DNA of 64,000 bases from Comamonas testosteroni (GTDB lineage Bacteria; Pseudomonadota; Gammaproteobacteria; Burkholderiales; Burkholderiaceae_C): positions 62,001-126,000 of the forward strand of contig NZ_KZ984450.1 of NCBI RefSeq assembly GCF_003569915.1, given 5' to 3'. Below, piece after piece: positions 1 through 64,000 of this stretch. Each line of letters opens with the position of its first letter. Position 1 is the first letter of the stretch. The translations under genes and the position numbers were made by a program. The notes beneath the pieces are model-generated. The model was not told the origin of the DNA and made no database searches. It worked only from the letters and a program-made list of their open reading frames with translations.

Positions 1-1790
1 CCGTAGCGGCGCACGGGCGACCAGTCGGGCATGGCGGGTGGAACAGGGTTGTCATCGTGCTGCTGGAAGCTGCCCGCGCCATAGACCACGCGGCCGCCGA
101 CCACGGTCAGGTCGGAGGTGAGGAAAGAGATTTCGTCCTCGGCGACCTTGAAGTAATCCTTGTTGGGCACGATCAGGTCGGCAAACTGGCCCACCTGAAT
201 GCGGCCGCGCTTGTCCACTTCGTTGCTGAACCAGGCCACGTTTTCGGTCCACATGCGCAGCGCGGTTTCGCGGTCCAGCAGATTGCGCTGGGGGTACATG
301 GCAGTGCCGCCCACGGTCTTGCCCGTCACCATCCACGACAGCGACACCCAAGGGTTGTACGAGGCCACGCGCGTAGCGTCTGTACCGGCCGAGACCTTGA
401 CGCCTTTTTCCAGAATCTTCTTGATCGGCGGCGTGGCCTCGGTGGCCTTGGCGCCATAGCGCTCGATAAAGTACTCGCCCTGGTAGGCCATGCGGTGCTG
501 CACGGCAATACCGCCGCCCAGCGCAGCAATGCGGTCGATGGATTTGTCGGAGATGGTTTCGGCGTGGTCAAAGAACCAGTTCAGGCCGTTGATGGGCGAC
601 TCCCGGTGCACTTTCTCGAACACATCGAGCGCACGGCTGATGGTTTCGTCGTAGGTGGCGTGCAAGCGCCAAGGCCATTGGTTCTGCACCAGCACGCGCA
701 CCACTTCTTCCAGATCGCCTTCCATGTTGGGCGGCATGTCGGGGCGCGGCTGGCGGAAGTCTTCAAAGTCGGCGGCTGAATACACCAGCATTTCGCCCGC
801 GCCGTTGTGGCGGAAGTAGTCGTTGCCCTGCTTGTATTTGACGCTTTGCGTCCACTGCAGAAAGTCCTCTTTTTCCTGCTTGGGCTTTTGCGTGAACAGG
901 TTGTAGGCCAGGCGCACGGTGATCTGGCCGTCTTTGTCGAGCTGCTCGATGACTTTGTAGTCGTCGGGGTAGTTTTGCGAACCACCGCCGGCATCGATCA
1001 CGCCCGTCACGCCCAAACGATTGAGTTCACGCATGAAATGGCGCGTGGAATTGAGCTGGTAGTCAAATGGCAGCTTGGGGCCGAGCGCCAGCGTGTTGTA
1101 GAGGATGGTGGCATTGGGCTTGGCCACCAGCAGGCCAATCGGGTTGCCAGCGGAGTCGCGCACGATTTCGCCACCGGGCGGCTCGGGCGTGTCTTTGTTG
1201 TAGCCCACGGCGCGCAGCGCAGCGGCGTTCAGCAAGGCGCGGTCGTACAGGTGCAGCAGGAAGACGGGCGTGTCGGGTGCCACGGCGTTGATTTCTTCCA
1301 GCGTGGGCAAACGCTTTTCGACAAACTGGTGCTCGGTAAAACCGCCCACCACGCGCACCCATTGCGGTGCGGGCGTGTTGGCGACCTGTTGCTTCAACAT
1401 CGCCATGGCATCGGCCAGCGAACGCACGCCGTCCCAGCGCAGTTCCAGGTTGTAGTTGAGACCGCCGCGAATCACGTGCGTGTGGTTGTCGCACAGGCCG
1501 GGCAGCACGCTGCGCTTTTGCAGATCGATCTTGCGTGTGCCCCTGCCCGCCAGGGCCAGCACTTCGGCGTCGGTGCCGACGGCAATGAACATGCCATCTT
1601 TGACAGCCACTGCATTGGCAACGGGCTGGCTTTTATTCAGCGTGGTGATTTGGCCGTTATGAAAAATAACGTCCGGGGTGGCGTTGGACATGGCGTTTCC
1701 TTGCGACGAATTGGAGGTCGAACTGCAACCCAGCATGCCGCCAGCGGCAAGACCGGCTGCCGAGGCAATGACTTTGCGGCGTGTTGTCAT
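1..1790 (-). CDS. Amidohydrolase family 3 (YtcJ-like), exported, 3' end outside window
   Basis: The frame is open from the ATG at 1790 to the window edge, about 596 codons, so the C-terminus is missing. The N-terminus reads MTTRRKVIASAAGL, a twin-arginine-type signal, followed by a Cys at about residue 22 in a lipobox-like context (GMLGC), so the protein is probably exported and may be lipid-anchored. The motif DNHTHV near residue 100 is the metal-binding HxH of the amidohydrolase superfamily. Later segments (FDHAETIS, VQHRMAYQGEY, SAGTDATRVASYNPW) fit the family 3/YtcJ group, which hydrolyses amide or imidate bonds. The substrate cannot be told from sequence. It lies 25 bases downstream of the XapX gene on the same strand, probably as an operon. 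Confidence 0.85.
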   Translation of the reverse strand, partial: MTTRRKVIASAAGLAAGGMLGCSSTSNSSQGNAMSNATPDVIFHNGQITTLNKSQPVANAVAVKDGMFIAVGTDAEVLALAGRGTRKIDLQKRSVLPGLCDNHTHVIRGGLNYNLELRWDGVRSLADAMAMLKQQVANTPAPQWVRVVGGFTEHQFVEKRLPTLEEINAVAPDTPVFLLHLYDRALLNAAALRAVGYNKDTPEPPGGEIVRDSAGNPIGLLVAKPNATILYNTLALGPKLPFDYQLNSTRHFMRELNRLGVTGVIDAGGGSQNYPDDYKVIEQLDKDGQITVRLAYNLFTQKPKQEKEDFLQWTQSVKYKQGNDYFRHNGAGEMLVYSAADFEDFRQPRPDMPPNMEGDLEEVVRVLVQNQWPWRLHATYDETISRALDVFEKVHRESPINGLNWFFDHAETISDKSIDRIAALGGGIAVQHRMAYQGEYFIERYGAKATEATPPIKKILEKGVKVSAGTDATRVASYNPWVSLSWMVTGKTVGGTAMYPQRNLLDRETALRMWTENVAWFSNEVDKRGRIQVGQFADLIVPNKDYFKVAEDEISFLTSDLTVVGGRVVYGAGSFQQHDDNPVPPAMPDWSPVRRY

Positions 1791-1815
1791 GGTGATACTT
1801 GTTAGGAGCCAGCGA

Positions 1816-2094
1816 TCAAGAGTCCTGCGCAGGCGCTGCTGGTTTGGTTGCTGACACGGACTTACCTGGCAACTGGCCCAGCACATGGTCCGTGGCCTTG
1901 CATTCGGTGCATGCCGCACCGAAAGTCGTTCCCGCAAGCATTTGCTTGCCGATAGGAATGATTTGCTCCTCCACCAGAATGCCCAGCAAGCCCACAAGAG
2001 CAACCAGCGGCGGAGCCGGTGAGCGGACCTGAATCAGGCTGTAGACCACGCCGACCAGCAAGCCTGCGGCAAGAGAGAAGATGTAGAGCTTCAT
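1816..2094 (-). CDS. XapX domain protein, small membrane protein
   Basis: This 92-residue protein has two hydrophobic segments near its N-terminus (about residues 3-20 and 31-47) and a polar, Ala/Pro-rich tail. The pattern LAAGLLVGVVYSLIQVRSPAP followed by a short linker and a second helix is the XapX (DUF1427) signature. The function of that family is unknown; the fold suggests an inner-membrane helical hairpin. An AAGGA ribosome-binding site precedes the ATG. It sits directly upstream of the exported amidohydrolase on the same strand, and the two are probably cotranscribed. Confidence 0.75.
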   Translation of the reverse strand: MKLYIFSLAAGLLVGVVYSLIQVRSPAPPLVALVGLLGILVEEQIIPIGKQMLAGTTFGAACTECKATDHVLGQLPGKSVSATKPAAPAQDS

Positions 2095-2267
2095 GATCGA
2101 GTCCTTGCCTGATAGAGGTCATCAGGGCTTTGATACCGGGTTGCGAAGCCATGTTGAACGCAACATGACAATGGCTTTGCCCGGCTTTCAATCACACTTC
2201 AGGCCTGCATACCGCTGCGTCAGTGCACGCTTGGGTCACCGTTGCACCGGATACAGAAACAACCGCT

Positions 2268-2966
2268 TCAGGCTTTTGCGGGGTTAGGGCCAATGGTGTC
2301 GCCGTGTTGCACGCGTTCAGGCGCCTTGTGCACCATGGTGTAGCAGTAGTCCACGCCCATGCCGTAGGCGCCAGAGTGCTCGCGCACGATGTCCATCACC
2401 GCGTCATAGGTGTCGCGCTTGGCCCAGTCGCGCTGCCATTCCAGCAGCACTTGCTGCCAGGTCATGGGCACCACACCGGCCTGAATCATGCGGTCCATGG
2501 AGTACTTGTGCGCGTCCATCGATGTGCCACCCGAGGCGTCGGCCACCATATAGATTTCATAGCCGGCATCGTGCATGGCCGACAGCGCGAATGTGTTGTT
2601 GCAGACCTCGGTCCACAGACCCGAGACGATGATCTTTTTATGGCCCTTGGCCACATTGGCGGCCAGCGCGTCACGCACGTTCTGGTCATCCCAGGAGTTC
2701 ATCGAGGTGCGCTCCAGCAGCTTGTGCGTGGGGAAGACACTCAGCAGCTCGGGGTAGGTGTGGCCGGAGAAGCTTTCTGTCTCTACCGTGGTAATGGTGA
2801 CCGGCACATTGAACACCTTGGCGGCCTTGGCCAGGCCCACCACGTTGTTCTTCAGTGTCTGGCGGTCAATCGACTGCACGCCGAAGGCCATTTGCGGCTG
2901 CTGATCGATAAAGATGAGCTGGCTGTTTTGCGGGGTCAGAACTTCCAGATAGTTGCGATTGGACAT
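2268..2966 (-). CDS. Isochorismatase-family cysteine hydrolase
   Basis: The 232-residue protein has the isochorismatase fold. Asp21 lies in LIFIDQQPQM, a Lys is near 110-111 in GHKKIIVSG, and Cys122 in LWTEVCNN is the expected nucleophile, giving the Asp-Lys-Cys triad. Members hydrolyse isochorismate, nicotinamide or related small amides, and many, including YcaC-like proteins, have no known substrate. It has a longer C-terminus than the paralogue at 34331-34960. It is followed on the same strand, upstream in transcription, by a pirin gene 50 bases away and a divergent LysR gene, an arrangement repeated at 34.3-37.0 kb. The three probably form one regulated unit. Confidence 0.85.
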   Translation of the reverse strand: MSNRNYLEVLTPQNSQLIFIDQQPQMAFGVQSIDRQTLKNNVVGLAKAAKVFNVPVTITTVETESFSGHTYPELLSVFPTHKLLERTSMNSWDDQNVRDALAANVAKGHKKIIVSGLWTEVCNNTFALSAMHDAGYEIYMVADASGGTSMDAHKYSMDRMIQAGVVPMTWQQVLLEWQRDWAKRDTYDAVMDIVREHSGAYGMGVDYCYTMVHKAPERVQHGDTIGPNPAKA

Positions 2967-3016
2967 GAGGGAGCCTCTTCAGGTTGAGCAGTGAATGGAG
3001 GGAGATAGACAGTCGA

Positions 3017-3727
3017 TTACTGCAGCGGCGCTGCATCGACCAGCACCACTTCGGTGTCTGCCGTCGCGGTGATACGGATGGTCTCTTCGCCATGGATGGC
3101 TGCGCCATCCTGCTTGTGCAGGGCCACGCCGTTGACCGATGCCGCGCCGGTGGCCAGCACCAGGTAGCCATAGCGGTCGGCGCTGGAGAAGCGGTATTCC
3201 ACGCTCTCGCCCGCCTTGACGGTGGCGCCCAGCACGCGGGCATCGGCGCGCAGCGGCAGCACGTCCTTGTCACCGGCAATGCCGCTGGCCAGCGTGACAA
3301 AGGCACCTGCGCGGTCGCCCTTGGGGAAGGCCTGCGAGCCCCAGCTGGGCTTTTCACCACGCCGGTTGGGCATGATCCAGATCTGGAAGATGCGGGTGAT
3401 GCCCGGCTCCAGGTTGTATTCGGAATGGGTAATGCCCGTTCCTGCGCTCATCACCTGCACATCGCCTGCGGGCGTGCGGCCCTTGTTGCCCAGGTTGTCC
3501 TGGTGGGTGATGGCGCCTTCGCGCACATAGGTGATGATTTCCATGTCCGCATGGGAGTGCGCTGGGAAACCCGTGTTGGACTGGATGGTGTCGTCATTCC
3601 AGACCCGCAGGATGCCCCAGTTCATGCGCTGGCGGTCATAGTAGTCCGCGAAAGAGAAGTGGTGCTTTGTGTCCAGCCAACCGTGGTTGTCACCACCCAG
3701 ACTGGCAAGAGATCGAAGTTCAATCAT
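3017..3727 (-). CDS. Pirin-family protein (YhhW-like, possible quercetin 2,3-dioxygenase)
   Basis: This 236-residue bicupin shows the pirin metal-binding set His57, His59 (PAHSHADME), His101 and Glu103 (GITHSEYN), so it should bind one iron in the N-terminal cupin. Length and sequence match the short YhhW/YhaK type rather than the 300-residue pirins found elsewhere in this window. Some YhhW-type pirins oxidise quercetin, but the physiological substrate is usually unknown. No good ribosome-binding site precedes the ATG at 3727. It is the promoter-proximal gene of a minus-strand pair with the isochorismatase, divergent from a LysR gene across 153 bases that contain a likely operator. Confidence 0.85.
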   Translation of the reverse strand: MIELRSLASLGGDNHGWLDTKHHFSFADYYDRQRMNWGILRVWNDDTIQSNTGFPAHSHADMEIITYVREGAITHQDNLGNKGRTPAGDVQVMSAGTGITHSEYNLEPGITRIFQIWIMPNRRGEKPSWGSQAFPKGDRAGAFVTLASGIAGDKDVLPLRADARVLGATVKAGESVEYRFSSADRYGYLVLATGAASVNGVALHKQDGAAIHGEETIRITATADTEVVLVDAAPLQ

Positions 3728-3767
3728 TTGTCGTCATTGGATTACGCGATAGGAAAACTTAGTCTAG

Positions 3768-3794
3768 TTGCGTACTTCAATCGACGAGACGCAA
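3768..3794. promoter_or_regulatory. Inverted repeat in LysR/pirin divergent promoter, candidate operator
   Basis: TTGCGT at 3768-3773 and ACGCAA at 3789-3794 form a perfect six-base inverted repeat with a 15-base spacer, between the divergent pirin and LysR genes. LysR regulators commonly bind such dyads next to their own promoter. Assignment to the neighbouring regulator is inference. Confidence 0.45.
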
Positions 3795-3880
3795 ACTATC
3801 GAATAACTTTCTTTCCGATTTGGCGGCTTTGAAAGCGCCTCGTCCTACGAACCAACACAGGGTTACGCCAAGGCTGCACG

Positions 3881-4798
3881 ATGAAAAAACTTCCGGATCT
3901 GGAGGCCTGGGCCATCTTTGCCAAAGTGGCGGAGTCCGGCTCGTTCGCCCGTGCAGCGCAGGACCTGGCGCTGTCTCAAGCCACGGTCTCCAAAGCCATC
4001 ACGCGACTGGAGGATCGCCTCAAGACCATGCTGTTTCACCGCAGCTCGCGGCGCATCATGCTGACCGATGCAGGGCGCGCAGCGCTGGAACGGGCCTCAC
4101 GCATTCTTCTTGAAGGCGAGGCGGTGGAGACCGAGGTCATGGACAGCGCATCCCGGCTGCGCGGCCCGGTGCGTGTGGCCGCTCCCATGTCTTTTGGCGT
4201 GATGCGGCTGGCCCCGCTGCTGCCGGGCTTTTTGCAGCTGCACCCGGATGTGGATCTGAATGTGCACTTCAGCGATGAGCCCATGGACCTGATTGGCGAG
4301 CGCTTCGACCTGGCGCTGCGCATCGGCAAGCTGGCTGACTCGGCCCTGCTGGCGCGCCAGCTGTGCAAGATTCGCATTCTGCTGGTGGCCTCGCCCGACT
4401 ACTTCAGCCGTCACGGCAAACCAAGCCATCCGCGCGAGCTGGCCGAGCACCGCGGCATGGTCTACAGCCATCTGGCCGCGGGCCCGAGCTGGCGCTTCTG
4501 GCATGCCACCCGGGGCGACTTCACACAGGTCATGTCCATGCCGCTCAAAGTCAACGAAGCGGCTGCGCTGCTGCCAGCGCTGGTCGATGGCGCAGGCCTT
4601 GCGCTGCTGCCGGCGTTCATGGTCTGGCCCAAGCTGCAGTCGGGCGAGCTGCAGACCGCGATGGAGGACTGGCAGGTGGAGCCAGCAGCGCTGCATCTGG
4701 TCACACCGCCAGGACGCAGCAGGCCTGCACGCGTGCAGGCCTTTATGGACTATGTGGCAGAGCGGCTGGCACAGGAACCCTGGGCCGAGCCGCGCTAG
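3881..4798 (+). CDS. LysR-family transcriptional regulator
   Basis: The 305-residue protein has a winged helix-turn-helix at residues 5-65 (WAIFAKVAESGSFARAAQDL, then SQATVSKAITRLE) and a periplasmic-binding-protein-like effector domain from about residue 90. It belongs to the CrgA-like LysR subgroup, judging from the PVRVAAPMSFG opening of the effector domain. It is divergent from the pirin-isochorismatase pair and is the obvious candidate regulator of it. The start is the ATG followed by KKLPDLEAW; AAGG lies about 8 bases upstream. The effector is unknown. Confidence 0.88.
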   Translation: MKKLPDLEAWAIFAKVAESGSFARAAQDLALSQATVSKAITRLEDRLKTMLFHRSSRRIMLTDAGRAALERASRILLEGEAVETEVMDSASRLRGPVRVAAPMSFGVMRLAPLLPGFLQLHPDVDLNVHFSDEPMDLIGERFDLALRIGKLADSALLARQLCKIRILLVASPDYFSRHGKPSHPRELAEHRGMVYSHLAAGPSWRFWHATRGDFTQVMSMPLKVNEAAALLPALVDGAGLALLPAFMVWPKLQSGELQTAMEDWQVEPAALHLVTPPGRSRPARVQAFMDYVAERLAQEPWAEPR

Positions 4799-4818
4799 GT
4801 GACGTCACAGGCTCAAGC

Positions 4819-5433
4819 TCAGGCTTTTTCGATCTTGAGCGCCGCCTCGTCGATGATGGCCGCGATGGCATTGATCTGCGCTTCGGTCAGCGCCGCTGCA
4901 GGCACGCCGGGCTGACCATGGGTCTTCAGGCGCATCGCGGTTCTGAAGTTCTCGATGGCGCGCACCAGTTGCGCAGGGCGCTGGCGAGCTTCACGATTCT
5001 TGCCTTCGGACAGACGCGCCAACAGATGTTGCAGGGCCTCACTTTGCTCTTCAAGCGCGAGCTTGCCTTCCGCAGTCACGGCGTACTGCTTGCGCCCGCC
5101 GTCCGCCTCGGTTGCCGTGGCGTGGCCCATGTCCACCAGATAGCTGAGCGTGGGGTAGATGGTGCCGGGGCTGGGCTGGTAGTCGCCGCCGACCAGCTCG
5201 CCAATGGCGCGAATGAGGTCGTAGCCATGGCTGGGTTGCTGGGCAATCAGGTGCAGCGCGATCAGCTTGAGGCCGCCGGCTTCAAAAATACGCTCGCGTT
5301 TGCGGGCCTGATGTTCAGGGTCGCCATGGCGCGGGCCGCGGTGGTGATGACCGCCGCCTTCGCCGCCGTCATGGTGAGCGCCGCGAGGGCCGTGCGGGGC
5401 ATGGTGGTGGTGATGAGGATGGTGGTGAGGCAT
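4819..5433 (-). CDS. PadR-family regulator with histidine-rich N-terminus (YqjI-like)
   Basis: I start this gene at the ATG at 5433, preceded by AAGGAA seven bases away; the open frame runs much further upstream but that part looks non-coding. The 204-residue product begins with a His/Gly-rich stretch (MPHHHPHHHHHAPHG, then further His to about residue 45), followed by a PadR winged helix at about 50-125 (LKLIALHLIAQQPSHGYDLI, GTIYPTLSYL) and a C-terminal helical dimerisation part. E. coli YqjI, a nickel-responsive PadR repressor, has a similar His-rich extension, so metal sensing is a reasonable inference. Tandem palindromes lie 18 bases upstream and probably mediate autoregulation. No ferric reductase (yqjH) gene is adjacent. 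Confidence 0.85.
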   Translation of the reverse strand: MPHHHPHHHHHAPHGPRGAHHDGGEGGGHHHRGPRHGDPEHQARKRERIFEAGGLKLIALHLIAQQPSHGYDLIRAIGELVGGDYQPSPGTIYPTLSYLVDMGHATATEADGGRKQYAVTAEGKLALEEQSEALQHLLARLSEGKNREARQRPAQLVRAIENFRTAMRLKTHGQPGVPAAALTEAQINAIAAIIDEAALKIEKA

Positions 5434-5448
5434 GTGAATTCCTTTGAT

Positions 5449-5475
5449 TAAGATGCATCTAAGATATATCTTTAA
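5449..5475. promoter_or_regulatory. Tandem palindromes upstream of the PadR gene, likely PadR operator
   Basis: Two perfect palindromes abut: AGATGCATCT (5451-5460) and AAGATATATCTT (5461-5472), within a larger TTAAGAT...ATCTTTAA dyad. They sit just upstream of the PadR start codon on the minus strand. A/T-rich dyads of this type are typical PadR targets; binding by this protein is inferred. Confidence 0.6.
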
Positions 5476-5550
5476 ACCAGCGAATTCAAGCAGCACTGCC
5501 CAAAATTCACGCAACTTTACGAAGCTGCTCTTTCGGAAACAAACCACTTT

Positions 5551-5612
5551 CGCTATCAAAATAGAAGCTACACGTCTATTTATCTTATGGACATGAGGCC
5601 ATTTTTGCTTCA
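5551..5612 (-). repeat. Dispersed intergenic repeat, copy 1
   Basis: Read on the minus strand this stretch contains AAAATGGCCTC, then GTCCAT, an A+T-rich middle and TATTTTGATAGC. It matches the pattern seen in other gaps of this window (best at 17030-17080 and 58761-58815): a GGCyTCnAGTCC-like block, an A+T-rich core with ATAGnC, and a block ending AGCTATCAAAA or similar. No coding potential. Confidence 0.5.
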
Positions 5613-5730
5613 ATTTCTCTTCACCTGCCACCGCCGCGAATAGGGCAGGCCTCACGTGGGTTGGGCCGGGCCGCGCACAATGCAGGCTTGGCACGCAACA
5701 GTGCGGCCACGCTTTTTTGATTGTTTTGTC

Positions 5731-5973
5731 ATGACCCAGACCACCAACCCCAGCGAAGAACATCTGTGCGATGGCTGCGCTGGCATTCAACGCAACTGGC
5801 GCAAAGCCCCCGGCCATGCAGAGCTGATGCAGCGCGGCAACCGCAAGGAAGATCGCGGCTCGAACTCCGCGACCGTGACTCGCTATGTCTGCGAGCGTTG
5901 CGGCACGGTGTGGGACTACGAGAACAACAAGCAGGATCAGCGCAAGGGCTGGTCTATTGTTGGGAAGGTTTAA
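5731..5973 (+). CDS. Small hypothetical protein with two CxxC motifs (zinc-ribbon-like)
   Basis: This 80-residue product starts MTQTTNPSEEHLCDGCAG and contains a second Cys pair in RYVCERCGTVWDYEN. The two CxxC pairs spaced about 40 residues apart suggest a small zinc ribbon. I recognise no named family. In-frame starts also exist upstream at 5656 and 5680, but that sequence looks non-coding, so I use the ATG at 5731. There is no strong ribosome-binding site. It stands alone between the PadR gene, on the opposite strand, and a methyltransferase. Confidence 0.6.
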   Translation: MTQTTNPSEEHLCDGCAGIQRNWRKAPGHAELMQRGNRKEDRGSNSATVTRYVCERCGTVWDYENNKQDQRKGWSIVGKV

Positions 5974-6075
5974 CCCCCTGAGGCGCTTTGCGCCTTCCCC
6001 CTTTCTCGCTTCGCGGAAGGGGGACAACGCCCTCGCTGCGAGGCGGCTCTTGCTCGGCGTTTCTGCGATGGGACA
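5973..6075 (+). repeat. Hairpin-rich intergenic repeat unit
   Basis: The stretch begins CCCCCTGAGGCGCTTTGCGCC and contains GGCGC/GCGCC and CCCCCTT/AAGGGGG stems and a GCCTCGC-like arm, ending near GATGGG. I recognise the pattern as one common between genes in Comamonadaceae; only one copy is visible in this window. It may also end transcription of the small gene before it. Similarity to genomic copies elsewhere is from memory, not computed. Confidence 0.4.
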
Positions 6076-6154
6076 TGCCTGATCCAAGATGCGGTCCTGA
6101 CACGAGCAACCATGCGGCGCTTTGGCGCCGTTTGTTTTTATTCAAGGAGACTGC

Positions 6155-6766
6155 GTGCAATCCGCAAGCAACGAGTGGTTTGACGAGGCGTATTACCAGC
6201 GCTTTTACTTTGACAAAAAGACCAGCGTGATCGACCCCGAGCATGCGCGTCGGCTGGGTGCTTTTGTCTGCTCGTATCTTGCCTATCTGCGCGTACCGGT
6301 TCAGCGTGTGCTGGATGTCGGCTGCGGCATTGGCCTGTGGCGCGATGCCGTGGAAAAGCATTTCCCCGGCGTGCAATATCGGGGCGTGGAGTTCAGCCCC
6401 TATCTGTGCGAGCGCTATGGCTGGCAGCAAGGCTCGGTTGTGGACTGGCAGCCCAGCGATGGCCAGCCTTTCGATCTGGTGATCTGCCAGGGCGTGCTGC
6501 CCTATCTCAGCCCTGCCGATCTGAAGACGGCGCTGACCAATCTGGGCACGCTCTCGCGCGGCGGGCTTTATATCGAGGCCGTGGCCAAAGAAGATTACGA
6601 GCGCGACATCATCGATGAAGAGCTGACCGACTCACGCCTGTACCGCCATCGCGCCGAGCTGTACCGCCGTGGCTTGCAACCCAGTTTCAAGGAGCTGGGC
6701 GGCGGCGTGTGGCTGAGCCGCAAAGCGGAGCTGCCGCTGTTCGAGCTGGAGTGCGTGGGCGGCTAA
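6155..6766 (+). CDS. Class I SAM-dependent methyltransferase
   Basis: I start at the GTG at 6155 because AAGGAG lies five bases upstream (6144-6149); the longer TTG start at 6122 would put this site inside the gene. The 203-residue protein begins MQSASNEWFDEAYYQ. VLDVGCGIGLWRDA is motif I of the Rossmann methyltransferase fold, YRGVEFSPYLC is the acidic strand-2 region and FDLVICQGVLPYL is motif IV/post-motif. These bind S-adenosylmethionine; the acceptor is not evident. It stands alone as a transcription unit downstream of the hairpin-rich repeat. Confidence 0.85.
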   Translation: MQSASNEWFDEAYYQRFYFDKKTSVIDPEHARRLGAFVCSYLAYLRVPVQRVLDVGCGIGLWRDAVEKHFPGVQYRGVEFSPYLCERYGWQQGSVVDWQPSDGQPFDLVICQGVLPYLSPADLKTALTNLGTLSRGGLYIEAVAKEDYERDIIDEELTDSRLYRHRAELYRRGLQPSFKELGGGVWLSRKAELPLFELECVGG

Positions 6767-6854
6767 CACAGGCAGCTAGCGCGAGCGGCTAGCCTTGGCG
6801 TTTTGCAGGCCTGCACCTATATTGCGAGACTGTTGCAATACAGAGGTCAACGCC

Positions 6855-7631
6855 ATGCGAAATAGCTGGATCAAGCCCAGCGGGCTGTGGATGGGAATCG
6901 TGACAGCCGCCGCCCTGCTGGCGGGCTGCTCTGACTCCAAAACCGAAGCGCCTGCTCCCGCACCTGCACCGGCTGCAGCACCGGCCCCGGCACCCACGTC
7001 AGCGCCAGTTGCCAAGCGGGTTGTGGACCAGCTCTTCAGTCTTGAAACCCTGGGCATGAATCTGGCCTATGTGGAAAAAATTGCCGGGCCAGCCATGCGC
7101 ACCGAAGACAAGCGCCATGTCTTTCGCACCGACGGCTGCGACATCACCCTGATCACCGACAAGGACGGCAAGGTGATCGAATCGGTAGAGGTGAACATCA
7201 CCCCCAGCTGCGATTTGGCCGTGAAGACTGTGCTCACCGTCACGACCAACCCGCCAGTGACCAAGCTTAATGCGCTGACTTTTGGCGAGTTCGACGACAT
7301 GGTGGGCGGCAACTACTACGCCGATTGCCTGTCGCTGTGCGGCAACGCCATGGAGCCCTATATCGCGCTGAACTTCGAGGGCTCACGCCTGACCAATTTT
7401 GTGGAGTACGCCATCTCCGCCCCCATGGTCGATGACAAGATTCTGGAGGCCACCAGCGCCTGGCAGGCGGCCATGAGCAAGGCCGAGTCCGAGCACTATG
7501 TGGTGGACACGCGCTTTAACTGCGAACCCGAGCGCTTTCGCGACGTGATCGCCAAGGGCATGAAAAACGCCAAGCCCACGGTGTTGCGCTTTGGGCGGAA
7601 CATTGGCTACCAGCAAGGCGACTGCAAATAA
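6855..7631 (+). CDS. Hypothetical lipoprotein
   Basis: The ATG at 6855 gives a 258-residue protein with a type II signal: MRNSWIKPSGLW, a hydrophobic stretch, then LLAGC with the lipidated Cys near residue 23. Next comes a Pro/Ala linker (about residues 30-50, repeated APAPAP) that probably spans the distance from membrane to folded domain. The body contains several Cys (DGCDITL, PSCDLAV, ADCLSLCGNAM, FNCEPERF), likely disulfides in the periplasm. I do not recognise the folded domain. An upstream TTG at 6795 would only add residues ahead of the signal peptide and is rejected. Confidence 0.75.
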   Translation: MRNSWIKPSGLWMGIVTAAALLAGCSDSKTEAPAPAPAPAAAPAPAPTSAPVAKRVVDQLFSLETLGMNLAYVEKIAGPAMRTEDKRHVFRTDGCDITLITDKDGKVIESVEVNITPSCDLAVKTVLTVTTNPPVTKLNALTFGEFDDMVGGNYYADCLSLCGNAMEPYIALNFEGSRLTNFVEYAISAPMVDDKILEATSAWQAAMSKAESEHYVVDTRFNCEPERFRDVIAKGMKNAKPTVLRFGRNIGYQQGDCK

Positions 7632-7687
7632 GAGAGCCAGCACCGGTTTGGGATTGGCGGGACAATCCGGCTCCTGCCTTTTCTGAA

Positions 7688-8551
7688 TTGCCGGTGCCCA
7701 CTTTGCCCGCCCCTACGCCACTGCCCCAGCCTGCTGCCACCGATGTGCCGGTAGCGCTGACAAATCAGCGCACCGTTGCTTCCAGCGTGACGCCACACGC
7801 CGTCTCTCGCCTGCGCACAGCGCGGCAGGCTCGCAGCACGCGGCCGTTTCTGACGCGTGGTGGCCCCAAGGGCGAGCGCTGCGAAGGCTGCCGCCTGCGC
7901 CCCACACACTGCATCTGCCAGCTGCGCCCTGATCTGCAAACGCGCGCAGGCTTTTGCCTGCTGATGCACGATGCCGAGCCACTCAAGCCCAGCAACACGG
8001 GCTGGCTGATTGCCGATGTGGTCAAGGACACTTTTGCCTTTGGCTGGGCACGCACCGAGATCGATCCGCAGTTGCAGGCCCTGCTGGCCGACCCGCTGTG
8101 GCAGGCTTATGTGGTCTTCCCCGGTGAATATGTGGATGACGCAGCGCGGGTGGTGAATACGCTGGAGGGCAATGCAGCAGGTCTTCAGCCTGGCAAGCGC
8201 CCGCTGTTTATCCTGCTCGACGCCACCTGGGCCGAGGCGCGCAAGATGTTTCGCAAAAGCCCGTATCTGGATCGCTTGCCGGTGCTCAGCCTGCACCCCG
8301 ACCTGATCTCGCGCTACCAGCTGCGGCGCTCCAAGCGCGACGACCATTTCTGCACCAGCGAAGTCGCCGCGCTGTGCCTTGAGCTGGTAGATGCACCTTC
8401 GGACAAGCTGGCCGGCCAAGTGCTGGAGAGCTATCTGGGCGTGTTTACCGAGCGCTATCTGCAGGCCAAGAACCAGCGCCCTGCCGATGAATCGAATGAG
8501 CGGCACCAGCAACTGCGCGAGCGGCTGAACGCCGCAAAACAGCCGGAATAA
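7688..8551 (+). CDS. DTW-domain tRNA-uridine aminocarboxypropyltransferase
   Basis: The 287-residue protein carries the DTW signature LLDATWAEARKMFRK near residue 180 and an N-terminal Cys cluster (CEGCRLRPTHCICQL) from about residue 60 that probably binds zinc. DTW-domain proteins such as E. coli TapT transfer the aminocarboxypropyl group of S-adenosylmethionine to uridine (acp3U) in tRNA. The first 50 residues are Pro/Thr/Ala-rich and unlike the family. The start, a TTG at 7688, is uncertain and later GTG codons are possible. A strong terminator follows. Confidence 0.8.
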   Translation: MPVPTLPAPTPLPQPAATDVPVALTNQRTVASSVTPHAVSRLRTARQARSTRPFLTRGGPKGERCEGCRLRPTHCICQLRPDLQTRAGFCLLMHDAEPLKPSNTGWLIADVVKDTFAFGWARTEIDPQLQALLADPLWQAYVVFPGEYVDDAARVVNTLEGNAAGLQPGKRPLFILLDATWAEARKMFRKSPYLDRLPVLSLHPDLISRYQLRRSKRDDHFCTSEVAALCLELVDAPSDKLAGQVLESYLGVFTERYLQAKNQRPADESNERHQQLRERLNAAKQPE

Positions 8552-8647
8552 GCATTCCACTAAAAACGATAAGCCAGCAACGACAATCAAGCTTTGAGCT
8601 CCCGCGTCTTAGCGCGTGAGCTGCGTGCCGGATTGGGTTGGTGAATG

Positions 8648-8684
8648 AGCGCCGATGGCCATGGGTCTCGGCGCTTTTGTTTTG
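8648..8684 (+). terminator. Rho-independent terminator
   Basis: The stem AGCGCCGA/TCGGCGCT (8648-8655 with 8668-8675) is followed by TTTGTTTTG. It ends the DTW-domain gene. Confidence 0.75.
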
Positions 8685-8697
8685 TAGGGTTGATGTG

Positions 8698-9654
8698 ATG
8701 AGCAAGTCGTTGAAATGGGTGGGTCTGGCTGCGGCGCTGGTGTGCGTGGGCTCGGCCATGGCAGCAGGCAAACCTGCGAAGGCACAGATTGGTGCGGACA
8801 TTGATACGGCGGTGGATATCTCAGCCTCGCCCACGCTGCAACGCTGGCAAGCCGGTGGAACGGTGACTCTGGGCGTGCGCGAAGCGGCGGTGCCCATGTC
8901 GTATGTGATTGGGGCGAACGAGAAATTTGTCGGCTATCACATGGACCTCTGCGAACGCGTGGTGCATGCGATTGCGCCCAAGGCCCAGATCAAATACATG
9001 GTGCTGACGCCGCAGAACACCATGCCGCTGATCAACAACGGCACGGCAGACTTCAACTGCGCCAGCATGACCAATAACCTCATGCGCCAAAAGCAGGTGG
9101 CCTTTGGCCTGACGACTTATGTGAGCGAGGTGCGCATGGCGGTGCGTGCGGATTCAGGCATCACCTCGTTCAAGCAACTGCAGGGCCGCAATGTGGGCGC
9201 CATCACCGGCACGACGGCGGTGCAGATTCTGCGCAAGTACGCCAGCGACAACGATCTGAACTTCAAGACACTGATGAGCAAGGACCAGTTCGAGAGCTTC
9301 TTGCTGCTCGAATCGGGCCGCGTCGATGCTTTTGTGCTGGACGACAATATGCTCGCTGGCGTGATCGGCCAGAGCCAGAACCCCAAGGGCTACAAGATTG
9401 TGGGCGAGGTGATCGGTGCCGAGCCGATTGCGATCCAGTTCAGCAAGAACGACCCGCAGATCAAGAAGGCCGTGGACGGCGCGATCCTGCAGATGATCCG
9501 CTCTGGCGAGATGCACAAGCTCTACAACAAGTGGTTTATGCAGCCGATTCCGCCCAAGGGCGTGAACCTGAACCTGCCCATGGGCGAGATGCTGAAAAAG
9601 CAACTGGCTGCGCCTAACGACACGCCGCTTGAGCATTTCGTATTGCCCCAGTAA
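8698..9654 (+). CDS. Periplasmic amino-acid ABC transporter substrate-binding protein (GltI-like)
   Basis: The 318-residue product starts MSKSLKWVGLAAALV and has a Sec signal peptide ending near AMAAG. The mature part is a type 2 periplasmic binding protein: TVTLGVREAAVPMSYV opens lobe 1, MDLCERVVHAI follows, and LQGRNVGAITGTTA and GRVDAFVLDDNML form the ligand-binding hinge region. The closest family I recognise is the glutamate/aspartate receptor GltI. No permease or ATPase gene is adjacent, so it is an orphan receptor here. The start follows a terminator and an AGGG-type ribosome-binding site. Ligand identity is inferred. Confidence 0.85.
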   Translation: MSKSLKWVGLAAALVCVGSAMAAGKPAKAQIGADIDTAVDISASPTLQRWQAGGTVTLGVREAAVPMSYVIGANEKFVGYHMDLCERVVHAIAPKAQIKYMVLTPQNTMPLINNGTADFNCASMTNNLMRQKQVAFGLTTYVSEVRMAVRADSGITSFKQLQGRNVGAITGTTAVQILRKYASDNDLNFKTLMSKDQFESFLLLESGRVDAFVLDDNMLAGVIGQSQNPKGYKIVGEVIGAEPIAIQFSKNDPQIKKAVDGAILQMIRSGEMHKLYNKWFMQPIPPKGVNLNLPMGEMLKKQLAAPNDTPLEHFVLPQ

Positions 9655-9687
9655 GCGGGCCTGCAGCACTGCCTATAGACTGCAGGC

Positions 9688-10449
9688 ATGCTGGAATATC
9701 TGGTCTACCCGCTGATTGCGCTGATGTTTGTAGCGGTGTTCACCCGCGAGGTGATTGCCCCGGCATCACGCAACCGCTGCGACCGGCGCTGGCTGCTCTA
9801 CAGCACGGCGCTGGGCGCGTTGACGCTGGTGTGCACGCTGGCACTGGGCTATGTGCTCGAAGATCGCATTCGCCAGCATGCGCTGCTGGATGTGGGCGCA
9901 CGCTGGAACCCTTTGCTCGTTGGCCTGCTGAGCTTTTTCATCACCAGCTTTGTCTTTTACTGGTGGCACCGCGCCACGCACCGCTCTGACCTGCTGTGGC
10001 GCGTGTTCCATCAACTGCACCACAGCGCGCGGCGCATCGAGGTGCTGACTTCGTTCTATGCCCACCCGCTCGACTCCGCCGCCGCCATGCTGCTGAGCGT
10101 GATCTCCAGCTACTGGGTGCTCGGTGCCAGCCCTGCAGCAGCGGCTGTGGCGCTGGGCCTGACGGCGGCGTTTGACCTGTTCACCCACGCCGATATCCGC
10201 ACGCCGCGCTGGCTGGGCTATGTGCTGCAGCGGCCCGAGATGCACACCGTGCACCACCAACATGGCCACCATGCGCAAAACTATGGGCTGCCGCTGTGGG
10301 ACCTGCTGTTTGGCACCTGGACCAACCCCGCAGAGCGCGCGCAGCAACTGGGCTTTGACGATGACAAGTCCGAGCGCGTGGCCGAGATGCTGCTGTGGCG
10401 TGATGTGCATCTGAGCGAGCCGGTCTGCGGGCGCAAAAAGCCCTATTGA
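9688..10449 (+). CDS. Sterol desaturase / fatty acid hydroxylase family membrane protein
   Basis: This 253-residue membrane protein has hydrophobic helices at about 5-20, 38-55 and 78-93 and others near 125-150. Three His clusters mark a di-iron centre: HRATH (94-98), HQLHH (108-112) and HTVHHQHGHH in the C-terminal third. That is the ERG3/hydroxylase pattern, enzymes that use O2 to desaturate or hydroxylate lipids at the cytosolic membrane face. Bacterial members act on diverse substrates and this one is unassigned. It lies 33 bases after the receptor gene with no terminator between, so cotranscription is possible. Confidence 0.85.
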   Translation: MLEYLVYPLIALMFVAVFTREVIAPASRNRCDRRWLLYSTALGALTLVCTLALGYVLEDRIRQHALLDVGARWNPLLVGLLSFFITSFVFYWWHRATHRSDLLWRVFHQLHHSARRIEVLTSFYAHPLDSAAAMLLSVISSYWVLGASPAAAAVALGLTAAFDLFTHADIRTPRWLGYVLQRPEMHTVHHQHGHHAQNYGLPLWDLLFGTWTNPAERAQQLGFDDDKSERVAEMLLWRDVHLSEPVCGRKKPY

Positions 10450-10451
10450 AT

Positions 10452-10510
10452 CATCAAAATTGATAGCTAATAGTCTATGCAGAATATAGACAATCTGCCA
10501 ATTTTGTTCT
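10452..10510 (-). repeat. Dispersed intergenic repeat, copy 2
   Basis: On the minus strand this reads AAAATTGGC, an A+T-rich core with TCTATATT, then TTAGCTATCAATTTTGAT, matching the dispersed family described at 17030-17080. The rest of the 411-base gap 10450-10860 holds no convincing gene. A minus-strand frame through it lacks any family resemblance. Confidence 0.5.
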
Positions 10511-10860
10511 TAATTGTTAATACAAGGCTGCCTTGACGCCTTTGCGCCTGCCAACCCTCATCCGGGTCTTGGGCAGCGCGCAAAAATCTGTTCAAATTAA
10601 CCAAATCTGTCTGGCCTGGCCCAGTCAGCAACGTCGGCCTGGCAGCCACGCAGCACAACATTCGTGATCGCACGATTTTCATAACCCGCTCGCCAGACCT
10701 TGGCATGTAACGCCTGCCGTTCATGCGCTCGATGCAAAGCGCTGTTACCAGCCGCTTGCACAAACTTCTGAATACTGTCGTGGCCGGACGCCGACTCCGG
10801 CTGCTTTGCTCATTGCAAGCCCGGCCCGTGCCCGGGCGAAAGGAAAGGTGTCCGGTTTTG

Positions 10861-11955
10861 GTGGAGTCCGTGTACAAGCTGCGCTACAACCCTGCGCTCG
10901 ACGGGTTGCGAGGCGTGGCAATCTTGCTGGTGATCCTCTCGCACGCCCATGCACCGCTGTTCGATGGTGCCTTCTTTGGCGTCGATCTGTTCTTCGTGCT
11001 CAGCGGCTACCTGATCACCTCGCTGCTGCTGATGGAGTTCCAGCAGCACGGCAAGCTCGATTACTGGCGTTTTTACCGCCGCAGATTCTTCAGGCTCATG
11101 CCCGCGCTGGCCCTGTTTCTGGGCGCGTACTGCATTTTTGCGCCCTTCCTCTGGCCGGACCTGACGGACATCTACTCGGACGCACTGGTCTCCATCCTCT
11201 ACCTGGCCGACTACGGCATTGCCTTCTTCGACAGCCCGGACACGCTGCTGCATATGTGGTCGCTATCGGTGGAGGAGCATTTCTATCTGATCTGGCCACC
11301 GCTGCTGGTGCTGTTCCTGCGCAAAGCCACGCCGGGCAAGGTCTGGGCACCGCTTTTGGTGCTTTGGCTGCTGAGCACGCTGTGGCGCGTGCTCTGGGTC
11401 ATGCAGGGCCAGCAGTTCTATGAAATCTTCTTTCGCTTCGACACCCGCGCCTCGGGCCTGATCGCCGGTGCGCTGCTGGCCGCGCTGATGGTGGAAAAAC
11501 CGCAGTGGATGGAGCGCCTTCAGTCGCTGCGCGGCTACACCATGTGGTTTGTGCTGGCCGTGCCGCTGATCATGGAGCTGAAGTGGGACGACCACCACGC
11601 CATGATCTGGGGCATCACCGTGGTCGAGTGCGCGGCCATTGTGGTGCTGCTGGGCGTACAAAAGCCCGTGGGCGTGGTCTATGAAATGCTGACCGCGCCG
11701 CTGCTGGTACGGCTGGGCAAGCTCTCCTACGGCATCTACCTCTGGCACTACCCGGTGGTGCGCTATCTGCGTGCCGATTACTCCTGGCCCGTGGTGGTCA
11801 TCGCCGGTCTGGTGATTTCGACGGTGCTGGCTGCGCTGTCGTTCTACACCGTGGAGCGCTGGGCGCTGCAGCGCCGCGATGCGCGCAAGCAACCCGCACA
11901 ATCCCCGCAGCGCCGTCAGGAGCCCACGCTGCGCGAGGCCACACGAAACTCCTGA
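10861..11955 (+). CDS. Membrane O-acyltransferase, OafA/YrhL type (acyltransferase 3)
   Basis: The product begins near VYKLRYNPALDGLRGVAILLV, the usual N-terminus of the acyltransferase 3 family, with the conserved Arg and the following SHAHAPLF His. FFGVDLFFVLSGYLITSLLL, RFYRRRFFRLMPAL and WSLSVEEHFYLIWPPLL are family landmarks, and about ten transmembrane helices follow. Such proteins transfer acetyl or other acyl groups to extracytoplasmic sugars, often lipopolysaccharide or peptidoglycan. The frame is open from 10723, but AGGAAAGG at 10841-10848 favours TTG 10858 or GTG 10861; I use GTG 10861 (364 residues). No other glycan genes are adjacent. Confidence 0.85.
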   Translation: MESVYKLRYNPALDGLRGVAILLVILSHAHAPLFDGAFFGVDLFFVLSGYLITSLLLMEFQQHGKLDYWRFYRRRFFRLMPALALFLGAYCIFAPFLWPDLTDIYSDALVSILYLADYGIAFFDSPDTLLHMWSLSVEEHFYLIWPPLLVLFLRKATPGKVWAPLLVLWLLSTLWRVLWVMQGQQFYEIFFRFDTRASGLIAGALLAALMVEKPQWMERLQSLRGYTMWFVLAVPLIMELKWDDHHAMIWGITVVECAAIVVLLGVQKPVGVVYEMLTAPLLVRLGKLSYGIYLWHYPVVRYLRADYSWPVVVIAGLVISTVLAALSFYTVERWALQRRDARKQPAQSPQRRQEPTLREATRNS

Positions 11956-11969
11956 ATCAGGAGCAGGCC

Positions 11970-12632
11970 TTAAAAGCCCGCTCCGGGCTGGGACAGATAT
12001 TCGTTCTCTTCCTCAGTGCTGGGGCGGCCCAGAATCGCATTGCGGTGCGGAAAGCGGCCAAAGCGCGCTATCACCTCCTGATGGCGATGTGCATAGTCCA
12101 GCGAACCGGCCAGATAGTCGCGGATTTCGGCATTCGGGGCCATCTGCACCAGCGACTCGAAAGCCTCCACGCTGCGCTGCTGCATGGCGCGGTCTTCGGC
12201 ATGCTCCAGCGGCAGGTAGAGAAACACGCGCGCGACCTCGGGCAGGTCCAGGTCGGCGCCGCTGTCCTGCGCCTCCAGCGTCAGGGCCAGCGCCAGTGGG
12301 TCTCCGGCAAAGCTTTGGGGCTGGTTGCGAAAGATATTGCGCGTGAACTGGTCCAGCAGCAGCACCAGCGCCAGCCGCCCCCAGGGACCTTGCTCCACCC
12401 AGTGGCCCAGCGATCCGCCCAGCGCGGCTTGCACGGCCACGCCAAAGCGTTCGCGCAACTGCTCGTCAAAGGCTGGCGATTTGGTGAACCACTGCTGCTT
12501 GAAATGCAGGGCCTCGCTGTTGCTGGGCCGGGCACTGCCAAACCACTGGGTCAGAACCTGATCGGGCAGCGTCGCATCGTCCACAACGGCGTTCAGGGCT
12601 TGGTGTTGGAGGGGGTGGGCGTTCTCGGTCAT
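11970..12632 (-). CDS. DUF924 family protein
   Basis: The 220-residue soluble protein matches DUF924: VLTQWFGS near the N-terminus, WGRLALVLLLDQFTRNIFR in the middle, FLYLPLEHAED and the C-terminal RFGRFPHRNAILGR. The family has a tetratricopeptide-like all-helical fold and no established function. It is convergent with the acyltransferase gene, 14 bases apart, and no clear terminator lies between them. Confidence 0.85.
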   Translation of the reverse strand: MTENAHPLQHQALNAVVDDATLPDQVLTQWFGSARPSNSEALHFKQQWFTKSPAFDEQLRERFGVAVQAALGGSLGHWVEQGPWGRLALVLLLDQFTRNIFRNQPQSFAGDPLALALTLEAQDSGADLDLPEVARVFLYLPLEHAEDRAMQQRSVEAFESLVQMAPNAEIRDYLAGSLDYAHRHQEVIARFGRFPHRNAILGRPSTEEENEYLSQPGAGF

Positions 12633-12888
12633 GGCCTGATTGTGGCCTGAGCCTGCAAATCTATGTGTCGGCCAGCGCTGTCAACGAATCGACGCAGCAA
12701 ACGTTAGACAAACCTCGGTAAATTCGCCGATCTGTCGAAAAAACCGGGAACTTCAATCATCCACGAGGACTCAGGGGAATAGGGCCGAGAGAGAAAATGA
12801 TGGGTTCAAAAAACATAGCGCATGGCGCTGATGTTTCAACAGATTTCAGGGTATCGGGTTTGTTTGTTTGCGGAGTCAGACTGTTGTG

Positions 12889-13461
12889 ATGAATCGGCGC
12901 TCATGGTTGGTATTGGCAGTGATCGGCACAGGTCTGGCTGCCACAGGTTGCTCTGGAAAGTCTGTGCCCAGCAGCGTGAGCGTGAGTCAGCAAACGCTGC
13001 AGGAAAAAGTGGCCTCGCGCTTTCCGCGCCAGTTTCCCGTGGCCGGTCTGCTGCAGCTGAGCCTGAATGCGCCCAAGCTGAGCATGATCCCCGAGCGCAA
13101 TATGCTCAACGCTGTGATTCCGGCCGAACTCGGCGGCAAGGTGCTCAAGGACAAATATAGCGGCCTGCTCGATGTGGACTTTGCGCTGCGCTACGAGCCC
13201 ACGGACCGCACGCTGCGCGCCTACCAGATCAAGGTCAACAGCCTCACCATAGATGGGCTGGCCCCCGCCATGAGCGACATGCTGGCCACCTACTCCACCG
13301 CGCTGGCCGAGCAGGCCTTGGGGCAGGTGGTGCTGTACCAGTTGCAGGACAAGGACCTGGCGCTGGTGGACGCGCTGGCCATGGAGCCGGGAACCATCAC
13401 CGTCACCGCCCAGGGGCTGACGATCACGTTGGTACAGAAGGCATCGTCCAGCAACAAATAA
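12889..13461 (+). CDS. DUF1439 lipoprotein (YceB-like)
   Basis: I start at the ATG at 12889 (MNRRSWLVLAVIG), which gives a compact type II signal with lipobox AATGC (Cys at about 21). The mature part of roughly 165 residues fits DUF1439/YceB: SVSQQTLQEKVASRFP, then LQLSLNAPKLSMIPERN and GLLDVDFALRYEP. YceB-type lipoproteins have a lipid-binding-like beta fold and no proven role. The gene is alone between convergent neighbours and ends in a shared bidirectional terminator. An upstream in-frame ATG at 12868 adds only seven residues. Confidence 0.78.
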   Translation: MNRRSWLVLAVIGTGLAATGCSGKSVPSSVSVSQQTLQEKVASRFPRQFPVAGLLQLSLNAPKLSMIPERNMLNAVIPAELGGKVLKDKYSGLLDVDFALRYEPTDRTLRAYQIKVNSLTIDGLAPAMSDMLATYSTALAEQALGQVVLYQLQDKDLALVDALAMEPGTITVTAQGLTITLVQKASSSNK

Positions 13462-13474
13462 GCTGCCATGCATG

Positions 13475-13510
13475 AAAAAAAGCCCGCAAGCTTGGGCCTG
13501 CGGGCTTTTT
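13475..13510. terminator. Bidirectional rho-independent terminator
   Basis: AAAAAGCCCGCA pairs with TGCGGGCTTTTT around a short loop. A-run and T-run flank the stem, so it can serve both the DUF1439 gene and the convergent receptor gene. Confidence 0.85.
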
Positions 13511-13521
13511 GATGGGCCGGT

Positions 13522-14337
13522 TCAGCGCGGCTTGGCGATGGGCTCCAGCCCCGTATCCCGAATCGTCTGGGCCGCTGCGGGCGAGGTGTAGAACTTCAGC
13601 AACTGCTCCAGCCCCTGCGGGTTGGTCGATGTACTGGCCGTGCCCGCCGAGAACAGCGTGTAGTGCTGCACCGAATCAGGCAGCGTGCCGGCGTAGCTGA
13701 TGCCTTCAATCGGCAGCAGCTCGCTGACCTGCTGCAGGCCAATGTCGGCCTCGCCACGCGCCACGATGGTGCCCACGCGCTCGGTCACGATCTTCTTGCT
13801 CTTGGGCATGACCTGATCGTGAATGCCCAGTTTTTTCAGCATCTGGGTTTCGTAATAGGTGCCGCTGGCACTGGCCGAGTAGGCAATGCTCTTGGCGTTC
13901 AGCAGCACCTGGCGCAGCTTGTCTTCGGTGCTGATGTCAGGAATGGGCGCGCCCTTCTTCACGGCCACGCCCACGGCGGAGCGCACCAGATCGATCTGCG
14001 TGCCCTGCTTGACCAGGCCCTTGGCGGCCAGATCATCGAGCGCACCGCGCGCCAGAATCACCACATCCGCCTTCTCACCCTGGCTCAGTCGCGTAGGGAT
14101 AGCTGTGGGCGAGGAGCCCATGGACGAGCCATAGGCCGACTCCACCGCAATCCCCGTCTGCTGCGTGAACAACGGCGCAAGGCGCTTGTGCGCCTCGGTA
14201 AAGCCACCCGAGGTCATCAACCGCACAGGCTCCTTGCTGGCCTGCGGGGTGATCGATTGCTGGGCGCAGCCCGCAGCCAGAGCCACGGCGCTGATGAGCA
14301 GGGCGCGGCGGGCCATCTGAAGTGAGAAGGGGGTCAT
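13522..14337 (-). CDS. ModA-like extracellular solute-binding lipoprotein
   Basis: The ATG at 14337 is preceded by GGAG six bases upstream; an in-frame ATG at 14400 is less likely. The 271-residue product starts MTPFSLQMARRALLISAV, with lipobox LAAGC. VRLMTSGGFTEAHKRLAPLF, the Ser/Gly-rich SAYGSSMGSSP and KADVVILARGALDDLAAKG match the molybdate-binding ModA fold (type 2 periplasmic binding protein). KIVTERVGTIVARGEADIGLQQ is the second-lobe signature. Members of this branch bind diverse anions or organic acids, and no modB/modC partner is adjacent. Ligand unknown. Confidence 0.8.
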   Translation of the reverse strand: MTPFSLQMARRALLISAVALAAGCAQQSITPQASKEPVRLMTSGGFTEAHKRLAPLFTQQTGIAVESAYGSSMGSSPTAIPTRLSQGEKADVVILARGALDDLAAKGLVKQGTQIDLVRSAVGVAVKKGAPIPDISTEDKLRQVLLNAKSIAYSASASGTYYETQMLKKLGIHDQVMPKSKKIVTERVGTIVARGEADIGLQQVSELLPIEGISYAGTLPDSVQHYTLFSAGTASTSTNPQGLEQLLKFYTSPAAAQTIRDTGLEPIAKPR

Positions 14338-14570
14338 CTGGTCTCCGAAAATGGTTTTTTGAAGCCAAACTGCCTTACAGTCCTTATTGAACATAGGCAT
14401 ACAGCTATTTATTCAATAGCATCTGGCTGCCAATGATTGTGGCCAAACGCCAGTTTTGCGTCCGATACAGTTTGTGTCCGGCACGGAAACACTGCTGGTA
14501 CGCGCAGGCGCATAGCCTCCTGCCCGGCATGCGGCTACTATCATCTTTTGCCCGGCTCTCAAGGACTTTC

Positions 14571-15287
14571 ATGGCTCAGCAACTCAAGGATTTCTCTGTC
14601 ACCCGCAAATGGCCTGCCCAGCATCCCGAGCGCATTCAGCTGTACTCGCTGCCCACGCCCAATGGTGTGAAGGTGTCGATTGCGCTTGAAGAGATGCAGC
14701 TGCCTTACGAGGCGCATCTGGTCAGCTTCGAGACCAATGACCAGCTCACGCCCGAGTTTGTGGGCACCTTCCCCAACAACAAAATTCCCGCCATCATCGA
14801 CCCGCAAGGCCCGGGCGGTCAGCCGCTGGCCCTGTTCGAGTCCGGTGCCATCCTGATCTATCTGGCTGAAAAAACCGGCAGCCCGCTGCTGCCCGCAGAC
14901 CCCGTGGCCCGCTACGAGACGCTGCAATGGCTGATGTTCCAGATGGGTGGCGTGGGCCCCATGTTTGGTCAGGTCGGCTTTTTCCACAAATACGGCGGCA
15001 AGGACTTCGAGGACAAGCGCCCGCGTGACCGCTATGTGAATGAGTCCAAGCGCCTGCTGGGCGTGCTGGAAGCGCGCATGAAGGGCCGTCAGTGGATCAT
15101 GGGTGATCAGTTCACCATTGCCGACATCGCCATCTGGCCCTGGGTGCGCAATATGGCAGCAGAAAGCGGCTACAACGCGGGCGAGCTGGTCGGCTGGAGC
15201 AACTTCCCCGAACTGCAGCGCGTGCTGGCCGCTTTTGTGGCGCGCCCTGCCGTTGCCAAGGGGCTGAACGTGCCGCCGCGCGGTTGA
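14571..15287 (+). CDS. Glutathione S-transferase family protein (YfcG/GstB-like)
   Basis: The 238-residue protein has a thioredoxin-like domain at about 20-105 (IQLYSLPTPNGVKVSIALEE, NNKIPAIIDP, ALFESGAILIYLAEKTG with the Glu-Ser glutathione-binding pair) and an all-helical domain with DQFTIADIAIWPW. It resembles E. coli YfcG, a disulfide-bond reductase. AAGGA precedes the ATG at 14571. It is 120 bases upstream of the pirin gene on the same strand, a pairing consistent with redox or aromatic metabolism, though no pathway is shown. Confidence 0.87.
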   Translation: MAQQLKDFSVTRKWPAQHPERIQLYSLPTPNGVKVSIALEEMQLPYEAHLVSFETNDQLTPEFVGTFPNNKIPAIIDPQGPGGQPLALFESGAILIYLAEKTGSPLLPADPVARYETLQWLMFQMGGVGPMFGQVGFFHKYGGKDFEDKRPRDRYVNESKRLLGVLEARMKGRQWIMGDQFTIADIAIWPWVRNMAAESGYNAGELVGWSNFPELQRVLAAFVARPAVAKGLNVPPRG

Positions 15288-15407
15288 AACCCGTCGTTGC
15301 AAAAATGGCGGGCATTGTCCCAGCCATGATGCCTTTGATACGGGTCAACTGGCACTATCTTCCAAGAGTCAGGCTTTGCGCATAGCCGAGCCCACAAGGA
15401 GATCACT

Positions 15408-16463
15408 ATGACCACGACCCGTAACCCCATTCTGGAAAGCGCCCCGCTGGGCCCACGCTGGCCCTGCCTGGACCCTTTCCTGTTCTGCGCCCACCACGAT
15501 GACAGCTACCCCGCCAGCGACGGCAAGATGGGGGTGCAGGCCGTGGATCTGGATGGCCGCGAAATGGGCAGCGACTTCAGCGCCAAGGACGGTTTTTCCA
15601 TGTACCACGGCGACAGCGTGCCCGGCTTTCCCGGCCACCCGCATCGCGGCTTCGAGACCGTGACGCTGGTGCGCAAGGGCCGCATCGACCATGCGGACTC
15701 GCTGGGTGCCATGGCCCGCTTTGGCGGCGGCGATGTGCAATGGCTCACCGCTGGCAAAGGCATTCAGCACTCGGAGATGTTTCCGCTGCTCAACAGCGAC
15801 AAGCCCAATCCGCTGGAGCTGTTCCAGATCTGGCTGAACCTGCCCGCCCGCAACAAGATGGTGGAGCCGCACTTCACCATGTTCTGGGATGAGCGCATTC
15901 CGCGTGTGAGCTTCAGCGACGCCGCAGGCAAGCAGACCACAGTAACGGTGATTGCCGGCGCCCTGCCCGGTGCGGACCAGCCCCTGGCACCGCCGCCCGA
16001 GTCCTGGGCCTCCCAGCCCGGCAGCGATGTCGCTATCTGGACGCTGAGCCTTGCGCCCGGTGCCCGCTGGACCATGCCCAAGGCTGCCGGCGCCAACACA
16101 CACCGCATGCTCTACTTCTTCGTCGGCCAGCGCATGAGCGTGGGCGGCGAGGCCGTGAACCAGCACCAGGCCATGCATGTGGATGCGCATCAGGATGTGG
16201 AACTGGTCAACACCGGCGATGAACTGGTGGAACTGGTGCTGCTGCAAGGTACGCCGATTGGCGAGCCCGTGTCGCAATACGGCCCGTTTGTGATGAACAC
16301 GCAGCAGGAAATCATGCAGGCCATGCAGGACTACCGCCGCACCCAGTTCGGCGGCTGGCCCTGGAAGGAGCAGGACCCCGTGCACGGAGCCGAGAACCGG
16401 CGCTTTGCCCGCTACCCCGGTGCCACACAGGACGATTTGCCCCCGGTGGCCAGTCAGGCCTGA
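15408..16463 (+). CDS. Pirin-family protein, long form
   Basis: This 351-residue bicupin carries the metal ligands His77, His79 (GHPHRGFETV), His121 and Glu123 (GIQHSEMFP). It has a C-terminal cupin ending in NTQQEIMQAMQDYRRTQFGGWP, typical of long bacterial pirins. It is one of three pirins in the window and has about 60 more residues than the 301-residue one at 35041-35946. AAGGAG precedes the ATG. Its upstream neighbour is a GST and it is followed by a strong terminator, so it is probably not cotranscribed with slyD. Confidence 0.87.
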   Translation: MTTTRNPILESAPLGPRWPCLDPFLFCAHHDDSYPASDGKMGVQAVDLDGREMGSDFSAKDGFSMYHGDSVPGFPGHPHRGFETVTLVRKGRIDHADSLGAMARFGGGDVQWLTAGKGIQHSEMFPLLNSDKPNPLELFQIWLNLPARNKMVEPHFTMFWDERIPRVSFSDAAGKQTTVTVIAGALPGADQPLAPPPESWASQPGSDVAIWTLSLAPGARWTMPKAAGANTHRMLYFFVGQRMSVGGEAVNQHQAMHVDAHQDVELVNTGDELVELVLLQGTPIGEPVSQYGPFVMNTQQEIMQAMQDYRRTQFGGWPWKEQDPVHGAENRRFARYPGATQDDLPPVASQA

Positions 16464-16487
16464 TCGCTGACACAATGTGTGCCTTGA

Positions 16488-16526
16488 CCGCCACGACTCG
16501 CTTGCGGGCCGTGGCGGCTTTGTTTT
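16488..16526 (+). terminator. Rho-independent terminator
   Basis: CCGCCACG (16488-16495) pairs with CGTGGCGG (16510-16517), followed by CTTTGTTTT. It ends the pirin gene, 16 bases before slyD. Confidence 0.75.
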
Positions 16527-16541
16527 GACCCTCCAACTGCC

Positions 16542-17027
16542 ATGAACATCACCAAAGACACCGCCGTCACCATCAACTACAAGATTCACGAGCTGCTCAC
16601 CGGCGGCATCGCCGTCAAACTACTGGACAAGGGCGATGTGGCCTACCTGCACGGCGGCTATGAAAACATCTTCGCCAAGGTGGAAGCCGCTCTGGAAGGC
16701 AAGCAAAAAGGCGATACCGTGACCGTGGACCTGGCCGTGGAAGACGCGTTCGGCCCCCGTGACGAAAGCCTGCAGCGCACCATCCCCAAGAGCGAGTTCC
16801 CCGCAGGCGTGAAGGTCGGCGGCCAGCTGCGCGGCACCAACGACCAGGGCCTGCCCCAGATCTATCACGTCATGAAGATCAAGGGCCAGGAAGTGCTGCT
16901 GGACGGCAACCACCCTCTGTCGGGCATGGCCCTGCGCTTTACCGGTCTGGTCAATGATGTGCGTGCAGCCTCGGAAGAAGAAATCGCCCACCGTCACGTG
17001 CACGGTGGCCACGGCCATCATCACTGA
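16542..17027 (+). CDS. slyD: FKBP-type peptidyl-prolyl isomerase SlyD
   Basis: The 161-residue protein has the FKBP/insert-in-flap layout of SlyD: VTINYKIHELLTGGIAVKLL at the start, LHGGYENIFAKVEAALEGK, DAFGPRDESL and a chaperone insert. GNHPLSGMALRFTGLVNDVRAA closes the catalytic part. It ends in a His-rich tail (HRHVHGGHGHHH) able to bind nickel or other metals. SlyD isomerises prolyl bonds and delivers nickel to hydrogenase or urease in enterobacteria; here only the enzyme identity is secure. The tail is shorter than that of E. coli. Confidence 0.9.
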   Translation: MNITKDTAVTINYKIHELLTGGIAVKLLDKGDVAYLHGGYENIFAKVEAALEGKQKGDTVTVDLAVEDAFGPRDESLQRTIPKSEFPAGVKVGGQLRGTNDQGLPQIYHVMKIKGQEVLLDGNHPLSGMALRFTGLVNDVRAASEEEIAHRHVHGGHGHHH

Positions 17028-17029
17028 TA

Positions 17030-17080
17030 TTTTGAGGCTCTAGTCCTTACACTACATAGGCTAGCAGCTATCAAAACAAT
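17030..17080 (+). repeat. Dispersed intergenic repeat, reference copy
   Basis: The order is TTTTGAGGCTCTAGTCCTTA, a variable A/C-rich core with ATAGGCT, then AGCAGCTATCAAAACAATA. Reversed, the copy at 58761-58815 shares GGCTCTAGTCCTTA and ATAGGCTGATAGCTATCAA. Related copies occupy at least ten other gaps, always between genes. Confidence 0.6.
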
Positions 17081-17112
17081 AACGGCCTCTGGACGCAAAT
17101 CCAGAGGCCGTT
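17081..17112 (-). terminator. Rho-independent terminator of purC
   Basis: A 13-base perfect stem, AACGGCCTCTGGA with TCCAGAGGCCGTT, encloses CGCAAA. On the minus strand it is followed by ATTGTTTTG, so it terminates purC; the plus-strand side lacks a T-run. Confidence 0.8.
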
Positions 17113-17136
17113 GTGCATTCAGTCAGCGAGAAAGAC

Positions 17137-18054
17137 TCAGGCTGTCAGACGTTCCAGCGCTTCGCGGTACTTGGCAGCGGTCTTGTCGATCACTTCCTTG
17201 GGCAGGCGGGGGGCGGGAGCCTTCTTGTCCCATGCCTTGCCGTTGACCTGGGCTTGCTCCAGCCAGTCACGCACAAACTGCTTATCGTAGCTGGGAGGGT
17301 TCTCGCCCTTGGCCAGCGCGTCGGCATAGCCTTCCACGGGCCAGTAGCGCGAGCTGTCAGGGGTCAGCACTTCGTCCATCAGCACCAGCGTGCCGTCTTC
17401 GGTCAGGCCGAATTCGAACTTGGTGTCGGCAATGATCATGCCCTTCTGTAACGCGATTTCAGCCGCTTCCTTGTAGATCTGGATCGCGGTGTCGCGGATC
17501 TGGGCGGCCAGCTTCTCGCCCACCATCTCCACGGTGCGCTCGTAAGTGATGTTTTCGTCGTGGTCACCCATCTCGGCCTTGGCGGCGGGGGTGTAGATGG
17601 GCTCGGGCAGCTTGGCCGCGTTGGTCAGGCCGGCGGGCAGCTTCACGCCGCACACCGATTGCGACTCCTGGTATTCCTTCCAGCCGCTGCCGGCCAGATA
17701 GCCACGCACCACGGCCTCGATCAGCACGGGCTTCAAGCGCTTGACCAGCATGGAGCGGCCTTCGACCTGCTTGACCTCTTCGGGCTTGACCACGGACTCG
17801 GGGGCTTCGCCCGTCAGGTGGTTGGGGCAGATATGACCGAGCTTGTCGAACCAGAACAGCGCCATCTGCGTCAGCAGCACGCCCTTGCCGGGAATCGGCT
17901 CGCCCATGATCACGTCAAAGGCCGACAGGCGGTCGGAGGCCACCATCAAGATACGGTCAGTGCCCACGGCATAGTTGTCGCGGACCTTGCCACGCGCCAG
18001 CAGGGGCAGCGAAGCAATGTTGGAAGTGTGCAGAGCAGAAGACTGGGTGGTCAT
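17137..18054 (-). CDS. purC: Phosphoribosylaminoimidazole-succinocarboxamide synthase
   Basis: The 305-residue product starts [19 protein letters not shown]. PurC/SAICAR synthase landmarks follow: [11 protein letters not shown] (ATP loop), [32 protein letters not shown] and [19 protein letters not shown]. It joins aspartate to CAIR in purine synthesis. Its length fits the longer SAICAR synthases of betaproteobacteria and yeast. The frame stays open upstream, but the family N-terminus begins here, in frame with the ATG at 18054. It is transcribed away from hpf across 369 bases in which I see no further gene. Confidence 0.95.
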
Positions 18055-18423
18055 GATCGGGATAGGGGCTGTCCGGCAGTTCAGGCATGCAGCCAGTCGG
18101 CGGGCGCCTGAGGCCCTGAAAGGGGTCTGCCAGCGGGCGGCTGCATAAAAAAGCGATTTTAGCGGCGCACTGCTTCGCAGCGGCAGTGACGGTCTTTGCC
18201 CATAGCGGGCCAAAGCCAGCCATTGTGCGCCCAAACCCAGCCACCCACAAATTCACGCCTAAGGCCCCGCAAAAGTCTGCGCTATCGCTGCGTTTTCGTT
18301 GCCTTTGCGCAGGGCCGGGGGCATAGTGGATTCAGGCAAAGACGAATGCGCATTCCGAACTGCAGGGCTGTGGGCCAGCGCGCCACACAGCAGGTTTTAT
18401 CGAGAGCCAAGGAGTGTTTTGTT
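18055..18423. other. Divergent promoter region between purC and hpf, no gene seen
   Basis: This 369-base stretch must hold the promoters of both purC and hpf. Frames through it are extensions of either gene without family resemblance. I could not identify a convincing sigma-54 or sigma-70 pair or a PurR site by eye. Confidence 0.5.
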
Positions 18424-18783
18424 ATGAATCTGACCATTAGCGGGCATCACCTGGAGGTCACTCCCTCGCTGCGCAGTTACGTCATGGCCAAGCTGGAACG
18501 CATTCTTCGTCACTTCGATCAAGTCGTGGACGTCAAGGTCCTGCTCACAGTCCACAAGCAAAAGGAAAAAGACAAACGACAGCGCGCTGGTTGCACGGTG
18601 CGCGTAAAAGGGCAAGACTTGTTCGTCGAAACCCAGCACTTCGATCTCTACGCCGCCGTGGATGCCCTGGCTGACAAGCTCGATCGTGTGGTGATGCGCT
18701 ACAAGACGCGGCAGCAAGGCGGCCGCTCCATGGTCAAACGACTGGCTCCGACGCAGGTTCCACTCGCGGCGGTGTCAGTTTGA
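18424..18783 (+). CDS. hpf: Ribosome hibernation promoting factor, short form
   Basis: The 119-residue protein begins [20 protein letters not shown], the HPF/YfiA N-terminus, with [21 protein letters not shown] and [21 protein letters not shown] completing the beta-alpha-beta fold. Short HPF binds the 30S decoding site and, with RMF, promotes 100S dimers in stationary phase. AAGGAG precedes the ATG. It is upstream of ptsN and hprK in the same direction, as usual near rpoN in proteobacteria, although rpoN itself is not here. The tail beyond residue 105 is basic and not conserved. Confidence 0.9.
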
Positions 18784-18857
18784 TGACAGCGAGGCGCAAT
18801 CCCAACGTTTGCGCCGGTTTGGTGCAAGGCTGTCGCCTTGTTACAACGCCAAAAGCG

Positions 18858-18878
18858 CCGCCCTACGGGGCGGTTTTT
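18858..18878 (+). terminator. Rho-independent terminator of hpf
   Basis: CCGCCC (18858-18863), loop TACG, GGGCGG (18868-18873), then five Ts. It separates hpf from ptsN, so ptsN probably has its own promoter. Confidence 0.7.
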
Positions 18879-18939
18879 GATAGTGATCAGGGTTTCCCCA
18901 CGGTTTTCAGCGCTGCGGTGCATAATTGTTGATCACACC

Positions 18940-19413
18940 ATGAATCGCCTAGCCTCTATCCTTCCCGCCGCTCAAGTGCTTGTGAGCGTTGATGTCACCA
19001 GCAAGAAACGCGCTTTCGAGGAAGCGGGTTTGCTCTTTGAGAGCTTGCATGGTCTGTCTCGTGCCCTGATCACCGATAGCCTGTTCGCGCGCGAACGCTT
19101 GGGCTCTACCGGTCTGGGGCACGGAGTTGCAATTCCGCACGGCCGCATCAAGGGTCTCACTGCCCCGATGGCTGCCGTGTTCCAGCTGGCCAGTCCTATC
19201 GGCTTCGACGCCCCTGATGAACAGCCGGTCTGCCTGCTGATCTTCCTGCTGGTGCCTGAAGCCGCGACGCAAAAGCATCTGGAAATCCTGTCCGAAATTG
19301 CTGAGCTGCTCAGCGACAGCCAGTTGCGCGAGCGCCTCAAGTCCTGTGGCGACGCCCAACAGCTGCACAGCATGATTGCCAACTGGCAGTCTTCGGCCGC
19401 TCCAGCGGTCTGA
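18940..19413 (+). CDS. ptsN: PTS IIA-like nitrogen-regulatory protein
   Basis: The 157-residue protein is an EIIA of the Ntr branch. His67 in GVAIPHGRIKG is the phosphorylated His. RERLGSTGLGHG precedes it and CLLIFLLVPEAATQKHLEIL follows, all family landmarks. It takes phosphate from NPr/EI-Ntr and, in E. coli, regulates potassium uptake and the phosphate response. The ATG at 18940 gives MNRLASILPA. hprK follows 137 bases downstream, linking PTS phosphorylation control to this locus. Confidence 0.93.
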   Translation: MNRLASILPAAQVLVSVDVTSKKRAFEEAGLLFESLHGLSRALITDSLFARERLGSTGLGHGVAIPHGRIKGLTAPMAAVFQLASPIGFDAPDEQPVCLLIFLLVPEAATQKHLEILSEIAELLSDSQLRERLKSCGDAQQLHSMIANWQSSAAPAV

Positions 19414-19550
19414 GATGACGCCAGCTCTGCGCACTGATTCAGTGCGCGGGGTTCAAGCTCCCTGCCAGGGCCTTTGCCCGGACACCGAAGTCCTATGATT
19501 TCGGCTCCGGCCAGAGGCCTTTTCCTTGTTTGCGCCACAAGAGGCTCCCC

Positions 19551-20510
19551 ATGAGACCCAGTGCCATCAGTGCCGACGTATTGTTTGAAGCCTTCCGCAA
19601 CTCCAGCCTGCGCTGGCAATGGGTGGCGGGCCTGGGCGCCTCAGAGCGCCGCTTTGACGAAATGGCTGTGCGCTCGGCCCGCTCGGGCGCCGATCTGGTG
19701 GGCTACCTCAACTACATCCACCCTTACCGCCTGCAGGTGCTGGGCGAGCGCGAGATCGCCTATCTGACCAATGCCACCTCACAGGACTGCCTGCGCCGCA
19801 TTGCCCGCATCGTCACACTAGAGCCCCCCGTGCTGGTGCTGGCCGACGGCCAGGAAGCCCCCGATGAGCTGGTTTCCATGTGCGAGCGCGCACATATCCC
19901 GCTGTTTTCCACCAAGGAACAGTCGGCATTTGTGATCGACGTGCTGCGCGCCTACCTGTCCAAGCACTTTGCCGACCGCATCACCATGCACGGTGTGTTC
20001 ATGGACATTCTGGGCATGGGCGTGCTGATTACCGGCGAGTCCGGCCTGGGCAAGAGCGAGCTGGGGCTGGAACTGGTCACACGCGGCAACGGTCTGGTGG
20101 CCGACGATGCCGTGGACCTGTACCGCATCAACCAGACCACCATCGAAGGCAAATGCCCCGAGCTGCTGCAGAACCTGCTGGAAGTGCGCGGCATTGGCCT
20201 GCTGGACATTCGCGCCATCTTTGGTGAGACCTCGGTGCGCCGCAAGATGCGCCTGAAGCTCATCGTGCATCTGGTGCGCAAGGAAACCATGGAGCGCGAA
20301 TACGAGCGCCTGCCCGCTGAGCCGCTGACGCAGGATGTGCTGGGCGTGCCCGTGCGCAAGGTGGTGATCCAGGTGGTGGCTGGCCGAAACATCGCCGTGC
20401 TGGTGGAAGCCGCCGTGCGCAACGCCATTTTGCAGCTGCGCGGCATCGACACCTATCAGGAGTTTGTGATGCGCCACCGCCGCGCGATGGAAAGCGGCGA
20501 GTCGTTCTGA
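19551..20510 (+). CDS. hprK: HPr kinase/phosphorylase
   Basis: This 319-residue protein has the N-terminal MurE-like domain, then the Walker A loop GESGLGKS at 162-169 preceded by the catalytic His147 ([13 protein letters not shown]). The HprK signature [17 protein letters not shown] follows. HprK phosphorylates or dephosphorylates HPr on a serine; in proteobacteria it occurs with ptsN and modulates the PTS-Ntr chain rather than carbon catabolite repression through CcpA. The ATG at 19551 gives [12 protein letters not shown]. The following DUF1501 gene is convergent, six bases away. Confidence 0.93.
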
Positions 20511-20516
20511 TCCGCC

Positions 20517-21740
20517 TTAGACAAGCTGCAGCTTGCCCGGCTGCGAAGCCGGGAAAATCTGCTGCACTTGCTGCGCATTCAGGCCATACATGCGCGCAAA
20601 CAGCCCGCCCAGCACGGAACGGTATTCGTTGAGCACGGGGTAGTCGCGGTTCTGGAACAGGGCTTTCTCGTTCACCTCGATCTGCTCGCCCAGCACCTGA
20701 CCGCCCGCCTGCGAGGCCAGACTGCCTCCCATGAACCAGTAGACCGTGCCATGGCCATGGTCCGTGCCCTTGTTGCCGTTTTCGCGGAAGGTGCGCCCGA
20801 ATTCACTGATCACCGCCACAACGGTATGACGCCAGACCTCGGCGCCAATCGCCTGTCTGAAAGTGGCAAGCCCCTGACTCAGATCCGACAAGCGATTCGC
20901 CAGATTGCCGCTGGCACCGCCCTGATTCACATGGGTATCCCAGCCACCCACATCAATGAACCCCAGGTCGTACTGATCGCGCATCAGTCCCGCCATGCGC
21001 TGGGCGACCAAGCTAAAGCCCTTGGCACTGATGGCATCACGGCCTGCGGCGTCCATTTTTTCCTGCTGAGCCACACGTTCCACGGCCATTTGCGTGGCAA
21101 AGCCCTCGCGCGCCGCATGTTCCAGGGCCGTGCCCTGGTACATGGAGGAAATGACGGGTGCACGCCCTCCCTGTGTCGCGGCCTTGCTCACCGTGGCCAG
21201 TGACATATTCGCCACATCCACCGAGCCGCGCATCGACAGCGGCATCTGCGCCGTGAATGCCATGGGCAACACACTGCGCTGGCCGTGCCTGTCGGCATGC
21301 AGCACCTGCGCCAGACGGTTGAGAAAGCCAGACTGGTAGCTCCGCCCTCCCTCAAGAGGTTGGCCCAGTTCGATGGAGTCCTGCGTTTCGAAATGGCTGC
21401 GCGACAGGTCATTCGTGCCTGCAAACGGCACAAAACAAGCCTGACCTTGCTCATACAAAGGCAGCAAACTGCTTTGAAGCGCAGGGTGCAGTCCCCATTG
21501 CGAGTTCAGCGGCAGTGCGCCATTCGCTTCACCGGGCCGGGCAATCGCAATCGTCGGCCTGGCCTTGTAATAGAAATCGCTATGGGTGGGCACCAGCAAG
21601 CTATTGCAGTCGTAAGCACCACGCAGAAACACCAGCAAAAAACGTGGCGAGCTGTTTTGCAGTGGGGCAGCCAAGCCATGACCCAGATAGCAGGCCAGCG
21701 GCACGGTGGCGCTCAGACTCAGAAATTGGCGTCTTTGCAT
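20517..21740 (-). CDS. DUF1501 domain protein, exported
   Basis: The 407-residue protein begins MQRRQFLSLSATVPLACY, a Tat/Sec-like signal with an RR pair. Typical DUF1501 blocks follow: RFLLVFLRGAYDCNSLLVPTH, DLSRSHFETQDSIELG, FIDVGGWDTHVNQGG and AVISEFGRTFRENGNKGTDH, with a His/Asp set reminiscent of alkaline-phosphatase/sulfatase folds. The biochemical role is unknown. It is the second gene of a pair with the DUF1800 gene, 11 bases apart. These two families are regularly found together, which supports a shared exported complex. Confidence 0.87.
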   Translation of the reverse strand: MQRRQFLSLSATVPLACYLGHGLAAPLQNSSPRFLLVFLRGAYDCNSLLVPTHSDFYYKARPTIAIARPGEANGALPLNSQWGLHPALQSSLLPLYEQGQACFVPFAGTNDLSRSHFETQDSIELGQPLEGGRSYQSGFLNRLAQVLHADRHGQRSVLPMAFTAQMPLSMRGSVDVANMSLATVSKAATQGGRAPVISSMYQGTALEHAAREGFATQMAVERVAQQEKMDAAGRDAISAKGFSLVAQRMAGLMRDQYDLGFIDVGGWDTHVNQGGASGNLANRLSDLSQGLATFRQAIGAEVWRHTVVAVISEFGRTFRENGNKGTDHGHGTVYWFMGGSLASQAGGQVLGEQIEVNEKALFQNRDYPVLNEYRSVLGGLFARMYGLNAQQVQQIFPASQPGKLQLV

Positions 21741-21751
21741 GGATGGACTCC

Positions 21752-23353
21752 TCAGCGGAACATCATCTCTGGCGATGACAGGAAATAGCTATTCCAGTCC
21801 GCCGGGTTTCTGGCCTGCGAAAGCACCGCCTGCGTAGGCTGGCTCAGAGAAGGCAGGCGCGCCTTGACACTGGCGCGCTGTGCGAGATCAGGGTAAGGCG
21901 GCTTTTCCAGCGGGGCTTTGGGGTCTGTGCGAAACAGCACCGCTCCGCGCAAACCTATTTGCTGCGCCACGCCAAACCGGCTCATCAGTTGACCGGAACT
22001 GGACCAGTCCGACTGCGCCAGCGGAAAGCCGTCCGGTGTTTCTCGCCCATACAGCGGCTGGCCCAGCTGATTGAGCCAGCCCAGCACCGGGCTCACATCA
22101 CTGGCAACGCGCTGGTCGTAAGCCAGACGCACTGCGCTGAGCACATATTGCATGGGGTCCTTGAAGCGCTTGCCAAAGTGCTGCGCAGCTTCCGGCGCGG
22201 TCAACAGGGTGGCCAGAGTCGCCGCAATATCGCCACGGCTGCGTGCAAAGGTCTGGGCCGTGCGCTCCACCAGCGCTGGCGGCGGGTTGTCGCTCACAAA
22301 ATAGACAGCCAGTTTGTGCGCTATGAAATGTGCAGTGGCAGGTGCAGCCACGATATGGTCCAGTGCCTCATCAACCTGAGCCAAACCCTGCTTTTGCAGC
22401 GGCCTGCCCAGAAAGACTTGCGGGGAGTAATCATGGCGGCTGGGATTGAACTCGAAAAAGCCCTGACGCACATAGTCTGCCTGACGATCGGCACGCAGCT
22501 TGGGCGGTGGCGCATCGGCCTCGCGTGTGGTGTAGCCCACGCCGGTCAGCACATGTGCCATGGCCTGCACATCGGCCTGGGTGTAGCCACTGCCCACACC
22601 CATGGTGTGCAACTCCAGCAGTTCACGGGCATAGTTTTCGTTGATGCGCCCTGCCGCATTGCTGGCATTGTCCAGGTACAGCAGCATGGCCGGGTGGCGC
22701 ATGCTGGCACCCAACAGGTCGCGGAAGTTGCCCAGGGCATGCGGTCGAATCGCATGCTCCTCGTAATCACTCACCCACAGCCGCACATCACCCTTGCGCG
22801 TGCTGACGCTGAAGTGATTCATCCAGAACCAGGTCATCTTCTCCTGCAACTGGCGCGAGGAGTACAGCGCACGCCAGATATGGCGCTTCTGGGCCTCCGT
22901 GCTCACCAGATTCAACTGCTTTTGCACCTCCTGGCGCAACCTGGCTGCCTCATCCGGATCCTGGGCTGCACGTATGGCCTGACGCTGGTCTGCTATCTCT
23001 TTTTGCAGCTGCGCCATGGATTTCTGGCTGATGCTCAGGGCGTCTATGCGCTGCTGCACCTCAGCAGGCATGGCCCCCAGGGCAGGTGTTAGTTGTGTGG
23101 TCAGCCATGCCTTTAGCCCCTGTTGTTCCAGCTGTGCTGCATCATGGTCGCTCCCGCCCCAAGTAAGGCGATCCAACCATTGTTGACGCTGCGAAACATT
23201 GAGTACGCTAGGTAAAGAGCTGCCACTCAACACCTCTATCACCTGTGAGCTGATATGGCCAAGTGAATGCTGCGGCAACGGCGCGCAAGCGGCCAAAGCA
23301 GCGAGCGCTACAAAGATCACACTTCGACGGAAAGATAGGCGCACTGGTCGCAT
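21752..23353 (-). CDS. DUF1800 domain lipoprotein
   Basis: I choose the ATG at 23353 because AAGGTGG lies seven bases upstream; the ATG at 23359 is too close to it. The 533-residue protein begins MRPVRLSFRRSVIFVALA with lipobox LAAC. DUF1800 landmarks are RLTWGGSDHDAAQLEQQGL, WFWMNHFSVSTRKGDVRLWV, YLDNASNAAGRINENYAREL and ELHTMGVGSGYTQADVQ. A coiled-coil-prone stretch lies around residues 110-160. Function is unknown. It is promoter-proximal to the DUF1501 gene. Confidence 0.85.
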   Translation of the reverse strand: MRPVRLSFRRSVIFVALAALAACAPLPQHSLGHISSQVIEVLSGSSLPSVLNVSQRQQWLDRLTWGGSDHDAAQLEQQGLKAWLTTQLTPALGAMPAEVQQRIDALSISQKSMAQLQKEIADQRQAIRAAQDPDEAARLRQEVQKQLNLVSTEAQKRHIWRALYSSRQLQEKMTWFWMNHFSVSTRKGDVRLWVSDYEEHAIRPHALGNFRDLLGASMRHPAMLLYLDNASNAAGRINENYARELLELHTMGVGSGYTQADVQAMAHVLTGVGYTTREADAPPPKLRADRQADYVRQGFFEFNPSRHDYSPQVFLGRPLQKQGLAQVDEALDHIVAAPATAHFIAHKLAVYFVSDNPPPALVERTAQTFARSRGDIAATLATLLTAPEAAQHFGKRFKDPMQYVLSAVRLAYDQRVASDVSPVLGWLNQLGQPLYGRETPDGFPLAQSDWSSSGQLMSRFGVAQQIGLRGAVLFRTDPKAPLEKPPYPDLAQRASVKARLPSLSQPTQAVLSQARNPADWNSYFLSSPEMMFR

Positions 23354-23480
23354 AGACATACCACCTTGAGCATTCGCACAGCGATGACAAAGCATAGTTT
23401 TACTCAACTGAATTTAGGCTTAAGCGTCAGCAAATAACGGGATTGATCACTCCCCAAGAAATTTTCATTCGGAAACACAA

Positions 23481-23510
23481 AAGGGCAGAGCACTTTCATG
23501 CTCTGCCCTT
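23481..23510 (-). terminator. Rho-independent terminator of fur
   Basis: The 12-base stem AAGGGCAGAGCA/TGCTCTGCCCTT encloses six bases. On the minus strand it continues into TTGTGTTT, 21 bases past the fur stop. Confidence 0.8.
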
Positions 23511-23530
23511 GATGAATGAGAGTGCCGGAT

Positions 23531-23959
23531 TTACTTGGCAGCCGCGCGCGCTGCGCATTCGGCGCATTGGCCGTACAGCGCCATGGAGTGATCCTGAATG
23601 ACCCAGCCCTTGTCCTTGGCGATCAGCTTCTGGCGGTTTTCGATCTCGGCGTCATAGAACTCTTCGACCTTGCCGCAGCTGGTGCAGACGAAGTGGTCAT
23701 GGTGCTGGCCTTCGTCGAGTTCGTAGACGGCCTTGCCGCTTTCAAAGTTGCTGCGGATCAGGATGCCGGCCTGCTCGAACTGGGTCAGCACGCGGTAGAC
23801 GGTGGCCAGACCGATGTCGGAGCGCTCGTCCAGCAGCACACGGAAGACGTCTTCTGCCGTCATGTGGCGCTGGGCACCTTTCTGGAAGATTTCCAGGATC
23901 TTCAGACGCGGCAATGTGGCCTTGAGGCCTGTGCTTTTCAGTTCATCAATATTTTTCAT
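23531..23959 (-). CDS. fur: Ferric uptake regulator
   Basis: The 142-residue protein begins [20 protein letters not shown]. The winged helix covers about 10-80 ([31 protein letters not shown]). The metal-binding HHDH is at 86-89, and the structural zinc Cys pairs are at 92/95 and 132/135. Fur represses iron-uptake genes when loaded with Fe(II). It is divergent from bamE, a classic arrangement in beta- and gammaproteobacteria. No canonical Fur box was convincing in its own promoter by eye. Confidence 0.95.
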
Positions 23960-24096
23960 GTCGCTGTCTCTTGGTGGACTAAGGGCACATATGCAAGACC
24001 TTGCCAGACCGGGAGCACCAAGCTTTACACCCTGGTGGGAGGGAATCTCCGGGGGCTGACAGAGCCTGCCGCTACAATGAACCTGATCATATCCCT

Positions 24097-24654
24097 ATGC
24101 CATTACCCATGCATGTTCAAGCCCGTAGCCGCGCAGGTCTGGCCCTGACGTTGGCAATCGCAGCGGCACTGGCCGGCTGCAACAGTATCGATGGTGCAGC
24201 GCACCGTGTCGCCAATGTCATTACTCCCTACAAGATAGAAGTGGTGCAGGGCAATTTTGTGTCCAAGGAACAGGTGCAGGCACTGCAGCCCGGCATGAGC
24301 CGCCAGCAGGTGCGCGACATTCTGGGTACGCCGCTGGTGACCAGCGTTTTCCACGCCGACCGCTGGGAATACGTCTTCACCATCAAACGCCCCGGCGTGG
24401 ACCCGCAGGTGCGCAAGCTGACGGTGTTCTTCCAGGGTGACAGCTTTGCCCGCGCAGAAGGCGACGAGATGCCTTCCGAGGCCGAGTTCGTGGCCAGCCT
24501 GCAAGGCATGAAGGGCAAGCCCAAGGTGCCTCAGCTGGAAGCCACCGAAGCGCAGCTGGCCAAGTTCCCGGTTCGCAACAATGATGACAGCGCCAACGCC
24601 CCTGCCATCACCGCACCGGCTGCCACCAGCTACCCTCCGCTGGAATCGCGCTAA
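24097..24654 (+). CDS. bamE: Outer membrane protein assembly factor BamE
   Basis: The 185-residue lipoprotein has lipobox LAGC with the lipid Cys near residue 28. The BamE/SmpA domain follows: VVQGNFVSKEQVQALQPGMSR, QVRDILGTPLVTSVFHADRW, YVFTIKRPG. BamE helps BamA and BamD insert beta-barrel proteins. About 65 extra C-terminal residues (Ala/Pro-rich) exceed E. coli BamE. Starts at 24097 and 24109 are both in frame (MPLPMHVQARS); no clear ribosome-binding site decides. It is divergent from fur. Confidence 0.92.
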   Translation: MPLPMHVQARSRAGLALTLAIAAALAGCNSIDGAAHRVANVITPYKIEVVQGNFVSKEQVQALQPGMSRQQVRDILGTPLVTSVFHADRWEYVFTIKRPGVDPQVRKLTVFFQGDSFARAEGDEMPSEAEFVASLQGMKGKPKVPQLEATEAQLAKFPVRNNDDSANAPAITAPAATSYPPLESR

Positions 24655-24671
24655 GCAGCCTGAATTCAGAG

Positions 24672-24730
24672 CCCAATCGGCCTGAAGTCTGTATGTTGAT
24701 TGCGCAATGCGCTCCTGTTTTCGATAGCGC
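24672..24730 (+). repeat. Degenerate dispersed repeat upstream of dapB
   Basis: The segment AATCGGCCTGAAGTCTGTAT, a mixed core and TTTTCGATAGC follows the order of the dispersed family, but with weaker matches than the other copies. Confidence 0.3.
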
Positions 24731-24775
24731 TGGCACCGGTGTCAGCGCTTGTTTTCCTGATGAAGTGATAGCGCC

Positions 24776-25606
24776 ATGACCGCATCCCCCTCTTCCACAC
24801 CCCGTCAGCGCGTTGCCGTAGCCGGTGCCTCCGGCCGCATGGGCCATATGCTGATCGAGGCGATTCTGAACAGCAGCGACTGCGAGCTGGCAGCGGCGCT
24901 GGACCGTGCGGACAGCCCCGCCATCGGCACCGATCCTTCGGCCTTTCTGGGCAAGCCCAGTGGCCTGAAGATCGAAAGCGATCTGCGCGCTGCGCTGTCC
25001 AAGGCCGATTGCCTGATTGACTTCACGCGCCCTGAAGGCACGATGGAGCATCTGGCCGTGGCGGCCGAGCTGGGCGTGAAGGTCGTGATCGGCACCACGG
25101 GCTTCAGCGACGCGCAAAAAGCCCAGATCGCCGAATACGCCAAGAAGACGGCCGTGGTGCTGTCGGCCAATATGAGCGCGGGCGTGAACGTCACCTTCAA
25201 GCTGCTGGAGATGGCAGCCAAGGCGCTCAAAGAAGGCGGCTACGACATCGAAATCATCGAAGCCCACCACAAGCACAAGGTCGACGCCCCCTCGGGCACG
25301 GCACTGAAGATGGGCGAGGTGATTGCCGAAGCCCAGGGCACGAATCTGGCCGACCGCGCCGTGTACGAGCGCTATGGTCACACCGGCGCACGCGTGGAAA
25401 ACACCATCGGCTTTGCCACCGTGCGCGGCGGCGATATCGTGGGCGACCACACCGTGCTGTTTGCCGGTACTGGCGAGCGCATCGAGATCTCGCACAAGTC
25501 CAGCAGCCGCGCCGGTTACGCCAATGGCAGCCTGCGTGCCGTGGGCTACCTGGCCGACAAGAAGACCGGCCAGTACGATATGTACGATGTACTGAACCTG
25601 CGCTGA
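24776..25606 (+). CDS. dapB: 4-hydroxy-tetrahydrodipicolinate reductase
   Basis: The 276-residue protein shows the N-terminal nucleotide-binding GASGRMG (17-23), the central IGTTGFSD and the catalytic [20 protein letters not shown] around residues 158-177. [16 protein letters not shown] and [16 protein letters not shown] complete the family signature. It reduces hydroxy-tetrahydrodipicolinate with NAD(P)H in lysine and diaminopimelate synthesis. The gene lies after bamE on the same strand and ends in a clear terminator before the ExbB-like gene. Confidence 0.96.
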
Positions 25607-25618
25607 GGCGCTGATTGC

Positions 25619-25643
25619 AAAAGGGCCTTGATGGCCCTTTTCT
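25619..25643 (+). terminator. Rho-independent terminator of dapB
   Basis: AAAAGGGCC (25619-25627), five-base loop, GGCCCTTTT (25633-25641). It ends about 20 bases before the next start codon, so some read-through into exbB is possible. Confidence 0.75.
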
Positions 25644-25665
25644 GTTTTGGAGCGAGGTTTTGGCA

Positions 25666-26340
25666 ATGTCCGCAGGAACATGGCAATGGCTGGCACAGGG
25701 CGACGCTGTCACGCGCAGCACGGCAGCGGTAATGCTGCTCATGTCCGTGCTCAGCTGGGTCGTCATCCTCTACAAACTCTGGTTCATGGCGCAGGCGCGC
25801 CGCAGCGTACCGCGCGCCATCGACGCCTTCTGGCAGATGCCCGACCTGCCGCAGGCCCAGGCCCGCGTGCAGGCACTTGATGCACAGACACTGGTACGGC
25901 CCCTGGTAGATGCTGTGGCCCAGCCCGCTAATACCCGTGACACCCGTGACAACGCAAGCACCCTGGCCCAGCGCGCAGCCCACGCCCAGCGCCTGATGCG
26001 CAGCCTGCGTGCCGCACTGGGCGCGGCCTCGCGCCAGTTGCAGTGGGGCCAGACCCTGCTGGCCACCATCGGTGCCACTGCGCCCTTTGTGGGCCTGCTG
26101 GGCACCGTCTGGGGCATACACCATGCGCTGGGTACGCTGGCAGGCAGCGGTCAGGTCGATATCGCCCAGCTTGCCGGCCCCGTAGGCGAGGCACTGGTCA
26201 TGACCGCCGCCGGTCTAGCCGTGGCCCTGCCCGCCGTGCTGGCCTACAACCTGCTGGGCCGATCCGCCAGCAATCTGGAAGCGCTTTTGGAGGGTTTTGC
26301 CCATGACCTCCAGGCGGAATTTGCGCTGGGTGCTACGTAA
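25666..26340 (+). CDS. exbB: MotA/TolQ/ExbB proton channel family protein
   Basis: The 224-residue membrane protein starts MSAGTWQWLAQGDAVTRS. Its three helices lie at about 18-38, 125-150 (LATIGATAPFVGLLGTVWGI, the family signature) and 170-195 (GEALVMTAAGLAVALPAV). The partner ExbD-like gene follows 11 bases later. Such pairs use the proton gradient to energise TonB-dependent uptake or Tol functions. With no tolA, tolB or tonB next to it, ExbB is the better label, but the distinction is not certain. Confidence 0.82.
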   Translation: MSAGTWQWLAQGDAVTRSTAAVMLLMSVLSWVVILYKLWFMAQARRSVPRAIDAFWQMPDLPQAQARVQALDAQTLVRPLVDAVAQPANTRDTRDNASTLAQRAAHAQRLMRSLRAALGAASRQLQWGQTLLATIGATAPFVGLLGTVWGIHHALGTLAGSGQVDIAQLAGPVGEALVMTAAGLAVALPAVLAYNLLGRSASNLEALLEGFAHDLQAEFALGAT

Positions 26341-26351
26341 AGCATAGCGAT

Positions 26352-26795
26352 ATGGCCTTCGGACGCATGAGCAGCCGCAGTAGCGGCGACACCCCCATCA
26401 ACAGCATCAACGTCACCCCGTTGGTGGACGTGATGCTGGTGCTCGTCGTCATCTTCATCCTCGCCGCGCCCATGCTGGCCGCCAGCCTGCGTGTGCAATT
26501 ACCCAAGGCCCAGGCCAGCGGCACGCAGACCAGCGTGGCCCAGGGCGATGCGCTGATGGTCGAAGTCAGCCCGCAAGGAGAAATCTGGCTCAAAGGCGCT
26601 GCCACTGATGATGCTGCAGTGCAGCAGCAACTGCAGGCGCTGGGCCAGCGCAACCCGCAGGCCGAAGTCCAGCTGCGCGCCGACACCAGCGTGCCCTATG
26701 GCCGCGTCGTGCAGATCATGGGCTGGGCCCATGCCGCAGGGCTGAGCCGCATCGGTTTTGTCACCGATCCCCAGCCCGAAGCGGCCAAACGCTGA
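26352..26795 (+). CDS. exbD: Biopolymer transporter ExbD/TolR family protein
   Basis: The 147-residue protein has a short cytoplasmic N-terminus with INSINVTPLVDVMLVLVVIF, which is the family motif; the Asp in LVDVML is the proton-carrying residue. One helix follows at about 25-45 and then a periplasmic domain ending PYGRVVQIMGWAHAAGLSRIG. It forms the inner-membrane complex with the preceding ExbB-like protein, and the spacing indicates one transcript. Confidence 0.86.
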   Translation: MAFGRMSSRSSGDTPINSINVTPLVDVMLVLVVIFILAAPMLAASLRVQLPKAQASGTQTSVAQGDALMVEVSPQGEIWLKGAATDDAAVQQQLQALGQRNPQAEVQLRADTSVPYGRVVQIMGWAHAAGLSRIGFVTDPQPEAAKR

Positions 26796-27099
26796 CAGTG
26801 ACTGACGGGTACAACTGCCGCCAACAAAGACAGCCACGCCCTCTCACTTGCTCTGGCTCAAGAGCCAAGCAAATTCCCCGTGCACAAGCCCGCAGCCCGC
26901 ACCAGTGCTGCTCACAATGGGCAATGCCCCTCGGGCCAACTCGCGTAACAAGTCTTTGTGGGCACGGCCCTGAACTGAGGTTACGATGGCTTGGCCTGAT
27001 TCAAGAGTGCGTGACGAACTCTCCTCGGTCACGCGCTCCTGGGTACCCCGACAACTTTTCGCCGCAGTGGTGCGGCATTTGGTGACTAGGAGGATTTGC
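26796..27099. other. Intergenic region with a hairpin, no gene
   Basis: This gap of about 300 bases holds a near-perfect inverted repeat at 26848-26872, TTGCTcTGGCTC with GAGCCAAGCAA, without a T-run, possibly marking the end of the exbBD transcript. No frame here shows family resemblance. The strong AGGAGG before the next gene lies at the right end. Confidence 0.4.
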
Positions 27100-27477
27100 A
27101 TGCAAGTACAGGTTCATGCCGACGATTCCATCCAGGGTGGTGAATCTCTGGCGCAATGGGCACAGGAGGAAATCAATACCAAATTGGCCCGCCTGAAGGA
27201 ATACGTGGTGCGTGTGGAGGTCTTCCTCACAGAAGTCGATGCGCTCAAGGCCACCGGCGGCCCCGGCAAGCGCTGCGTGATGGAAACCCGGGCCACAGGC
27301 CGTCCGCCCATCGCCGTCAACGCCGAAGCCGAAAAGGTCAAAGACGCCTTCAGCGCCGCGATTGAAAAGCTCAAGCGAGCGGTGGAAACCGACCTGGGCA
27401 AGCTCAAGGACAAGAATCTGCGCGAAAGCGTGCGGGGTGTGGATGACCCCAGTGCGGAGAACGCAGCAACGGCCTGA
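27100..27477 (+). CDS. HPF/RaiA-family ribosome-associated protein
   Basis: The 125-residue protein begins MQVQVHADDSIQGGESLAQW and continues WAQEEINTKLARLKEYVVRVEV, the shape of the HPF/RaiA beta-alpha fold. RCVMETRATGRPPIAV and VKDAFSAAIEKLKRAVET complete it. It is clearly diverged from the canonical hpf at 18424-18783, and many betaproteobacteria carry such a second member. It may bind ribosomes or act in stress; this is inferred from fold only. AGGAGG sits about eight bases before the ATG, and a good terminator follows. Confidence 0.8.
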   Translation: MQVQVHADDSIQGGESLAQWAQEEINTKLARLKEYVVRVEVFLTEVDALKATGGPGKRCVMETRATGRPPIAVNAEAEKVKDAFSAAIEKLKRAVETDLGKLKDKNLRESVRGVDDPSAENAATA

Positions 27478-27502
27478 TGGCCGCGTAGCACTCCCTCAAG
27501 AC

Positions 27503-27534
27503 AATGCCACTCAGATCACTGAGTGGCATTTTTT
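27503..27534 (+). terminator. Rho-independent terminator
   Basis: AATGCCACTCA (27503-27513), six-base loop, TGAGTGGCATT (27520-27530), then TTTT. It marks the left border of the island region. Confidence 0.85.
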
Positions 27535-27562
27535 ATGAGCGTTTGGTTTGGGGTGGTTTAAG

Positions 27563-27615
27563 CCAAATTGGCCTCCAGCCCATTTCTCTCAAGCGCTGAC
27601 AGCTATCAAAATTAA
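27563..27615 (+). repeat. Dispersed intergenic repeat, copy 3
   Basis: The layout is CCAAATTGGCCTCCAGCCCA, a mixed core with AAGCGCTGAC, then AGCTATCAAAATTAA, the plus-strand form of the dispersed family. It lies just left of the long repeat flanking the defence-like operon. Confidence 0.5.
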
Positions 27616-27635
27616 CTCATGCTTTCGCCATGCGG

Positions 27636-27990
27636 CAGAGGCCGGGTCTCGCCCCGGCTGGCGACCTACTTTCTAGTGCACTAGAAAGTAGGCAAAGAGC
27701 GCTACCCGAGTGTCTGCGTCCCTGCGCTGCGCTCCGGGCAAATCTGCGTCACGCAATTCAGGCTGCGGTACGGCAAAACTCACTTCGAGCTTCGCTCTCC
27801 GTTCAAACACGTTGCCGTAAAAGTGATGACAAAGCATTGGCACTCTTCGGTGCCAATGCCCGCAGCCTGAACCGCGTGCCGCAGGCGCAGCCAGACGGGT
27901 GGGTGCAGGAGCCGACGGCCTGCCTGACTTGTGACGAAATTGGCTTCTAGTCCAGATATTGAATAGGCTAGTCGCTATTAAAAACATAGA
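27636..27990 (+). repeat. Long repeat, left copy, with perfect 28-base palindrome
   Basis: From CAGAGGCCGGG to the ATAGGCTAG/CGCTAT tail this stretch matches 31970-32330 along nearly its whole length. Shared blocks include TGCGTCACGCAATTCAGGCT, TTCAAACACGTTGCCGTAAA and GCGCAGCCAGACGGGTGGG. Near its left end, 27665-27692 is a perfect palindrome (two 14-base arms, CCTACTTTCTAGTG and its complement). The end of the unit is a copy of the dispersed repeat (27937-27988). Short frames through it are shared between copies but show no recognisable protein. Nothing else was seen in the 613-base gap 27478-28090. Confidence 0.75.
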
Positions 27991-28090
27991 AAAGCTATCC
28001 CAAGTTCGAGATTGATTTCTGCTTTTTGAAGCGCTGCAGTGTCGTTTATTCAAAGATTAATATCTTCAAATAACTATTAATCAATTCAAA

Positions 28091-29998
28091 TTAGAATAAT
28101 TTTCTAACAGCAGAAATCCAGTATGGTTCGAAATTTTTACCAAGATCACATTTAATATAATTTTTTGCAAAAGATATTTTGTTTTCACCTTTGTCAAAAA
28201 AATCTTCCGTCAATGTTTTTTTATCTTTTATATTTAAATTCAAAAAATCCAATAAATTGCTACTACCATACTGCAAAGTAGTTCTTAAAAATATGTCCTT
28301 AAGGACAGAGAAATTTTGCATCTCATTGTGTAAATTCGTTGCATTGATCAAGTCAATCAAAACTTCTTCACGTAATGAAAATTCTATTTCCGCTGGACTA
28401 ACATGTTGGCTATCTATATCAACAATATTTATTGACGATTCACTTTCTATTCGCACTATTCTTTTGAAAAAAAGATTTTTAATACCTTTTTGTAAAAGAA
28501 CATGCTCAGCTTGAGCATCACTATCTACTAAGCAAATGGCTTTACCTTTAAAGCCAGCCTCTTTATCTGAAAGCGGTCCAGAAAGATACTCATAAACTCG
28601 TCTGACTTGCTTAAATCCACCAAGAGGAACAATTCTCAGATTTTTGGCACTAACAAGATCAGAAAGATAGTGCTCCAAATAAATTTTATCCGACAACCCC
28701 TCACAAAATATCCAGTTATAAGCTTTATCCCTCAGCATACTAACCACAACCGACTGAATCATATCCTGATAGCTTTTTAATTCTATTTCTTTTGGATACT
28801 TTCCGCTTGTATTTTTAACGCTCTGATTTATTTTTTCTCTAAAATTTTCCAAATTAAATGAATAAAATTCGATACCACTTGCAGTATTTGAAAGTGAGTG
28901 AATATTTCCAGATCTTATTATTGGAAGAAATCCATACCAATGAGTGTTAATCAACACCTGTGGTGCTGGTTCGCAAAGCATTGGGATATTGGCAATTTTT
29001 TCAAATTGATCATGACATGCAGCAACATGCATTGACGCGTCGGGCTCATCAATAGCCAAAACCACTTGGTAATCTCTCTGCTGGGAGCGAGATAGCAATG
29101 CATATGACAGATCTATAAGCGCTTGCTTTTTTTCCCCAGAACTTAAATCCTTAATAATGGTTTCGCTGCCAACACCTTTTTTATGCAGCACCTTAATTCC
29201 AAAATAAGCTGCAAAAACCCGATCAATTAAATCATTAATGGTTAATTGATCCTTTTTCTTACCCTTGTATGTGTATTTTTCCAACGATGCATTTATTTCA
29301 TCAATAAATGCTTTCAATTTATCATTTATTTCTTTAATGCTTTCTTTGCTAATCGAGTCCTGAATTTTCTTCTTTATATCTTCATCAAGCAATTTTTGAA
29401 CATAAAAAGACTCCATTCTTGTAAAGTCTAGCGAATCCGCTTCTGCCGGAAGATAAATATACCTATAATAAGATTTAATTCTTTTCAAAAATTCATCTAA
29501 ATCATTTTTTGATATGTCTATCTCATTATCCAATAATTTATCAATATCATTTCCAAAATATGGAATATGAATCTCATTGGTCTTATGCATGACGCCAATG
29601 AAAATCAAATAATGTGTTTCGCTATTAATTGATAGATTTTTTAAACCTTCAATTGATTCTTTGAATTTTTTTATGAATGGCGTGTGTGCGAGAACATCTG
29701 TATTCCATAAATAATTACTAATCAATGCAGCTATCTTTTTATCCTTTTTCTGCAAATGAATTTTATCTATAGGTATAAGAAATAGCGGAGATATAAATGC
29801 ATCGTCTTGATTTCGCTTTGACTCATTATTTATAACCCAGTCACCTCCATAAAAAAATCTATCTAAAGCTTCAAAAATTGATGTTTTCCCCACACCATTT
29901 GGACCAAGAAATGCCGAAAAAGAAGAACCATAGGATATTGGTATGTAATGAAGATTTTTATACGTTTTATAGTTCTTTAATGCCAGACCAATAATCAT
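28091..29998 (-). CDS. OLD-like ABC ATPase with C-terminal TOPRIM nuclease domain
   Basis: The 635-residue protein has an SMC/ABC-type ATPase: Walker A GPNGVGKTS at 32-40, signature LSSGEKKQ at 285-292, Walker B VVLAIDEPD at 312-320 and an H-loop-like NTHW at 351-354. A TOPRIM-like domain follows: the acidic FCEGLSDKIYLE at 431-442, then VPLGG at 457-461 and the metal-binding CLVDSDAQ at 489-496. This order is that of OLD-family nucleases, Gabija GajA and PARIS-type ATPase/TOPRIM pairs. AAGGAGC precedes the ATG, 16 bases after the helicase stop, so the two form an operon. The gene is strongly A+T-rich with many AAA/ATT codons, unlike all neighbours, which is a sign of transfer. A role in phage or plasmid defence is inferred. 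Confidence 0.85.
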   Translation of the reverse strand: MIIGLALKNYKTYKNLHYIPISYGSSFSAFLGPNGVGKTSIFEALDRFFYGGDWVINNESKRNQDDAFISPLFLIPIDKIHLQKKDKKIAALISNYLWNTDVLAHTPFIKKFKESIEGLKNLSINSETHYLIFIGVMHKTNEIHIPYFGNDIDKLLDNEIDISKNDLDEFLKRIKSYYRYIYLPAEADSLDFTRMESFYVQKLLDEDIKKKIQDSISKESIKEINDKLKAFIDEINASLEKYTYKGKKKDQLTINDLIDRVFAAYFGIKVLHKKGVGSETIIKDLSSGEKKQALIDLSYALLSRSQQRDYQVVLAIDEPDASMHVAACHDQFEKIANIPMLCEPAPQVLINTHWYGFLPIIRSGNIHSLSNTASGIEFYSFNLENFREKINQSVKNTSGKYPKEIELKSYQDMIQSVVVSMLRDKAYNWIFCEGLSDKIYLEHYLSDLVSAKNLRIVPLGGFKQVRRVYEYLSGPLSDKEAGFKGKAICLVDSDAQAEHVLLQKGIKNLFFKRIVRIESESSINIVDIDSQHVSPAEIEFSLREEVLIDLINATNLHNEMQNFSVLKDIFLRTTLQYGSSNLLDFLNLNIKDKKTLTEDFFDKGENKISFAKNYIKCDLGKNFEPYWISAVRKLF

Positions 29999-30014
29999 TT
30001 TTGCTCCTTAAATT

Positions 30015-31817
30015 TCACAAATAGACCACTCGATGTATTGCCCGCGTCGAAGCCACATAAACCAACCGCGCCTCCAACGCCCCATCCTTCTTCACATCCT
30101 TGGCCTTGCGCTCCTCATCCGAAGTCACCACGGCCACCACAGGCCACTCCAGCCCCTTGCTCGCATGCATGGTCATAAGCTTGATGGAGTCTTCCTCGGG
30201 CTTGAACTGGCCTGACTTTTTGCGCATGCGATAGGGCAGCTTGCGGCGTTGCAGGGCGTCGGCGCATAGCTCCATCTCGTCGTAGTGGCGGCACAGCACT
30301 GCCATCTCACCCCAAGCATGGCCTTGGGCATGCTGGTCGGCCAGCAGTTCGGCCACGCGGGCGGCACGCTCGGGCAGCGTTGGCAGGTCTATGACGATGG
30401 GCTCGGGGCCTTCGCGGCCGCAGCTCAAGGGTTTGAGCAGGGGGATGCCGTCTTCGTCCTTGGCGTCTTCGGGCGTGAGCATGTCGCCCGCCACGCGGTG
30501 GGCCAGCTGCAGTATCTGGCGCGTGTTGCGGTAGTTGATCTTGAGGATAGTGGTGCGGCCCGCCGCCTGTATGCCCACGCTTTTGAGGCTGAAGTTGCGC
30601 TTCTGGCCCCGGTCGTAAATGCTTTGCGCATCGTCGTAGAGCAGCAGCAGGCTGTTGGTCGTGGGGTCCACCATCTGCGTGACCAGGCGCAGCCATTCGG
30701 GCGCAAAGTCGTGGCCTTCGTCGATGAGGATGGCGTGGTACTGGCCTGCGGGGATGTGTTTGTCATCCACGCCTTTGATGACGCTGCGCGCAATTTCCTC
30801 GAACTTTTTGCTGACATGCAGCGCATCAAGTTCAGGCGTGAGCAGGTTGTAGGCCGTGAGCTGGGCGCGGGTCCATTTGTCCCAGTGCATGACATGCACG
30901 CGGTCAGACAAGCCCTTGGCTTCCATGCTGGCCGCGAGTTTGACGCCCAGCGGCTCGTTGTAGCAGAGCACCAGAATGGGCTTGCTGCCCGGCCCCTGTG
31001 TCTGCGCCAGATGTTCGGCGCGGTAGCCGAGGATCATGGTCTTGCCCGAGCCCGCCACGCCGTGAATGACGCGGTGGCCGTCGCCCAGGCTGCGGGCCAG
31101 TTGCTCCTGCTGCAGGTCCATCACGCGCATGATGTCGGGCAGCTCGTCTTCGTCCTGCGCCGCATCGTTGCCAAACAGACTTTGCTGCTGGGGCACACGC
31201 ACTTCGGGGAAGAGTATCCAGCGAATGCGGTCCAGCTGCGGCAAGGTGATGGAGCGGCCAAAGCTGTGCGGGAACATGTCCCACAGGCGCTGCTGAAAGG
31301 CCTCGGCATCAACCGTCTCCAGCATTTCGTCCTGGCAGATGACGAGGTGGGCAGGCAGTGCCTCGCCCAGCCCCGCCGCATCAAACTGCTTGCGCGTGAT
31401 GCGGGTGAAGACGACGCCATGGCCCCAGGGAAAGGCCAGCTTGCCCTGATGCGGACCATCGCCCTGCACCAGCTGCGCATCGCGCTCCAGCGCGTTGATG
31501 ACCTGAATGGCGCAGTGGCGCGCCTGCTGCAGCGGGCTCATGACGACTTTGACATGGCCATCAGCCAGAATTTCAAAGCGCTCGCGCGTGGCGCTGCGGA
31601 TGGTGTCGAGGTGCCAGTCCTTGGTTTCCAGAATCAGCGCGCCACGGCGTGGGTGCACGACGACAAAGTCAGGCCGCGTCTGCTTGGGGCCAATGGGCAC
31701 ATCCCACCACAGCAGATAGTCGTCCTCCAGCTTTTGCTGCAGACGCTCGGCCAATCGTCGCTCTCCACTGGTCATGCGCCCCGCGCAGCTGCTCAGCGCG
31801 GGTATGAGTACCGCCAT
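30015..31817 (-). CDS. NERD-domain UvrD/PcrA-like helicase
   Basis: The 600-residue protein starts with a NERD nuclease-related domain: GERRLAERLQ and a PD-(D/E)xK-like set, Asp50 (RPDFVVVHP) with Glu64 and Lys66 (LILETKDW). Superfamily 1 helicase motifs follow: Walker A GVAGSGKT at 253-260, Walker B ILIDEGHDF at 363-371, LYDDAQSIYDR at 393-403, INYRNTRQI at 427-435, MTMHASKGLEW at 548-558 and LVYVASTRA at 585-593. It should unwind or translocate on DNA, perhaps with nuclease action. Unlike its partner it has normal high G+C content. It is the first gene of the two-gene operon and is analogous in role to GajB of Gabija, which lacks a NERD domain as far as I know. Confidence 0.87.
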   Translation of the reverse strand: MAVLIPALSSCAGRMTSGERRLAERLQQKLEDDYLLWWDVPIGPKQTRPDFVVVHPRRGALILETKDWHLDTIRSATRERFEILADGHVKVVMSPLQQARHCAIQVINALERDAQLVQGDGPHQGKLAFPWGHGVVFTRITRKQFDAAGLGEALPAHLVICQDEMLETVDAEAFQQRLWDMFPHSFGRSITLPQLDRIRWILFPEVRVPQQQSLFGNDAAQDEDELPDIMRVMDLQQEQLARSLGDGHRVIHGVAGSGKTMILGYRAEHLAQTQGPGSKPILVLCYNEPLGVKLAASMEAKGLSDRVHVMHWDKWTRAQLTAYNLLTPELDALHVSKKFEEIARSVIKGVDDKHIPAGQYHAILIDEGHDFAPEWLRLVTQMVDPTTNSLLLLYDDAQSIYDRGQKRNFSLKSVGIQAAGRTTILKINYRNTRQILQLAHRVAGDMLTPEDAKDEDGIPLLKPLSCGREGPEPIVIDLPTLPERAARVAELLADQHAQGHAWGEMAVLCRHYDEMELCADALQRRKLPYRMRKKSGQFKPEEDSIKLMTMHASKGLEWPVVAVVTSDEERKAKDVKKDGALEARLVYVASTRAIHRVVYL

Positions 31818-31969
31818 TGCCTCTCCCTCAAATGTTTCTTGTTGTATCGGAGATGAGGTGTTTATAGCCGATTGCCCGTGCCGCAGCCTTGCAGGCAGGG
31901 CAAAGCTTTATCACGCGTTTGCGGGATGCGGAGGGTTTGCTGCGGTGACTGCTGTGCAGCTTTCAAGGA

Positions 31970-32330
31970 CAGAGGCCGGGTTTCGCCCCGGCAGGCGACC
32001 TACTTTTCTTGCTCGTGCAAGCAAAGAAGGCAAAAGAACACGCCCCGATTGTCTGCGTCCCTGCGCTTCGCTCCGGGCAAACCTGCGTCACGCAATTCAG
32101 GCTGCGGTACGGCAAAACTCACTCCGAGCTTCGCTCTCCGTTCAAACACGTTGCCGTAAATTTGAAGACGAAGCATTGGCACTCTTCGATGCCAATGCCC
32201 GCAGCCTGAACCGCGTGCCGCAGGCGCAGCCAGACGGGTGGGAGCGGGTACGGGCGGCCTGCGAGATTTGTGACGAAATTAGCTTTTAGTCCAGATATTA
32301 AATAGGCTAGCCGCTATCAAAAACATATTG
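31970..32330 (+). repeat. Long repeat, right copy in direct orientation
   Basis: The region from ACAGAGGCCGGG to the GCTATCAAAAACATA tail is a direct repeat of 27636-27990, so the operon is bracketed by it. The palindromic segment near the left end is degenerate (CCTACTTTTCTTGCTC then GCAAGCAAAGAAGG), and the tail is again a dispersed-repeat copy (32275-32330). No gene was seen in 31818-31969 or here. Confidence 0.75.
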
Positions 32331-32349
32331 AAGCTCTCCCGCACCCGTA

Positions 32350-32632
32350 CCCGTATCCGGTATTGCCCCTTGTGCCCACGCCTGCGACGGCGGCCTCTTG
32401 TTGCGCGCGGCTGCACCGAAGAGTGCAGACGCATCGTCATCACTTTTACGGCAACGTGTTTGAACGGAGAGCGAAGCTCGAAGTGAGTTTTGCCGTACAG
32501 CAACAAGAGGTTGTCGGCGCAGGTTGCCCGTAGCGTAGCGGAGGGACGTGGGCAGTAGGGGCCAGCTCTTTGCCTACTTTCTGGCACCAGAAAGTAGGTC
32601 GCCTGCCGGGGCGAACCCCGGCTCCTGTCCAC
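32350..32632 (-). repeat. Long repeat, third copy, inverted
   Basis: On the minus strand it begins GGAGCCGGGGTTCGCCCCGG and has the same palindrome (two 12-base arms, CCTACTTTCTGG, two bases apart, 32573-32598). It then shares CTCACTTCGAGCTTCGCTCT and TTCAAACACGTTGCCGTAAA with the other copies. Other stretches differ, so it is mosaic. It sits back to back with copy 2 and fills the gap before the dehydrogenase gene. Confidence 0.7.
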
Positions 32633-32678
32633 AAATCTGGCGACAAGGCCAGTCAAGCCCCGCCCCAAAAGCAACGCA

Positions 32679-33686
32679 TCAAAACTCCAAGCAAATCTTC
32701 CCAAAATGCTTGCCCGCAGCCTGATGCGCAAAAGCCTCAGCCATGCGCTCCAGCGGGTAGCGGCTGTCGATCACGGGCTTCCAGCCAAAGACCTCCAGCG
32801 CGCGCACCATGTCTTGTTGCTGCTCGCGGCTGCCGACGATCAGGCCTTGCAGGGTTTGCTGCTTGCGCATCAGCTCCAGCGTGGGCACGGCACCCGCTAT
32901 GCCGGTGAGCACGCCAATCAGCGCGATATGGCCGCCGGGAGCGCAGGCGCGGATGGACTGGGGCAGTGTGCCGGGGCCGCCAACTTCGACCACGATATCT
33001 GCACCGCGCCCGCCGGTGGCGGCCAGGACGGCGTCGCCCCATTCGGGCGTGTCGCGGTAGTTGATGACAAGGTCTGCGCCCAGGGCTTTGAGCTGCTCAG
33101 CCTTCGCAGCACTTGAGGTGGTAGCTATGACTTTTGCACCCAGGCTCTTGGCCATCTGCAGCGCAAAGATGGAGACGCCGCCTGTGCCCAGCACCAGCAC
33201 GGTGTCGCCTGCCTGCAGGCCACCGTCCACGACCAGCGCGCGCCAGGCGGTCAGGCCTGCGGTGGTCAGTGTGGCGGCTTCGGTATGGCTCCAGCCTTTG
33301 GGGGCATGGGTGAAGGCAGTGGCGGGCAGGGTGACGGATTCACGCGCAAAGCCGTCCACACCGTCGCCGGGCACGAGTGCGAAGTCGCTGGGGCGCTGGC
33401 GGCCTGCCAGCCATTGGGGAAAGAAGGTGGAGACCACGGCATCGCCCACGGCAAATTCGCTCACGCCTGCACCCACGGCGGTGACGACACCTGCACCATC
33501 GGCCATGGGGATGCGCCCATCTGCCGCCGCGCCGGGGCGCGAGACTACGCCGAGGTCATGGAAGTTGAGCGAGCTGGCGTGAATGCGCACCTGAATCTCA
33601 CCGGCCGCAGGCGCTGCGGCAGCGGGCAAGTCTGTCAGTTGCAGGTTGGCGAGGCCGCCGGGCGCGGCGAGTTGCATGGCTTTCAT
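32679..33686 (-). CDS. Zinc-type alcohol dehydrogenase / quinone oxidoreductase-like protein
   Basis: I start at the ATG at 33686 (MKAMQLAAPGGLANLQL), with AAGGA upstream, giving 335 residues. The medium-chain dehydrogenase fold shows HASSLNFHDLGVV, GAGVVTAVGAGVSEFAVGD, the Rossmann GTGGVSIFALQMAKSLGAKV and VVEVGGPGTLPQS. The Cys/Glu zinc ligands of true alcohol dehydrogenases are not evident, so a quinone-reductase-like role using NAD(P)H is more likely. It is divergent from an HxlR regulator 166 bases away, which probably controls it. Confidence 0.87.
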   Translation of the reverse strand: MKAMQLAAPGGLANLQLTDLPAAAAPAAGEIQVRIHASSLNFHDLGVVSRPGAAADGRIPMADGAGVVTAVGAGVSEFAVGDAVVSTFFPQWLAGRQRPSDFALVPGDGVDGFARESVTLPATAFTHAPKGWSHTEAATLTTAGLTAWRALVVDGGLQAGDTVLVLGTGGVSIFALQMAKSLGAKVIATTSSAAKAEQLKALGADLVINYRDTPEWGDAVLAATGGRGADIVVEVGGPGTLPQSIRACAPGGHIALIGVLTGIAGAVPTLELMRKQQTLQGLIVGSREQQQDMVRALEVFGWKPVIDSRYPLERMAEAFAHQAAGKHFGKICLEF

Positions 33687-33852
33687 GGCAATCCTTGGTG
33701 ATGGAAAGAGGATGGCTGTATCTTGCGCAAGCACAGCCCATCGCGCCAGAACCAACATATTTGTTGGGTAGTATTAAAAATGTAAGTAATGCATGACTGC
33801 TGGCCTGGCGCTAGGATGCTGGCATCTGCCAAGTCATGGAATGGAGTGAGCA

Positions 33853-34245
33853 ATGACGCGCCTGAACAGCAAAAGCGGCTGCGCCGTGGAGGTAACGCTG
33901 TCCGTGATGGGCGGCACCTGGAAGCCCATTGTTCTGTTTCATCTGCTGCACGGCAAAAAGCGCTTCAGCGAGCTGAGCCGCAACATCGGCGGCATCACCC
34001 AGCGCATGCTGACGCTGCAGCTGCGCGAGCTGGAAGACGCCGGCATTGTGGTGCGCACCGTGTATGCCGAGGTGCCGCCGCGCGTGGACTATGAGCTGAC
34101 CGAGCTGGGCCGCAGCCTGCAGCCCGTGCTGATTGCCATGCGCAACTGGGGCACAGCCTATGCCAAGGGGCGCGTGCATGACGATGATCTGCAAGCCAGC
34201 TGCGCCACGGATTCAGCACAGGATTTAAAGCAAAAAGCGGCTTGA
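33853..34245 (+). CDS. HxlR-family transcriptional regulator
   Basis: The 130-residue winged-helix protein shows the HxlR/MarR-like core: Cys10 in SKSGCAVEVTLSVMGGTWKP, GKKRFSELSRNIGGITQRML and ELEDAGIVVRTVYAEVPPRVDYELTE. An N-terminal Cys of this kind senses aldehydes or oxidants in several HxlR proteins (for example YodB, HypR). GAG precedes the ATG. It is divergent from the oxidoreductase gene, so redox control of that gene is likely. A dispersed-repeat copy and a terminator follow. Confidence 0.87.
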   Translation: MTRLNSKSGCAVEVTLSVMGGTWKPIVLFHLLHGKKRFSELSRNIGGITQRMLTLQLRELEDAGIVVRTVYAEVPPRVDYELTELGRSLQPVLIAMRNWGTAYAKGRVHDDDLQASCATDSAQDLKQKAA

Positions 34246-34282
34246 GTCTATAAACCACAAGCGCAGACCGCTATCAAAAACA
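34231..34282 (+). repeat. Dispersed intergenic repeat, copy at HxlR 3' end
   Basis: GCGGCTTGAGTCTATAAACC, a core with AAGCGCAGACC, then GCTATCAAAAACAAAG. It overlaps the last codons of the HxlR gene and runs into the terminator. Confidence 0.45.
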
Positions 34283-34313
34283 AAGCCCGCAGGTTCTGAT
34301 GCCTGCGGGCTTT
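34282..34313. terminator. Bidirectional rho-independent terminator
   Basis: AAAGCCCGCAGG pairs with CCTGCGGGCTTT around TTCTGATG. It separates the convergent HxlR and isochorismatase genes. Confidence 0.75.
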
Positions 34314-34330
34314 GTGTCTTTGAGCGGCCC

Positions 34331-34960
34331 TTACTTTCCAGCGGTCAGCGTGGTGTAGCTGTTGATGAGGTTGCGGTAGTCGGGGATATGGTTGCTGAAC
34401 AGCGTGCCCAGACCTTCCACATCATTGCGCCAGTCGCGGTGCAGCTCGCAGGCCGCGCCAAACCAGGTCATGAGCTGGGCACCAGCTTGCTCCATGCGGC
34501 TCCAGGCGGCTTGCTGGGTCATGCTGTTGAAGGTGCCCGAGGCATCGGCAATCACAAACACCTCAAAGCCTTCGGCCAGCGCCGACAGCACGGGGAAGGC
34601 CACGCAGACTTCGGTCACCACACCGGCGACGATGAGCTGCTTCTTGCCCGTGGCCTTGACGGCTTTGACAAAGTCTTCGTTGTCCCAGGCGTTGATCTGG
34701 CCGGGACGGGCGATATAGGGCGCGGTGGGGAATTTTTCCTTCAGCTCGGGCACCAGCGGGCCGTTGGGGCCGTTTTCAAAGCTGGTGGTCAGAATGGTGG
34801 GCAGCTTGAAGTATTCGGCCATATCGGCCAACGCCAGCACATTGTTCTTGAACTTGTCGGGGTCGATGTCGCGCACCAGGGACAGCAGACCCGTCTGGTG
34901 ATCCACCAGCAGCACGGCGGCATTGTCTTTGTCGAGGCGAACGTAGGGCTTGTTGCTCAT
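34331..34960 (-). CDS. Isochorismatase-family hydrolase (YcaC-like)
   Basis: The 209-residue protein has Asp20 (VLLVDHQTG), a Lys near 106-107 (TGKKQLIVAG) and nucleophile Cys119 (VVTEVCVAF), the isochorismatase triad. The sequence and length match E. coli YcaC, an octameric hydrolase of unknown substrate. It is paralogous to 2268-2966 but shorter. It is followed, upstream in transcription, by a pirin gene 80 bases away and a divergent LysR, repeating the layout at 2.3-4.8 kb. Confidence 0.88.
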   Translation of the reverse strand: MSNKPYVRLDKDNAAVLLVDHQTGLLSLVRDIDPDKFKNNVLALADMAEYFKLPTILTTSFENGPNGPLVPELKEKFPTAPYIARPGQINAWDNEDFVKAVKATGKKQLIVAGVVTEVCVAFPVLSALAEGFEVFVIADASGTFNSMTQQAAWSRMEQAGAQLMTWFGAACELHRDWRNDVEGLGTLFSNHIPDYRNLINSYTTLTAGK

Positions 34961-35040
34961 GAGAGTGTCCTTGAGGTGAGGGGAAAAAGCCCGGCGGGCC
35001 AGCCGCCGGAGGGTTGAAAGAGGGTCGAAGAATCAGTGGC

Positions 35041-35946
35041 TCAATGGCTCAGTTCAGCGCTGCGGCTGATACCGCGTGGCGTGGCAATGCGCCCGAAGCG
35101 GCCGCTGCGGTAGTCGTCCATGGCCTGCGCGATCTCTTCGTCGGTATTCATGACAAAAGGACCTGCGCCCACCACGGGCTCGTCAATCGGCTTGCCCGAC
35201 AGCCACAGCAGCGTGACTTCGTTATTGGCTTCCAGGTGCACGGTGTCGGCATCGCGCTCCAGATGCACCAGTTGGCCGGCACGCGCCACTTCCTCGCCAT
35301 TGATCAGCACCGTGCCATGAAGCACCACCAGCGCCAGCGTGTGGCCGGGCTGGGCGCGCAGCTCGGTACTGGCTCCGGCGTGCAGCTTCACATCCCACAC
35401 ATTGATGGGCGTGAAGGTGCGGGCCGGGCCATGGGCTGCGGCGTAGTCACCGGCAATCACGCGCACCGAGCCAGCGCCTTCGGGCAGATCGACTTGCGGA
35501 ATATCGGCGTTCAGCAGGTTCTGGTAGCCGGGCGCGCTCATCTTGTCCTTGGCAGGCAGATTCACCCACAGTTGCACCATCTCCAGCGCACCGCCGCTGC
35601 GGGCAAAGGCTTCGGAGTGGAACTCCTCATGCAGGATGCCCGAGGCCGCCGTCATCCACTGCACATCGCCGGGGCCGATGCTGCCGCCCGCGCCGGTGGA
35701 GTCGCGGTGGGCGACTTCACCTTCGTAGACGATGGTCACGGTCTCAAAACCCCGGTGCGGGTGCGTGCCCACGCCGCGCTGTGCGGAGGTGGGAGTGAAG
35801 GTCTGCGGGCCAGCGTGGTCCAGCAGCAAAAACGGGCTCAGCGCCTTGCCGTGGTCGGCGTAGCTGAACAGCGAGCGCACGGGAAAGCCATTGCCCACCC
35901 AGTGAGCGCGTGGGGCTTCGTAGACACCCAGAATCTTTTTGAACAT
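35041..35946 (-). CDS. Pirin-family protein
   Basis: AAGGAG lies seven bases before the ATG at 35946 (MFKKILGVYEAPRAHWVG), giving 301 residues; the frame is open further but those residues are not pirin-like. Metal ligands are His62, His64 (THPHRGFETVTIV), His106 and Glu108 (GILHEEFH). The C-terminal cupin ends NTDEEIAQAMDDYRSGRFG. Pirins of this length occur as oxidative-stress or metabolic regulators. It forms a pair with the downstream isochorismatase and lies opposite a LysR gene. Confidence 0.88.
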   Translation of the reverse strand: MFKKILGVYEAPRAHWVGNGFPVRSLFSYADHGKALSPFLLLDHAGPQTFTPTSAQRGVGTHPHRGFETVTIVYEGEVAHRDSTGAGGSIGPGDVQWMTAASGILHEEFHSEAFARSGGALEMVQLWVNLPAKDKMSAPGYQNLLNADIPQVDLPEGAGSVRVIAGDYAAAHGPARTFTPINVWDVKLHAGASTELRAQPGHTLALVVLHGTVLINGEEVARAGQLVHLERDADTVHLEANNEVTLLWLSGKPIDEPVVGAGPFVMNTDEEIAQAMDDYRSGRFGRIATPRGISRSAELSH

Positions 35947-36031
35947 GGCTTTCTCCTTCGCTGCGGTCATCGCCCTGCCCGCTTGGGTTTTGGCGATGCG
36001 TTGAACATGGCTGTAGTTTGAATTCAGAACG

Positions 36032-36052
36032 ATTGCTTGAATAGACTGCAAT
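36032..36052. promoter_or_regulatory. Inverted repeat in LysR/pirin divergent promoter, candidate operator
   Basis: ATTGC (36032-36036) and GCAAT (36048-36052) form a dyad with an 11-base spacer, embedded in CGATT...AATCG. It lies 30 bases before the LysR start, in the expected place for an autoregulatory LysR site. Confidence 0.5.
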
Positions 36053-36082
36053 AATCGCCATCAGAGTTCTATTTTTGAAACG

Positions 36083-36994
36083 ATGAAGCTACCTGACCTC
36101 AACGAGCTGTATTACTTCGCCCAGGTGGTGGAGCACGGCGGCTTTGCGCCTGCAGGGCGTGCGCTGGGCATGCCCAAGTCCAAGCTCAGCCGCCGCGTGG
36201 CGCTGCTGGAAGAGCGCCTGGGTGCCCAGTTGCTGCTGCGCTCCACACGCAGCTTTGCCGTGACCGAGCTGGGCAAGCGCTACTACGCGCATTGCCGCGC
36301 CATGCTGGTCGAGGCCGAGGCCGCCGAGGAATCCATCGCCATCACCCAGACCGAGCCCTGTGGCCTGGTGCGGCTGAGCTGCCCGGTGGCGCTGCTGGCC
36401 TCGCGCATAGGCCCCATGCTGGCCAGCTTCATGGCGCTGCACCCGCGCGTGCAGCTGCAGGTCGATGAAACCAATCGCCGAGTCGATGTGGTGGGCGAGG
36501 GGCTGGATCTGGCCATTCGCGTGCGCCCGCCCCCTTTGCAGGACAGCGATCTGGTGCTGCGCAAACTGGCCGAGCGCCGCCAGTGTCTGCTGGCCAGCCC
36601 CGCGCTGCTGGCGCGCTGCGGTCAGCCTGCCGGGCCCATGGATTTATCGCACTGGCCCAGCATGGACATGGGCTTGCCGCAGGACAGTCACCGCTGGGTG
36701 CTGCTGGGCCCGGAAGGCGAGCGCGCCGAGGTACGCCACCAGCCGCGCTATGTCACCCAGTCCATGCTGGCGCTGCGCGATGCGGCCGTGGCCGGCGTGG
36801 GCGTGGTGCAGCTGCCCAGCATGTTTGCGCGGGCCGAGCTGGACAGCGGCGCGCTGGTGCAGGTGCTGCCGGGCTGGGAGCCGCGTGCCGAGCTGATTCA
36901 CGCCGTCTATGCCTCGCGCCGCGGCCAGCTGCCTTCAGTACGGGCGCTGCTCGATCATCTGGCGCAGGAATTCGGTGCCATCAATGAAGAATAA
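36083..36994 (+). CDS. LysR-family transcriptional regulator
   Basis: The 303-residue protein has its helix-turn-helix in residues 5-65 (LNELYYFAQVVEHGGFAPAG, KSKLSRRVALLEERLG) and an effector domain from about 90 (LVRLSCPVALLASR, VDVVGEGLDLAIRV). It belongs to the same CrgA-like group as the regulator at 3881-4798. It is divergent from the pirin/isochorismatase pair. The start is MKLPDLNELYY; no strong ribosome-binding site. The effector is unknown. Confidence 0.88.
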   Translation: MKLPDLNELYYFAQVVEHGGFAPAGRALGMPKSKLSRRVALLEERLGAQLLLRSTRSFAVTELGKRYYAHCRAMLVEAEAAEESIAITQTEPCGLVRLSCPVALLASRIGPMLASFMALHPRVQLQVDETNRRVDVVGEGLDLAIRVRPPPLQDSDLVLRKLAERRQCLLASPALLARCGQPAGPMDLSHWPSMDMGLPQDSHRWVLLGPEGERAEVRHQPRYVTQSMLALRDAAVAGVGVVQLPSMFARAELDSGALVQVLPGWEPRAELIHAVYASRRGQLPSVRALLDHLAQEFGAINEE

Positions 36995-37147
36995 ATGGCC
37001 GCGTTGAATGTTCAGATCGAACTTTCTGCGCGGCCCGTCATCACAGTGCTGTTCCGTCCTCGCGCAGGGCAGTCAAAACCATAAGAACAGCTGCCAGCGC
37101 TTGTATGACGTGGGCATAGTGCAACTTTATTGATAGCAACGATTTTC

Positions 37148-37498
37148 ATGAGCAACCAAAGCTTTTCTCTGGCCTTCTACACGATTGGCGACTTTGACGG
37201 CCTGAGCGGCGACGACATCACGCGCACCGCGCACATCGACATTCCCGACACTTGCCTGCCCGTGGCCGCCACGCTGCGCTCCGCGCGCCAGTGGCTGCAG
37301 GAGCAGCATGCCGACATCGACATGGAGTGCGCAGCCGAGCTGCCACTGCGCGGCTACTTTGCCTTCCAGAACGCATCGGGCCAGAACGTGGACAGCGCGC
37401 AACTGGTGGCGATTGACGAGGGCTTTGTAGTGCGCGCCAGCCTGGACAACGGCGTGTGCGTGGAGACCGATGTGCTGGTGCTGGCTGGCGTGGCCTGA
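37148..37498 (+). CDS. Hypothetical protein, 116 residues
   Basis: The product begins MSNQSFSLAFYTIGDFDGLS, is acidic, and has no signal peptide or transmembrane segment. I recognise no family or motif. Codon use is like that of the neighbours and the frame fits the gap well, so it is probably a real gene. It stands alone between the LysR gene and a dispersed-repeat copy. No operon partner suggests a role. Confidence 0.65.
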   Translation: MSNQSFSLAFYTIGDFDGLSGDDITRTAHIDIPDTCLPVAATLRSARQWLQEQHADIDMECAAELPLRGYFAFQNASGQNVDSAQLVAIDEGFVVRASLDNGVCVETDVLVLAGVA

Positions 37499-37514
37499 CT
37501 GGAACCAGCTTTGA

Positions 37515-37572
37515 ATCAAACTGGCTGGCAGTCCATGATTTATATAGGATGTAAGCTACATTTTTGATAGCT
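37515..37572 (+). repeat. Dispersed intergenic repeat, copy before glutathione peroxidase
   Basis: TCAAACTGGCTGGCAGTCCA, an A+T core with TATATAGGATG, then AAGCTACATTTTTGATAGCT. It matches the dispersed family in order and spacing and abuts the convergent peroxidase gene. Confidence 0.45.
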
Positions 37573-38057
37573 CAAGCCAGAGCAGCGGCAATATCAGCCG
37601 CCAGCTTTTCAGGCTTGTCCTGGGGCGCGTAGCGGCGAATCACCTGCCCGTCGCGCCCCACCAGAAACTTGGTGAAATTCCATTTGATGGACTTGGTGCC
37701 CAGCACGCCTGGCGCTTCTGCAGTGAGCCAGCGGTACAGCGGGTGTGCGCCGTCGCCGTTCACATCGATCTTGTGCATCAGCGGGAAGGTGACGCCAAAG
37801 TTCATCTCGCAAAAACTGGCGATTTCATCGTCCGAGCCTTTTTCCTGCGCACCAAACTGATTGCAGGGAAAGCCCAGCACCACCAGCCCCCGATCTGCGT
37901 ACTGCTCATGCAAGGCCTGCAGCCCTTTGTACTGCGGCGTAAAGCCACAGGCGCTGGCCGTGTTGACGATGAGCAGTACCTTGCCCCGGTACTGGCTCAG
38001 CGGCACGCTCTGGCCCTTGATGTCCGTGGCTTCAAAGTCATAAACGCTGCTGCTCAT
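37572..38057 (-). CDS. Glutathione peroxidase
   Basis: The 161-residue protein begins MSSSVYDFEATDIKGQ. VLLIVNTASACGFTPQYKGL contains the catalytic Cys (not selenocysteine). The partner blocks VVLGFPCNQFGAQEKG (Gln) and IKWNFTKFLVGRDG (Trp-Asn) follow. GGGGAGA lies before the ATG at 38057, and the longer open frame is rejected. It reduces peroxides, in bacteria usually with thioredoxin. It is alone, followed by a dispersed repeat. Confidence 0.92.
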   Translation of the reverse strand: MSSSVYDFEATDIKGQSVPLSQYRGKVLLIVNTASACGFTPQYKGLQALHEQYADRGLVVLGFPCNQFGAQEKGSDDEIASFCEMNFGVTFPLMHKIDVNGDGAHPLYRWLTAEAPGVLGTKSIKWNFTKFLVGRDGQVIRRYAPQDKPEKLAADIAAALA

Positions 38058-38120
38058 GGCGGTCTCCCCGATGTTTGGAATAGGAACTCCACAGCTTACG
38101 CCAAGCGCTTTGGGCACATA

Positions 38121-38150
38121 AAAAAAGCGCCAGACCCGTGAGCCTGGCGC
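38121..38150 (-). terminator. Rho-independent terminator
   Basis: On the minus strand the stem GCGCCAGG/CTGGCGC is followed by TTTTTTT. It ends the lipoprotein gene and stands about 63 bases before the peroxidase start. Confidence 0.75.
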
Positions 38151-38202
38151 GTTCGCTTTTTGCGATTTTTTTGCAGTTGCCTTTGTTGCTTGCGCTGCGT
38201 TT

Positions 38203-38796
38203 TTATCCGTTGCTGCAGCTGCCCTGATTTTTCTCCAGTTGTGCCTTCGGCCACAAGTAAATTTTGTCGAGATTTTCAGTTTGTCCGTTTGCACTGACAG
38301 GCATGAGCCCCATCAACGCCTGGCATTGCGCACTCTGTGCAGCCGGTGCAAGCAGTGCCACCTTGGGCTGGAAAACAAAGGTCTCGGTTTTCTTGTCCTG
38401 CTTGTTGTTCAGGCGCACCACAAGCTGTCCTTTTTGCTGATGCCAAGCGCCAGCCATGGTGAAGGGCTTGCCGCTTTCGGTCTGTTCTTCCCAGGTGACT
38501 TTGCCGTTCTTCAGAAAATGCAGCGCCAGATTGCTGTTGCCATCCGCCCAGGTCGCATAGCTTTGCGGCACAAACCTGGCGGCCTTGGCACGGGTGTTGG
38601 CCTCGGCAATCTGCTGCTTGCGCTCAGCCTCGGCTTTTTCGGCCTGGGCTTGGGCTTCGCGCTGCGCAAGCGCCGCGTTGGCAGCGCTTTGTGCGGCAGC
38701 TTCCCGGTTGCCCTGCTGGGGGGCTGTGTCACAGGCGCTCAGCGCCAGAGCGGCGGCCAGCGTCAACGCCACGGAGACAGTGGAGGTGAGATTCAT
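38203..38796 (-). CDS. Hypothetical lipoprotein with charged helical linker
   Basis: GGAGA sits before the ATG at 38796, so I use that start over 38808; the product is 197 residues. MNLTSTVSVALTLAAAL leads to lipobox LSAC (about residue 22). An Ala/Gln/Glu/Lys-rich segment follows at about 30-70 (NAALAQREAQAQAEKAEAE), probably a coiled-coil linker. The rest is a globular domain with ATWADGNSNLALHFLKNGKV. No family was recognised. It is divergent from the PBP1A gene. Confidence 0.72.
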   Translation of the reverse strand: MNLTSTVSVALTLAAALALSACDTAPQQGNREAAAQSAANAALAQREAQAQAEKAEAERKQQIAEANTRAKAARFVPQSYATWADGNSNLALHFLKNGKVTWEEQTESGKPFTMAGAWHQQKGQLVVRLNNKQDKKTETFVFQPKVALLAPAAQSAQCQALMGLMPVSANGQTENLDKIYLWPKAQLEKNQGSCSNG

Positions 38797-39016
38797 CAAT
38801 TTCTCCATTGAATATGGAATGAATGATAGTGTTTAGCTATCGATATGTCGATTTCGCCAGCCTTTGCATTGGCAGTTTTGCAACCCATCTGTCTCGCGCC
38901 TGTAAATACTGGGGCTGCAACCATAGAAAAGAGGCCGATTTGCTGCAAAGCGCCTTTTTTTTGGGCATTCTTCGCAGTCTTGCTTCTATGCGGCCTTTGA
39001 CTGGCTGCCGTGCAAC

Positions 39017-41584
39017 GTGCGTTTGTCCTTTCAACAACTCCGAGAAAAATGCGTCACGCAGGCCCAGGCCCTGTGGGCGCGCTGGCGCGCTTCTGCGCTG
39101 GGCCAGCGTGTGGCGGCTCTGCCCTGGTGGCGCCGCCTGCCGACAAGGCGCGAATGGCTGTATGTGCTGGTCGCGCTGCCGGTGCTGTTCTTTGTCTATG
39201 TGCTGCTGCTGATTCCGTTCACGCCCAGCATCAGCGATATCCGCAAGGCCAAGCTGGAGCAGCCCGCGCAGATCATGAGCGCCGACGGCAAGCTGCTTGG
39301 CGAGTTCAAGCGCAGCAACCGCCAGTGGGTGCCGATTGACCAGATCGCACCCTCGGTGGTGAAGGCGCTGGTGGCGACGGAAGACCACCGCTTCTATCAA
39401 CACCACGGCATGGATTTCACGCGCACCGTGGGCTCGGTCATCCACACGATTGGCGGCAACCCGCAGGGCGGCTCCACCATCACGCAGCAGCTGGCCCGCA
39501 ATCTCTACCCCACGGAGATTGGCCGCGCGCGCAATATCAACCGCAAGCTCAAGGAAGCCATCACGGCCTTCAAGATCGAGGCGCTCTACACCAAGGACGA
39601 GATTCTCGAGACCTATCTCAACACCGTGCCCTTTCTCTACAACGCCTACGGCATCGAGATGGCGGCGCGCACCTATTTCGACAAGCCCGCCGCCAAGCTG
39701 AGCGTGCTGGAAAGCGCCACGCTGGTGGGCATGCTCAAGGGCAATGCCTACTACAACCCCGTGATCAACCCGGACCGGGCGCTGGCCCGCCGCAACACGG
39801 TGCTCAGCCAGATGGTCAAGCGCGGTGAGCTGAAGGACGATGAGTTCGAGCGCCTGAAAAAGCGCCCCATGCGTCTGGACTTCGAGCGCCAGGAAGAGCC
39901 CACAGGCATGGCTCCGCACTTTGCGCAGCAGCTGCGCAAGTGGCTGATCAACTGGGCTGACAAGAACGACTACAACATCTACACCGACGGCTTGATCGTG
40001 CGCACCACGCTGGATTCGCGCCTGCAGAACTGGGCGCAGCAATCCGTCAACCGTCAGATGCACACGCTGCAGAACATCACCAACACCAACTGGAGCCACC
40101 GCGACGGCTGGAGTGCCGACAACGATCTGGTGCTGCAACTGGTGCGCGAAACGCAGGTCTACCGCAAGCTGGTGCAGCCAGGCAAGAGCGGCAGCCTGAG
40201 CGATGAGGAAGCGCTCAAGAAACTGCTGGCCGACAAGGCTTTCATGAAGGACTTGCGCGACGACAAGACACGCATTCAGGCCGGCTTTCTGGCCATGGAC
40301 CCGCGCAACTCTGCCGTGCTGGCCTGGGTGGGCAGCCGTGATTATGGTCAGGATGCGTTTGACCATGTCGCCCAGGCGCGCCGCCAGCCTGGCTCCACCT
40401 TCAAGCCCTTTGTCTATGGCGCAGCGCTGCAGCGCGGTGCCAAGCCCGAGGACACGCGCAAGGACGAAGAAGTCGAGATCAAGCTGTCCGGCGGCGAGGT
40501 CTGGCGTCCCAGCGATGCCGTGGAGCCCACGGGCGTGCCCATGACGCTCAGCGATGCGCTGGCTTTCTCCAAGAACACCATCACAGCCCAGTTGGGGCAG
40601 GACGTGGGCATAGACCGCGTGATCAAGCTGGCCCGCGCACTGGGCGTGCGCCAGAGCCCTCTGGAGGAGCTGCCTTCGCTGGCGCTGGGCTCCAGCCCCG
40701 TAACGCTGCTTGAGATGGTCAACGCCTACAGCAGCATCGCTAACTCGGGCCGCTACACGCCGCCGCAACTGGTCACCCGCATTGAGAACGCGGACGGCGA
40801 GGTGCTGGCCGAGTTTGCGCCGCCCAAGCCCGATCAGGTCTGGGACGAGGAGCACAACTACGGCCTGCTGGAGATGATGCGCGCCGTCATCGACAAGGGC
40901 ACGGGCCGCGCCATCCGCAAGCAGTACGGCATTCGCGCTGATGTGGCGGGCAAGACCGGCACCACGCAGGGCAATGCGGACGGCTGGTTCATCCTCATGC
41001 ACCCACAGATCGTGGTCGGTGCCTGGGCAGGCTTCAATGACTCGCGCATCACCATCAAGAGCGACCAGTGGGGCCAGGGCTCGCGCAGCGCGCTGCCCAT
41101 GGTGGGCGACTTCATGTCGCGCGCGCTGCACAGCCCGCTGCTGAACGCCAAGGTCCACTTCACCGAGCCCAATACCTCTCACTGGTGGAGCGATCTGGCC
41201 AGCAAGCTGCGCGACAAGGTGCAGGAATGGACGGGCTCTGACAGCGACGATGCGGACAAGAGCACGCCACCCGCCCCCGCCAGCCACAGCGCGCCCAGCC
41301 GCCCTGCTGCGCCGGACCGCAGCAGCTCAGACGCGGACATCACCGAGAGCACACCCGCAGCGCCAGCCTCTGCCGGCAGCCCCAGCGCAGCCCCTGACAG
41401 CAGCGCCCAGCCGCCCAATGCGGACACCAGCCCGGGTCTGGCTCCCAGCGATGCGGTACAGCCCACGCCTGCACCAGTCACGGCCCCTGCCCCGGCCAGA
41501 ATGCCCACCCCCTCCACCTGGAGCGATATCGGCACGCCGCTTCCTCCCGCTGCCCCGCTGACCGTGCCGCCAGCCAATCCGTAA
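39017..41584 (+). CDS. mrcA: Penicillin-binding protein 1A
   Basis: The 855-residue bifunctional cell-wall enzyme has an N-terminal anchor (about 50-72). The glycosyltransferase domain has the catalytic Glu122 in TEDHRFYQHHG and GGSTITQQLARNLY. The transpeptidase domain has the Ser460 box STFK, an SKN-type motif in FSKNTI and AGKTGTTQGN. It polymerises and cross-links peptidoglycan in the periplasm. The last 120 residues are Pro/Ala/Ser-rich and not conserved in the family core. The start is a GTG at 39017. A hairpin and dissimilar spacing separate it from putP. Confidence 0.95.
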   Translation: MRLSFQQLREKCVTQAQALWARWRASALGQRVAALPWWRRLPTRREWLYVLVALPVLFFVYVLLLIPFTPSISDIRKAKLEQPAQIMSADGKLLGEFKRSNRQWVPIDQIAPSVVKALVATEDHRFYQHHGMDFTRTVGSVIHTIGGNPQGGSTITQQLARNLYPTEIGRARNINRKLKEAITAFKIEALYTKDEILETYLNTVPFLYNAYGIEMAARTYFDKPAAKLSVLESATLVGMLKGNAYYNPVINPDRALARRNTVLSQMVKRGELKDDEFERLKKRPMRLDFERQEEPTGMAPHFAQQLRKWLINWADKNDYNIYTDGLIVRTTLDSRLQNWAQQSVNRQMHTLQNITNTNWSHRDGWSADNDLVLQLVRETQVYRKLVQPGKSGSLSDEEALKKLLADKAFMKDLRDDKTRIQAGFLAMDPRNSAVLAWVGSRDYGQDAFDHVAQARRQPGSTFKPFVYGAALQRGAKPEDTRKDEEVEIKLSGGEVWRPSDAVEPTGVPMTLSDALAFSKNTITAQLGQDVGIDRVIKLARALGVRQSPLEELPSLALGSSPVTLLEMVNAYSSIANSGRYTPPQLVTRIENADGEVLAEFAPPKPDQVWDEEHNYGLLEMMRAVIDKGTGRAIRKQYGIRADVAGKTGTTQGNADGWFILMHPQIVVGAWAGFNDSRITIKSDQWGQGSRSALPMVGDFMSRALHSPLLNAKVHFTEPNTSHWWSDLASKLRDKVQEWTGSDSDDADKSTPPAPASHSAPSRPAAPDRSSSDADITESTPAAPASAGSPSAAPDSSAQPPNADTSPGLAPSDAVQPTPAPVTAPAPARMPTPSTWSDIGTPLPPAAPLTVPPANP

Positions 41585-41651
41585 GCGCCGGCTTTTCAGC
41601 CATATACGCAACTGGGCTGTCGAATAACTGGTCCAATTGACAGTCCAACAC

Positions 41652-41693
41652 CCGCCAGGGCCGCTTCCCACCAGGAGGCACCCTGGCGGATTT
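41652..41693 (+). terminator. Hairpin after mrcA, probable terminator
   Basis: CCGCCAGGG (41652-41660) pairs with CCCTGGCGG (41681-41689), followed by ATTTGTTT. The 20-base loop is long. Confidence 0.5.
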
Positions 41694-41752
41694 GTTTGCG
41701 CGCCGCATGTTACTCACATGTTGATAGCGCAACGCGCTTACCCGGAGCCGAC

Positions 41753-43243
41753 ATGACTGCCAATACGCCAACCATCGTCACTTTTGCCATCTACCTGCTG
41801 GGCATGCTGCTCATCGGCTGGGCTGGCTACAAAGCCACAGACAGCCTCTCTGACTACATCCTGGGCGGGCGCAGCCTGGGGCCCGTCGTCACCGCCCTGT
41901 CTGCCGGTGCATCGGATATGAGTGGCTGGCTGCTGATGGGTCTGCCCGGCGCGGTGTTCAGCCAAGGGCTGTCGGCTTCGTGGATTGCAATCGGCCTGTG
42001 CATGGGCGCATGGCTGAACTGGCGTTTTGTGGCGGCCCGGTTGCGCATCTATACCGAAAAGGTGGGCAATGCGCTGACGCTGCCCGACTACTTCACCAAC
42101 CGCTTTGAAGACAAAAGCAATCTGCTGCGCATCGTCACCGCGCTGGTGATTCTGGTGTTCTTCACCATCTACTGCGCCTCGGGCGTGGTGGCAGGTGCGC
42201 GCCTGTTCGAGTCCATGTTCGGCATGGACTACCACACCGCCCTGTGGGTGGGTGCCATCGCCACCATGGCCTATGTGTTCATCGGCGGCTTTCTGGCCGT
42301 GAGCTGGACGGACACGATTCAGGCCTCGCTGATGATCACGGCGCTGATTCTGGCGCCGCTGATGGTCATCTATGCCGACGGCGGCATCGGTGCCAGCACC
42401 GCCATCATCGAAACCGCCCGCAGCGGTGCCTTCGATATGTTCAAGGGCCAGACCGTGATTGCCGTGGTGTCGCTGATGGCCTGGGGTCTGGGCTATTTTG
42501 GCCAGCCGCATATTCTGGTGCGCTTCATGGCAGCCGAATCCATCAAGACCATCCCGGCGGCCCGCCGCATCGGCATGAGCTGGATGGTGCTGTGCCTGGG
42601 CGGTGCCGTGGCCGTGGGCTTCTTCGGCATTGCCTTCTTTGGCAGCCGCCCTGACCTAGCTGCAGGCGTGAATGCCAATAGCGAAAACGTGTTCCTTGAA
42701 GTGGCCAAGCTGCTGTTCAACCCCTGGGTCAGCGGCGTGCTGCTGGCTGCCGTGCTGGCCGCCGTGATGAGCACCCTGTCCTGCCAGTTGCTGGTCTGCT
42801 CCAGCGCGCTGACGCAGGATATCTACAAGACTTTCCTCAACAAGAGCGCCAGCCAGCAGCAACTGGTGTGGTTTGGCCGCGCCATGGTGTTTGTGATCGC
42901 GGTCATCGCCATCATCATTGCGCAGGACCCCGACGCCAAGGTGCTGTCCATGGTCAGCAACGCCTGGGCCGGTTTTGGTGCCGCTTTCGGCCCGCTGGTG
43001 CTGCTGTCGCTGCTTTGGGGCCGCATGACGCGCAATGGCGCACTGGCCGGCATGATCGTCGGCGCAGTCACCGTGCTGGTCTGGCAGCATTTTCAGTGGT
43101 TCAAACTCTATGAAATCATTCCGGGATTTGCGCTGTCTGCTATCGCAATCGTAGTGGTCAGCCTGCTGGACAAGCTGCCCTCGGCCACCATCCTAGCCAC
43201 CCACAGGCAGGTGGAGTCCGAAATCGCCGCCCACGGGGAATAA
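41753..43243 (+). CDS. putP: Sodium/proline symporter
   Basis: The 496-residue membrane protein begins MTANTPTIVTFAIYLLGML and has about thirteen hydrophobic helices of the sodium-solute symporter (LeuT-like) fold. LSDYILGGRSLGP, SAGASDMSGWLLMGLPGA and SWTDTIQASLMI are PutP landmarks, as is the C-terminal NAWAGFGAAFGPLVLLSL. It imports proline with Na+. The longer frame from 41696 is rejected. No putA proline dehydrogenase gene is in the window. Confidence 0.92.
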   Translation: MTANTPTIVTFAIYLLGMLLIGWAGYKATDSLSDYILGGRSLGPVVTALSAGASDMSGWLLMGLPGAVFSQGLSASWIAIGLCMGAWLNWRFVAARLRIYTEKVGNALTLPDYFTNRFEDKSNLLRIVTALVILVFFTIYCASGVVAGARLFESMFGMDYHTALWVGAIATMAYVFIGGFLAVSWTDTIQASLMITALILAPLMVIYADGGIGASTAIIETARSGAFDMFKGQTVIAVVSLMAWGLGYFGQPHILVRFMAAESIKTIPAARRIGMSWMVLCLGGAVAVGFFGIAFFGSRPDLAAGVNANSENVFLEVAKLLFNPWVSGVLLAAVLAAVMSTLSCQLLVCSSALTQDIYKTFLNKSASQQQLVWFGRAMVFVIAVIAIIIAQDPDAKVLSMVSNAWAGFGAAFGPLVLLSLLWGRMTRNGALAGMIVGAVTVLVWQHFQWFKLYEIIPGFALSAIAIVVVSLLDKLPSATILATHRQVESEIAAHGE

Positions 43244-43260
43244 AAGCGCTTCATCCCCGC

Positions 43261-43297
43261 AAAGCCCTGTCAGTGCCTGCTGCTGACGGGGCTTTTT
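43261..43297 (+). terminator. Rho-independent terminator of putP
   Basis: AAAGCCCTGTCAG pairs with CTGACGGGGCTTT around nine bases, then a T-run. Confidence 0.8.
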
Positions 43298-43443
43298 GCT
43301 GTCGGGGCCTGTAAAACAGTGCCAGTAAATAGCCACTCTTGGATTGCTTAAAAATTAGGCGCGCCTTGCAATTTCCGGGCCTATCCGTCAAACTCACGGG
43401 TCGAAATTTCAGGTATTCCCTGAGATTCTGAAAGGTTTAGTGA

Positions 43444-43875
43444 ATGCTCAAGGCCAAAGCAGCCAAGGTATACCGCACGGGTTTAGCCACAGGTTTAGCG
43501 CTCGTACTGGGAGCCGCGTTTTCGCTGGCATCCCCATCGGCTTTGGCGCGCAAGGCGCCCGAAGCAGGCGCTGCCGTCCCTGGTTTTGAGTCGATTGCGC
43601 TGGCAGATCTGCCACGCGATGGCCGCACCACCTATGCCCGCATCAAGCAGGGCGGCCCTTTCAGCAGCGATAAGGACGGCTCGGTCTTCGGCAACCGCGA
43701 GCGCATCCTGCCTCGCCAGGCCCGGGGCTACTACCGCGAATACACGGTACGCACGCCCGGCGCCAAGAACCGAGGCGCACGTCGCATCGTCTGCGGCGGC
43801 CTTCAGCCCCAGACCCCCGATGCCTGCTTCTACACAGGCGACCACTACAACAGCTTCCAGCAGATCGTCGAATAG
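43444..43875 (+). CDS. Secreted guanyl-specific ribonuclease (N1/T1/barnase-type)
   Basis: The 143-residue protein has a signal peptide (about 1-36, ending SALARK). The mature domain has GPFSSDKDGSVFGNRERILP with catalytic Glu86, YYREYTVRTPGAKNRGARRIV with Arg98 and TGDHYNSFQQI with His134, the Glu/Arg/His set of microbial guanyl RNases such as RNase Sa and barnase. Two Cys (117 and 128) may form a disulfide. It should cleave RNA after G outside the cell or in a target cell. A barstar-like gene follows, which supports the assignment. Confidence 0.88.
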   Translation: MLKAKAAKVYRTGLATGLALVLGAAFSLASPSALARKAPEAGAAVPGFESIALADLPRDGRTTYARIKQGGPFSSDKDGSVFGNRERILPRQARGYYREYTVRTPGAKNRGARRIVCGGLQPQTPDACFYTGDHYNSFQQIVE

Positions 43876-43990
43876 ACATGAACCTTGCTGGCGCCCCTTT
43901 TCGAGCAGCAGCGTCTCGCGCTAATGACCTACAGCGTCGTCAGCGACGCCTCTGCCAACCCATTTGATGTTTTTAGAAAGAATCACGGAG

Positions 43991-44416
43991 ATGGACACGC
44001 CACTTCGTAAACCCACCGAGACACCTCTGCGAAACGTTCGCAGCAATATCGTGCAGTCCATCCGTGCCTACCGCATTCAGGACTTGCAGGCTGCCGCCGA
44101 GACGCTGGGCGCTCACTTCCTCTACGCCAATCTGGCCCATGCTCAGACCAAGGCGGACATCTTCGAGCTGCTGGCCACCCAGTTCCACCTGCCCGCGCAC
44201 TTTGGCAAGAACTGGGATGCGCTGTATGACTGCATGACCGACCCCATTCACAAATCCGGTCCTCAGCCGGGCTTTGTCGTGGTGCTGGACCAGATACCCA
44301 CCACACCCAAGTTCGACAAGGAAATCCGCGAACAGCTGCTGGATGTGTTCCGCGACACCGCCGACTTCTGGGCCGAACGCAAGATTGCCTTCCGCTGCTT
44401 CTATTCGTTCCTGTAA
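43991..44416 (+). CDS. Barstar-family ribonuclease inhibitor
   Basis: The product begins MDTPLRKPTETPLRNVRSN and is 141 residues; in-frame starts at 43964 and 43967 would add up to nine residues. The barstar core shows FHLPAHFGKNWDALYDCMTD, the family signature, and GFVVVLDQIPTTPKFDKE with a C-terminal helix. Barstar folds block the RNase active site in the cytoplasm. It lies 115 bases after the RNase gene in the same direction. Proper pairing with that RNase is inferred; many genomes have unlinked barstars. Confidence 0.87.
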   Translation: MDTPLRKPTETPLRNVRSNIVQSIRAYRIQDLQAAAETLGAHFLYANLAHAQTKADIFELLATQFHLPAHFGKNWDALYDCMTDPIHKSGPQPGFVVVLDQIPTTPKFDKEIREQLLDVFRDTADFWAERKIAFRCFYSFL

Positions 44417-44431
44417 GCCTGCCCGAACCGC

Positions 44432-44459
44432 AAAACGCCCGCATCAAGCGGGCGTTTTT
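44432..44459. terminator. Bidirectional rho-independent terminator
   Basis: AAAACGCCCGC, five-base loop, GCGGGCGTTTTT. It serves the barstar gene and the convergent TerC gene. Confidence 0.85.
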
Positions 44460-44475
44460 GTTGATAGGAAGGCGG

Positions 44476-45168
44476 TCAGGCCGCAGCCTGCGCAGCCGCA
44501 TTGCGCGACTGCAGCCATTTGCCAACCGTCACCACCAGCACAGCACCTATTGCGGCAGCCGCATAGTGGGCCCAGGGGTTGGCATGGACAAAGCCTTCCA
44601 GCACATGGTCGCTGGTAATGGTCTCGCCAGCCACCCAGCCGATCAGCGCAGCGCCCAGCACCACGATGATGGGAAAGCGCTCCATCAGCTTGATCATCAG
44701 CGTGGAGCCAAAGATTACCAGCGGAATGCTGATGGCCAGCCCCAGAATCAGTAGCAGCATATTGCCATTGGCTGCGGCGGCCACGGCAATCACATTGTCC
44801 AGGCTCATGACCAGATCGGCCAGCAAAATGGTGCGGATGGCAGCCATCATGCCCTGCTTGGCCACACTGCCGGACTCTTCAGCCTCGTCTTCGCCCTTGA
44901 GCAGGCCCACGCCAATCCACAGCAGCAGCAGGCCGCCGATGACTTCCACAAACGGCAACTGCATCAGCTTGGCGGCCACCACCGTGAGTGCAATGCGCAG
45001 CACCACCGCAGCGCCGGAGCCAAACATGATGGCTTTTTTCTGCTGCTCGGCCGGCAGGCCGCGCGCAGCCAGCGCAATCACGACGGCGTTGTCTCCCGAG
45101 AGGATGATGTTGATCCAGACGATTTTGAACAGGCCGATCCAGAACTCGGCACCCATCAAGGCATCCAT
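44476..45168 (-). CDS. TerC-family integral membrane protein (YjbE-like)
   Basis: The 230-residue protein has about seven hydrophobic helices. Asp residues in the two repeated motifs NIILSGDNAVVIAL and LVMSLDNVIAVAA are typical of TerC/YjbE proteins. These export manganese or other cations or load metals into secreted enzymes. An acidic loop (KGEDEAEESG) separates the halves. I looked for a yybP-ykoY manganese riboswitch in the 282-base gap upstream and saw none. It is convergent with the barstar gene. Confidence 0.85.
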   Translation of the reverse strand: MDALMGAEFWIGLFKIVWINIILSGDNAVVIALAARGLPAEQQKKAIMFGSGAAVVLRIALTVVAAKLMQLPFVEVIGGLLLLWIGVGLLKGEDEAEESGSVAKQGMMAAIRTILLADLVMSLDNVIAVAAAANGNMLLLILGLAISIPLVIFGSTLMIKLMERFPIIVVLGAALIGWVAGETITSDHVLEGFVHANPWAHYAAAAIGAVLVVTVGKWLQSRNAAAQAAA

Positions 45169-45450
45169 GGCGAAATATCCTGAGCAATAGGTCCGTCAAG
45201 GTCACTACGGACAAACGCCCGACGGCAAACGGTCAGGCGTCCTAGTTGAAACAAAGTTTAGTCCTTTGCCCGACACAAGGCCTGTCAGCGTATTGCTGCT
45301 GGCAGCATGGGAATTACGACAGGCTCTGCAATAAATAATGACATTTGTTCAGGCCCAGCGCGGGCAAATTACCAGTTTTCAGTGATGTCCAAGAACTGCA
45401 ATCTCGCTCACAGTCATTACTAGTAACATTTACAGAGCTTTCTGAGACCC

Positions 45451-46140
45451 ATGACCGAATTCGCTGTCCTTCCCACAGAATCAGTTCTTCCCAGTCCGCT
45501 GCTGGTGGTGGAGGACGAACCGTTGATTCGCAAGCGCCTGGAAGGCATTTTGCGCAGCCTCGGATATACGGAAGACGCACTTGTTTTTACAGCCAGCATT
45601 GCCGAGACCCATGCGCGCCTGCAGGAGCACCCGGTGGCCATGGCGCTGGTGGACCTGGGCCTGCCCGATGGCAGCGGCATCGACCTGATTGCCGAGCTGC
45701 GCCATGCCGACCCTGGCATGGGCATTCTGGTGATTTCCGCCTGGAGTACCGAGGACGCCATTCTTTCCGCTCTGCGTGCTGGAGCCAACGGCTATGTGCT
45801 CAAGGAGCGCGACGACCTGGAGGTGACGCTATCCATCCGCAGCGTGCTGCGTGGCGGTGCGCCCATTGACCCCTTCATCGCGCGGCGCATCATTGCCGAG
45901 CTGCAGCCGTCCACACCAGCGTCTCCTAAAGATTTGCCTCCCGAAAGCGCTCTCAGCTCACGCGAGGTGCAGATTCTCAAGCTGGTAGCCGATGGGATGA
46001 CCAACCGCGAAATCGCCGAGGTGTTGTTTCTCTCGCGCTATACGGTGGAATGCCATATCAAGAACATCTACCGCAAGCTCTCCGTGCCATCGCGCACCAA
46101 GGCCGTGAGCGAAGCGCGCGCGCGCGGCCTGCTGACCTGA
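45451..46140 (+). CDS. NarL/FixJ-type response regulator
   Basis: The 229-residue protein has a receiver domain at about 17-135 with phosphoacceptor Asp68 (MALVDLGLPDG), acidic residues in VVEDEPL and the Lys in YVLKERDD. A LuxR-type helix-turn-helix follows at about 165-225 (LSSREVQILKLVADGMTNRE, LFLSRYTVECHIKNIYRKL). It is followed after four bases by a sensor kinase, so the two make one two-component system. The 282-base upstream gap holds no gene, and targets are unknown. Confidence 0.92.
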   Translation: MTEFAVLPTESVLPSPLLVVEDEPLIRKRLEGILRSLGYTEDALVFTASIAETHARLQEHPVAMALVDLGLPDGSGIDLIAELRHADPGMGILVISAWSTEDAILSALRAGANGYVLKERDDLEVTLSIRSVLRGGAPIDPFIARRIIAELQPSTPASPKDLPPESALSSREVQILKLVADGMTNREIAEVLFLSRYTVECHIKNIYRKLSVPSRTKAVSEARARGLLT

Positions 46141-46144
46141 GCCG

Positions 46145-48088
46145 ATGAAGCCTCCGCGGCCCTTTTCGACCTGGCTGCGCCTGATGATGGTGCTGTGCTT
46201 GCTGGTCGCCAGCACCTTCACAGCCCGGGCGCAGCCCAGCAACTCATGTCAGCCCCAGCTTGTGCAAATACAAGTGGCCAAGGCCGATGCACAAGGCCCG
46301 ATTCCCACCGCAGACGCGCTGGAGTGGACAACGGTGACCTTGCGCGACAACTGGCGCAATCGCTGGCCTGACTATGTGGGCGCAGCCTGGTACCGGGTGG
46401 ACTGGAATCTGCCCTGCACGGGACAGCAACAACAGCACATAGCACTGCGGCTCCAATCCATCATCATGGCCGGGGAGGTCTATGCCAACGGCGATCTGCT
46501 GTGGCGTGACGCTCACCTGGCAGAGCCCCTGAGCCGCAGCTGGAATATGCCGCGCTACTGGCTGCTGCCTCGGAGTGCGGCGCAGCCCGGCAGCAACCAG
46601 ATCTGGATTCGCGTGCACGGCCGTGCAGATGACAGCGCGGGCCTGGGCGAAATACAGATTGGAGATGCGCAGCAGCTGGCAGTGCAGCATGAACATTCCT
46701 GGTGGAGCTCTCGCACCGCGCTCGTCATCAGCGTGACGGTTTCCTTGCTGATGAGCGTGCTGTTTGGTTCTGCGTGGCTGCAAAACCGCAGCCAGAAAAC
46801 CTATGGCTGGTATGCGCTCTACAGCTTTTTCTGGGCAATGGTGATGATCAGCGCGCTCACCCTCAGCTCCTGGCCTCTACCATCCTCGCTGGCCTACTCC
46901 AGAGCCACATCGGTGCTCTATCTGTGCTTCACCTCCAGCTTCTGTATTTTTCTCCTTCGATTTGGCGAATTGCGCTGGCCACGTATAGAGAAAGCGCTAT
47001 GGATTTTCACAGCCATTGGCATTGCTATCATCTTGTTGACGCCTGCACATCTACGCGATCGCATTACCGTCATCGGCACTTCTGGCACGGTGTTCATGAC
47101 GGCGCTTTGCCTGTGGTTTCTCAAGCATGCCTGGCACACCCGCAAGCCAGAACACCTGGTGTTTGCCGCCTGCGCACCACTGTTTCTGCTGCTGGGTATT
47201 CATGACTTTCTGAATCTGCGACAAGTCATCAACACCGGGGTTGCACTACTGCCCTACTCCGTGCCCGTCACCATGACGGCGCTGGCACTGGTGCTGGGTC
47301 GCCAGCTCACGCTGAACATGCAGCGCATCGAGCAGTTCAACATAGAGCTGACGGACAGCATCACCCGTGCCTGCGACGATCTCAGCACCACACTGGAGCG
47401 CGAACACGCGCTGGCCATGCGCCACAACCTGCTGCAGGAGCGCATGCAGATATCGCACGACCTGCATGACAGTCTGGGGGGCTCTCTGGTGCGCTCCATC
47501 GCCTATGTAGAGCAATCTCAGCAGCCTTTGCCTAACGCGCAAGTGCTGTCCATGCTCAAGCTGATGCGTGACGACTTGCGCCAGATGATCGATAACGGCA
47601 CCAGCGCCAACCTGCAGGTGCCGGAAACACCGATTCAGTGGGCTGCACCGATGCGCCATCGCTTCGGGCTGCTGTTTGAAGAGTTGGACTTGCAGGCTGC
47701 CTGGACATTACCTATGCAATGGATGACTGCGCCCAGCGCCATTCAATGTCTGACCCTGACCCGGGTGCTTGAAGAAGCACTGACCAATGTCATCAAGCAC
47801 AGCCGCGCCAGCCGGGTCAGCATTACGCTGGAGCTGCCCAGTCCACAGGAGTTGTGCCTGCGCATTGCCGACAACGGCAGCGGCTTCGATGTGCATTCCA
47901 CGCAGATCAACAGCATGGGCGTAGGTATGCGCAGCATGCTGGCCAGATTGGAACGAATACAGGGCACACTCAGGATACAGTCTTCCCCCGGCGCTACTGT
48001 TTTAGAAGCACGCATGTCGCTGGGCGAGAAAGCCTCTTGGCCGGGCTCAGCGCCAGCTCCGTTGGGCTCGGACGCTGTTTCGCAGTAA
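46145..48088 (+). CDS. Sensor histidine kinase of the 7TMR-DISM type
   Basis: The 647-residue kinase has a signal peptide, a periplasmic 7TMR-DISM extracellular-like domain (about 30-190), then seven membrane helices (about 195-395). A HisKA_3 dimerisation domain has His438 in HDLHDSLGGSLVRSI, and a HATPase domain ends with LRIADNGSGFDVHSTQINSMG. Such kinases sense envelope or carbohydrate signals, but the signal here is unknown. The gene starts four bases after the response-regulator stop, so translation is probably coupled. Confidence 0.9.
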   Translation: MKPPRPFSTWLRLMMVLCLLVASTFTARAQPSNSCQPQLVQIQVAKADAQGPIPTADALEWTTVTLRDNWRNRWPDYVGAAWYRVDWNLPCTGQQQQHIALRLQSIIMAGEVYANGDLLWRDAHLAEPLSRSWNMPRYWLLPRSAAQPGSNQIWIRVHGRADDSAGLGEIQIGDAQQLAVQHEHSWWSSRTALVISVTVSLLMSVLFGSAWLQNRSQKTYGWYALYSFFWAMVMISALTLSSWPLPSSLAYSRATSVLYLCFTSSFCIFLLRFGELRWPRIEKALWIFTAIGIAIILLTPAHLRDRITVIGTSGTVFMTALCLWFLKHAWHTRKPEHLVFAACAPLFLLLGIHDFLNLRQVINTGVALLPYSVPVTMTALALVLGRQLTLNMQRIEQFNIELTDSITRACDDLSTTLEREHALAMRHNLLQERMQISHDLHDSLGGSLVRSIAYVEQSQQPLPNAQVLSMLKLMRDDLRQMIDNGTSANLQVPETPIQWAAPMRHRFGLLFEELDLQAAWTLPMQWMTAPSAIQCLTLTRVLEEALTNVIKHSRASRVSITLELPSPQELCLRIADNGSGFDVHSTQINSMGVGMRSMLARLERIQGTLRIQSSPGATVLEARMSLGEKASWPGSAPAPLGSDAVSQ

Positions 48089-48133
48089 GTGCAGCCTCAG
48101 GTCAAAACCACCGTGGTTTGACGAGGGCCGTGA

Positions 48134-49264
48134 TTACTGAGCCGTTTCTGGATCGACCTGGGCAATAATGCCGCCGCCCAGGCACACATCGCCGTCATAC
48201 AGCACGGCAGACTGACCGGGCGTGACCGCCCATTGCGCTTCGGGGAAGTCCAGACGGAAGCCGGCGTCCGAGGCCTGCGAAATCAGCGCCGGTGAATCAG
48301 GCTGGCGATAACGGGTCTTGGAGCCGTATTCCTTGCCTTCAGCAGGCGCCTGGCCTGCGACCCAGCTGATCTGGTCGGCCACCAGCGCATGCGATTGCAG
48401 CCAGGGGTGGTCATGGCCTTGCACCACGCGCAGCTGGTTCTTCTCCAGATCCTTGCGCGCCACAAACCAGGGGGCGTGGTCGCCCGCGCCACGCGCTGCG
48501 CCTTTTTCCTTGACGCCGCCAATGCCCAGACCCGAGCGCTGACCCAGCGTATAAAAGCTCAGACCCACATGCTTGCCCAGCTTGCGGCCACGGTCGTCCA
48601 GCATCAGACCGGGTTCCTTGCTGATATAGCGGTTCAAGAAGTCGCGGAAGGGGCGCTCGCCAATAAAGCAGATGCCGGTGGAATCCTTCTTTTTGGCATT
48701 GGGCAGACCAATTTCTTCGGCAATGCGGCGCACCTCGGTCTTTTTGAGCTCGCCCACGGGGAACATGGCCTTGGACAGCTGGGCCTGATTCAGGCGGTGC
48801 AAAAAGTAGCTTTGATCCTTGGCTGGGTCCAGACCCTTGAGCAGCTCAAACAACTGGGTGTCCTGGTTCTGACGCACACGGGCATAGTGACCGGTAGCGA
48901 TTTTCTCGGCACCCAGGCGCATGGCATGGTCCAGAAAAGCCTTGAACTTGATCTCGGCGTTGCACAGCACGTCGGGGTTGGGCGTGCGGCCTGCCTGGTA
49001 TTCGCGCAGAAACTCCGCGAACACGCGGTCTTTGTACTCGGACGCGAAGTTCACATGCTCGATCTCGATGCCGATCACATCGGCCACAGCGGCAGCGTCA
49101 ACAAAGTCGATATTCGACGAGCAATACTCGCTGTCGTCGTCATCTTCCCAATTTTTCATGAAGATGCCGACGACCTCGTGGCCTTGCTGTTTGAGAAGAT
49201 AGGCGGTGACGGCGGAATCCACACCGCCCGACAAACCCACCACGACACGGTGCTTGTTGCTCAT
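48134..49264 (-). CDS. mnmA: tRNA-specific 2-thiouridylase
   Basis: The 376-residue protein shows the PP-loop [15 protein letters not shown], the catalytic Cys101 in [10 protein letters not shown] and Cys199 in [12 protein letters not shown]. It transfers sulfur to U34 of tRNA-Lys, -Glu and -Gln through an ATP-activated intermediate. The C-terminal beta barrel includes [17 protein letters not shown]. Its start is 53 bases from the divergent LysR start, so the shared promoter is very short. It is convergent with the kinase gene. Confidence 0.96.
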
Positions 49265-49317
49265 AGGTATGCGATTATCCCAGCGCCCGCCAACTGCTGC
49301 GAGCGTGAGGATTTGCC

Positions 49318-50256
49318 ATGGAACTGCGCCAGCTGCGCTACTTTGTACGGATTGTTGAACTGGGCTCCATGAGCCGCGCCGCGCTGGATCTGGACATGGT
49401 GCAGTCGGCGCTGAGCCAGCAAATCAGTCGCCTGGAGTCCGAACTCTCCACCCGCTTGCTGCAGCGCACGCCGCGCGGCGTCATCCCCACCGAGGCGGGC
49501 CAAGCCTTTTTTCACGAAGCCCAGCTCACGCTGCGCCATGCCGATCAGGCAATTCACGCAGCCCAGCAGGCGCGGCTGTCGGGTGCCGTCAGCATGGGCT
49601 TGTCGCCCACGATTGCCAATGTGCTGGGCCTGCCGCTGATGCGTGCCATGCGCGTGCGCTACCCCGATGTACGCCTGCATATGGTGTCGGCGCTTTCAGG
49701 ACATTTAACGAGTCTGCTCAATGCCAGACAGCTGGATCTAGCTATTCTTTTTGATACGCACAATGCCCGCCGCTGGAGCGTGATGCCGCTGCTGGAAGAG
49801 CAGCTGTTCCTGATCCAGTCGCGCCAGCAACCCGTAGCGCCCAAGATTCAGCATGGCGCGCCCATTAGCTTGGCAGAGTTGCAGCAGGTGCCGCTGATCC
49901 TGCCCTCGGGCAGCCACGGCCTGCGCAGCTCGGTCATGGCCTCGTTCACCAGCGCGGGGTTTCAGTCGCAGATGGCCATGGAAATCGATTCGCTGACCTT
50001 GCTGATGGAGGCCGTTGACGCTGGCATGGGCGCCACCGTCCAGCCCTGGTCAGCCGTAGGCATGTACCGCGATGCAGGCGAGCGCTTTCAGTGGTCGCAG
50101 ATCGCTGATGACTCCGTGCGCCGCAAAGCCGCGCTGTGCAGCTTGTCGGACGATGAACTCTCGCCCGCAGCGCTGGCTGCGCGCGTGGTGCTGATGGATT
50201 GCGCCAGGCAGTTGGTGCAGTCCGGCAATTGGTTGGGTGCAACGCTGACCGCATAA
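49318..50256 (+). CDS. LysR-family regulator of the tricarballylate cluster (TcuR-like)
   Basis: The 312-residue protein begins [20 protein letters not shown] with a helix-turn-helix up to about residue 60 ([14 protein letters not shown]). The effector domain follows. The first residues and size match the TcuR/Nac-like group of Salmonella tricarballylate regulators. It precedes tcuA by 215 bases on the same strand, and a T-N11-A dyad lies in that gap. The identity as TcuR is inferred from context. Confidence 0.85.
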
Positions 50257-50288
50257 ACGCTGGCATCAACCCAGAGATCAGCTAATAC

Positions 50289-50303
50289 ATCACAAATCGT
50301 GAT
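50289..50303. promoter_or_regulatory. T-N11-A dyad, candidate LysR site before tcuA
   Basis: ATCAC at 50289-50293 and GTGAT at 50299-50303 form a perfect dyad with T-N11-A spacing, the LysR box rule. It lies 168 bases before tcuA, and downstream of the LysR gene. A further CTCACCC/GGGTGAG hairpin at 50315-50336 follows. Confidence 0.5.
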
Positions 50304-50471
50304 ACCCCCATCCCCTCACCCCGCTGCACGGGTGAGGCGGCGCTCACTACAGTCAGGTTCAACGCTTGCCTGCTTGCGCACTCCCTCTGAAGACCTGTGA
50401 TTCAGAACCGCAGCAAGGACAAGATCCACCCACGTTGAACCGCCACAGGCCTAAATCTGTGGCAGCCCATC

Positions 50472-51911
50472 ATGAAAACTGAAGCCTTTGACACCGATGT
50501 GCTCATCATCGGTGGCGGCAATGCCGCGCTGTGCGCCGCCATCATGGCCCGTGAAGCTGGCAGCCGCGTGCTGCTGCTCGAATCCGCGCCCCGCGCCTGG
50601 CGTGGTGGTAATTCCGGCCACACCCGCAATCTGCGCTGCATGCACGATGCCCCGCAGGATGTGCTGGTCGAAGCCTATCCCGAAGAAGAGTACTGGCAGG
50701 ACTTGCTCAAAGTCACGGGCGGCATTACCAACGAGCATCTGGCGCGCATGGTGATTCGTGCCTCCAGCACTTGCCGCAACTGGATGCGCAAGCATGGCGT
50801 GCACTTTCAGCCGCCGCTGTCGGGCGCGTTGCATGTGGCGCGCACCAATGCCTTTTTCATGGGTGGCGGCAAGGCGCTGGTGAATGCGTATTTCCGCAGT
50901 GCTGAAAAGCTGGGTGTGGAGATTCGCTACGAATCGCCGGTGGACAAGCTCGATATCGAAAACGGCCAATTCAAGGCCGCATGGTGCAAGGGCCAGCGCA
51001 TCACGGCCAAGAGCTGTGTGCTGGCTGCGGGCGGCTTTGAATCCAACCGCGAATGGCTGCGCGAGGCCTGGGGCCAGAACGAGCGTGGCGAATGGCCTGC
51101 GGACAATTTCATCATCCGTGGCACGGCGTTCAATAAGGGCGTGCTGCTCAAGCACATGCTGGAAGTGCAGAACGCCGATGGTCTGGGCGACCCCACGCAA
51201 GCGCACATGGTGGCGATTGACGCCCGTGCGCCGCTGTATGACGGCGGCATTTGCACCCGCATCGACTGCGTGTCGCTGGGCGTGGTGGTCAACCGCGATG
51301 CCAAGCGCTTTTACGACGAAGGCGAAGACTTCTGGCCCAAGCGCTATGCGATCTGGGGCCGTCTCGTGGCGCAGCAGCCCGGCCAGATTGCCTATTCGAT
51401 CATCGACAGCAAGGCCATTGGCCGCTTTATGCCGCCCGTCTTCCCCGGCGTGAAGGCAGACAGCCTGCCCGAGCTGGCGCAAAAGCTGGGCCTCAATGTA
51501 GACACCTTCATGCAGACCATGCAGGCCTACAACGGCAGCTGCAAGGTCGGTCACTTTGACCACACGGCTCTGGACGACTGCCACACCGAAGGCGTGGCCC
51601 CGGCCAAGACGCACTGGGCACGTCCGCTCGATACCGGCCCGTTCTACGGCTATGCACTGCGCCCCGGCGTCACCTTCACCTATCTGGGCCTGAAGGTGGA
51701 CGACACCGCCGCCGTGCGCTTTAACGACCAACCCAGCCAGAACCTGTTTGTGGCCGGCGAAATGATGGCCGGCAATGTGCTGGGCAAGGGTTACACCGCC
51801 GGTGTGGGCATGTCGATTGGCACGGCATTTGGCCGTATTGCTGGTCGCAATGCGGCGCTGGCCGCCGCTGGCAAACCTGCCGTGCATGGCGCAGTAAAGG
51901 ACGAGGTCTAA
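50472..51911 (+). CDS. tcuA: FAD-dependent tricarballylate dehydrogenase
   Basis: The 479-residue flavoprotein shows the Rossmann FAD motif VLIIGGGNAALCAAIMAREAG, VLAAGGFESNREWLREAWG and the C-terminal FVAGEMMAGNVLGKGYTAG of the succinate-dehydrogenase/fumarate-reductase flavoprotein superfamily. TcuA oxidises tricarballylate to cis-aconitate. tcuB follows after only three bases, so they are cotranscribed and work together. The start is MKTEAFDTDVLIIGG; there is no strong Shine-Dalgarno sequence. A substrate other than tricarballylate, such as another tricarboxylate, is possible. Confidence 0.93.
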   Translation: MKTEAFDTDVLIIGGGNAALCAAIMAREAGSRVLLLESAPRAWRGGNSGHTRNLRCMHDAPQDVLVEAYPEEEYWQDLLKVTGGITNEHLARMVIRASSTCRNWMRKHGVHFQPPLSGALHVARTNAFFMGGGKALVNAYFRSAEKLGVEIRYESPVDKLDIENGQFKAAWCKGQRITAKSCVLAAGGFESNREWLREAWGQNERGEWPADNFIIRGTAFNKGVLLKHMLEVQNADGLGDPTQAHMVAIDARAPLYDGGICTRIDCVSLGVVVNRDAKRFYDEGEDFWPKRYAIWGRLVAQQPGQIAYSIIDSKAIGRFMPPVFPGVKADSLPELAQKLGLNVDTFMQTMQAYNGSCKVGHFDHTALDDCHTEGVAPAKTHWARPLDTGPFYGYALRPGVTFTYLGLKVDDTAAVRFNDQPSQNLFVAGEMMAGNVLGKGYTAGVGMSIGTAFGRIAGRNAALAAAGKPAVHGAVKDEV

Positions 51912-51914
51912 ATC

Positions 51915-53123
51915 ATGAGCATCCAATCCCTGCAAGAACTGGGCAAGGAAGCCCAGACCCTGGCCACCGGCAAGGTCATCCCCATCATCCCTGCGCCCAC
52001 CGAGACCGCTGCCGAAGGCGAAGTGGCACGTGTGATGCAGATCTGCAATGCCTGCCGCTATTGCGAAGGTTTTTGCGCCGTGTTCCCGGCCATGACGCGC
52101 CGTCTGGAATTTGGCAAGGCCGATGTGCATTACCTGGCCAATCTGTGCCACAACTGCGGCGCTTGTCTGCATGCCTGCCAGTACGCGCCGCCGCATGAGT
52201 TTGGCATCAACATCCCCAAGGCCATGGCCGAGGTACGTGGCCAGACCTATGCCGACTACGCCTGGCCGCCCGCACTGGGCAAGCTGTACCAGAAGAATGG
52301 TTTGACACTGTCTTTGGCGCTGGTCGCGGGTCTGTTTATCTTCCTTGCGCTGGCCGTAGCTGCGCAAGGTGGTCTGGGTCAGCTGTGGAACGCGCAGCTG
52401 GGCAATAACTTCTACAACCTGTTCCCGCACAACCTGCTGGTCAGCATTTTTGCGCCCGTGTTCCTGTTCGTGGTGTTTGCGCTCTTCATGGGTGTGCGCC
52501 GCTTCTGGAAGGACGTGAAGCCCGCCACCAGCAATGTGGATGTGAGCGGCCCTGCGGCGGCGGAAGCCACGCACGATGTGCTGCGCCTCAAGTACCTCGA
52601 CGGTGGCCACGGCGATGGCTGCCACAACGAGGACGACGAGTACACCCTGAAGCGCCGCCGCTTCCACCACTTCACCTTCTACGGCTTCATGCTGTGCTTT
52701 GCCGCAACGGCGCTGGCCACGGTGTACCACTATGTGTTCAACCTGCCTGCACCATATGAGTTGCCCAGCCTGCCCAAGATTCTGGGCGCTATCGGTGGTG
52801 TGAGCTTGATGATCGGCACCGCAGGCCTGTGGCACCTGAACCGCAGCCGCCATCCGCTGCATGGCGACGCCAAGCAAAAGCCCATGGACCTTGGCTTTAT
52901 CGCCCTGCTGTTTGTGGTGGCCGCCAGTGGTCTGGCGCTGTGGCTGGGCCGTGGCACGCCTGCGCTGGCCTTGCTGCTGTGCCTGCACCTGGGCGCCGTG
53001 ATTGCGCTGTTTGCCACGCTGCCCTACGGCAAGTTTGCGCACGGCGTATTCCGCACGGCATCGCTGCTGCGCCACAACGCTGAGAAGCGTGAACCCAGCC
53101 CCATCGGCCTGGGCGCTGATTAA
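51915..53123 (+). CDS. tcuB: Tricarballylate utilisation 4Fe-4S membrane protein TcuB
   Basis: The 402-residue protein has two 4Fe-4S cluster sites: Cys44, 47, 50, 54 ([11 protein letters not shown]) and Cys78, 81, 84, 88 ([11 protein letters not shown]). A membrane part with about six helices follows. TcuB reoxidises the TcuA flavin, passing electrons to the quinone pool. Loop residues near 225 are His/Asp-rich ([13 protein letters not shown]). tcuA is three bases upstream. A solute receptor gene follows, probably in the same operon. Confidence 0.93.
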
Positions 53124-53197
53124 GCCTATCTACCCCTCGACCCCGGGCAAAACGACCCGGGGCAATTCAAAGCACCATCTCAAGGAGACATCCCGTG

Positions 53198-54178
53198 ATG
53201 AACAAACGCCATTTCCTGCGTGCCACAGCCGTGGCTGCATCCATGCTGAGCCTGGGTTCTGCCGCACTGGCTGCACCTGACTGGCTGCCCAACAAGCCCG
53301 TGACCCTGGTCGTGGGCTTTGCTGCTGGTGGCGCTGCCGATGCGGCTGCGCGCTTGATTGCCAAAAAGCTGGGTGAGAACATCGGCCAGTCCGTGGTGGT
53401 GGATAACAAGGGCGGCGCAGGCGGCAATATCGCGCACCAGTTCGTGTCCAAGGCTCCAGCCGATGGTTCGGTTCTGCTGTTCGGCTCCATCGGCCCGCTG
53501 ACGATTGCGCCCCACATCATGAAGGTGGGCTACAACCCGTTCACCGATCTGGCCCCCATCTCTGGCGGCGTGAACTTTCCTAATGTGCTGGTCGCCCACA
53601 AGGGCGCTGGCGTAAAGAACCTGGCCGAGTTTGTGGCCAAGGCCAAGAAGGCTCCCGGCAGCGTCGACTATGCCTCGACAGGCGCAGGCTCCGCCTCGCA
53701 TCTGGCGGGCGAGTTGTTCAACCAGCGTGCAGGCGTGGAAATGGTTCACGTGCCTTACAAGGGCGGCGCGCCGGCGCTGCAGGACTTGCTGGGCGAGCGC
53801 GTGACTTCGTACTTCGCAGCGCCCCCCACAGCGCTGCCACATATCGAAACCGGCAAGCTGATCCCGCTGGCGACGACCGGCCTGACGCGCCCCGCCTATA
53901 TGCCCAATATCCCCACCGTGGCCGAAGCGGGCTACCCCGGCTTTGAGGCGTTGAACTGGTATGCCTTTGTGGCACCCGGCAAGACGCCCACACCCGTGCT
54001 GGACCGCTGGAATGCCGAAATCACCAAGGTGCTGAAGGACCCCAGCGTGGCTGAAGCTTTGAAGCACCACGGCCTGACACCTCAGCCCACCACCCGCGCC
54101 GAGTTTGCCGCCTTCATGAAGAAGGAATACGACCAGTGGGGCAAGGTGGTGAAGGAGCGCAAGATCACCTCCAACTAA
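53198..54178 (+). CDS. Bug-family tripartite tricarboxylate receptor protein
   Basis: The product starts at the ATG at 53198; a GTG at 53195 directly before it is also possible, with AAGGAG upstream. It has a Sec signal peptide ending ALAAPDW. The Bug/TctC signature follows: PNKPVTLVVGFAAGGAADAAARL, VVDNKGGAGGNIAHQFVSKA, VPYKGGAPALQDLLGE and PNIPTVAEAGYPGFEALNWY. This periplasmic receptor should deliver tricarballylate or citrate-like acids. In enterobacteria a TcuC transporter takes this place. The membrane TctAB partners are not in the window. Confidence 0.9.
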   Translation: MNKRHFLRATAVAASMLSLGSAALAAPDWLPNKPVTLVVGFAAGGAADAAARLIAKKLGENIGQSVVVDNKGGAGGNIAHQFVSKAPADGSVLLFGSIGPLTIAPHIMKVGYNPFTDLAPISGGVNFPNVLVAHKGAGVKNLAEFVAKAKKAPGSVDYASTGAGSASHLAGELFNQRAGVEMVHVPYKGGAPALQDLLGERVTSYFAAPPTALPHIETGKLIPLATTGLTRPAYMPNIPTVAEAGYPGFEALNWYAFVAPGKTPTPVLDRWNAEITKVLKDPSVAEALKHHGLTPQPTTRAEFAAFMKKEYDQWGKVVKERKITSN

Positions 54179-54219
54179 GGAGGCGAAAAGTTTCCGAGAA
54201 ACTCCAAACTTCTCTTTTC

Positions 54220-54244
54220 AGGACTGCTTCGGCAGTCCTTTTTT
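54220..54244 (+). terminator. Rho-independent terminator of the tcu operon
   Basis: AGGACTGC, loop TTCG, GCAGTCCT, then six Ts. It ends 66 bases after the receptor gene. Confidence 0.88.
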
Positions 54245-54283
54245 CATAGCTGTCTGCGTATATTCAATATAGGCATCAGTCCG
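54245..54283 (-). repeat. Dispersed intergenic repeat, copy after tcu operon
   Basis: On the minus strand ACTGATGCCTATATTGAATA leads to CAGACAGCTATGAAAA, the dispersed family with partial degeneration. It overlaps the last codons of the EamA gene. Confidence 0.4.
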
Positions 54284-55193
54284 ATTTGGCATTGTTTTTT
54301 GCCGATGCAGGCCGCAGCACCATCCACAGCGAAAGCGCGATCAGCCCGCCACCGGCGGCATGGGCCAGACTCAGCGGCTCGCCCAGTACCAGACGGCCCC
54401 AGAGCACGGCGAACACGGGCACGATGAAAGTCACGGTCAGCGCTTTTTGCGGGCCTTCATCGGCAATCAGTTTGAAGTACAGCACATAGGCCAGCGCCGT
54501 GCTCAGCAGACCCAACAGCGCCACATTGCCCCAGGCCAGCAATGGTGCGGCCTGCATTTTTGCGATGTCGGCGGGGTGCAGCAACACATCCACCAGCAAC
54601 GCGGGCAGCAGCACCAATAGCGCGCCCAGTTGGCTGATAAAGACCGCTGCGCGCATGTCCACCGGGGCATTGGCACCGGCGAGCTTTAGCGTGAGAAAGC
54701 TGGAAAAAGCGTAGCAGACCGTCGCCACAAAGCAAGCGGCCATGCCACCCAGCACGGCGGTGTCGATGTCCAGCGGCCCGGCCTGCGCCAGCACGGCCAC
54801 GCCGCCCATGCCCAGCAGCACGGCGGCAATGCGCGCCGGGGTAATGCCTTCGGCAAAGAGCAGCGCGCCAACCACGGTGGCGACCAGCGGCGTGGTGGCG
54901 TTGAAGATGGCGCTATAACCCGAGGGCAGCACCTGCGCCGCCAGCGCGTACATGAGGAAGGGGATGCCAGAGTTGATGACGCCCAAACCCAGCAGCGGCC
55001 ACAGATGGCGGCCCAGCCGGGGCCGATAGCCCATCAGGTACAGCGCCGCGCCCAACCCGATGGTGGAGAACAGGCCGCGCCCCACGGCGGTGGGAATGGC
55101 GCCCAGTTGGGGCACCGCCACGCGCATGAACAGAAAACTGCCGCCCCAGAGGGCGGCCAGTGCAATCAGTCGGGTCAGGCTGGCCAGGGACAT
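54276..55193 (-). CDS. EamA/DMT-family transporter
   Basis: I start at the ATG at 55193 (MSLASLTRLIALAALWGGSF), giving 305 residues with ten hydrophobic helices in two EamA repeats: FLMYALAAQVLPSGYSAI in the first and LLSTALAYVLYFKLIADEG in the second. These are drug/metabolite exporters of unknown substrate. A 269-base MITE-like element begins two bases upstream of the start codon, so the original promoter and ribosome-binding site have been displaced; the CGCTCTT before the ATG is no clear site. Expression may be low or driven from the element. A longer start inside the element is possible but not favoured. Confidence 0.85.
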   Translation of the reverse strand: MSLASLTRLIALAALWGGSFLFMRVAVPQLGAIPTAVGRGLFSTIGLGAALYLMGYRPRLGRHLWPLLGLGVINSGIPFLMYALAAQVLPSGYSAIFNATTPLVATVVGALLFAEGITPARIAAVLLGMGGVAVLAQAGPLDIDTAVLGGMAACFVATVCYAFSSFLTLKLAGANAPVDMRAAVFISQLGALLVLLPALLVDVLLHPADIAKMQAAPLLAWGNVALLGLLSTALAYVLYFKLIADEGPQKALTVTFIVPVFAVLWGRLVLGEPLSLAHAAGGGLIALSLWMVLRPASAKNNAKSD

Positions 55194-55194
55194 A

Positions 55195-55463
55195 AGAGCG
55201 TGTTTACGATCTCTACGACGCCGCGTTGAGACGCAATCGGGATGAGTTCGAAGCGATGTGGAGCAGCTTGCATCGGGCTGCAAGCAAGCCGCAGCGTGAA
55301 GAAATCGCCCGATTTCGCCTCAACCCTTCGGGCCAATGGCTTTGCGGGCGGTCTACGGTGTTACGAATCCTCGCAATAGCGTGGCTATTGCTGCGGTATC
55401 GCGCCTTGTATCCCATCCCGCAAAGACACTGGCGCGGCGCCGAGGAGATCGTAAACACGCTCT
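55195..55463. mobile_element. MITE-like element with 19-base perfect terminal inverted repeats
   Basis: AGAGCGTGTTTACGATCTC (55195-55213) and its exact complement (55445-55463) bound 269 bases. The next 12 bases match at 9 positions, so the ends extend to about 31 bases. The interior has no complete gene, although a 99-codon plus-strand frame crosses it without family resemblance. No clear target-site duplication is visible. It is non-autonomous and would need a transposase elsewhere. The source IS family could not be named. Confidence 0.75.
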
Positions 55464-55518
55464 CACCATTGTGCACAGGCCCACGGCCTGCGCATGTCAC
55501 ATCAGCCGCACCTGAAAT

Positions 55519-56073
55519 TCAGTGAATCTGCGCGAGCACGTCGTCCAGCGTGGCAGCCTGGGGCGACACGGGCAGGGTGGGCATGGGTGGGCGGAACAGG
55601 CTGGCGTCGGCATGGATCATGCCAATGTCATGGCGCTGGCCGGCCAGATAGTCTTGTACCGACTCCAGCACGATGGGGCTGCGGTGCAGGTGGGCCGTGG
55701 CCTTGAGCTCATCGAGCGTCAGCCAGACGCTGCGCACAATGCCTTCGTCCAGATGGCAATGGGCGTGGTGCAGGCCCAGCTCGCCCGTGAAGGCAAAGCG
55801 CAGATAGGTGATGTCGTCACCCGTGCGGGTGCGCACAAAGCGGTTCATGTAGATGCCGACCAGGGCGGTGGGCGTGAAGCTGTAGGCCGTCTCTTCCATA
55901 ACCTCGCGCACGCAGGCTTGGACGGGGGTTTCGGCAGGGTCCAGATGACCGGCGGGGGTGTTCAGACGCAGTCCATCCGCTGTAGTTTCTTCCACCAGCA
56001 GAAAGCGGCCATCGCGCTCAATGATGGCCGAGACAGTCACATTAGGTTTCCAGCGATTGGGCATGGGCGGCAT
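55519..56073 (-). CDS. Nudix hydrolase (NudJ-like)
   Basis: The 184-residue protein has a Nudix box GHLDPAETPVQACVREVMEET, with Gly and REVMEET residues in place. It begins NRWKPNVTVSAIIERDGRF and resembles NudJ, which hydrolyses thiamine or nucleoside diphosphates. A second ATG at 56064 is possible. The C-terminus after about residue 150 is Pro/Ala-rich. It is in the same direction as the GNAT gene 26 bases upstream, so the pair is probably cotranscribed. Confidence 0.87.
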   Translation of the reverse strand: MPPMPNRWKPNVTVSAIIERDGRFLLVEETTADGLRLNTPAGHLDPAETPVQACVREVMEETAYSFTPTALVGIYMNRFVRTRTGDDITYLRFAFTGELGLHHAHCHLDEGIVRSVWLTLDELKATAHLHRSPIVLESVQDYLAGQRHDIGMIHADASLFRPPMPTLPVSPQAATLDDVLAQIH

Positions 56074-56099
56074 TATCCTTGCCCAGCCCCGATACCGTG

Positions 56100-56612
56100 T
56101 CAGATTAATCCCACCATATAGAGCGCTCCCGCCCCATAACTTGTTAAATGTTGTTGCTGTGCAGCATTTGTCACTTTACTGACGGCGTAGCCTTGACGTT
56201 CCCAATAAACCTGTGAGCCCTGCACCGACACCAGTGCCGTGCACGCAATGCCGCGCTGGCGCGCCTGGGTCTTGGCAGCATCCACCATGCGCCGGGCCAG
56301 GCCGTGGCCTGAGGCAGCAGCCGAGACAGCCATATCGTGCAGATAGAGCACGCTGGCGTCTTCGTAGCAGGCAAAGTCGCCGTTGAGCGGCGTGATGGCC
56401 CCGGGGCGCGACCAGTAGGCGGCCAGATAGGCCACGACCTCATCGCCGCGCACTGCCGCCCAGGAGCAGTGCACCGGCGACTGCAGGCGACGCGCAAACA
56501 CCTCACGCGGCTCGACAAAGTGCTCGCCATAGCACTGCGCCTGGATGCGCAGAACGGCGTCCACATCAGATACGGCCAGCGTTCGCAGCTGGATGGGCAT
56601 TAACTCCGGCAT
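56100..56612 (-). CDS. GNAT-family N-acetyltransferase
   Basis: The 170-residue protein has a GNAT fold: LRTLAVSDVDAVLRIQAQCY at the start, VLYLHDMAVSAAASGHGLARR with acetyl-CoA-binding Gly residues, and ACTALVSVQGSQVYWERQGY at the end. It transfers an acetyl group to an amine on a small molecule or protein; the target is unknown. It is promoter-proximal to the Nudix gene. A dispersed repeat lies just upstream. Confidence 0.85.
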   Translation of the reverse strand: MPELMPIQLRTLAVSDVDAVLRIQAQCYGEHFVEPREVFARRLQSPVHCSWAAVRGDEVVAYLAAYWSRPGAITPLNGDFACYEDASVLYLHDMAVSAAASGHGLARRMVDAAKTQARQRGIACTALVSVQGSQVYWERQGYAVSKVTNAAQQQHLTSYGAGALYMVGLI

Positions 56613-56621
56613 TGGATACTC

Positions 56622-56672
56622 TTAAATCGATAGCTACCAGCCTAATTAGTATCTGGACTACCGACTGTTTTT
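56622..56672 (-). repeat. Dispersed intergenic repeat, copy upstream of GNAT gene
   Basis: On the minus strand this reads AGTCGGTAGTCCAGATAC, then TAATTAGGCTGGTAGCTATC, matching the family closely. Confidence 0.5.
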
Positions 56673-56737
56673 GCGTGAAATTCAGAGGCCAAAGCTTAGC
56701 AAGCCTGCAATGGCGCAGTCGTCCGCAGGCACTATCG

Positions 56738-56763
56738 CGATGGTAATGATTCTCAATTTGATT
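56738..56763. promoter_or_regulatory. Possible Fur box before the DUF2061 gene
   Basis: GGTAATGATTCTCAATTTGA resembles Fur-type A+T-rich dyads (AATGATTCTCAwTT). It lies 48 bases before the start codon of the small membrane protein. Match is partial; assignment is speculative. Confidence 0.3.
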
Positions 56764-56811
56764 GATGAAGCCGTCCGCCCTACCATTCACCTAACGATTC
56801 TGGAGAGCGAT

Positions 56812-57072
56812 ATGACACGACTGATTCAAGCCCTGCGCCACAACAAGCTCACGCTGGCCAAGACTGGCAGCTATTACCTGATCCACATCACCGTCGCGGC
56901 CTGCGTGGCCTATGCCGTCACCGGCAACCTGATTGCCTCGCTGACGCTGAGCCTGCTGGAGCCCACAGTGCAGGCCTTTGCCTTCTTCTTCCATGAAAAA
57001 GTCTGGGAGCGCCGCCTGAAAAAGCAGGCGCAGCAACAAGCTGCATCCGCCGACCACGCGCTGGCGGCCTGA
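56812..57072 (+). CDS. DUF2061 membrane protein
   Basis: The 86-residue protein begins MTRLIQALRHNKLTLAKTGS. KTGSYYLIHITVAACVAYAV and ASLTLSLLEPTVQAFAFFFH are typical of DUF2061, a small two-helix membrane protein. Its function is unknown. GGAGA precedes the ATG at 56812; the upstream open frame is non-coding. It is alone, with a 329-base gap to the transaminase gene. Confidence 0.78.
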   Translation: MTRLIQALRHNKLTLAKTGSYYLIHITVAACVAYAVTGNLIASLTLSLLEPTVQAFAFFFHEKVWERRLKKQAQQQAASADHALAA

Positions 57073-57401
57073 GAGGAGAGCGGGCATGAGAGCCGACTTT
57101 GGCCAATGGCTGCTGCAGTCGCTTGCCGCACTCGGCGACTGCAACGGGCAGCTTTGATGATTTGTTGAAATTCTGTGGATAAAGCTGATGAAATCCACTG
57201 GCAAAGCTGGTGGCAATGAGCCGACTGAGGCCAATCCCACTTGATATCTGGCAAGACGGGCTGCGTGAACCCCAATAATTTGTGGATAACTAGCCTGTGG
57301 CATGACTCCCTTACTGTCTTTCAGCGGACAGTCCTTGGGTTTGCGGCTATTTCCCAAAGCCGCGCCTGGACCAACAATGGCATGGAATTCAAGGAGTTCC
57401 C
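57073..57401. other. Intergenic gap with hairpin over the transaminase start
   Basis: No gene or repeat was seen in this 329-base gap. At its right end, CATGGAA (57381-57387) can pair with TTCC-CATG (57397-57404, one bulge), placing AAGGAG in the loop and the start codon in the stem of the following gene. Confidence 0.35.
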
Positions 57402-58757
57402 ATGCAGCTTGCAGATACCCAGAATCAGGATCAGAGCCCACGCCAGGATGCGCAATGGCTTGCCGCGCACTGGATGCCCTTCACGGGCAACCGCAACTTC
57501 AAGGCCAGGCCGCGCATCATCACCGGCGCGCAGGGCGCGTACTTCACCGATGCCGATGGACGCAAGATTTTTGACGGACTCTCGGGCCTGTGGTGCAGCG
57601 GCCTGGGCCATGGCCGCCGCGAGATCGCCGAAGCCATTGGCAAGGCCGCTCTGCAGCTCGACTACGCACCAGCGTTCCAATTCGGCCACCCGGCCTCATT
57701 CGCGCTGGCCAACCGCATCGTGAGCCTGATGCCCAAGGGGCTGGAGCATGTGTTCTTCACCGGCTCGGGCTCGGAAGCCGCAGACACCTCGCTCAAGATG
57801 GCGCGCGCCTACTGGCGAGCCAAGGGTCAGGGCAGCAAGACCCGGCTGATCGGTCGCGAGAAGGGCTATCACGGCGTGAACTTTGGCGGCATCTCAGTCG
57901 GCGGCATGGTGGGCAACCGCAAGGCGTTTGGTCAGGGCATAGAGGCCGACCATCTGCCCCACACGCAGCCGCCGCTGGGCAGTTTCCACAAAGGGATGCC
58001 GCAGACGGATGGCAAGGCGCTGGCCGACCGGCTGCTGGACCTGATCAATCTGCATGACGCCAGCAATATCGCGGCGGTGATTGTGGAGCCCATGTCCGGC
58101 TCGGGCGGCGTGGTGATTCCGCCCGCCGGCTATCTGCAGCGCCTGCGCGAGATCTGCACCCAGAACAACATCCTGCTGATTTTTGACGAGGTCATCACCG
58201 GCCTGGGCCGTGTGGGCGCGATGACGGCAGCCGAGGCCTTTGGCGTGACGCCGGACATCATGAACATCGCCAAGCAGGTCACCAACGGCGCACAGCCGCT
58301 GGGAGCCTGCGTGGTCTCGCCCGAGATCTACAACAGCTTCATGGCCGCAGGCGGGCCCGAATACATGCTGGAGTTTGCCCACGGCTATACCTACTCCGCC
58401 CACCCCGTGGCCTGCGCCGCAGGCATTTCCGCGCTGAACCTGCTGGCGCAGGAAGACGGCCCGGGCCGCGTCAAGGCTCTGGCCCCATTCTTCGAGCAGG
58501 CCGTGCACAGCCTCAAGGGCGCAAAACATGTGCTCGATATTCGCAATATCGGCCTGGCTGCCGGGCTGACAATAGCGCCCGTGCCCGGCGAGCCCGCCAA
58601 GCGCCCCTATGAGATCGCCATGAAATGCTGGGATGCGGGCTTTTATGTGCGCTACGGCGGCGACACGATTCAGCTGGCGCCACCGTTCATCAGCGAAAAA
58701 GCCGAGATCGAGCGACTGATCAACGCGCTGGGCGATGCGCTGCAGGCGACTGATTAA
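57402..58757 (+). CDS. Omega-amino acid--pyruvate (beta-alanine) aminotransferase
   Basis: The 451-residue class III aminotransferase has AAHWMPFTGNRNFKARPRII at the start, FFTGSGSEAADTSLKMARAY and FDEVITGLGRVGAMTAAEA, and the pyridoxal-phosphate Lys291 in NIAKQVTNGAQPLGA. It matches beta-alanine--pyruvate transaminase, which moves the amino group from omega-amino acids or amines to pyruvate. The start is MQLADTQNQDQSPRQ. A possible start-codon hairpin precedes it. A dispersed repeat and rsmA follow. Confidence 0.92.
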   Translation: MQLADTQNQDQSPRQDAQWLAAHWMPFTGNRNFKARPRIITGAQGAYFTDADGRKIFDGLSGLWCSGLGHGRREIAEAIGKAALQLDYAPAFQFGHPASFALANRIVSLMPKGLEHVFFTGSGSEAADTSLKMARAYWRAKGQGSKTRLIGREKGYHGVNFGGISVGGMVGNRKAFGQGIEADHLPHTQPPLGSFHKGMPQTDGKALADRLLDLINLHDASNIAAVIVEPMSGSGGVVIPPAGYLQRLREICTQNNILLIFDEVITGLGRVGAMTAAEAFGVTPDIMNIAKQVTNGAQPLGACVVSPEIYNSFMAAGGPEYMLEFAHGYTYSAHPVACAAGISALNLLAQEDGPGRVKALAPFFEQAVHSLKGAKHVLDIRNIGLAAGLTIAPVPGEPAKRPYEIAMKCWDAGFYVRYGGDTIQLAPPFISEKAEIERLINALGDALQATD

Positions 58758-58760
58758 CTA

Positions 58761-58815
58761 CCAAATTGATAGCTATCAGCCTATATTAAATAAGGACTAG
58801 AGCCTTGTTTTAATC
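58761..58815 (-). repeat. Dispersed intergenic repeat, copy after transaminase
   Basis: On the minus strand: AAGGCTCTAGTCCTTATTTA, then ATAGGCTGATAGCTATCAA. This is the copy closest to the one at 17030-17080. Confidence 0.6.
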
Positions 58816-58819
58816 AAAA

Positions 58820-59581
58820 TCAGGAGATTTGTGCGGCCAGAGCTTCAAACTCGGCCACCGGCACTTCCTCGGCCCGGCGCTGCAGGTCGAACTCGCCTGC
58901 AAAGCCTTTTTCTTCCAGCCATTTGCCCAGCGTGTTGCGCAAGATCTTGCGGCGCTGGCTGAAGGCCACGCGCACCAGCTCCTCCAGCAGCTTGGCGTCC
59001 AGCTGGGCCGGAGCTTCACGCGGAATCATTCGCACCACGGCGCTGTCCACCTTGGGGGGCGGGTTGAAGCTTTCGGGCGGCACAAACAGCACGTTTTCCA
59101 TGGCGTAGCGCCACTGCAGCATCACCGACAGGCGGCCATAGGCGGAGGTGCCAGCGTCGGCCACCATGCGGTCGATCACCTCTTTTTGCAGCATGAAGTG
59201 CTGGTCCTGCACCACATCGACCTGTTCGAGCAGGTGAAAAAGAATGGGGCTGGAGATGTTGTAGGGCAGGTTGCCCACCACACGCAGCTTGGGCACGCCC
59301 AGACGCGCGGCCAGCGCGCGGAAGTCCACCTTGAGCACATCGGACTCGACCACATCCAGATCCTCGCGCAGGCGCAGATTGGCGGCCAGATCACGGTCCA
59401 GCTCGATCACGGTGAGCTTGCCCAGGCGCTCGACCAGCGGCTGCGACAGCGCCATGAGGCCGGGGCCGATCTCGACCACGGGCTCGCCAGCCTTGGGGTT
59501 GATGGCCTCAACAATGTTGTCGATGATGGCGCCGTCCGTCAGAAAGTTCTGGCCAAAGCGCTTGCGGGGAATATGTTTCAT
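58820..59581 (-). CDS. rsmA: 16S rRNA dimethyladenosine transferase
   Basis: The ATG at 59581 starts [20 protein letters not shown], the family N-terminus; the open frame extends 43 codons upstream. The 253-residue protein has SAM motif [15 protein letters not shown], the NLPY catalytic motif ([14 protein letters not shown]) and [15 protein letters not shown]. It dimethylates two adenines in the 3' hairpin of 16S rRNA (KsgA). surA lies upstream. A hairpin (59590-59611) ends 8 bases before the start, and there is no obvious Shine-Dalgarno. Confidence 0.95.
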
Positions 59582-59589
59582 GAATGCGA

Positions 59590-59611
59590 AAGCGGTGCCT
59601 GGGCACCGCTT
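59590..59611. promoter_or_regulatory. Hairpin at the rsmA start
   Basis: AAGCGGTGCC (59590-59599) pairs with GGCACCGCTT (59602-59611) with a two-base loop. It is not followed by a T-run on the minus strand, so terminator function is unlikely; it could affect rsmA initiation or RNA stability. Confidence 0.5.
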
Positions 59612-59681
59612 GAAAATTGGGAGGGTTTGAGTGCCCGAGGCGCAATGATGACACCGACGGGCACTTTGGGCAGATATGGGC

Positions 59682-61103
59682 TTATTGCGGGGGCTCGCGG
59701 TATTCCACAAATGCCTTGCCTCGCAGCTCCTTGAGCCAGGTTTCGTAGTCCTGCTCGGCCTTGCGCTCGCGCACCACGTTGCGCTCCATTTCGCGCTGCT
59801 CGCGATCGGTCAGCTTTTCCTGGCGGCGCTCGATCAACTGGATCAGGTGCACGCCAAAGCGCGAGACCACGGGCTCGCTGATCTGGCCGGGCTGCAGGGC
59901 GTCAAGCACGCGCTCGAACTCGGGCACGAACTGGCCGGGGGAGGACCAGCCCAGGTCACCGCCATTGCGGGCGCTACCGTCCTTGGAGAATTCCTGCGCC
60001 AGCTGCTGGAAGGTGGCCTGGCCAGCTTCCACGCGGCGCTTGTAGTCCTGCAGGCGCTTGGCCGCCTGGGCTTCCGTCATGCCATCACCCACCGTCAGCA
60101 GAATGTGGCGCGCGTGGTTTTGCGTGATGAACACTGGCGCGCCGGACTGCGACTTGCCCAGCACCTTGATCACGTGAAAGCCCGCGCCGGAGCGGAAGGG
60201 GCCAACGACACTACCCGTAGCTGCCGAGCCCACCTGCTGGGCAAACAGCTCGGGGTACTCGCTCATGGGGCGCATGCCCATGGAGCCGCCGCCCTGGCCA
60301 TTTGGCACGTCCGAGAACTCACGCACGGCAGCGATGAAATCGGCATCCTTGCGCGCGGCCTCTGCGGCCTTGCGAGCCTTGGCCTCACTCTCCGCCACCA
60401 TGGCGGGGGGGGCGTTTTCAGGTACCACAATCAGGATATGGCCCAGATCGACCATGCCGCCAACAGCTTCTCCAGGACGTTTTTGCTCCTTGAGATAACG
60501 GTCGATATCGGCCTCGGTCACCTTGACCTTGCCATCCACATCGCGCTCGCGCACGCGCTGCATGGTCATCTGATTGCGGATTTCGGCCCGGAACTGAGCT
60601 TCGGACAGGCCCTCAGCCTTCAGATTGGCCAACAGCCTGGGCACATCCATATTGTTCTGGCGCGCCACATTGGCAACGGCCTGATTGACCGTCAGTTCAT
60701 CCACCTTGATGCCCGTGTCCTTGGCCTCCTGCAGTTGCACGCGCTCGATGATCAGGCGCTCCAGCACCTGACGGGCCAGCTCGGCCTGCGGGGGCAACTG
60801 GCCTCCCTGCTCGGTCACGTTCTGTGCCACACGGGCCATGCGAGCGCGTACCTCGCTATTGGTGACGGGTTCGGAATTGACCACCGCCACAATAAAATCG
60901 GCAGAGCGCACGCCCGTGGCCGCCGGTGACTGACGACCCGAGGGTTGGGCCGTGGCATCCAGCGCACGGGACACCGATTTTTCAGAACTGCCAGGCTTGG
61001 CAGAGTAAGAGTTCTTCAAGCCCTGTGCCTGCGCACCTGCAGCCAACATGGCCAGAGCCGCCGCAATCGCGCAGGCACTCGATGTTTGGGAGAAAAAACG
61101 CAT
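59682..61103 (-). CDS. surA: Periplasmic chaperone/peptidyl-prolyl isomerase SurA
   Basis: I use the ATG at 61103 ([20 protein letters not shown], signal peptide ending AQAQG), giving 473 residues; a TTG at 61121 is less likely. The N-terminal chaperone domain has [20 protein letters not shown]. Two parvulin domains follow, the first around [15 protein letters not shown], the second with [13 protein letters not shown] and [16 protein letters not shown]. SurA escorts outer-membrane proteins to the Bam machinery. It is 14 bases downstream of lptD, the usual operon. Confidence 0.94.
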
Positions 61104-61117
61104 GAAAAAAGCCTTGA

Positions 61118-63655
61118 TCAATCGTAATTGGTGAAGCGGCTGGGCGGAGTCACCGCCTCACGCAGATATTGGTAACGGGGCACGTTGCGCTTGAGACTGG
61201 CCGTAGGGTCTGCACCAAAGCTCAGGCGAGAAAAACCCACAAACTCTAGCTGAAACAGCAGGCGCAGGTTGGACTGGATGACCGAGCTTTGCAGTCGCTC
61301 AAGCACCACGCGTCCAATCCAGCAGCAGCCGTCGTACTCAAAGCCCACGACCGTATCAACCAGCTTCTTGTCCTTGATGGAGTAGTTCAGGCGGCCCACG
61401 GCATACCAGCGGCCACCGCCCTGACCCCGGCCAGGGCCGAGGTCCTTGCCCTTGTCACCCCAGAGGTCGTTGATGGGCCACTGCCAGCCCACATCGATCA
61501 GCTCGCTCGAAGGCTTCTTGGTCTGGGTATCGAGCTGGGTACGGTAGCCGATATTGAAGGTGCGATAGTTGCCGGGGCTGTATCGCGCCGTGGCCGTGGT
61601 ACGCACGGTGCGGCCAAGGTCCTTGTTGTACTGGGTCGTGCCCTCCAGGGACCATTTGTCCGTCCAGTTGATGGCACCGCCCAGCAGGATGTCGGAGAGC
61701 TTGCTGGTCGCCGCCACCTCACCAGGCAGCAGCACGCGCTGATCGGACAATCGCACACGCTGGGCAATGGCCAGCTTGAGCTTTTCCGCGCCACTTTCCG
61801 GATCGATAAAGCGCGATGTCGCGCCCAGCGTCAGCAGATGGTTGTCGGCAAGCCGGTCCTGACCGATGTAGTCGTTCTCGGAAAAAATGCTGGCAAAGTT
61901 GAAATCGCTGCGGCTGGTGTCATACAGCGGCAGCATGCTCTGGTCACGGTAGGGCGTGTAGGTGTAGAAAGCTCGCGGCTCAAAGGTCTGCAGCAGGTTT
62001 GCACCAAACCAGGAAGTGTCACGCTCGAAGACCAGACCGCCGTCCAGACTGAAGGTGGGCAGCGTGCGGTTGGCGCTCTTGCTGCCATTGCTCATGAGCT
62101 GATCGGTCTGGTACATGGCCGAATGCAGCATCAGCTTGGGCGTGATGAAAGCCCCGGGCGACAGGAACGGACGGCTCAACTGAGCCTGCATATAGCTGCG
62201 CTGACCATTGTTCGCGACTTGCCCTGCAATAGGGTGGATCAGCTCAAAACGCGTGGTGTCCGCCACAAAGGAAAAATCCAGCCCATGCGGCAGATCCAGC
62301 GGCGTATAGCGGTACTGCAGCTGCGGCACCATGCTGTACGGTGGTGCGATGGGTGAGGAAGGGTCCTGCAGCGTCTGGTAACGCGTCATATTGAGGCTCA
62401 GCACCCCGTCACCCTTGACCCAGCTCAGATTGGCAGTGCTGGGCAGCAGGCGCTGGCGCAGGGCCACGGGCGCCAACCGGAAATCACGCCAGTAATCATC
62501 GTCGCTGACGCGATTCAGATTCATGTTCAGGCCCAGGCCTCCGACCGGCGTATCAAACGTGGCCCGATGCTGCCAGGACAAGCCCCAGCGGTCACGGTTG
62601 CGCAGATTGTCGCCTGGCATGTAGCTGGCATAGGTCTCGCCCGAATAGCGAGGCTCCAGATAGCGGAACAGTCCCGTCAGATTGACACCGCGCTTGGTCA
62701 TCAGCGTCGGGGTCACCGTCAGATCGCGGTTGGGCGCGATATTCCAGTAATAGGGCTGCGAATATTCGATACCGCCGAGCTTGTCCATGCCGAACATGGG
62801 CGGCAGCAGGCCCGATTTGCGCTTGTCCGACAGCGGAAAGCTCATGCTGGGCACGGGCAGAACCGTGATTCCCTTGAACTGCAGCTTGGCATTCTTGGCG
62901 ACGCCGACCTCCTCGGCCATGTCCAGGTCAATGGACTCGGCCTTGAGCATCCAGCTCGGCGTCCAGCTGGCCTCGTCGTCACGCTGACAGGTGGTATAGG
63001 TCGCGTTGTGGACCACCGCGTGGTCTTTGTCGACGAAGTCCACCCGCGAGGCGTCGCCATAGGCTCCATTGGCCAGAAAGCGGTAATTGGCGTTATCGAA
63101 CTGGCCTTTGAAGGCATCGACCTGCAAGTCCAGTGCCGTACCCTGGTACACATTGCCAGCCTGATTGATATAGACCGAGCCCACCGCGTTGACCGTGTCC
63201 TCAGGCACCGCATAGTCGAGCTTGTCAGCGCGAATCATGGTGTCGCCACGGCGAATTTCCGCGCCGCCATGCACCGAGGCCTTGATATCGGGCTGGCCGG
63301 ACAGGCTGTCCCCCTTGATGTACGTGGGCTGCTGGTCCTGAACTTCCTTAGGATAGGTTTCCTGCAGCAAAGGGCTGGACTTGAGCTGCAGCGCAGGCAA
63401 GGCATCCGCTGCCACGGCCGATTCCTGCGCATGAGCATGCAGACCTGCGCCCGCCCAGGCCAGAGCCACGGCCCAGGCCAGGGGGCGAATCACCGGCCGC
63501 GCACTGGCCGCCCTAGAGGCTGAATGAGTGCTGGCAGCAGGGGAATCTCGCAGAGAAGAAGGGGATTGCACGGTGGTCAATGGCGCGCCTGCGCAGACAT
63601 ACAACAACGGGTAAGACCGAGAGCCTAGCACCACTGTCGGGGGATGCTGCGGCAT
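61118..63655 (-). CDS. lptD: LPS-assembly protein LptD
   Basis: The 845-residue outer-membrane protein has a long N-terminus, then signal-like LAWAVALAWAGAG and AHAQE. The OstA/LptA-like periplasmic domain (about 130-250: TYIKGDSLSGQPDIKASVHG, RADKLDYAVPEDTVNAVGSV) precedes the 26-strand barrel. Cys-containing segments TTCQRDDEAS and YDGCCWIGRVV could give the disulfides. It inserts lipopolysaccharide at the cell surface with LptE. I keep the ATG at 63655, but a TTG at 63580 is possible because only 23 bases would separate it from the divergent amgK start. Confidence 0.92.
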   Translation of the reverse strand: MPQHPPTVVLGSRSYPLLYVCAGAPLTTVQSPSSLRDSPAASTHSASRAASARPVIRPLAWAVALAWAGAGLHAHAQESAVAADALPALQLKSSPLLQETYPKEVQDQQPTYIKGDSLSGQPDIKASVHGGAEIRRGDTMIRADKLDYAVPEDTVNAVGSVYINQAGNVYQGTALDLQVDAFKGQFDNANYRFLANGAYGDASRVDFVDKDHAVVHNATYTTCQRDDEASWTPSWMLKAESIDLDMAEEVGVAKNAKLQFKGITVLPVPSMSFPLSDKRKSGLLPPMFGMDKLGGIEYSQPYYWNIAPNRDLTVTPTLMTKRGVNLTGLFRYLEPRYSGETYASYMPGDNLRNRDRWGLSWQHRATFDTPVGGLGLNMNLNRVSDDDYWRDFRLAPVALRQRLLPSTANLSWVKGDGVLSLNMTRYQTLQDPSSPIAPPYSMVPQLQYRYTPLDLPHGLDFSFVADTTRFELIHPIAGQVANNGQRSYMQAQLSRPFLSPGAFITPKLMLHSAMYQTDQLMSNGSKSANRTLPTFSLDGGLVFERDTSWFGANLLQTFEPRAFYTYTPYRDQSMLPLYDTSRSDFNFASIFSENDYIGQDRLADNHLLTLGATSRFIDPESGAEKLKLAIAQRVRLSDQRVLLPGEVAATSKLSDILLGGAINWTDKWSLEGTTQYNKDLGRTVRTTATARYSPGNYRTFNIGYRTQLDTQTKKPSSELIDVGWQWPINDLWGDKGKDLGPGRGQGGGRWYAVGRLNYSIKDKKLVDTVVGFEYDGCCWIGRVVLERLQSSVIQSNLRLLFQLEFVGFSRLSFGADPTASLKRNVPRYQYLREAVTPPSRFTNYD

Positions 63656-63678
63656 CGGTTTGTAAAATCCGATTATCC

Positions 63679-64000
63679 ATGACCGCTTCTAACCTCTCCA
63701 ACGTCGGCGTTGTCTGGGCAGATCCTGCCCGCCACGCTGCTTTCGACGCCTGGCTGGCCCCGCTGGCTGCCCGCCTCCAGTTGCGCCCTGAAACCCTGCG
63801 CCCCGCCTCGGCAGACGCCAGTTTTCGCCGCTATCTGCGGCTGGACGGCGCAGCAGGCGAAAGCCTGATCGTCATGGACGCTCCGCCCGACAAGGAAGAC
63901 TGCGCCCCCTTTGTCAAGATTCAGGCGCTAATGGCTCAGGCCGGTCTTTGCGTGCCGCAAATCCTGGACTGGGACGCGCCCAACGGCTTCATGCTGCTCA
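63679..64000 (+). CDS. amgK: Sugar kinase AmgK-like, 3' end outside window
   Basis: The first 107 codons are present, beginning MTASNLSNVGVVWADPARHA. DASFRRYLRLDG and SLIVMDAPPDKEDCAPFVKI are the N-lobe features of aminoglycoside phosphotransferase-like kinases. The position next to lptD fits AmgK, the N-acetylmuramate/N-acetylglucosamine kinase of cell-wall recycling. The catalytic part lies beyond the window. It is divergent from lptD with a very short spacer. Confidence 0.85.
   Translation, partial: MTASNLSNVGVVWADPARHAAFDAWLAPLAARLQLRPETLRPASADASFRRYLRLDGAAGESLIVMDAPPDKEDCAPFVKIQALMAQAGLCVPQILDWDAPNGFMLL

Follow-up and report, generated by a model that had tools for sequence, protein, structure and literature searches.

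Do a helicase gene and the OLD-like ATPase-TOPRIM gene behind it form a dedicated two-gene defence system, or is their adjacency one arrangement among several? The pair lies in a window of 64,000 nucleotides of Comamonas testosteroni (contig NZ_KZ984450.1, positions 62,001 to 126,000). A preliminary description had taken it for an operon of foreign composition, placed between repeats and encoding a variant of Gabija or PARIS. We conclude, with a probability of about 0.7, that the locus consists of a helicase head gene and a defence slot with exchangeable contents, which recombination within the helicase 3' end would refill. The pair would be one filling of this slot rather than a fixed two-gene machine, because relatives carry many different probable defence genes in the same place.

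Both open reading frames are real genes of the minus strand, separated by 16 bases, and the second has its own AAGGAGC site, just as first described (Table 1); codirectional and this close, they may well form one operon. GC content is 0.63 in the helicase gene as compared with 0.32 in the ATPase-TOPRIM gene; the foreign composition claimed for the pair holds for the latter, whereas the helicase gene is host-like. Repeats do flank the pair, as 300-bp direct copies of 90% identity, but they belong to a repeat family for which the genome gave 20 matches (window copies included; 40 of 82 candidates scored). Because it is dispersed through the genome, this repeat does not mark a helicase–cassette unit, and mobilisation by flanking repeats was set aside.

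Table 1. Features of the locus (positions are those of the window)
Feature	Position	Strand	Basis or remark
NERD-UvrD helicase gene (head gene)	30015..31817	-	600 aa, host-like GC
NERD domain (PD-(D/E)xK-like), residues 17-113; D50, E64, K66	31479..31769	-	Pfam and alignment
UvrD_C part, helicase motifs V and VI, residues 541-597	30027..30197	-	Pfam and alignment
Putative exchange junction, R592 codon (motif VI arginine) to stop	30015..30044	-	identity profile
AAGGAGC ribosome-binding site of ATPase-TOPRIM gene	30003..30009	-	inside 16-base gap
ATPase-TOPRIM (OLD-like) gene, cassette cargo	28091..29998	-	635 aa, GC 0.32
Walker A GPNGVGKT of ATPase	29882..29905	-	read from sequence
TOPRIM-like stretch, residues 428-494 (E433, D492, D494)	28517..28717	-	below Pfam cut-off
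Approximate AT-rich cassette	28045..30044	-	distal limit by eye from base composition
Dispersed genomic repeat, copy 1	27694..27993	+	not specific to locus
Dispersed genomic repeat, copy 2	32033..32332	+	not specific to locus

The first gene encodes the NERD domain and helicase motifs attributed to it. Pfam matches above the cut-off were NERD (6e-12), UvrD_C (4.3e-18) and UvrD-helicase (2.6e-7), with no regulatory domain found in that search, and the PADLOC model C3a187 was matched at 2.8e-160, residues 1-598 falling on model positions 1-540 of 559. Across 132 aligned helicases (the window's and 131 from the 139 other loci, sequences with an internal stop or fewer than 540 aa being left out), the NERD residues D50, E64 and K66 are kept in 129, 132 and 128 sequences, Walker A K259 and the motif II residues D366 and E367 in all 132, and the motif VI residue R592 in 131. 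The near full-length profile match, the NERD and UvrD domains and the predicted active-site residues together point to membership of C3a187. A PDB sequence search returned UvrD/PcrA-type helicases as best matches (1.8e-20) and GajB weakly (0.0036).

In the protein encoded by the second gene, the ABC-type ATPase domain characteristic of the OLD family is present (AAA_15 1.7e-18, AAA_21 6.2e-13), while the TOPRIM part stays below threshold, its OLD-like_TOPRIM match reaching 19.5 bits under a cut-off of 23.2. E433, D492 and D494, which we read as the TOPRIM acids, are invariant in all four aligned sequences, the window's counted. The AriA model of PADLOC matches the ATPase half (6e-19, residues 2-353), as it does other cargo ATPases. 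These matches and residues support the OLD/PARIS-like architecture first proposed, and the gene stands as a candidate defence gene. The best chain in a PDB sequence search, a Rad50 ATPase at an E value of 0.38, was not informative, and the two AlphaFold2 models made from four-sequence alignments had a pLDDT of only 38.7 and 39.9, at which the TOPRIM and NERD folds were unreadable.

All four known close members of the ATPase-TOPRIM family (the window, C. testosteroni, Acidovorax and Rhodoferax) have a NERD-UvrD gene upstream in the same orientation. In the C. testosteroni member a transposase-like ORF breaks the ATPase gene after about nine codons, and residues up to 72 were not found; in Rhodoferax ∼2.4 kb, including an opposite-strand ORF, separates the two genes. 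Phage records searched at thresholds of 1e-5 and 1e-30 gave no match, and none was found in viral contigs scanned with short peptide patterns, which detect close relatives only.

The survey covered 140 helicase loci (84 + 16 + 40) from a sample of genomes that is not exhaustive, and in 136 a downstream gene was called; L067 and L068, which have no helicase, and most fragmentary or weak helicase matches were left out. Genes were called with a home-made heuristic scorer and cargo by low GC, a criterion that misses cargo in AT-rich hosts (L243). Within the genus, the helicase is present in 24 of 53 genomes and the window's ATPase-TOPRIM in two; 22 of the 24 helicase-bearing genomes lack the latter, and many have other genes there. 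AT-rich genes behind other helicase copies include Hachiman (HamA+HamB), Lamassu (LmuA+LmuB), SIR2 (whose partner we read as HerA), PARIS-like and Old-like proteins, and unknowns; the cargo of L149 is a pair of AriA-like and DUF4435 genes (AriB 2.6e-7). At eight loci a cassette gene was unmatched at the thresholds used, either in both Pfam and PADLOC (L136, L139, L142, L258, L193 and one gene of L247) or in the one library searched (L110, Pfam; L253, PADLOC), some cassette genes of L193, L247 and L253 lying outside the two-library search. Three unknown cargos had no match in plasmids at 1e-5. A single common origin of all cargos was ruled out, blastp at 1e-5 linking just 21 pairs among 93 AT-rich downstream ORFs from 55 loci.

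An AT-rich next gene lies within 600 bp in 37 of 136 helicase loci, codirectional in 35 and on the opposite strand in two (L045, L048); the other 99 have none within that distance. In 28 of the 35 codirectional cases the gap is between -20 and 85 bp, seven of these genes overlapping the helicase. A codirectional next gene within 100 bp whose GC is lower by more than 0.10 follows 20 of 97 helicases as compared with 11 of 926 other genes of the same loci (Fisher p 1.9e-14, indicative because related genomes are non-independent and the gene scorer is home-made), and no such gene was found among 100 upstream neighbours. In a second family, 8 of 39 helicases and 1 of 356 other genes are followed by a gene of this kind. 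Helicase GC minus upstream-flank GC averages -0.002 over 97 loci (r 0.86), while cargo differs from its flank by -0.23 (21 loci), partly by construction since cargo was chosen by low GC. Helicase GC thus equals that of the upstream flank on average, which leaves the cassette as the one part of foreign appearance. The helicase is also recorded without a recognised defence gene as its immediate downstream neighbour, in gene tables that are incomplete. At one Comamonas locus without the helicase (L294), an oxidoreductase gene is followed directly by the apparent post-cargo gene of other loci, judged by the first 22 residues.

The identity profile of the helicase gene itself places the boundary of the variable region within its coding sequence. 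In nine Comamonas copies, mean identity falls from 0.81 before the R592 codon to 0.54 at that codon and 0.34 ten codons on, with a further drop to 0.63-0.80 located 55-80 codons upstream of the junction. Beyond the motif VI arginine, the window helicase stops 12-20 codons sooner than in six of seven anchored loci outside the Comamonas clade, the seventh being as short as the window's. From this early end we infer that the 3' end is the cassette junction.

In g346, a genus of another family, the interval from the same helicase gene to one and the same LysR gene is filled at eight loci by eight different cassettes, which have no blastp link to one another at 1e-5. Defence-library matches were obtained for L245, L249 and L254, weakly for L246, and not for L247, L258 or L193; L251 lay outside the search. 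Helicase identity is 0.89-1.0 up to codon +7 past the motif VI arginine and 0.3-0.7 thereafter. Each cassette comes with its own version of the last 16-30 helicase codons, which are AT-rich (GC 0.27-0.43 against 0.65-0.67 in the body), and a NERD-UvrD tail motif is kept in 8/8 (shuffled rate 0.003). In two more g346 genomes (L242, L280) the helicase is 71% identical and is not closely followed by an AT-rich gene. Across loci, tail-minus-body GC is -0.175 with cargo (n = 26) and -0.005 without (n = 86; p 9e-9, likewise indicative), a comparison that drops short tails and with them 11 of 37 cargo loci, the window's among them. From genome to genome the helicase is retained and the cargo differs; the GC of the helicase is that of its surroundings, and the cargo is AT-rich. 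Both g346 and the Comamonas clade show what defines a defence hotspot, different cargo at the same place in relatives.

We propose that a long-resident NERD-UvrD helicase-nuclease gene would accept alternative defence cassettes, in its own orientation, immediately after the stop codon. To judge from the junctions, cassettes would be swapped by homologous recombination with DNA carrying another NERD-UvrD 3' end and its cargo, the crossover probably lying near the motif VI codons. The short gaps suggest that the helicase transcript serves to express the cassette too. In the window, by analogy with the OLD family, the ATPase of the cargo may gate a metal-dependent TOPRIM nuclease, which after infection would cleave DNA of the phage or the host; the helicase may separately bind and unwind or degrade the ends of phage DNA, using its UvrD and NERD domains.

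The same observations could also reflect a modular immune system, in which the helicase would be a universal front end, sensing or processing DNA, and the swapped unit an effector together with a matching C-terminal helicase tail, at once recombination handle and docking adaptor. The close, mostly codirectional and sometimes overlapping coupling of helicase and cargo, their joint change in g346 and the constant company of the helicase in the four close members would all fit, and PMC13373217 offers a precedent in CapK/CapS, generic genes upstream of diverse immune operons. We nevertheless consider this reading unlikely. Cargo persists behind a helicase split into two frames (L149) and behind an internally deleted one (L066), helicases without AT-rich cargo are common, and the 8-11 residues that follow the motif VI arginine in Comamonas cargo loci leave little for a docking tail. 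Moreover, Hachiman HamA+HamB and Lamassu LmuA+LmuB, both found among the cargos, are systems known to function without a NERD-UvrD helicase. Were the reading true, the family-less genes behind the helicase would be a ready collection of undiscovered effectors.

We regard as quite doubtful the preliminary description's view of the pair as a dedicated two-gene system akin to Gabija or PARIS. The pairing in all four close members argues for it, as do a Gabija-like content of UvrD helicase and ATPase-TOPRIM protein and the GajB models that match parts of the helicase. These models match in pieces, however, at best at 2.8e-20, far behind C3a187; the best GajA match (2.5e-6) has its best stretch at residues 5-49, with none longer than a short stretch listed; AriB is absent from the best 25 of 28 PADLOC families and DUF4435 from the 13 Pfam families matched. 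The helicase comes first, the reverse of the gajA-gajB order of Gabija. The best plasmid relative of the ATPase-TOPRIM protein (34%) lies within a BREX operon, flanked by pglX and pglZ, and the seven features listed there include no helicase; many helicase-bearing genomes of the genus have different cargo at the position in question. A plain defence island, in which the helicase would be one clustered gene among unrelated others and its 3' end of no special role, is very improbable despite NERD-UvrD genes that sit beside type III-B CRISPR genes in Nostoc and, in Pantoea, within a type VI secretion cluster, since the enrichment is one-sided (downstream, codirectional and close) and the junction is sharp and within helicase coding sequence.

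The head gene with its exchangeable slot suggests that a conserved, probably defensive gene may serve as landing pad, and possibly as promoter donor, in the turnover of defence repertoires. It provides a rule for discovery, to inspect the gene behind a NERD-UvrD helicase, and a caution that adjacency of two genes, even in four of four members, need not mean a two-component system. A literature search, with most subscription papers outside its scope, found no paper describing a helicase head gene with exchangeable cassettes and none on C3a187.

Among known systems, the helicase is closest to C3a187, named 'NERD+UvrD', although the last 19 model positions are unmatched and the name is silent on exchangeable cargo. 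Gabija likewise joins a UvrD helicase (GajB) to an OLD nuclease (GajA); the pair in the window differs in its NERD domain on the helicase, gene order, the want of a long GajA match and a cargo that is not conserved between genomes. The AriA model of PARIS (AriA/AriB) matches the ATPase half of the cargo protein, with the difference that ATPase and TOPRIM are in one chain and no AriB appeared among the best families. Class 1 OLD nucleases are single genes; the window protein shares their ABC-type ATPase and TOPRIM-like stretch, the latter sub-threshold, and has a relative with no helicase listed nearby. In CapK/CapS (PMC13373217), likewise, one conserved set of genes precedes immune operons of many types, but they are regulators, whereas Pfam shows no regulatory domain in the window helicase. 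According to PMC10250203, cDHS1 and cDHS2 of P. aeruginosa (medians 26 kb and 6 kb), which are core defence hotspots, hold varying defence cargo at a fixed chromosomal place between conserved flanks, a lower GC being reported for cDHS1. The helicase slot is similarly a fixed place with changing cargo of lower GC; it differs in its flanking genes and in holding one to a few codirectional genes that cut into the last codons of the helicase.

The two genes of the window (table below) both lie on the minus strand, 16 bases apart, as the preliminary description had stated. Its assignment of NERD and helicase domains to the first gene holds: the product matches PADLOC C3a187 over nearly its full length, and nuclease and helicase residues are kept across a 132-protein alignment; PADLOC's NERD-helicase model of DRT systems also matches (2.4e-17). 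For the second gene the proposed ATPase is confirmed by Pfam matches (AAA_15/AAA_21), while the TOPRIM-like stretch scores under Pfam's cut-off. The GC content of the helicase gene is 0.63 vs 0.32 for the second gene. The window also carries copies of a dispersed repeat, whose family has 20 matches across the genome, several forming inverted pairs.

Coordinates of the features in the window
Feature	Coordinates	Strand
ATPase-TOPRIM gene	28091-29998	-
NERD-UvrD helicase gene	30015-31817	-
Repeat copy	27694-27993	
Repeat copy	32033-32332	
Repeat copy	32367-32525	

The helicase was matched in 24/53 genomes of the genus (1e-40), 31/150 sampled genomes of the family (E 1e-120 or better), 33/399 of the order and 25/398 of the phylum (both 1e-60), and 40/248 of a second family, f55 (1e-80); none of 14 control genomes searched alongside the phylum sample matched at 1e-60. 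On a Nostoc plasmid (L210), a NERD-UvrD gene adjoins type III-B CRISPR genes. The ATPase-TOPRIM gene was found in 2/53 genomes of the genus (1e-10) and 2/150 of the family, three others showing short N-terminal matches only, and relatives occur in Acidovorax and Rhodoferax. A survey for conserved pairing, which had been proposed as a check, found the helicase gene ahead of the ATPase-TOPRIM gene, with strand shared, in all four members (window, C. testosteroni, Acidovorax, Rhodoferax), at distances of 16 bp in the window, 25 bp in Acidovorax and ~2.4 kb in Rhodoferax. In C. testosteroni NFYY023 (L034 / L031) a 345-aa ORF that reads as transposase-like follows the first 9 ATPase-TOPRIM codons, and residues up to 72 were not found; this interruption is a natural loss of cargo, that is, of the AT-rich gene or genes directly behind the helicase stop.

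Scripted listing of the neighbourhoods of 140 helicase loci revealed varied cargos (table below). The partner genes of the SIR2-model genes in L037, L039 and L195 read as probable HerA. Several cargos match no family in the library search, and the unmatched cassette genes of L136, L139, L142, L110, L247, L258, L193 and L253 are candidate new defence genes. The cassettes of L137 and L138, from two Comamonas genomes and 80-84% alike, pair a membrane-protein-like ORF with a transglycosylase-domain protein. In L243 the helicase gene is AT-rich and overlaps a gene whose 1350-aa product is a P-loop protein with sub-threshold nSTAND3/NACHT matches; two more large AT-rich ORFs follow, the first seemingly ATPase-like.

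Cargos behind other helicase copies, identified by library search unless blastp is given
Locus	Cargo
L105	Hachiman HamA/HamB
L037	protein of PADLOC's SIR2 models
L039, L195	like the L037 SIR2-model protein (blastp to L037 protein)
L042	Lamassu LmuA/LmuB
L112	Lamassu LmuA/LmuB (blastp)
L046	AAA_13/PDC-S06
L149	AriA-like + DUF4435
L151	NsnB-like
L050	NACHT
L141	radical SAM
L137	transglycosylase
L245	5'-nucleotidase PDC-S08
L249	HEC-01 pair
L254	Old-like
L191	SIR2-like PDC-S25

The enrichment is one-sided. Behind 20/97 helicases, vs 11/926 of the other genes at these loci, the next gene is codirectional, lies within 100 bp and has a GC more than 0.10 lower; in the second family the figures are 8/39 vs 1/356, and upstream of the helicase there was no such gene (0/100). 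Over both sets, an AT-rich next gene lay within 600 bp at 37/136 loci (35 of them codirectional). It counts against this enrichment that 99/136 loci had none and that the counts include related genomes, which are not independent.

The oxidoreductase gene that precedes the helicase in Comamonas occurs in 34/53 genomes, and 30 loci were read. The helicase lay <=1.5 kb from it at 9/14 loci of helicase-bearing genomes; in helicase-lacking genomes, whose less similar oxidoreductase loci may not be the same locus, a called AT-rich gene lay in that position at 0/16, two loci showing one 250-bp window each of GC 0.40 and 0.46. At L294 the gene directly after the oxidoreductase is apparently the one found behind the cargo in L136, L137 and L140.

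Across nine Comamonas helicase copies, mean identity falls from 0.81 just before the codon of the motif VI arginine (R592 in the window) to 0.54 at the codon itself and 0.34 ten codons further; another dip (0.63-0.80) lies 55-80 codons before it. In g346, a genus of another family, one helicase and, downstream of it, one LysR gene are common to eight loci; identity is 0.89-1.0 from the last 13 codons before the arginine through codon +7 after it, about 0.5 beyond, and picks up again in the final bases of LysR. Two other g346 genomes (L242, L280) carry a helicase of 71% identity, and no AT-rich gene lies close by. The changing tails of the g346 helicases are AT-rich yet keep the helicase tail motif in 8/8, where shuffling gives a rate of 0.003; among 100 other long-tailed helicases the strict motif occurs in 23 and a loose one in 54. 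On the simplest reading, the cargos would have come in with the 3' end of a different NERD-UvrD gene already attached. With short tails, the window's among these, omitted, helicases with cargo (n=26) have a tail-minus-body GC of -0.175, and those without (n=86) one of -0.005.

We put first the reading that exchangeable defence cassettes occupy a slot behind the helicase, because known systems occur as cargo; because a 34% relative of the ATPase-TOPRIM protein sits between pglX and pglZ in the BREX operon of an Acinetobacter plasmid (L205), with no helicase among its 7 listed features; because the records of some helicases list no recognised defence gene straight behind them in the same direction; and because cargo is still present behind the broken helicases of L149 and L066. 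The helicases with no such gene listed come from six enterobacterial or Vibrio records, one of them chromosome-sized; one helicase belongs to a type VI secretion cluster and is followed by a codirectional VasL-domain gene, and another has a DNA methylase on the opposite strand 0.5 kb further along. Beside the slot we keep open a modular system in which the helicase is functionally linked to changing effectors, as the tight, codirectional coupling of helicase and cargo and the co-inheritance of helicase tails with cargo would suggest.

A helicase with changing cassettes is not described in the portions consulted of PMC12458937, PMC10952713, PMC10865869, PMC10568477, PMC10910872, PMC13373217 and PMC10250203. 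There, PMC10952713 gives NERD for Mokosh type I and Nhi-like systems, and PMC10910872 counts it among putative CRISPR auxiliary genes.
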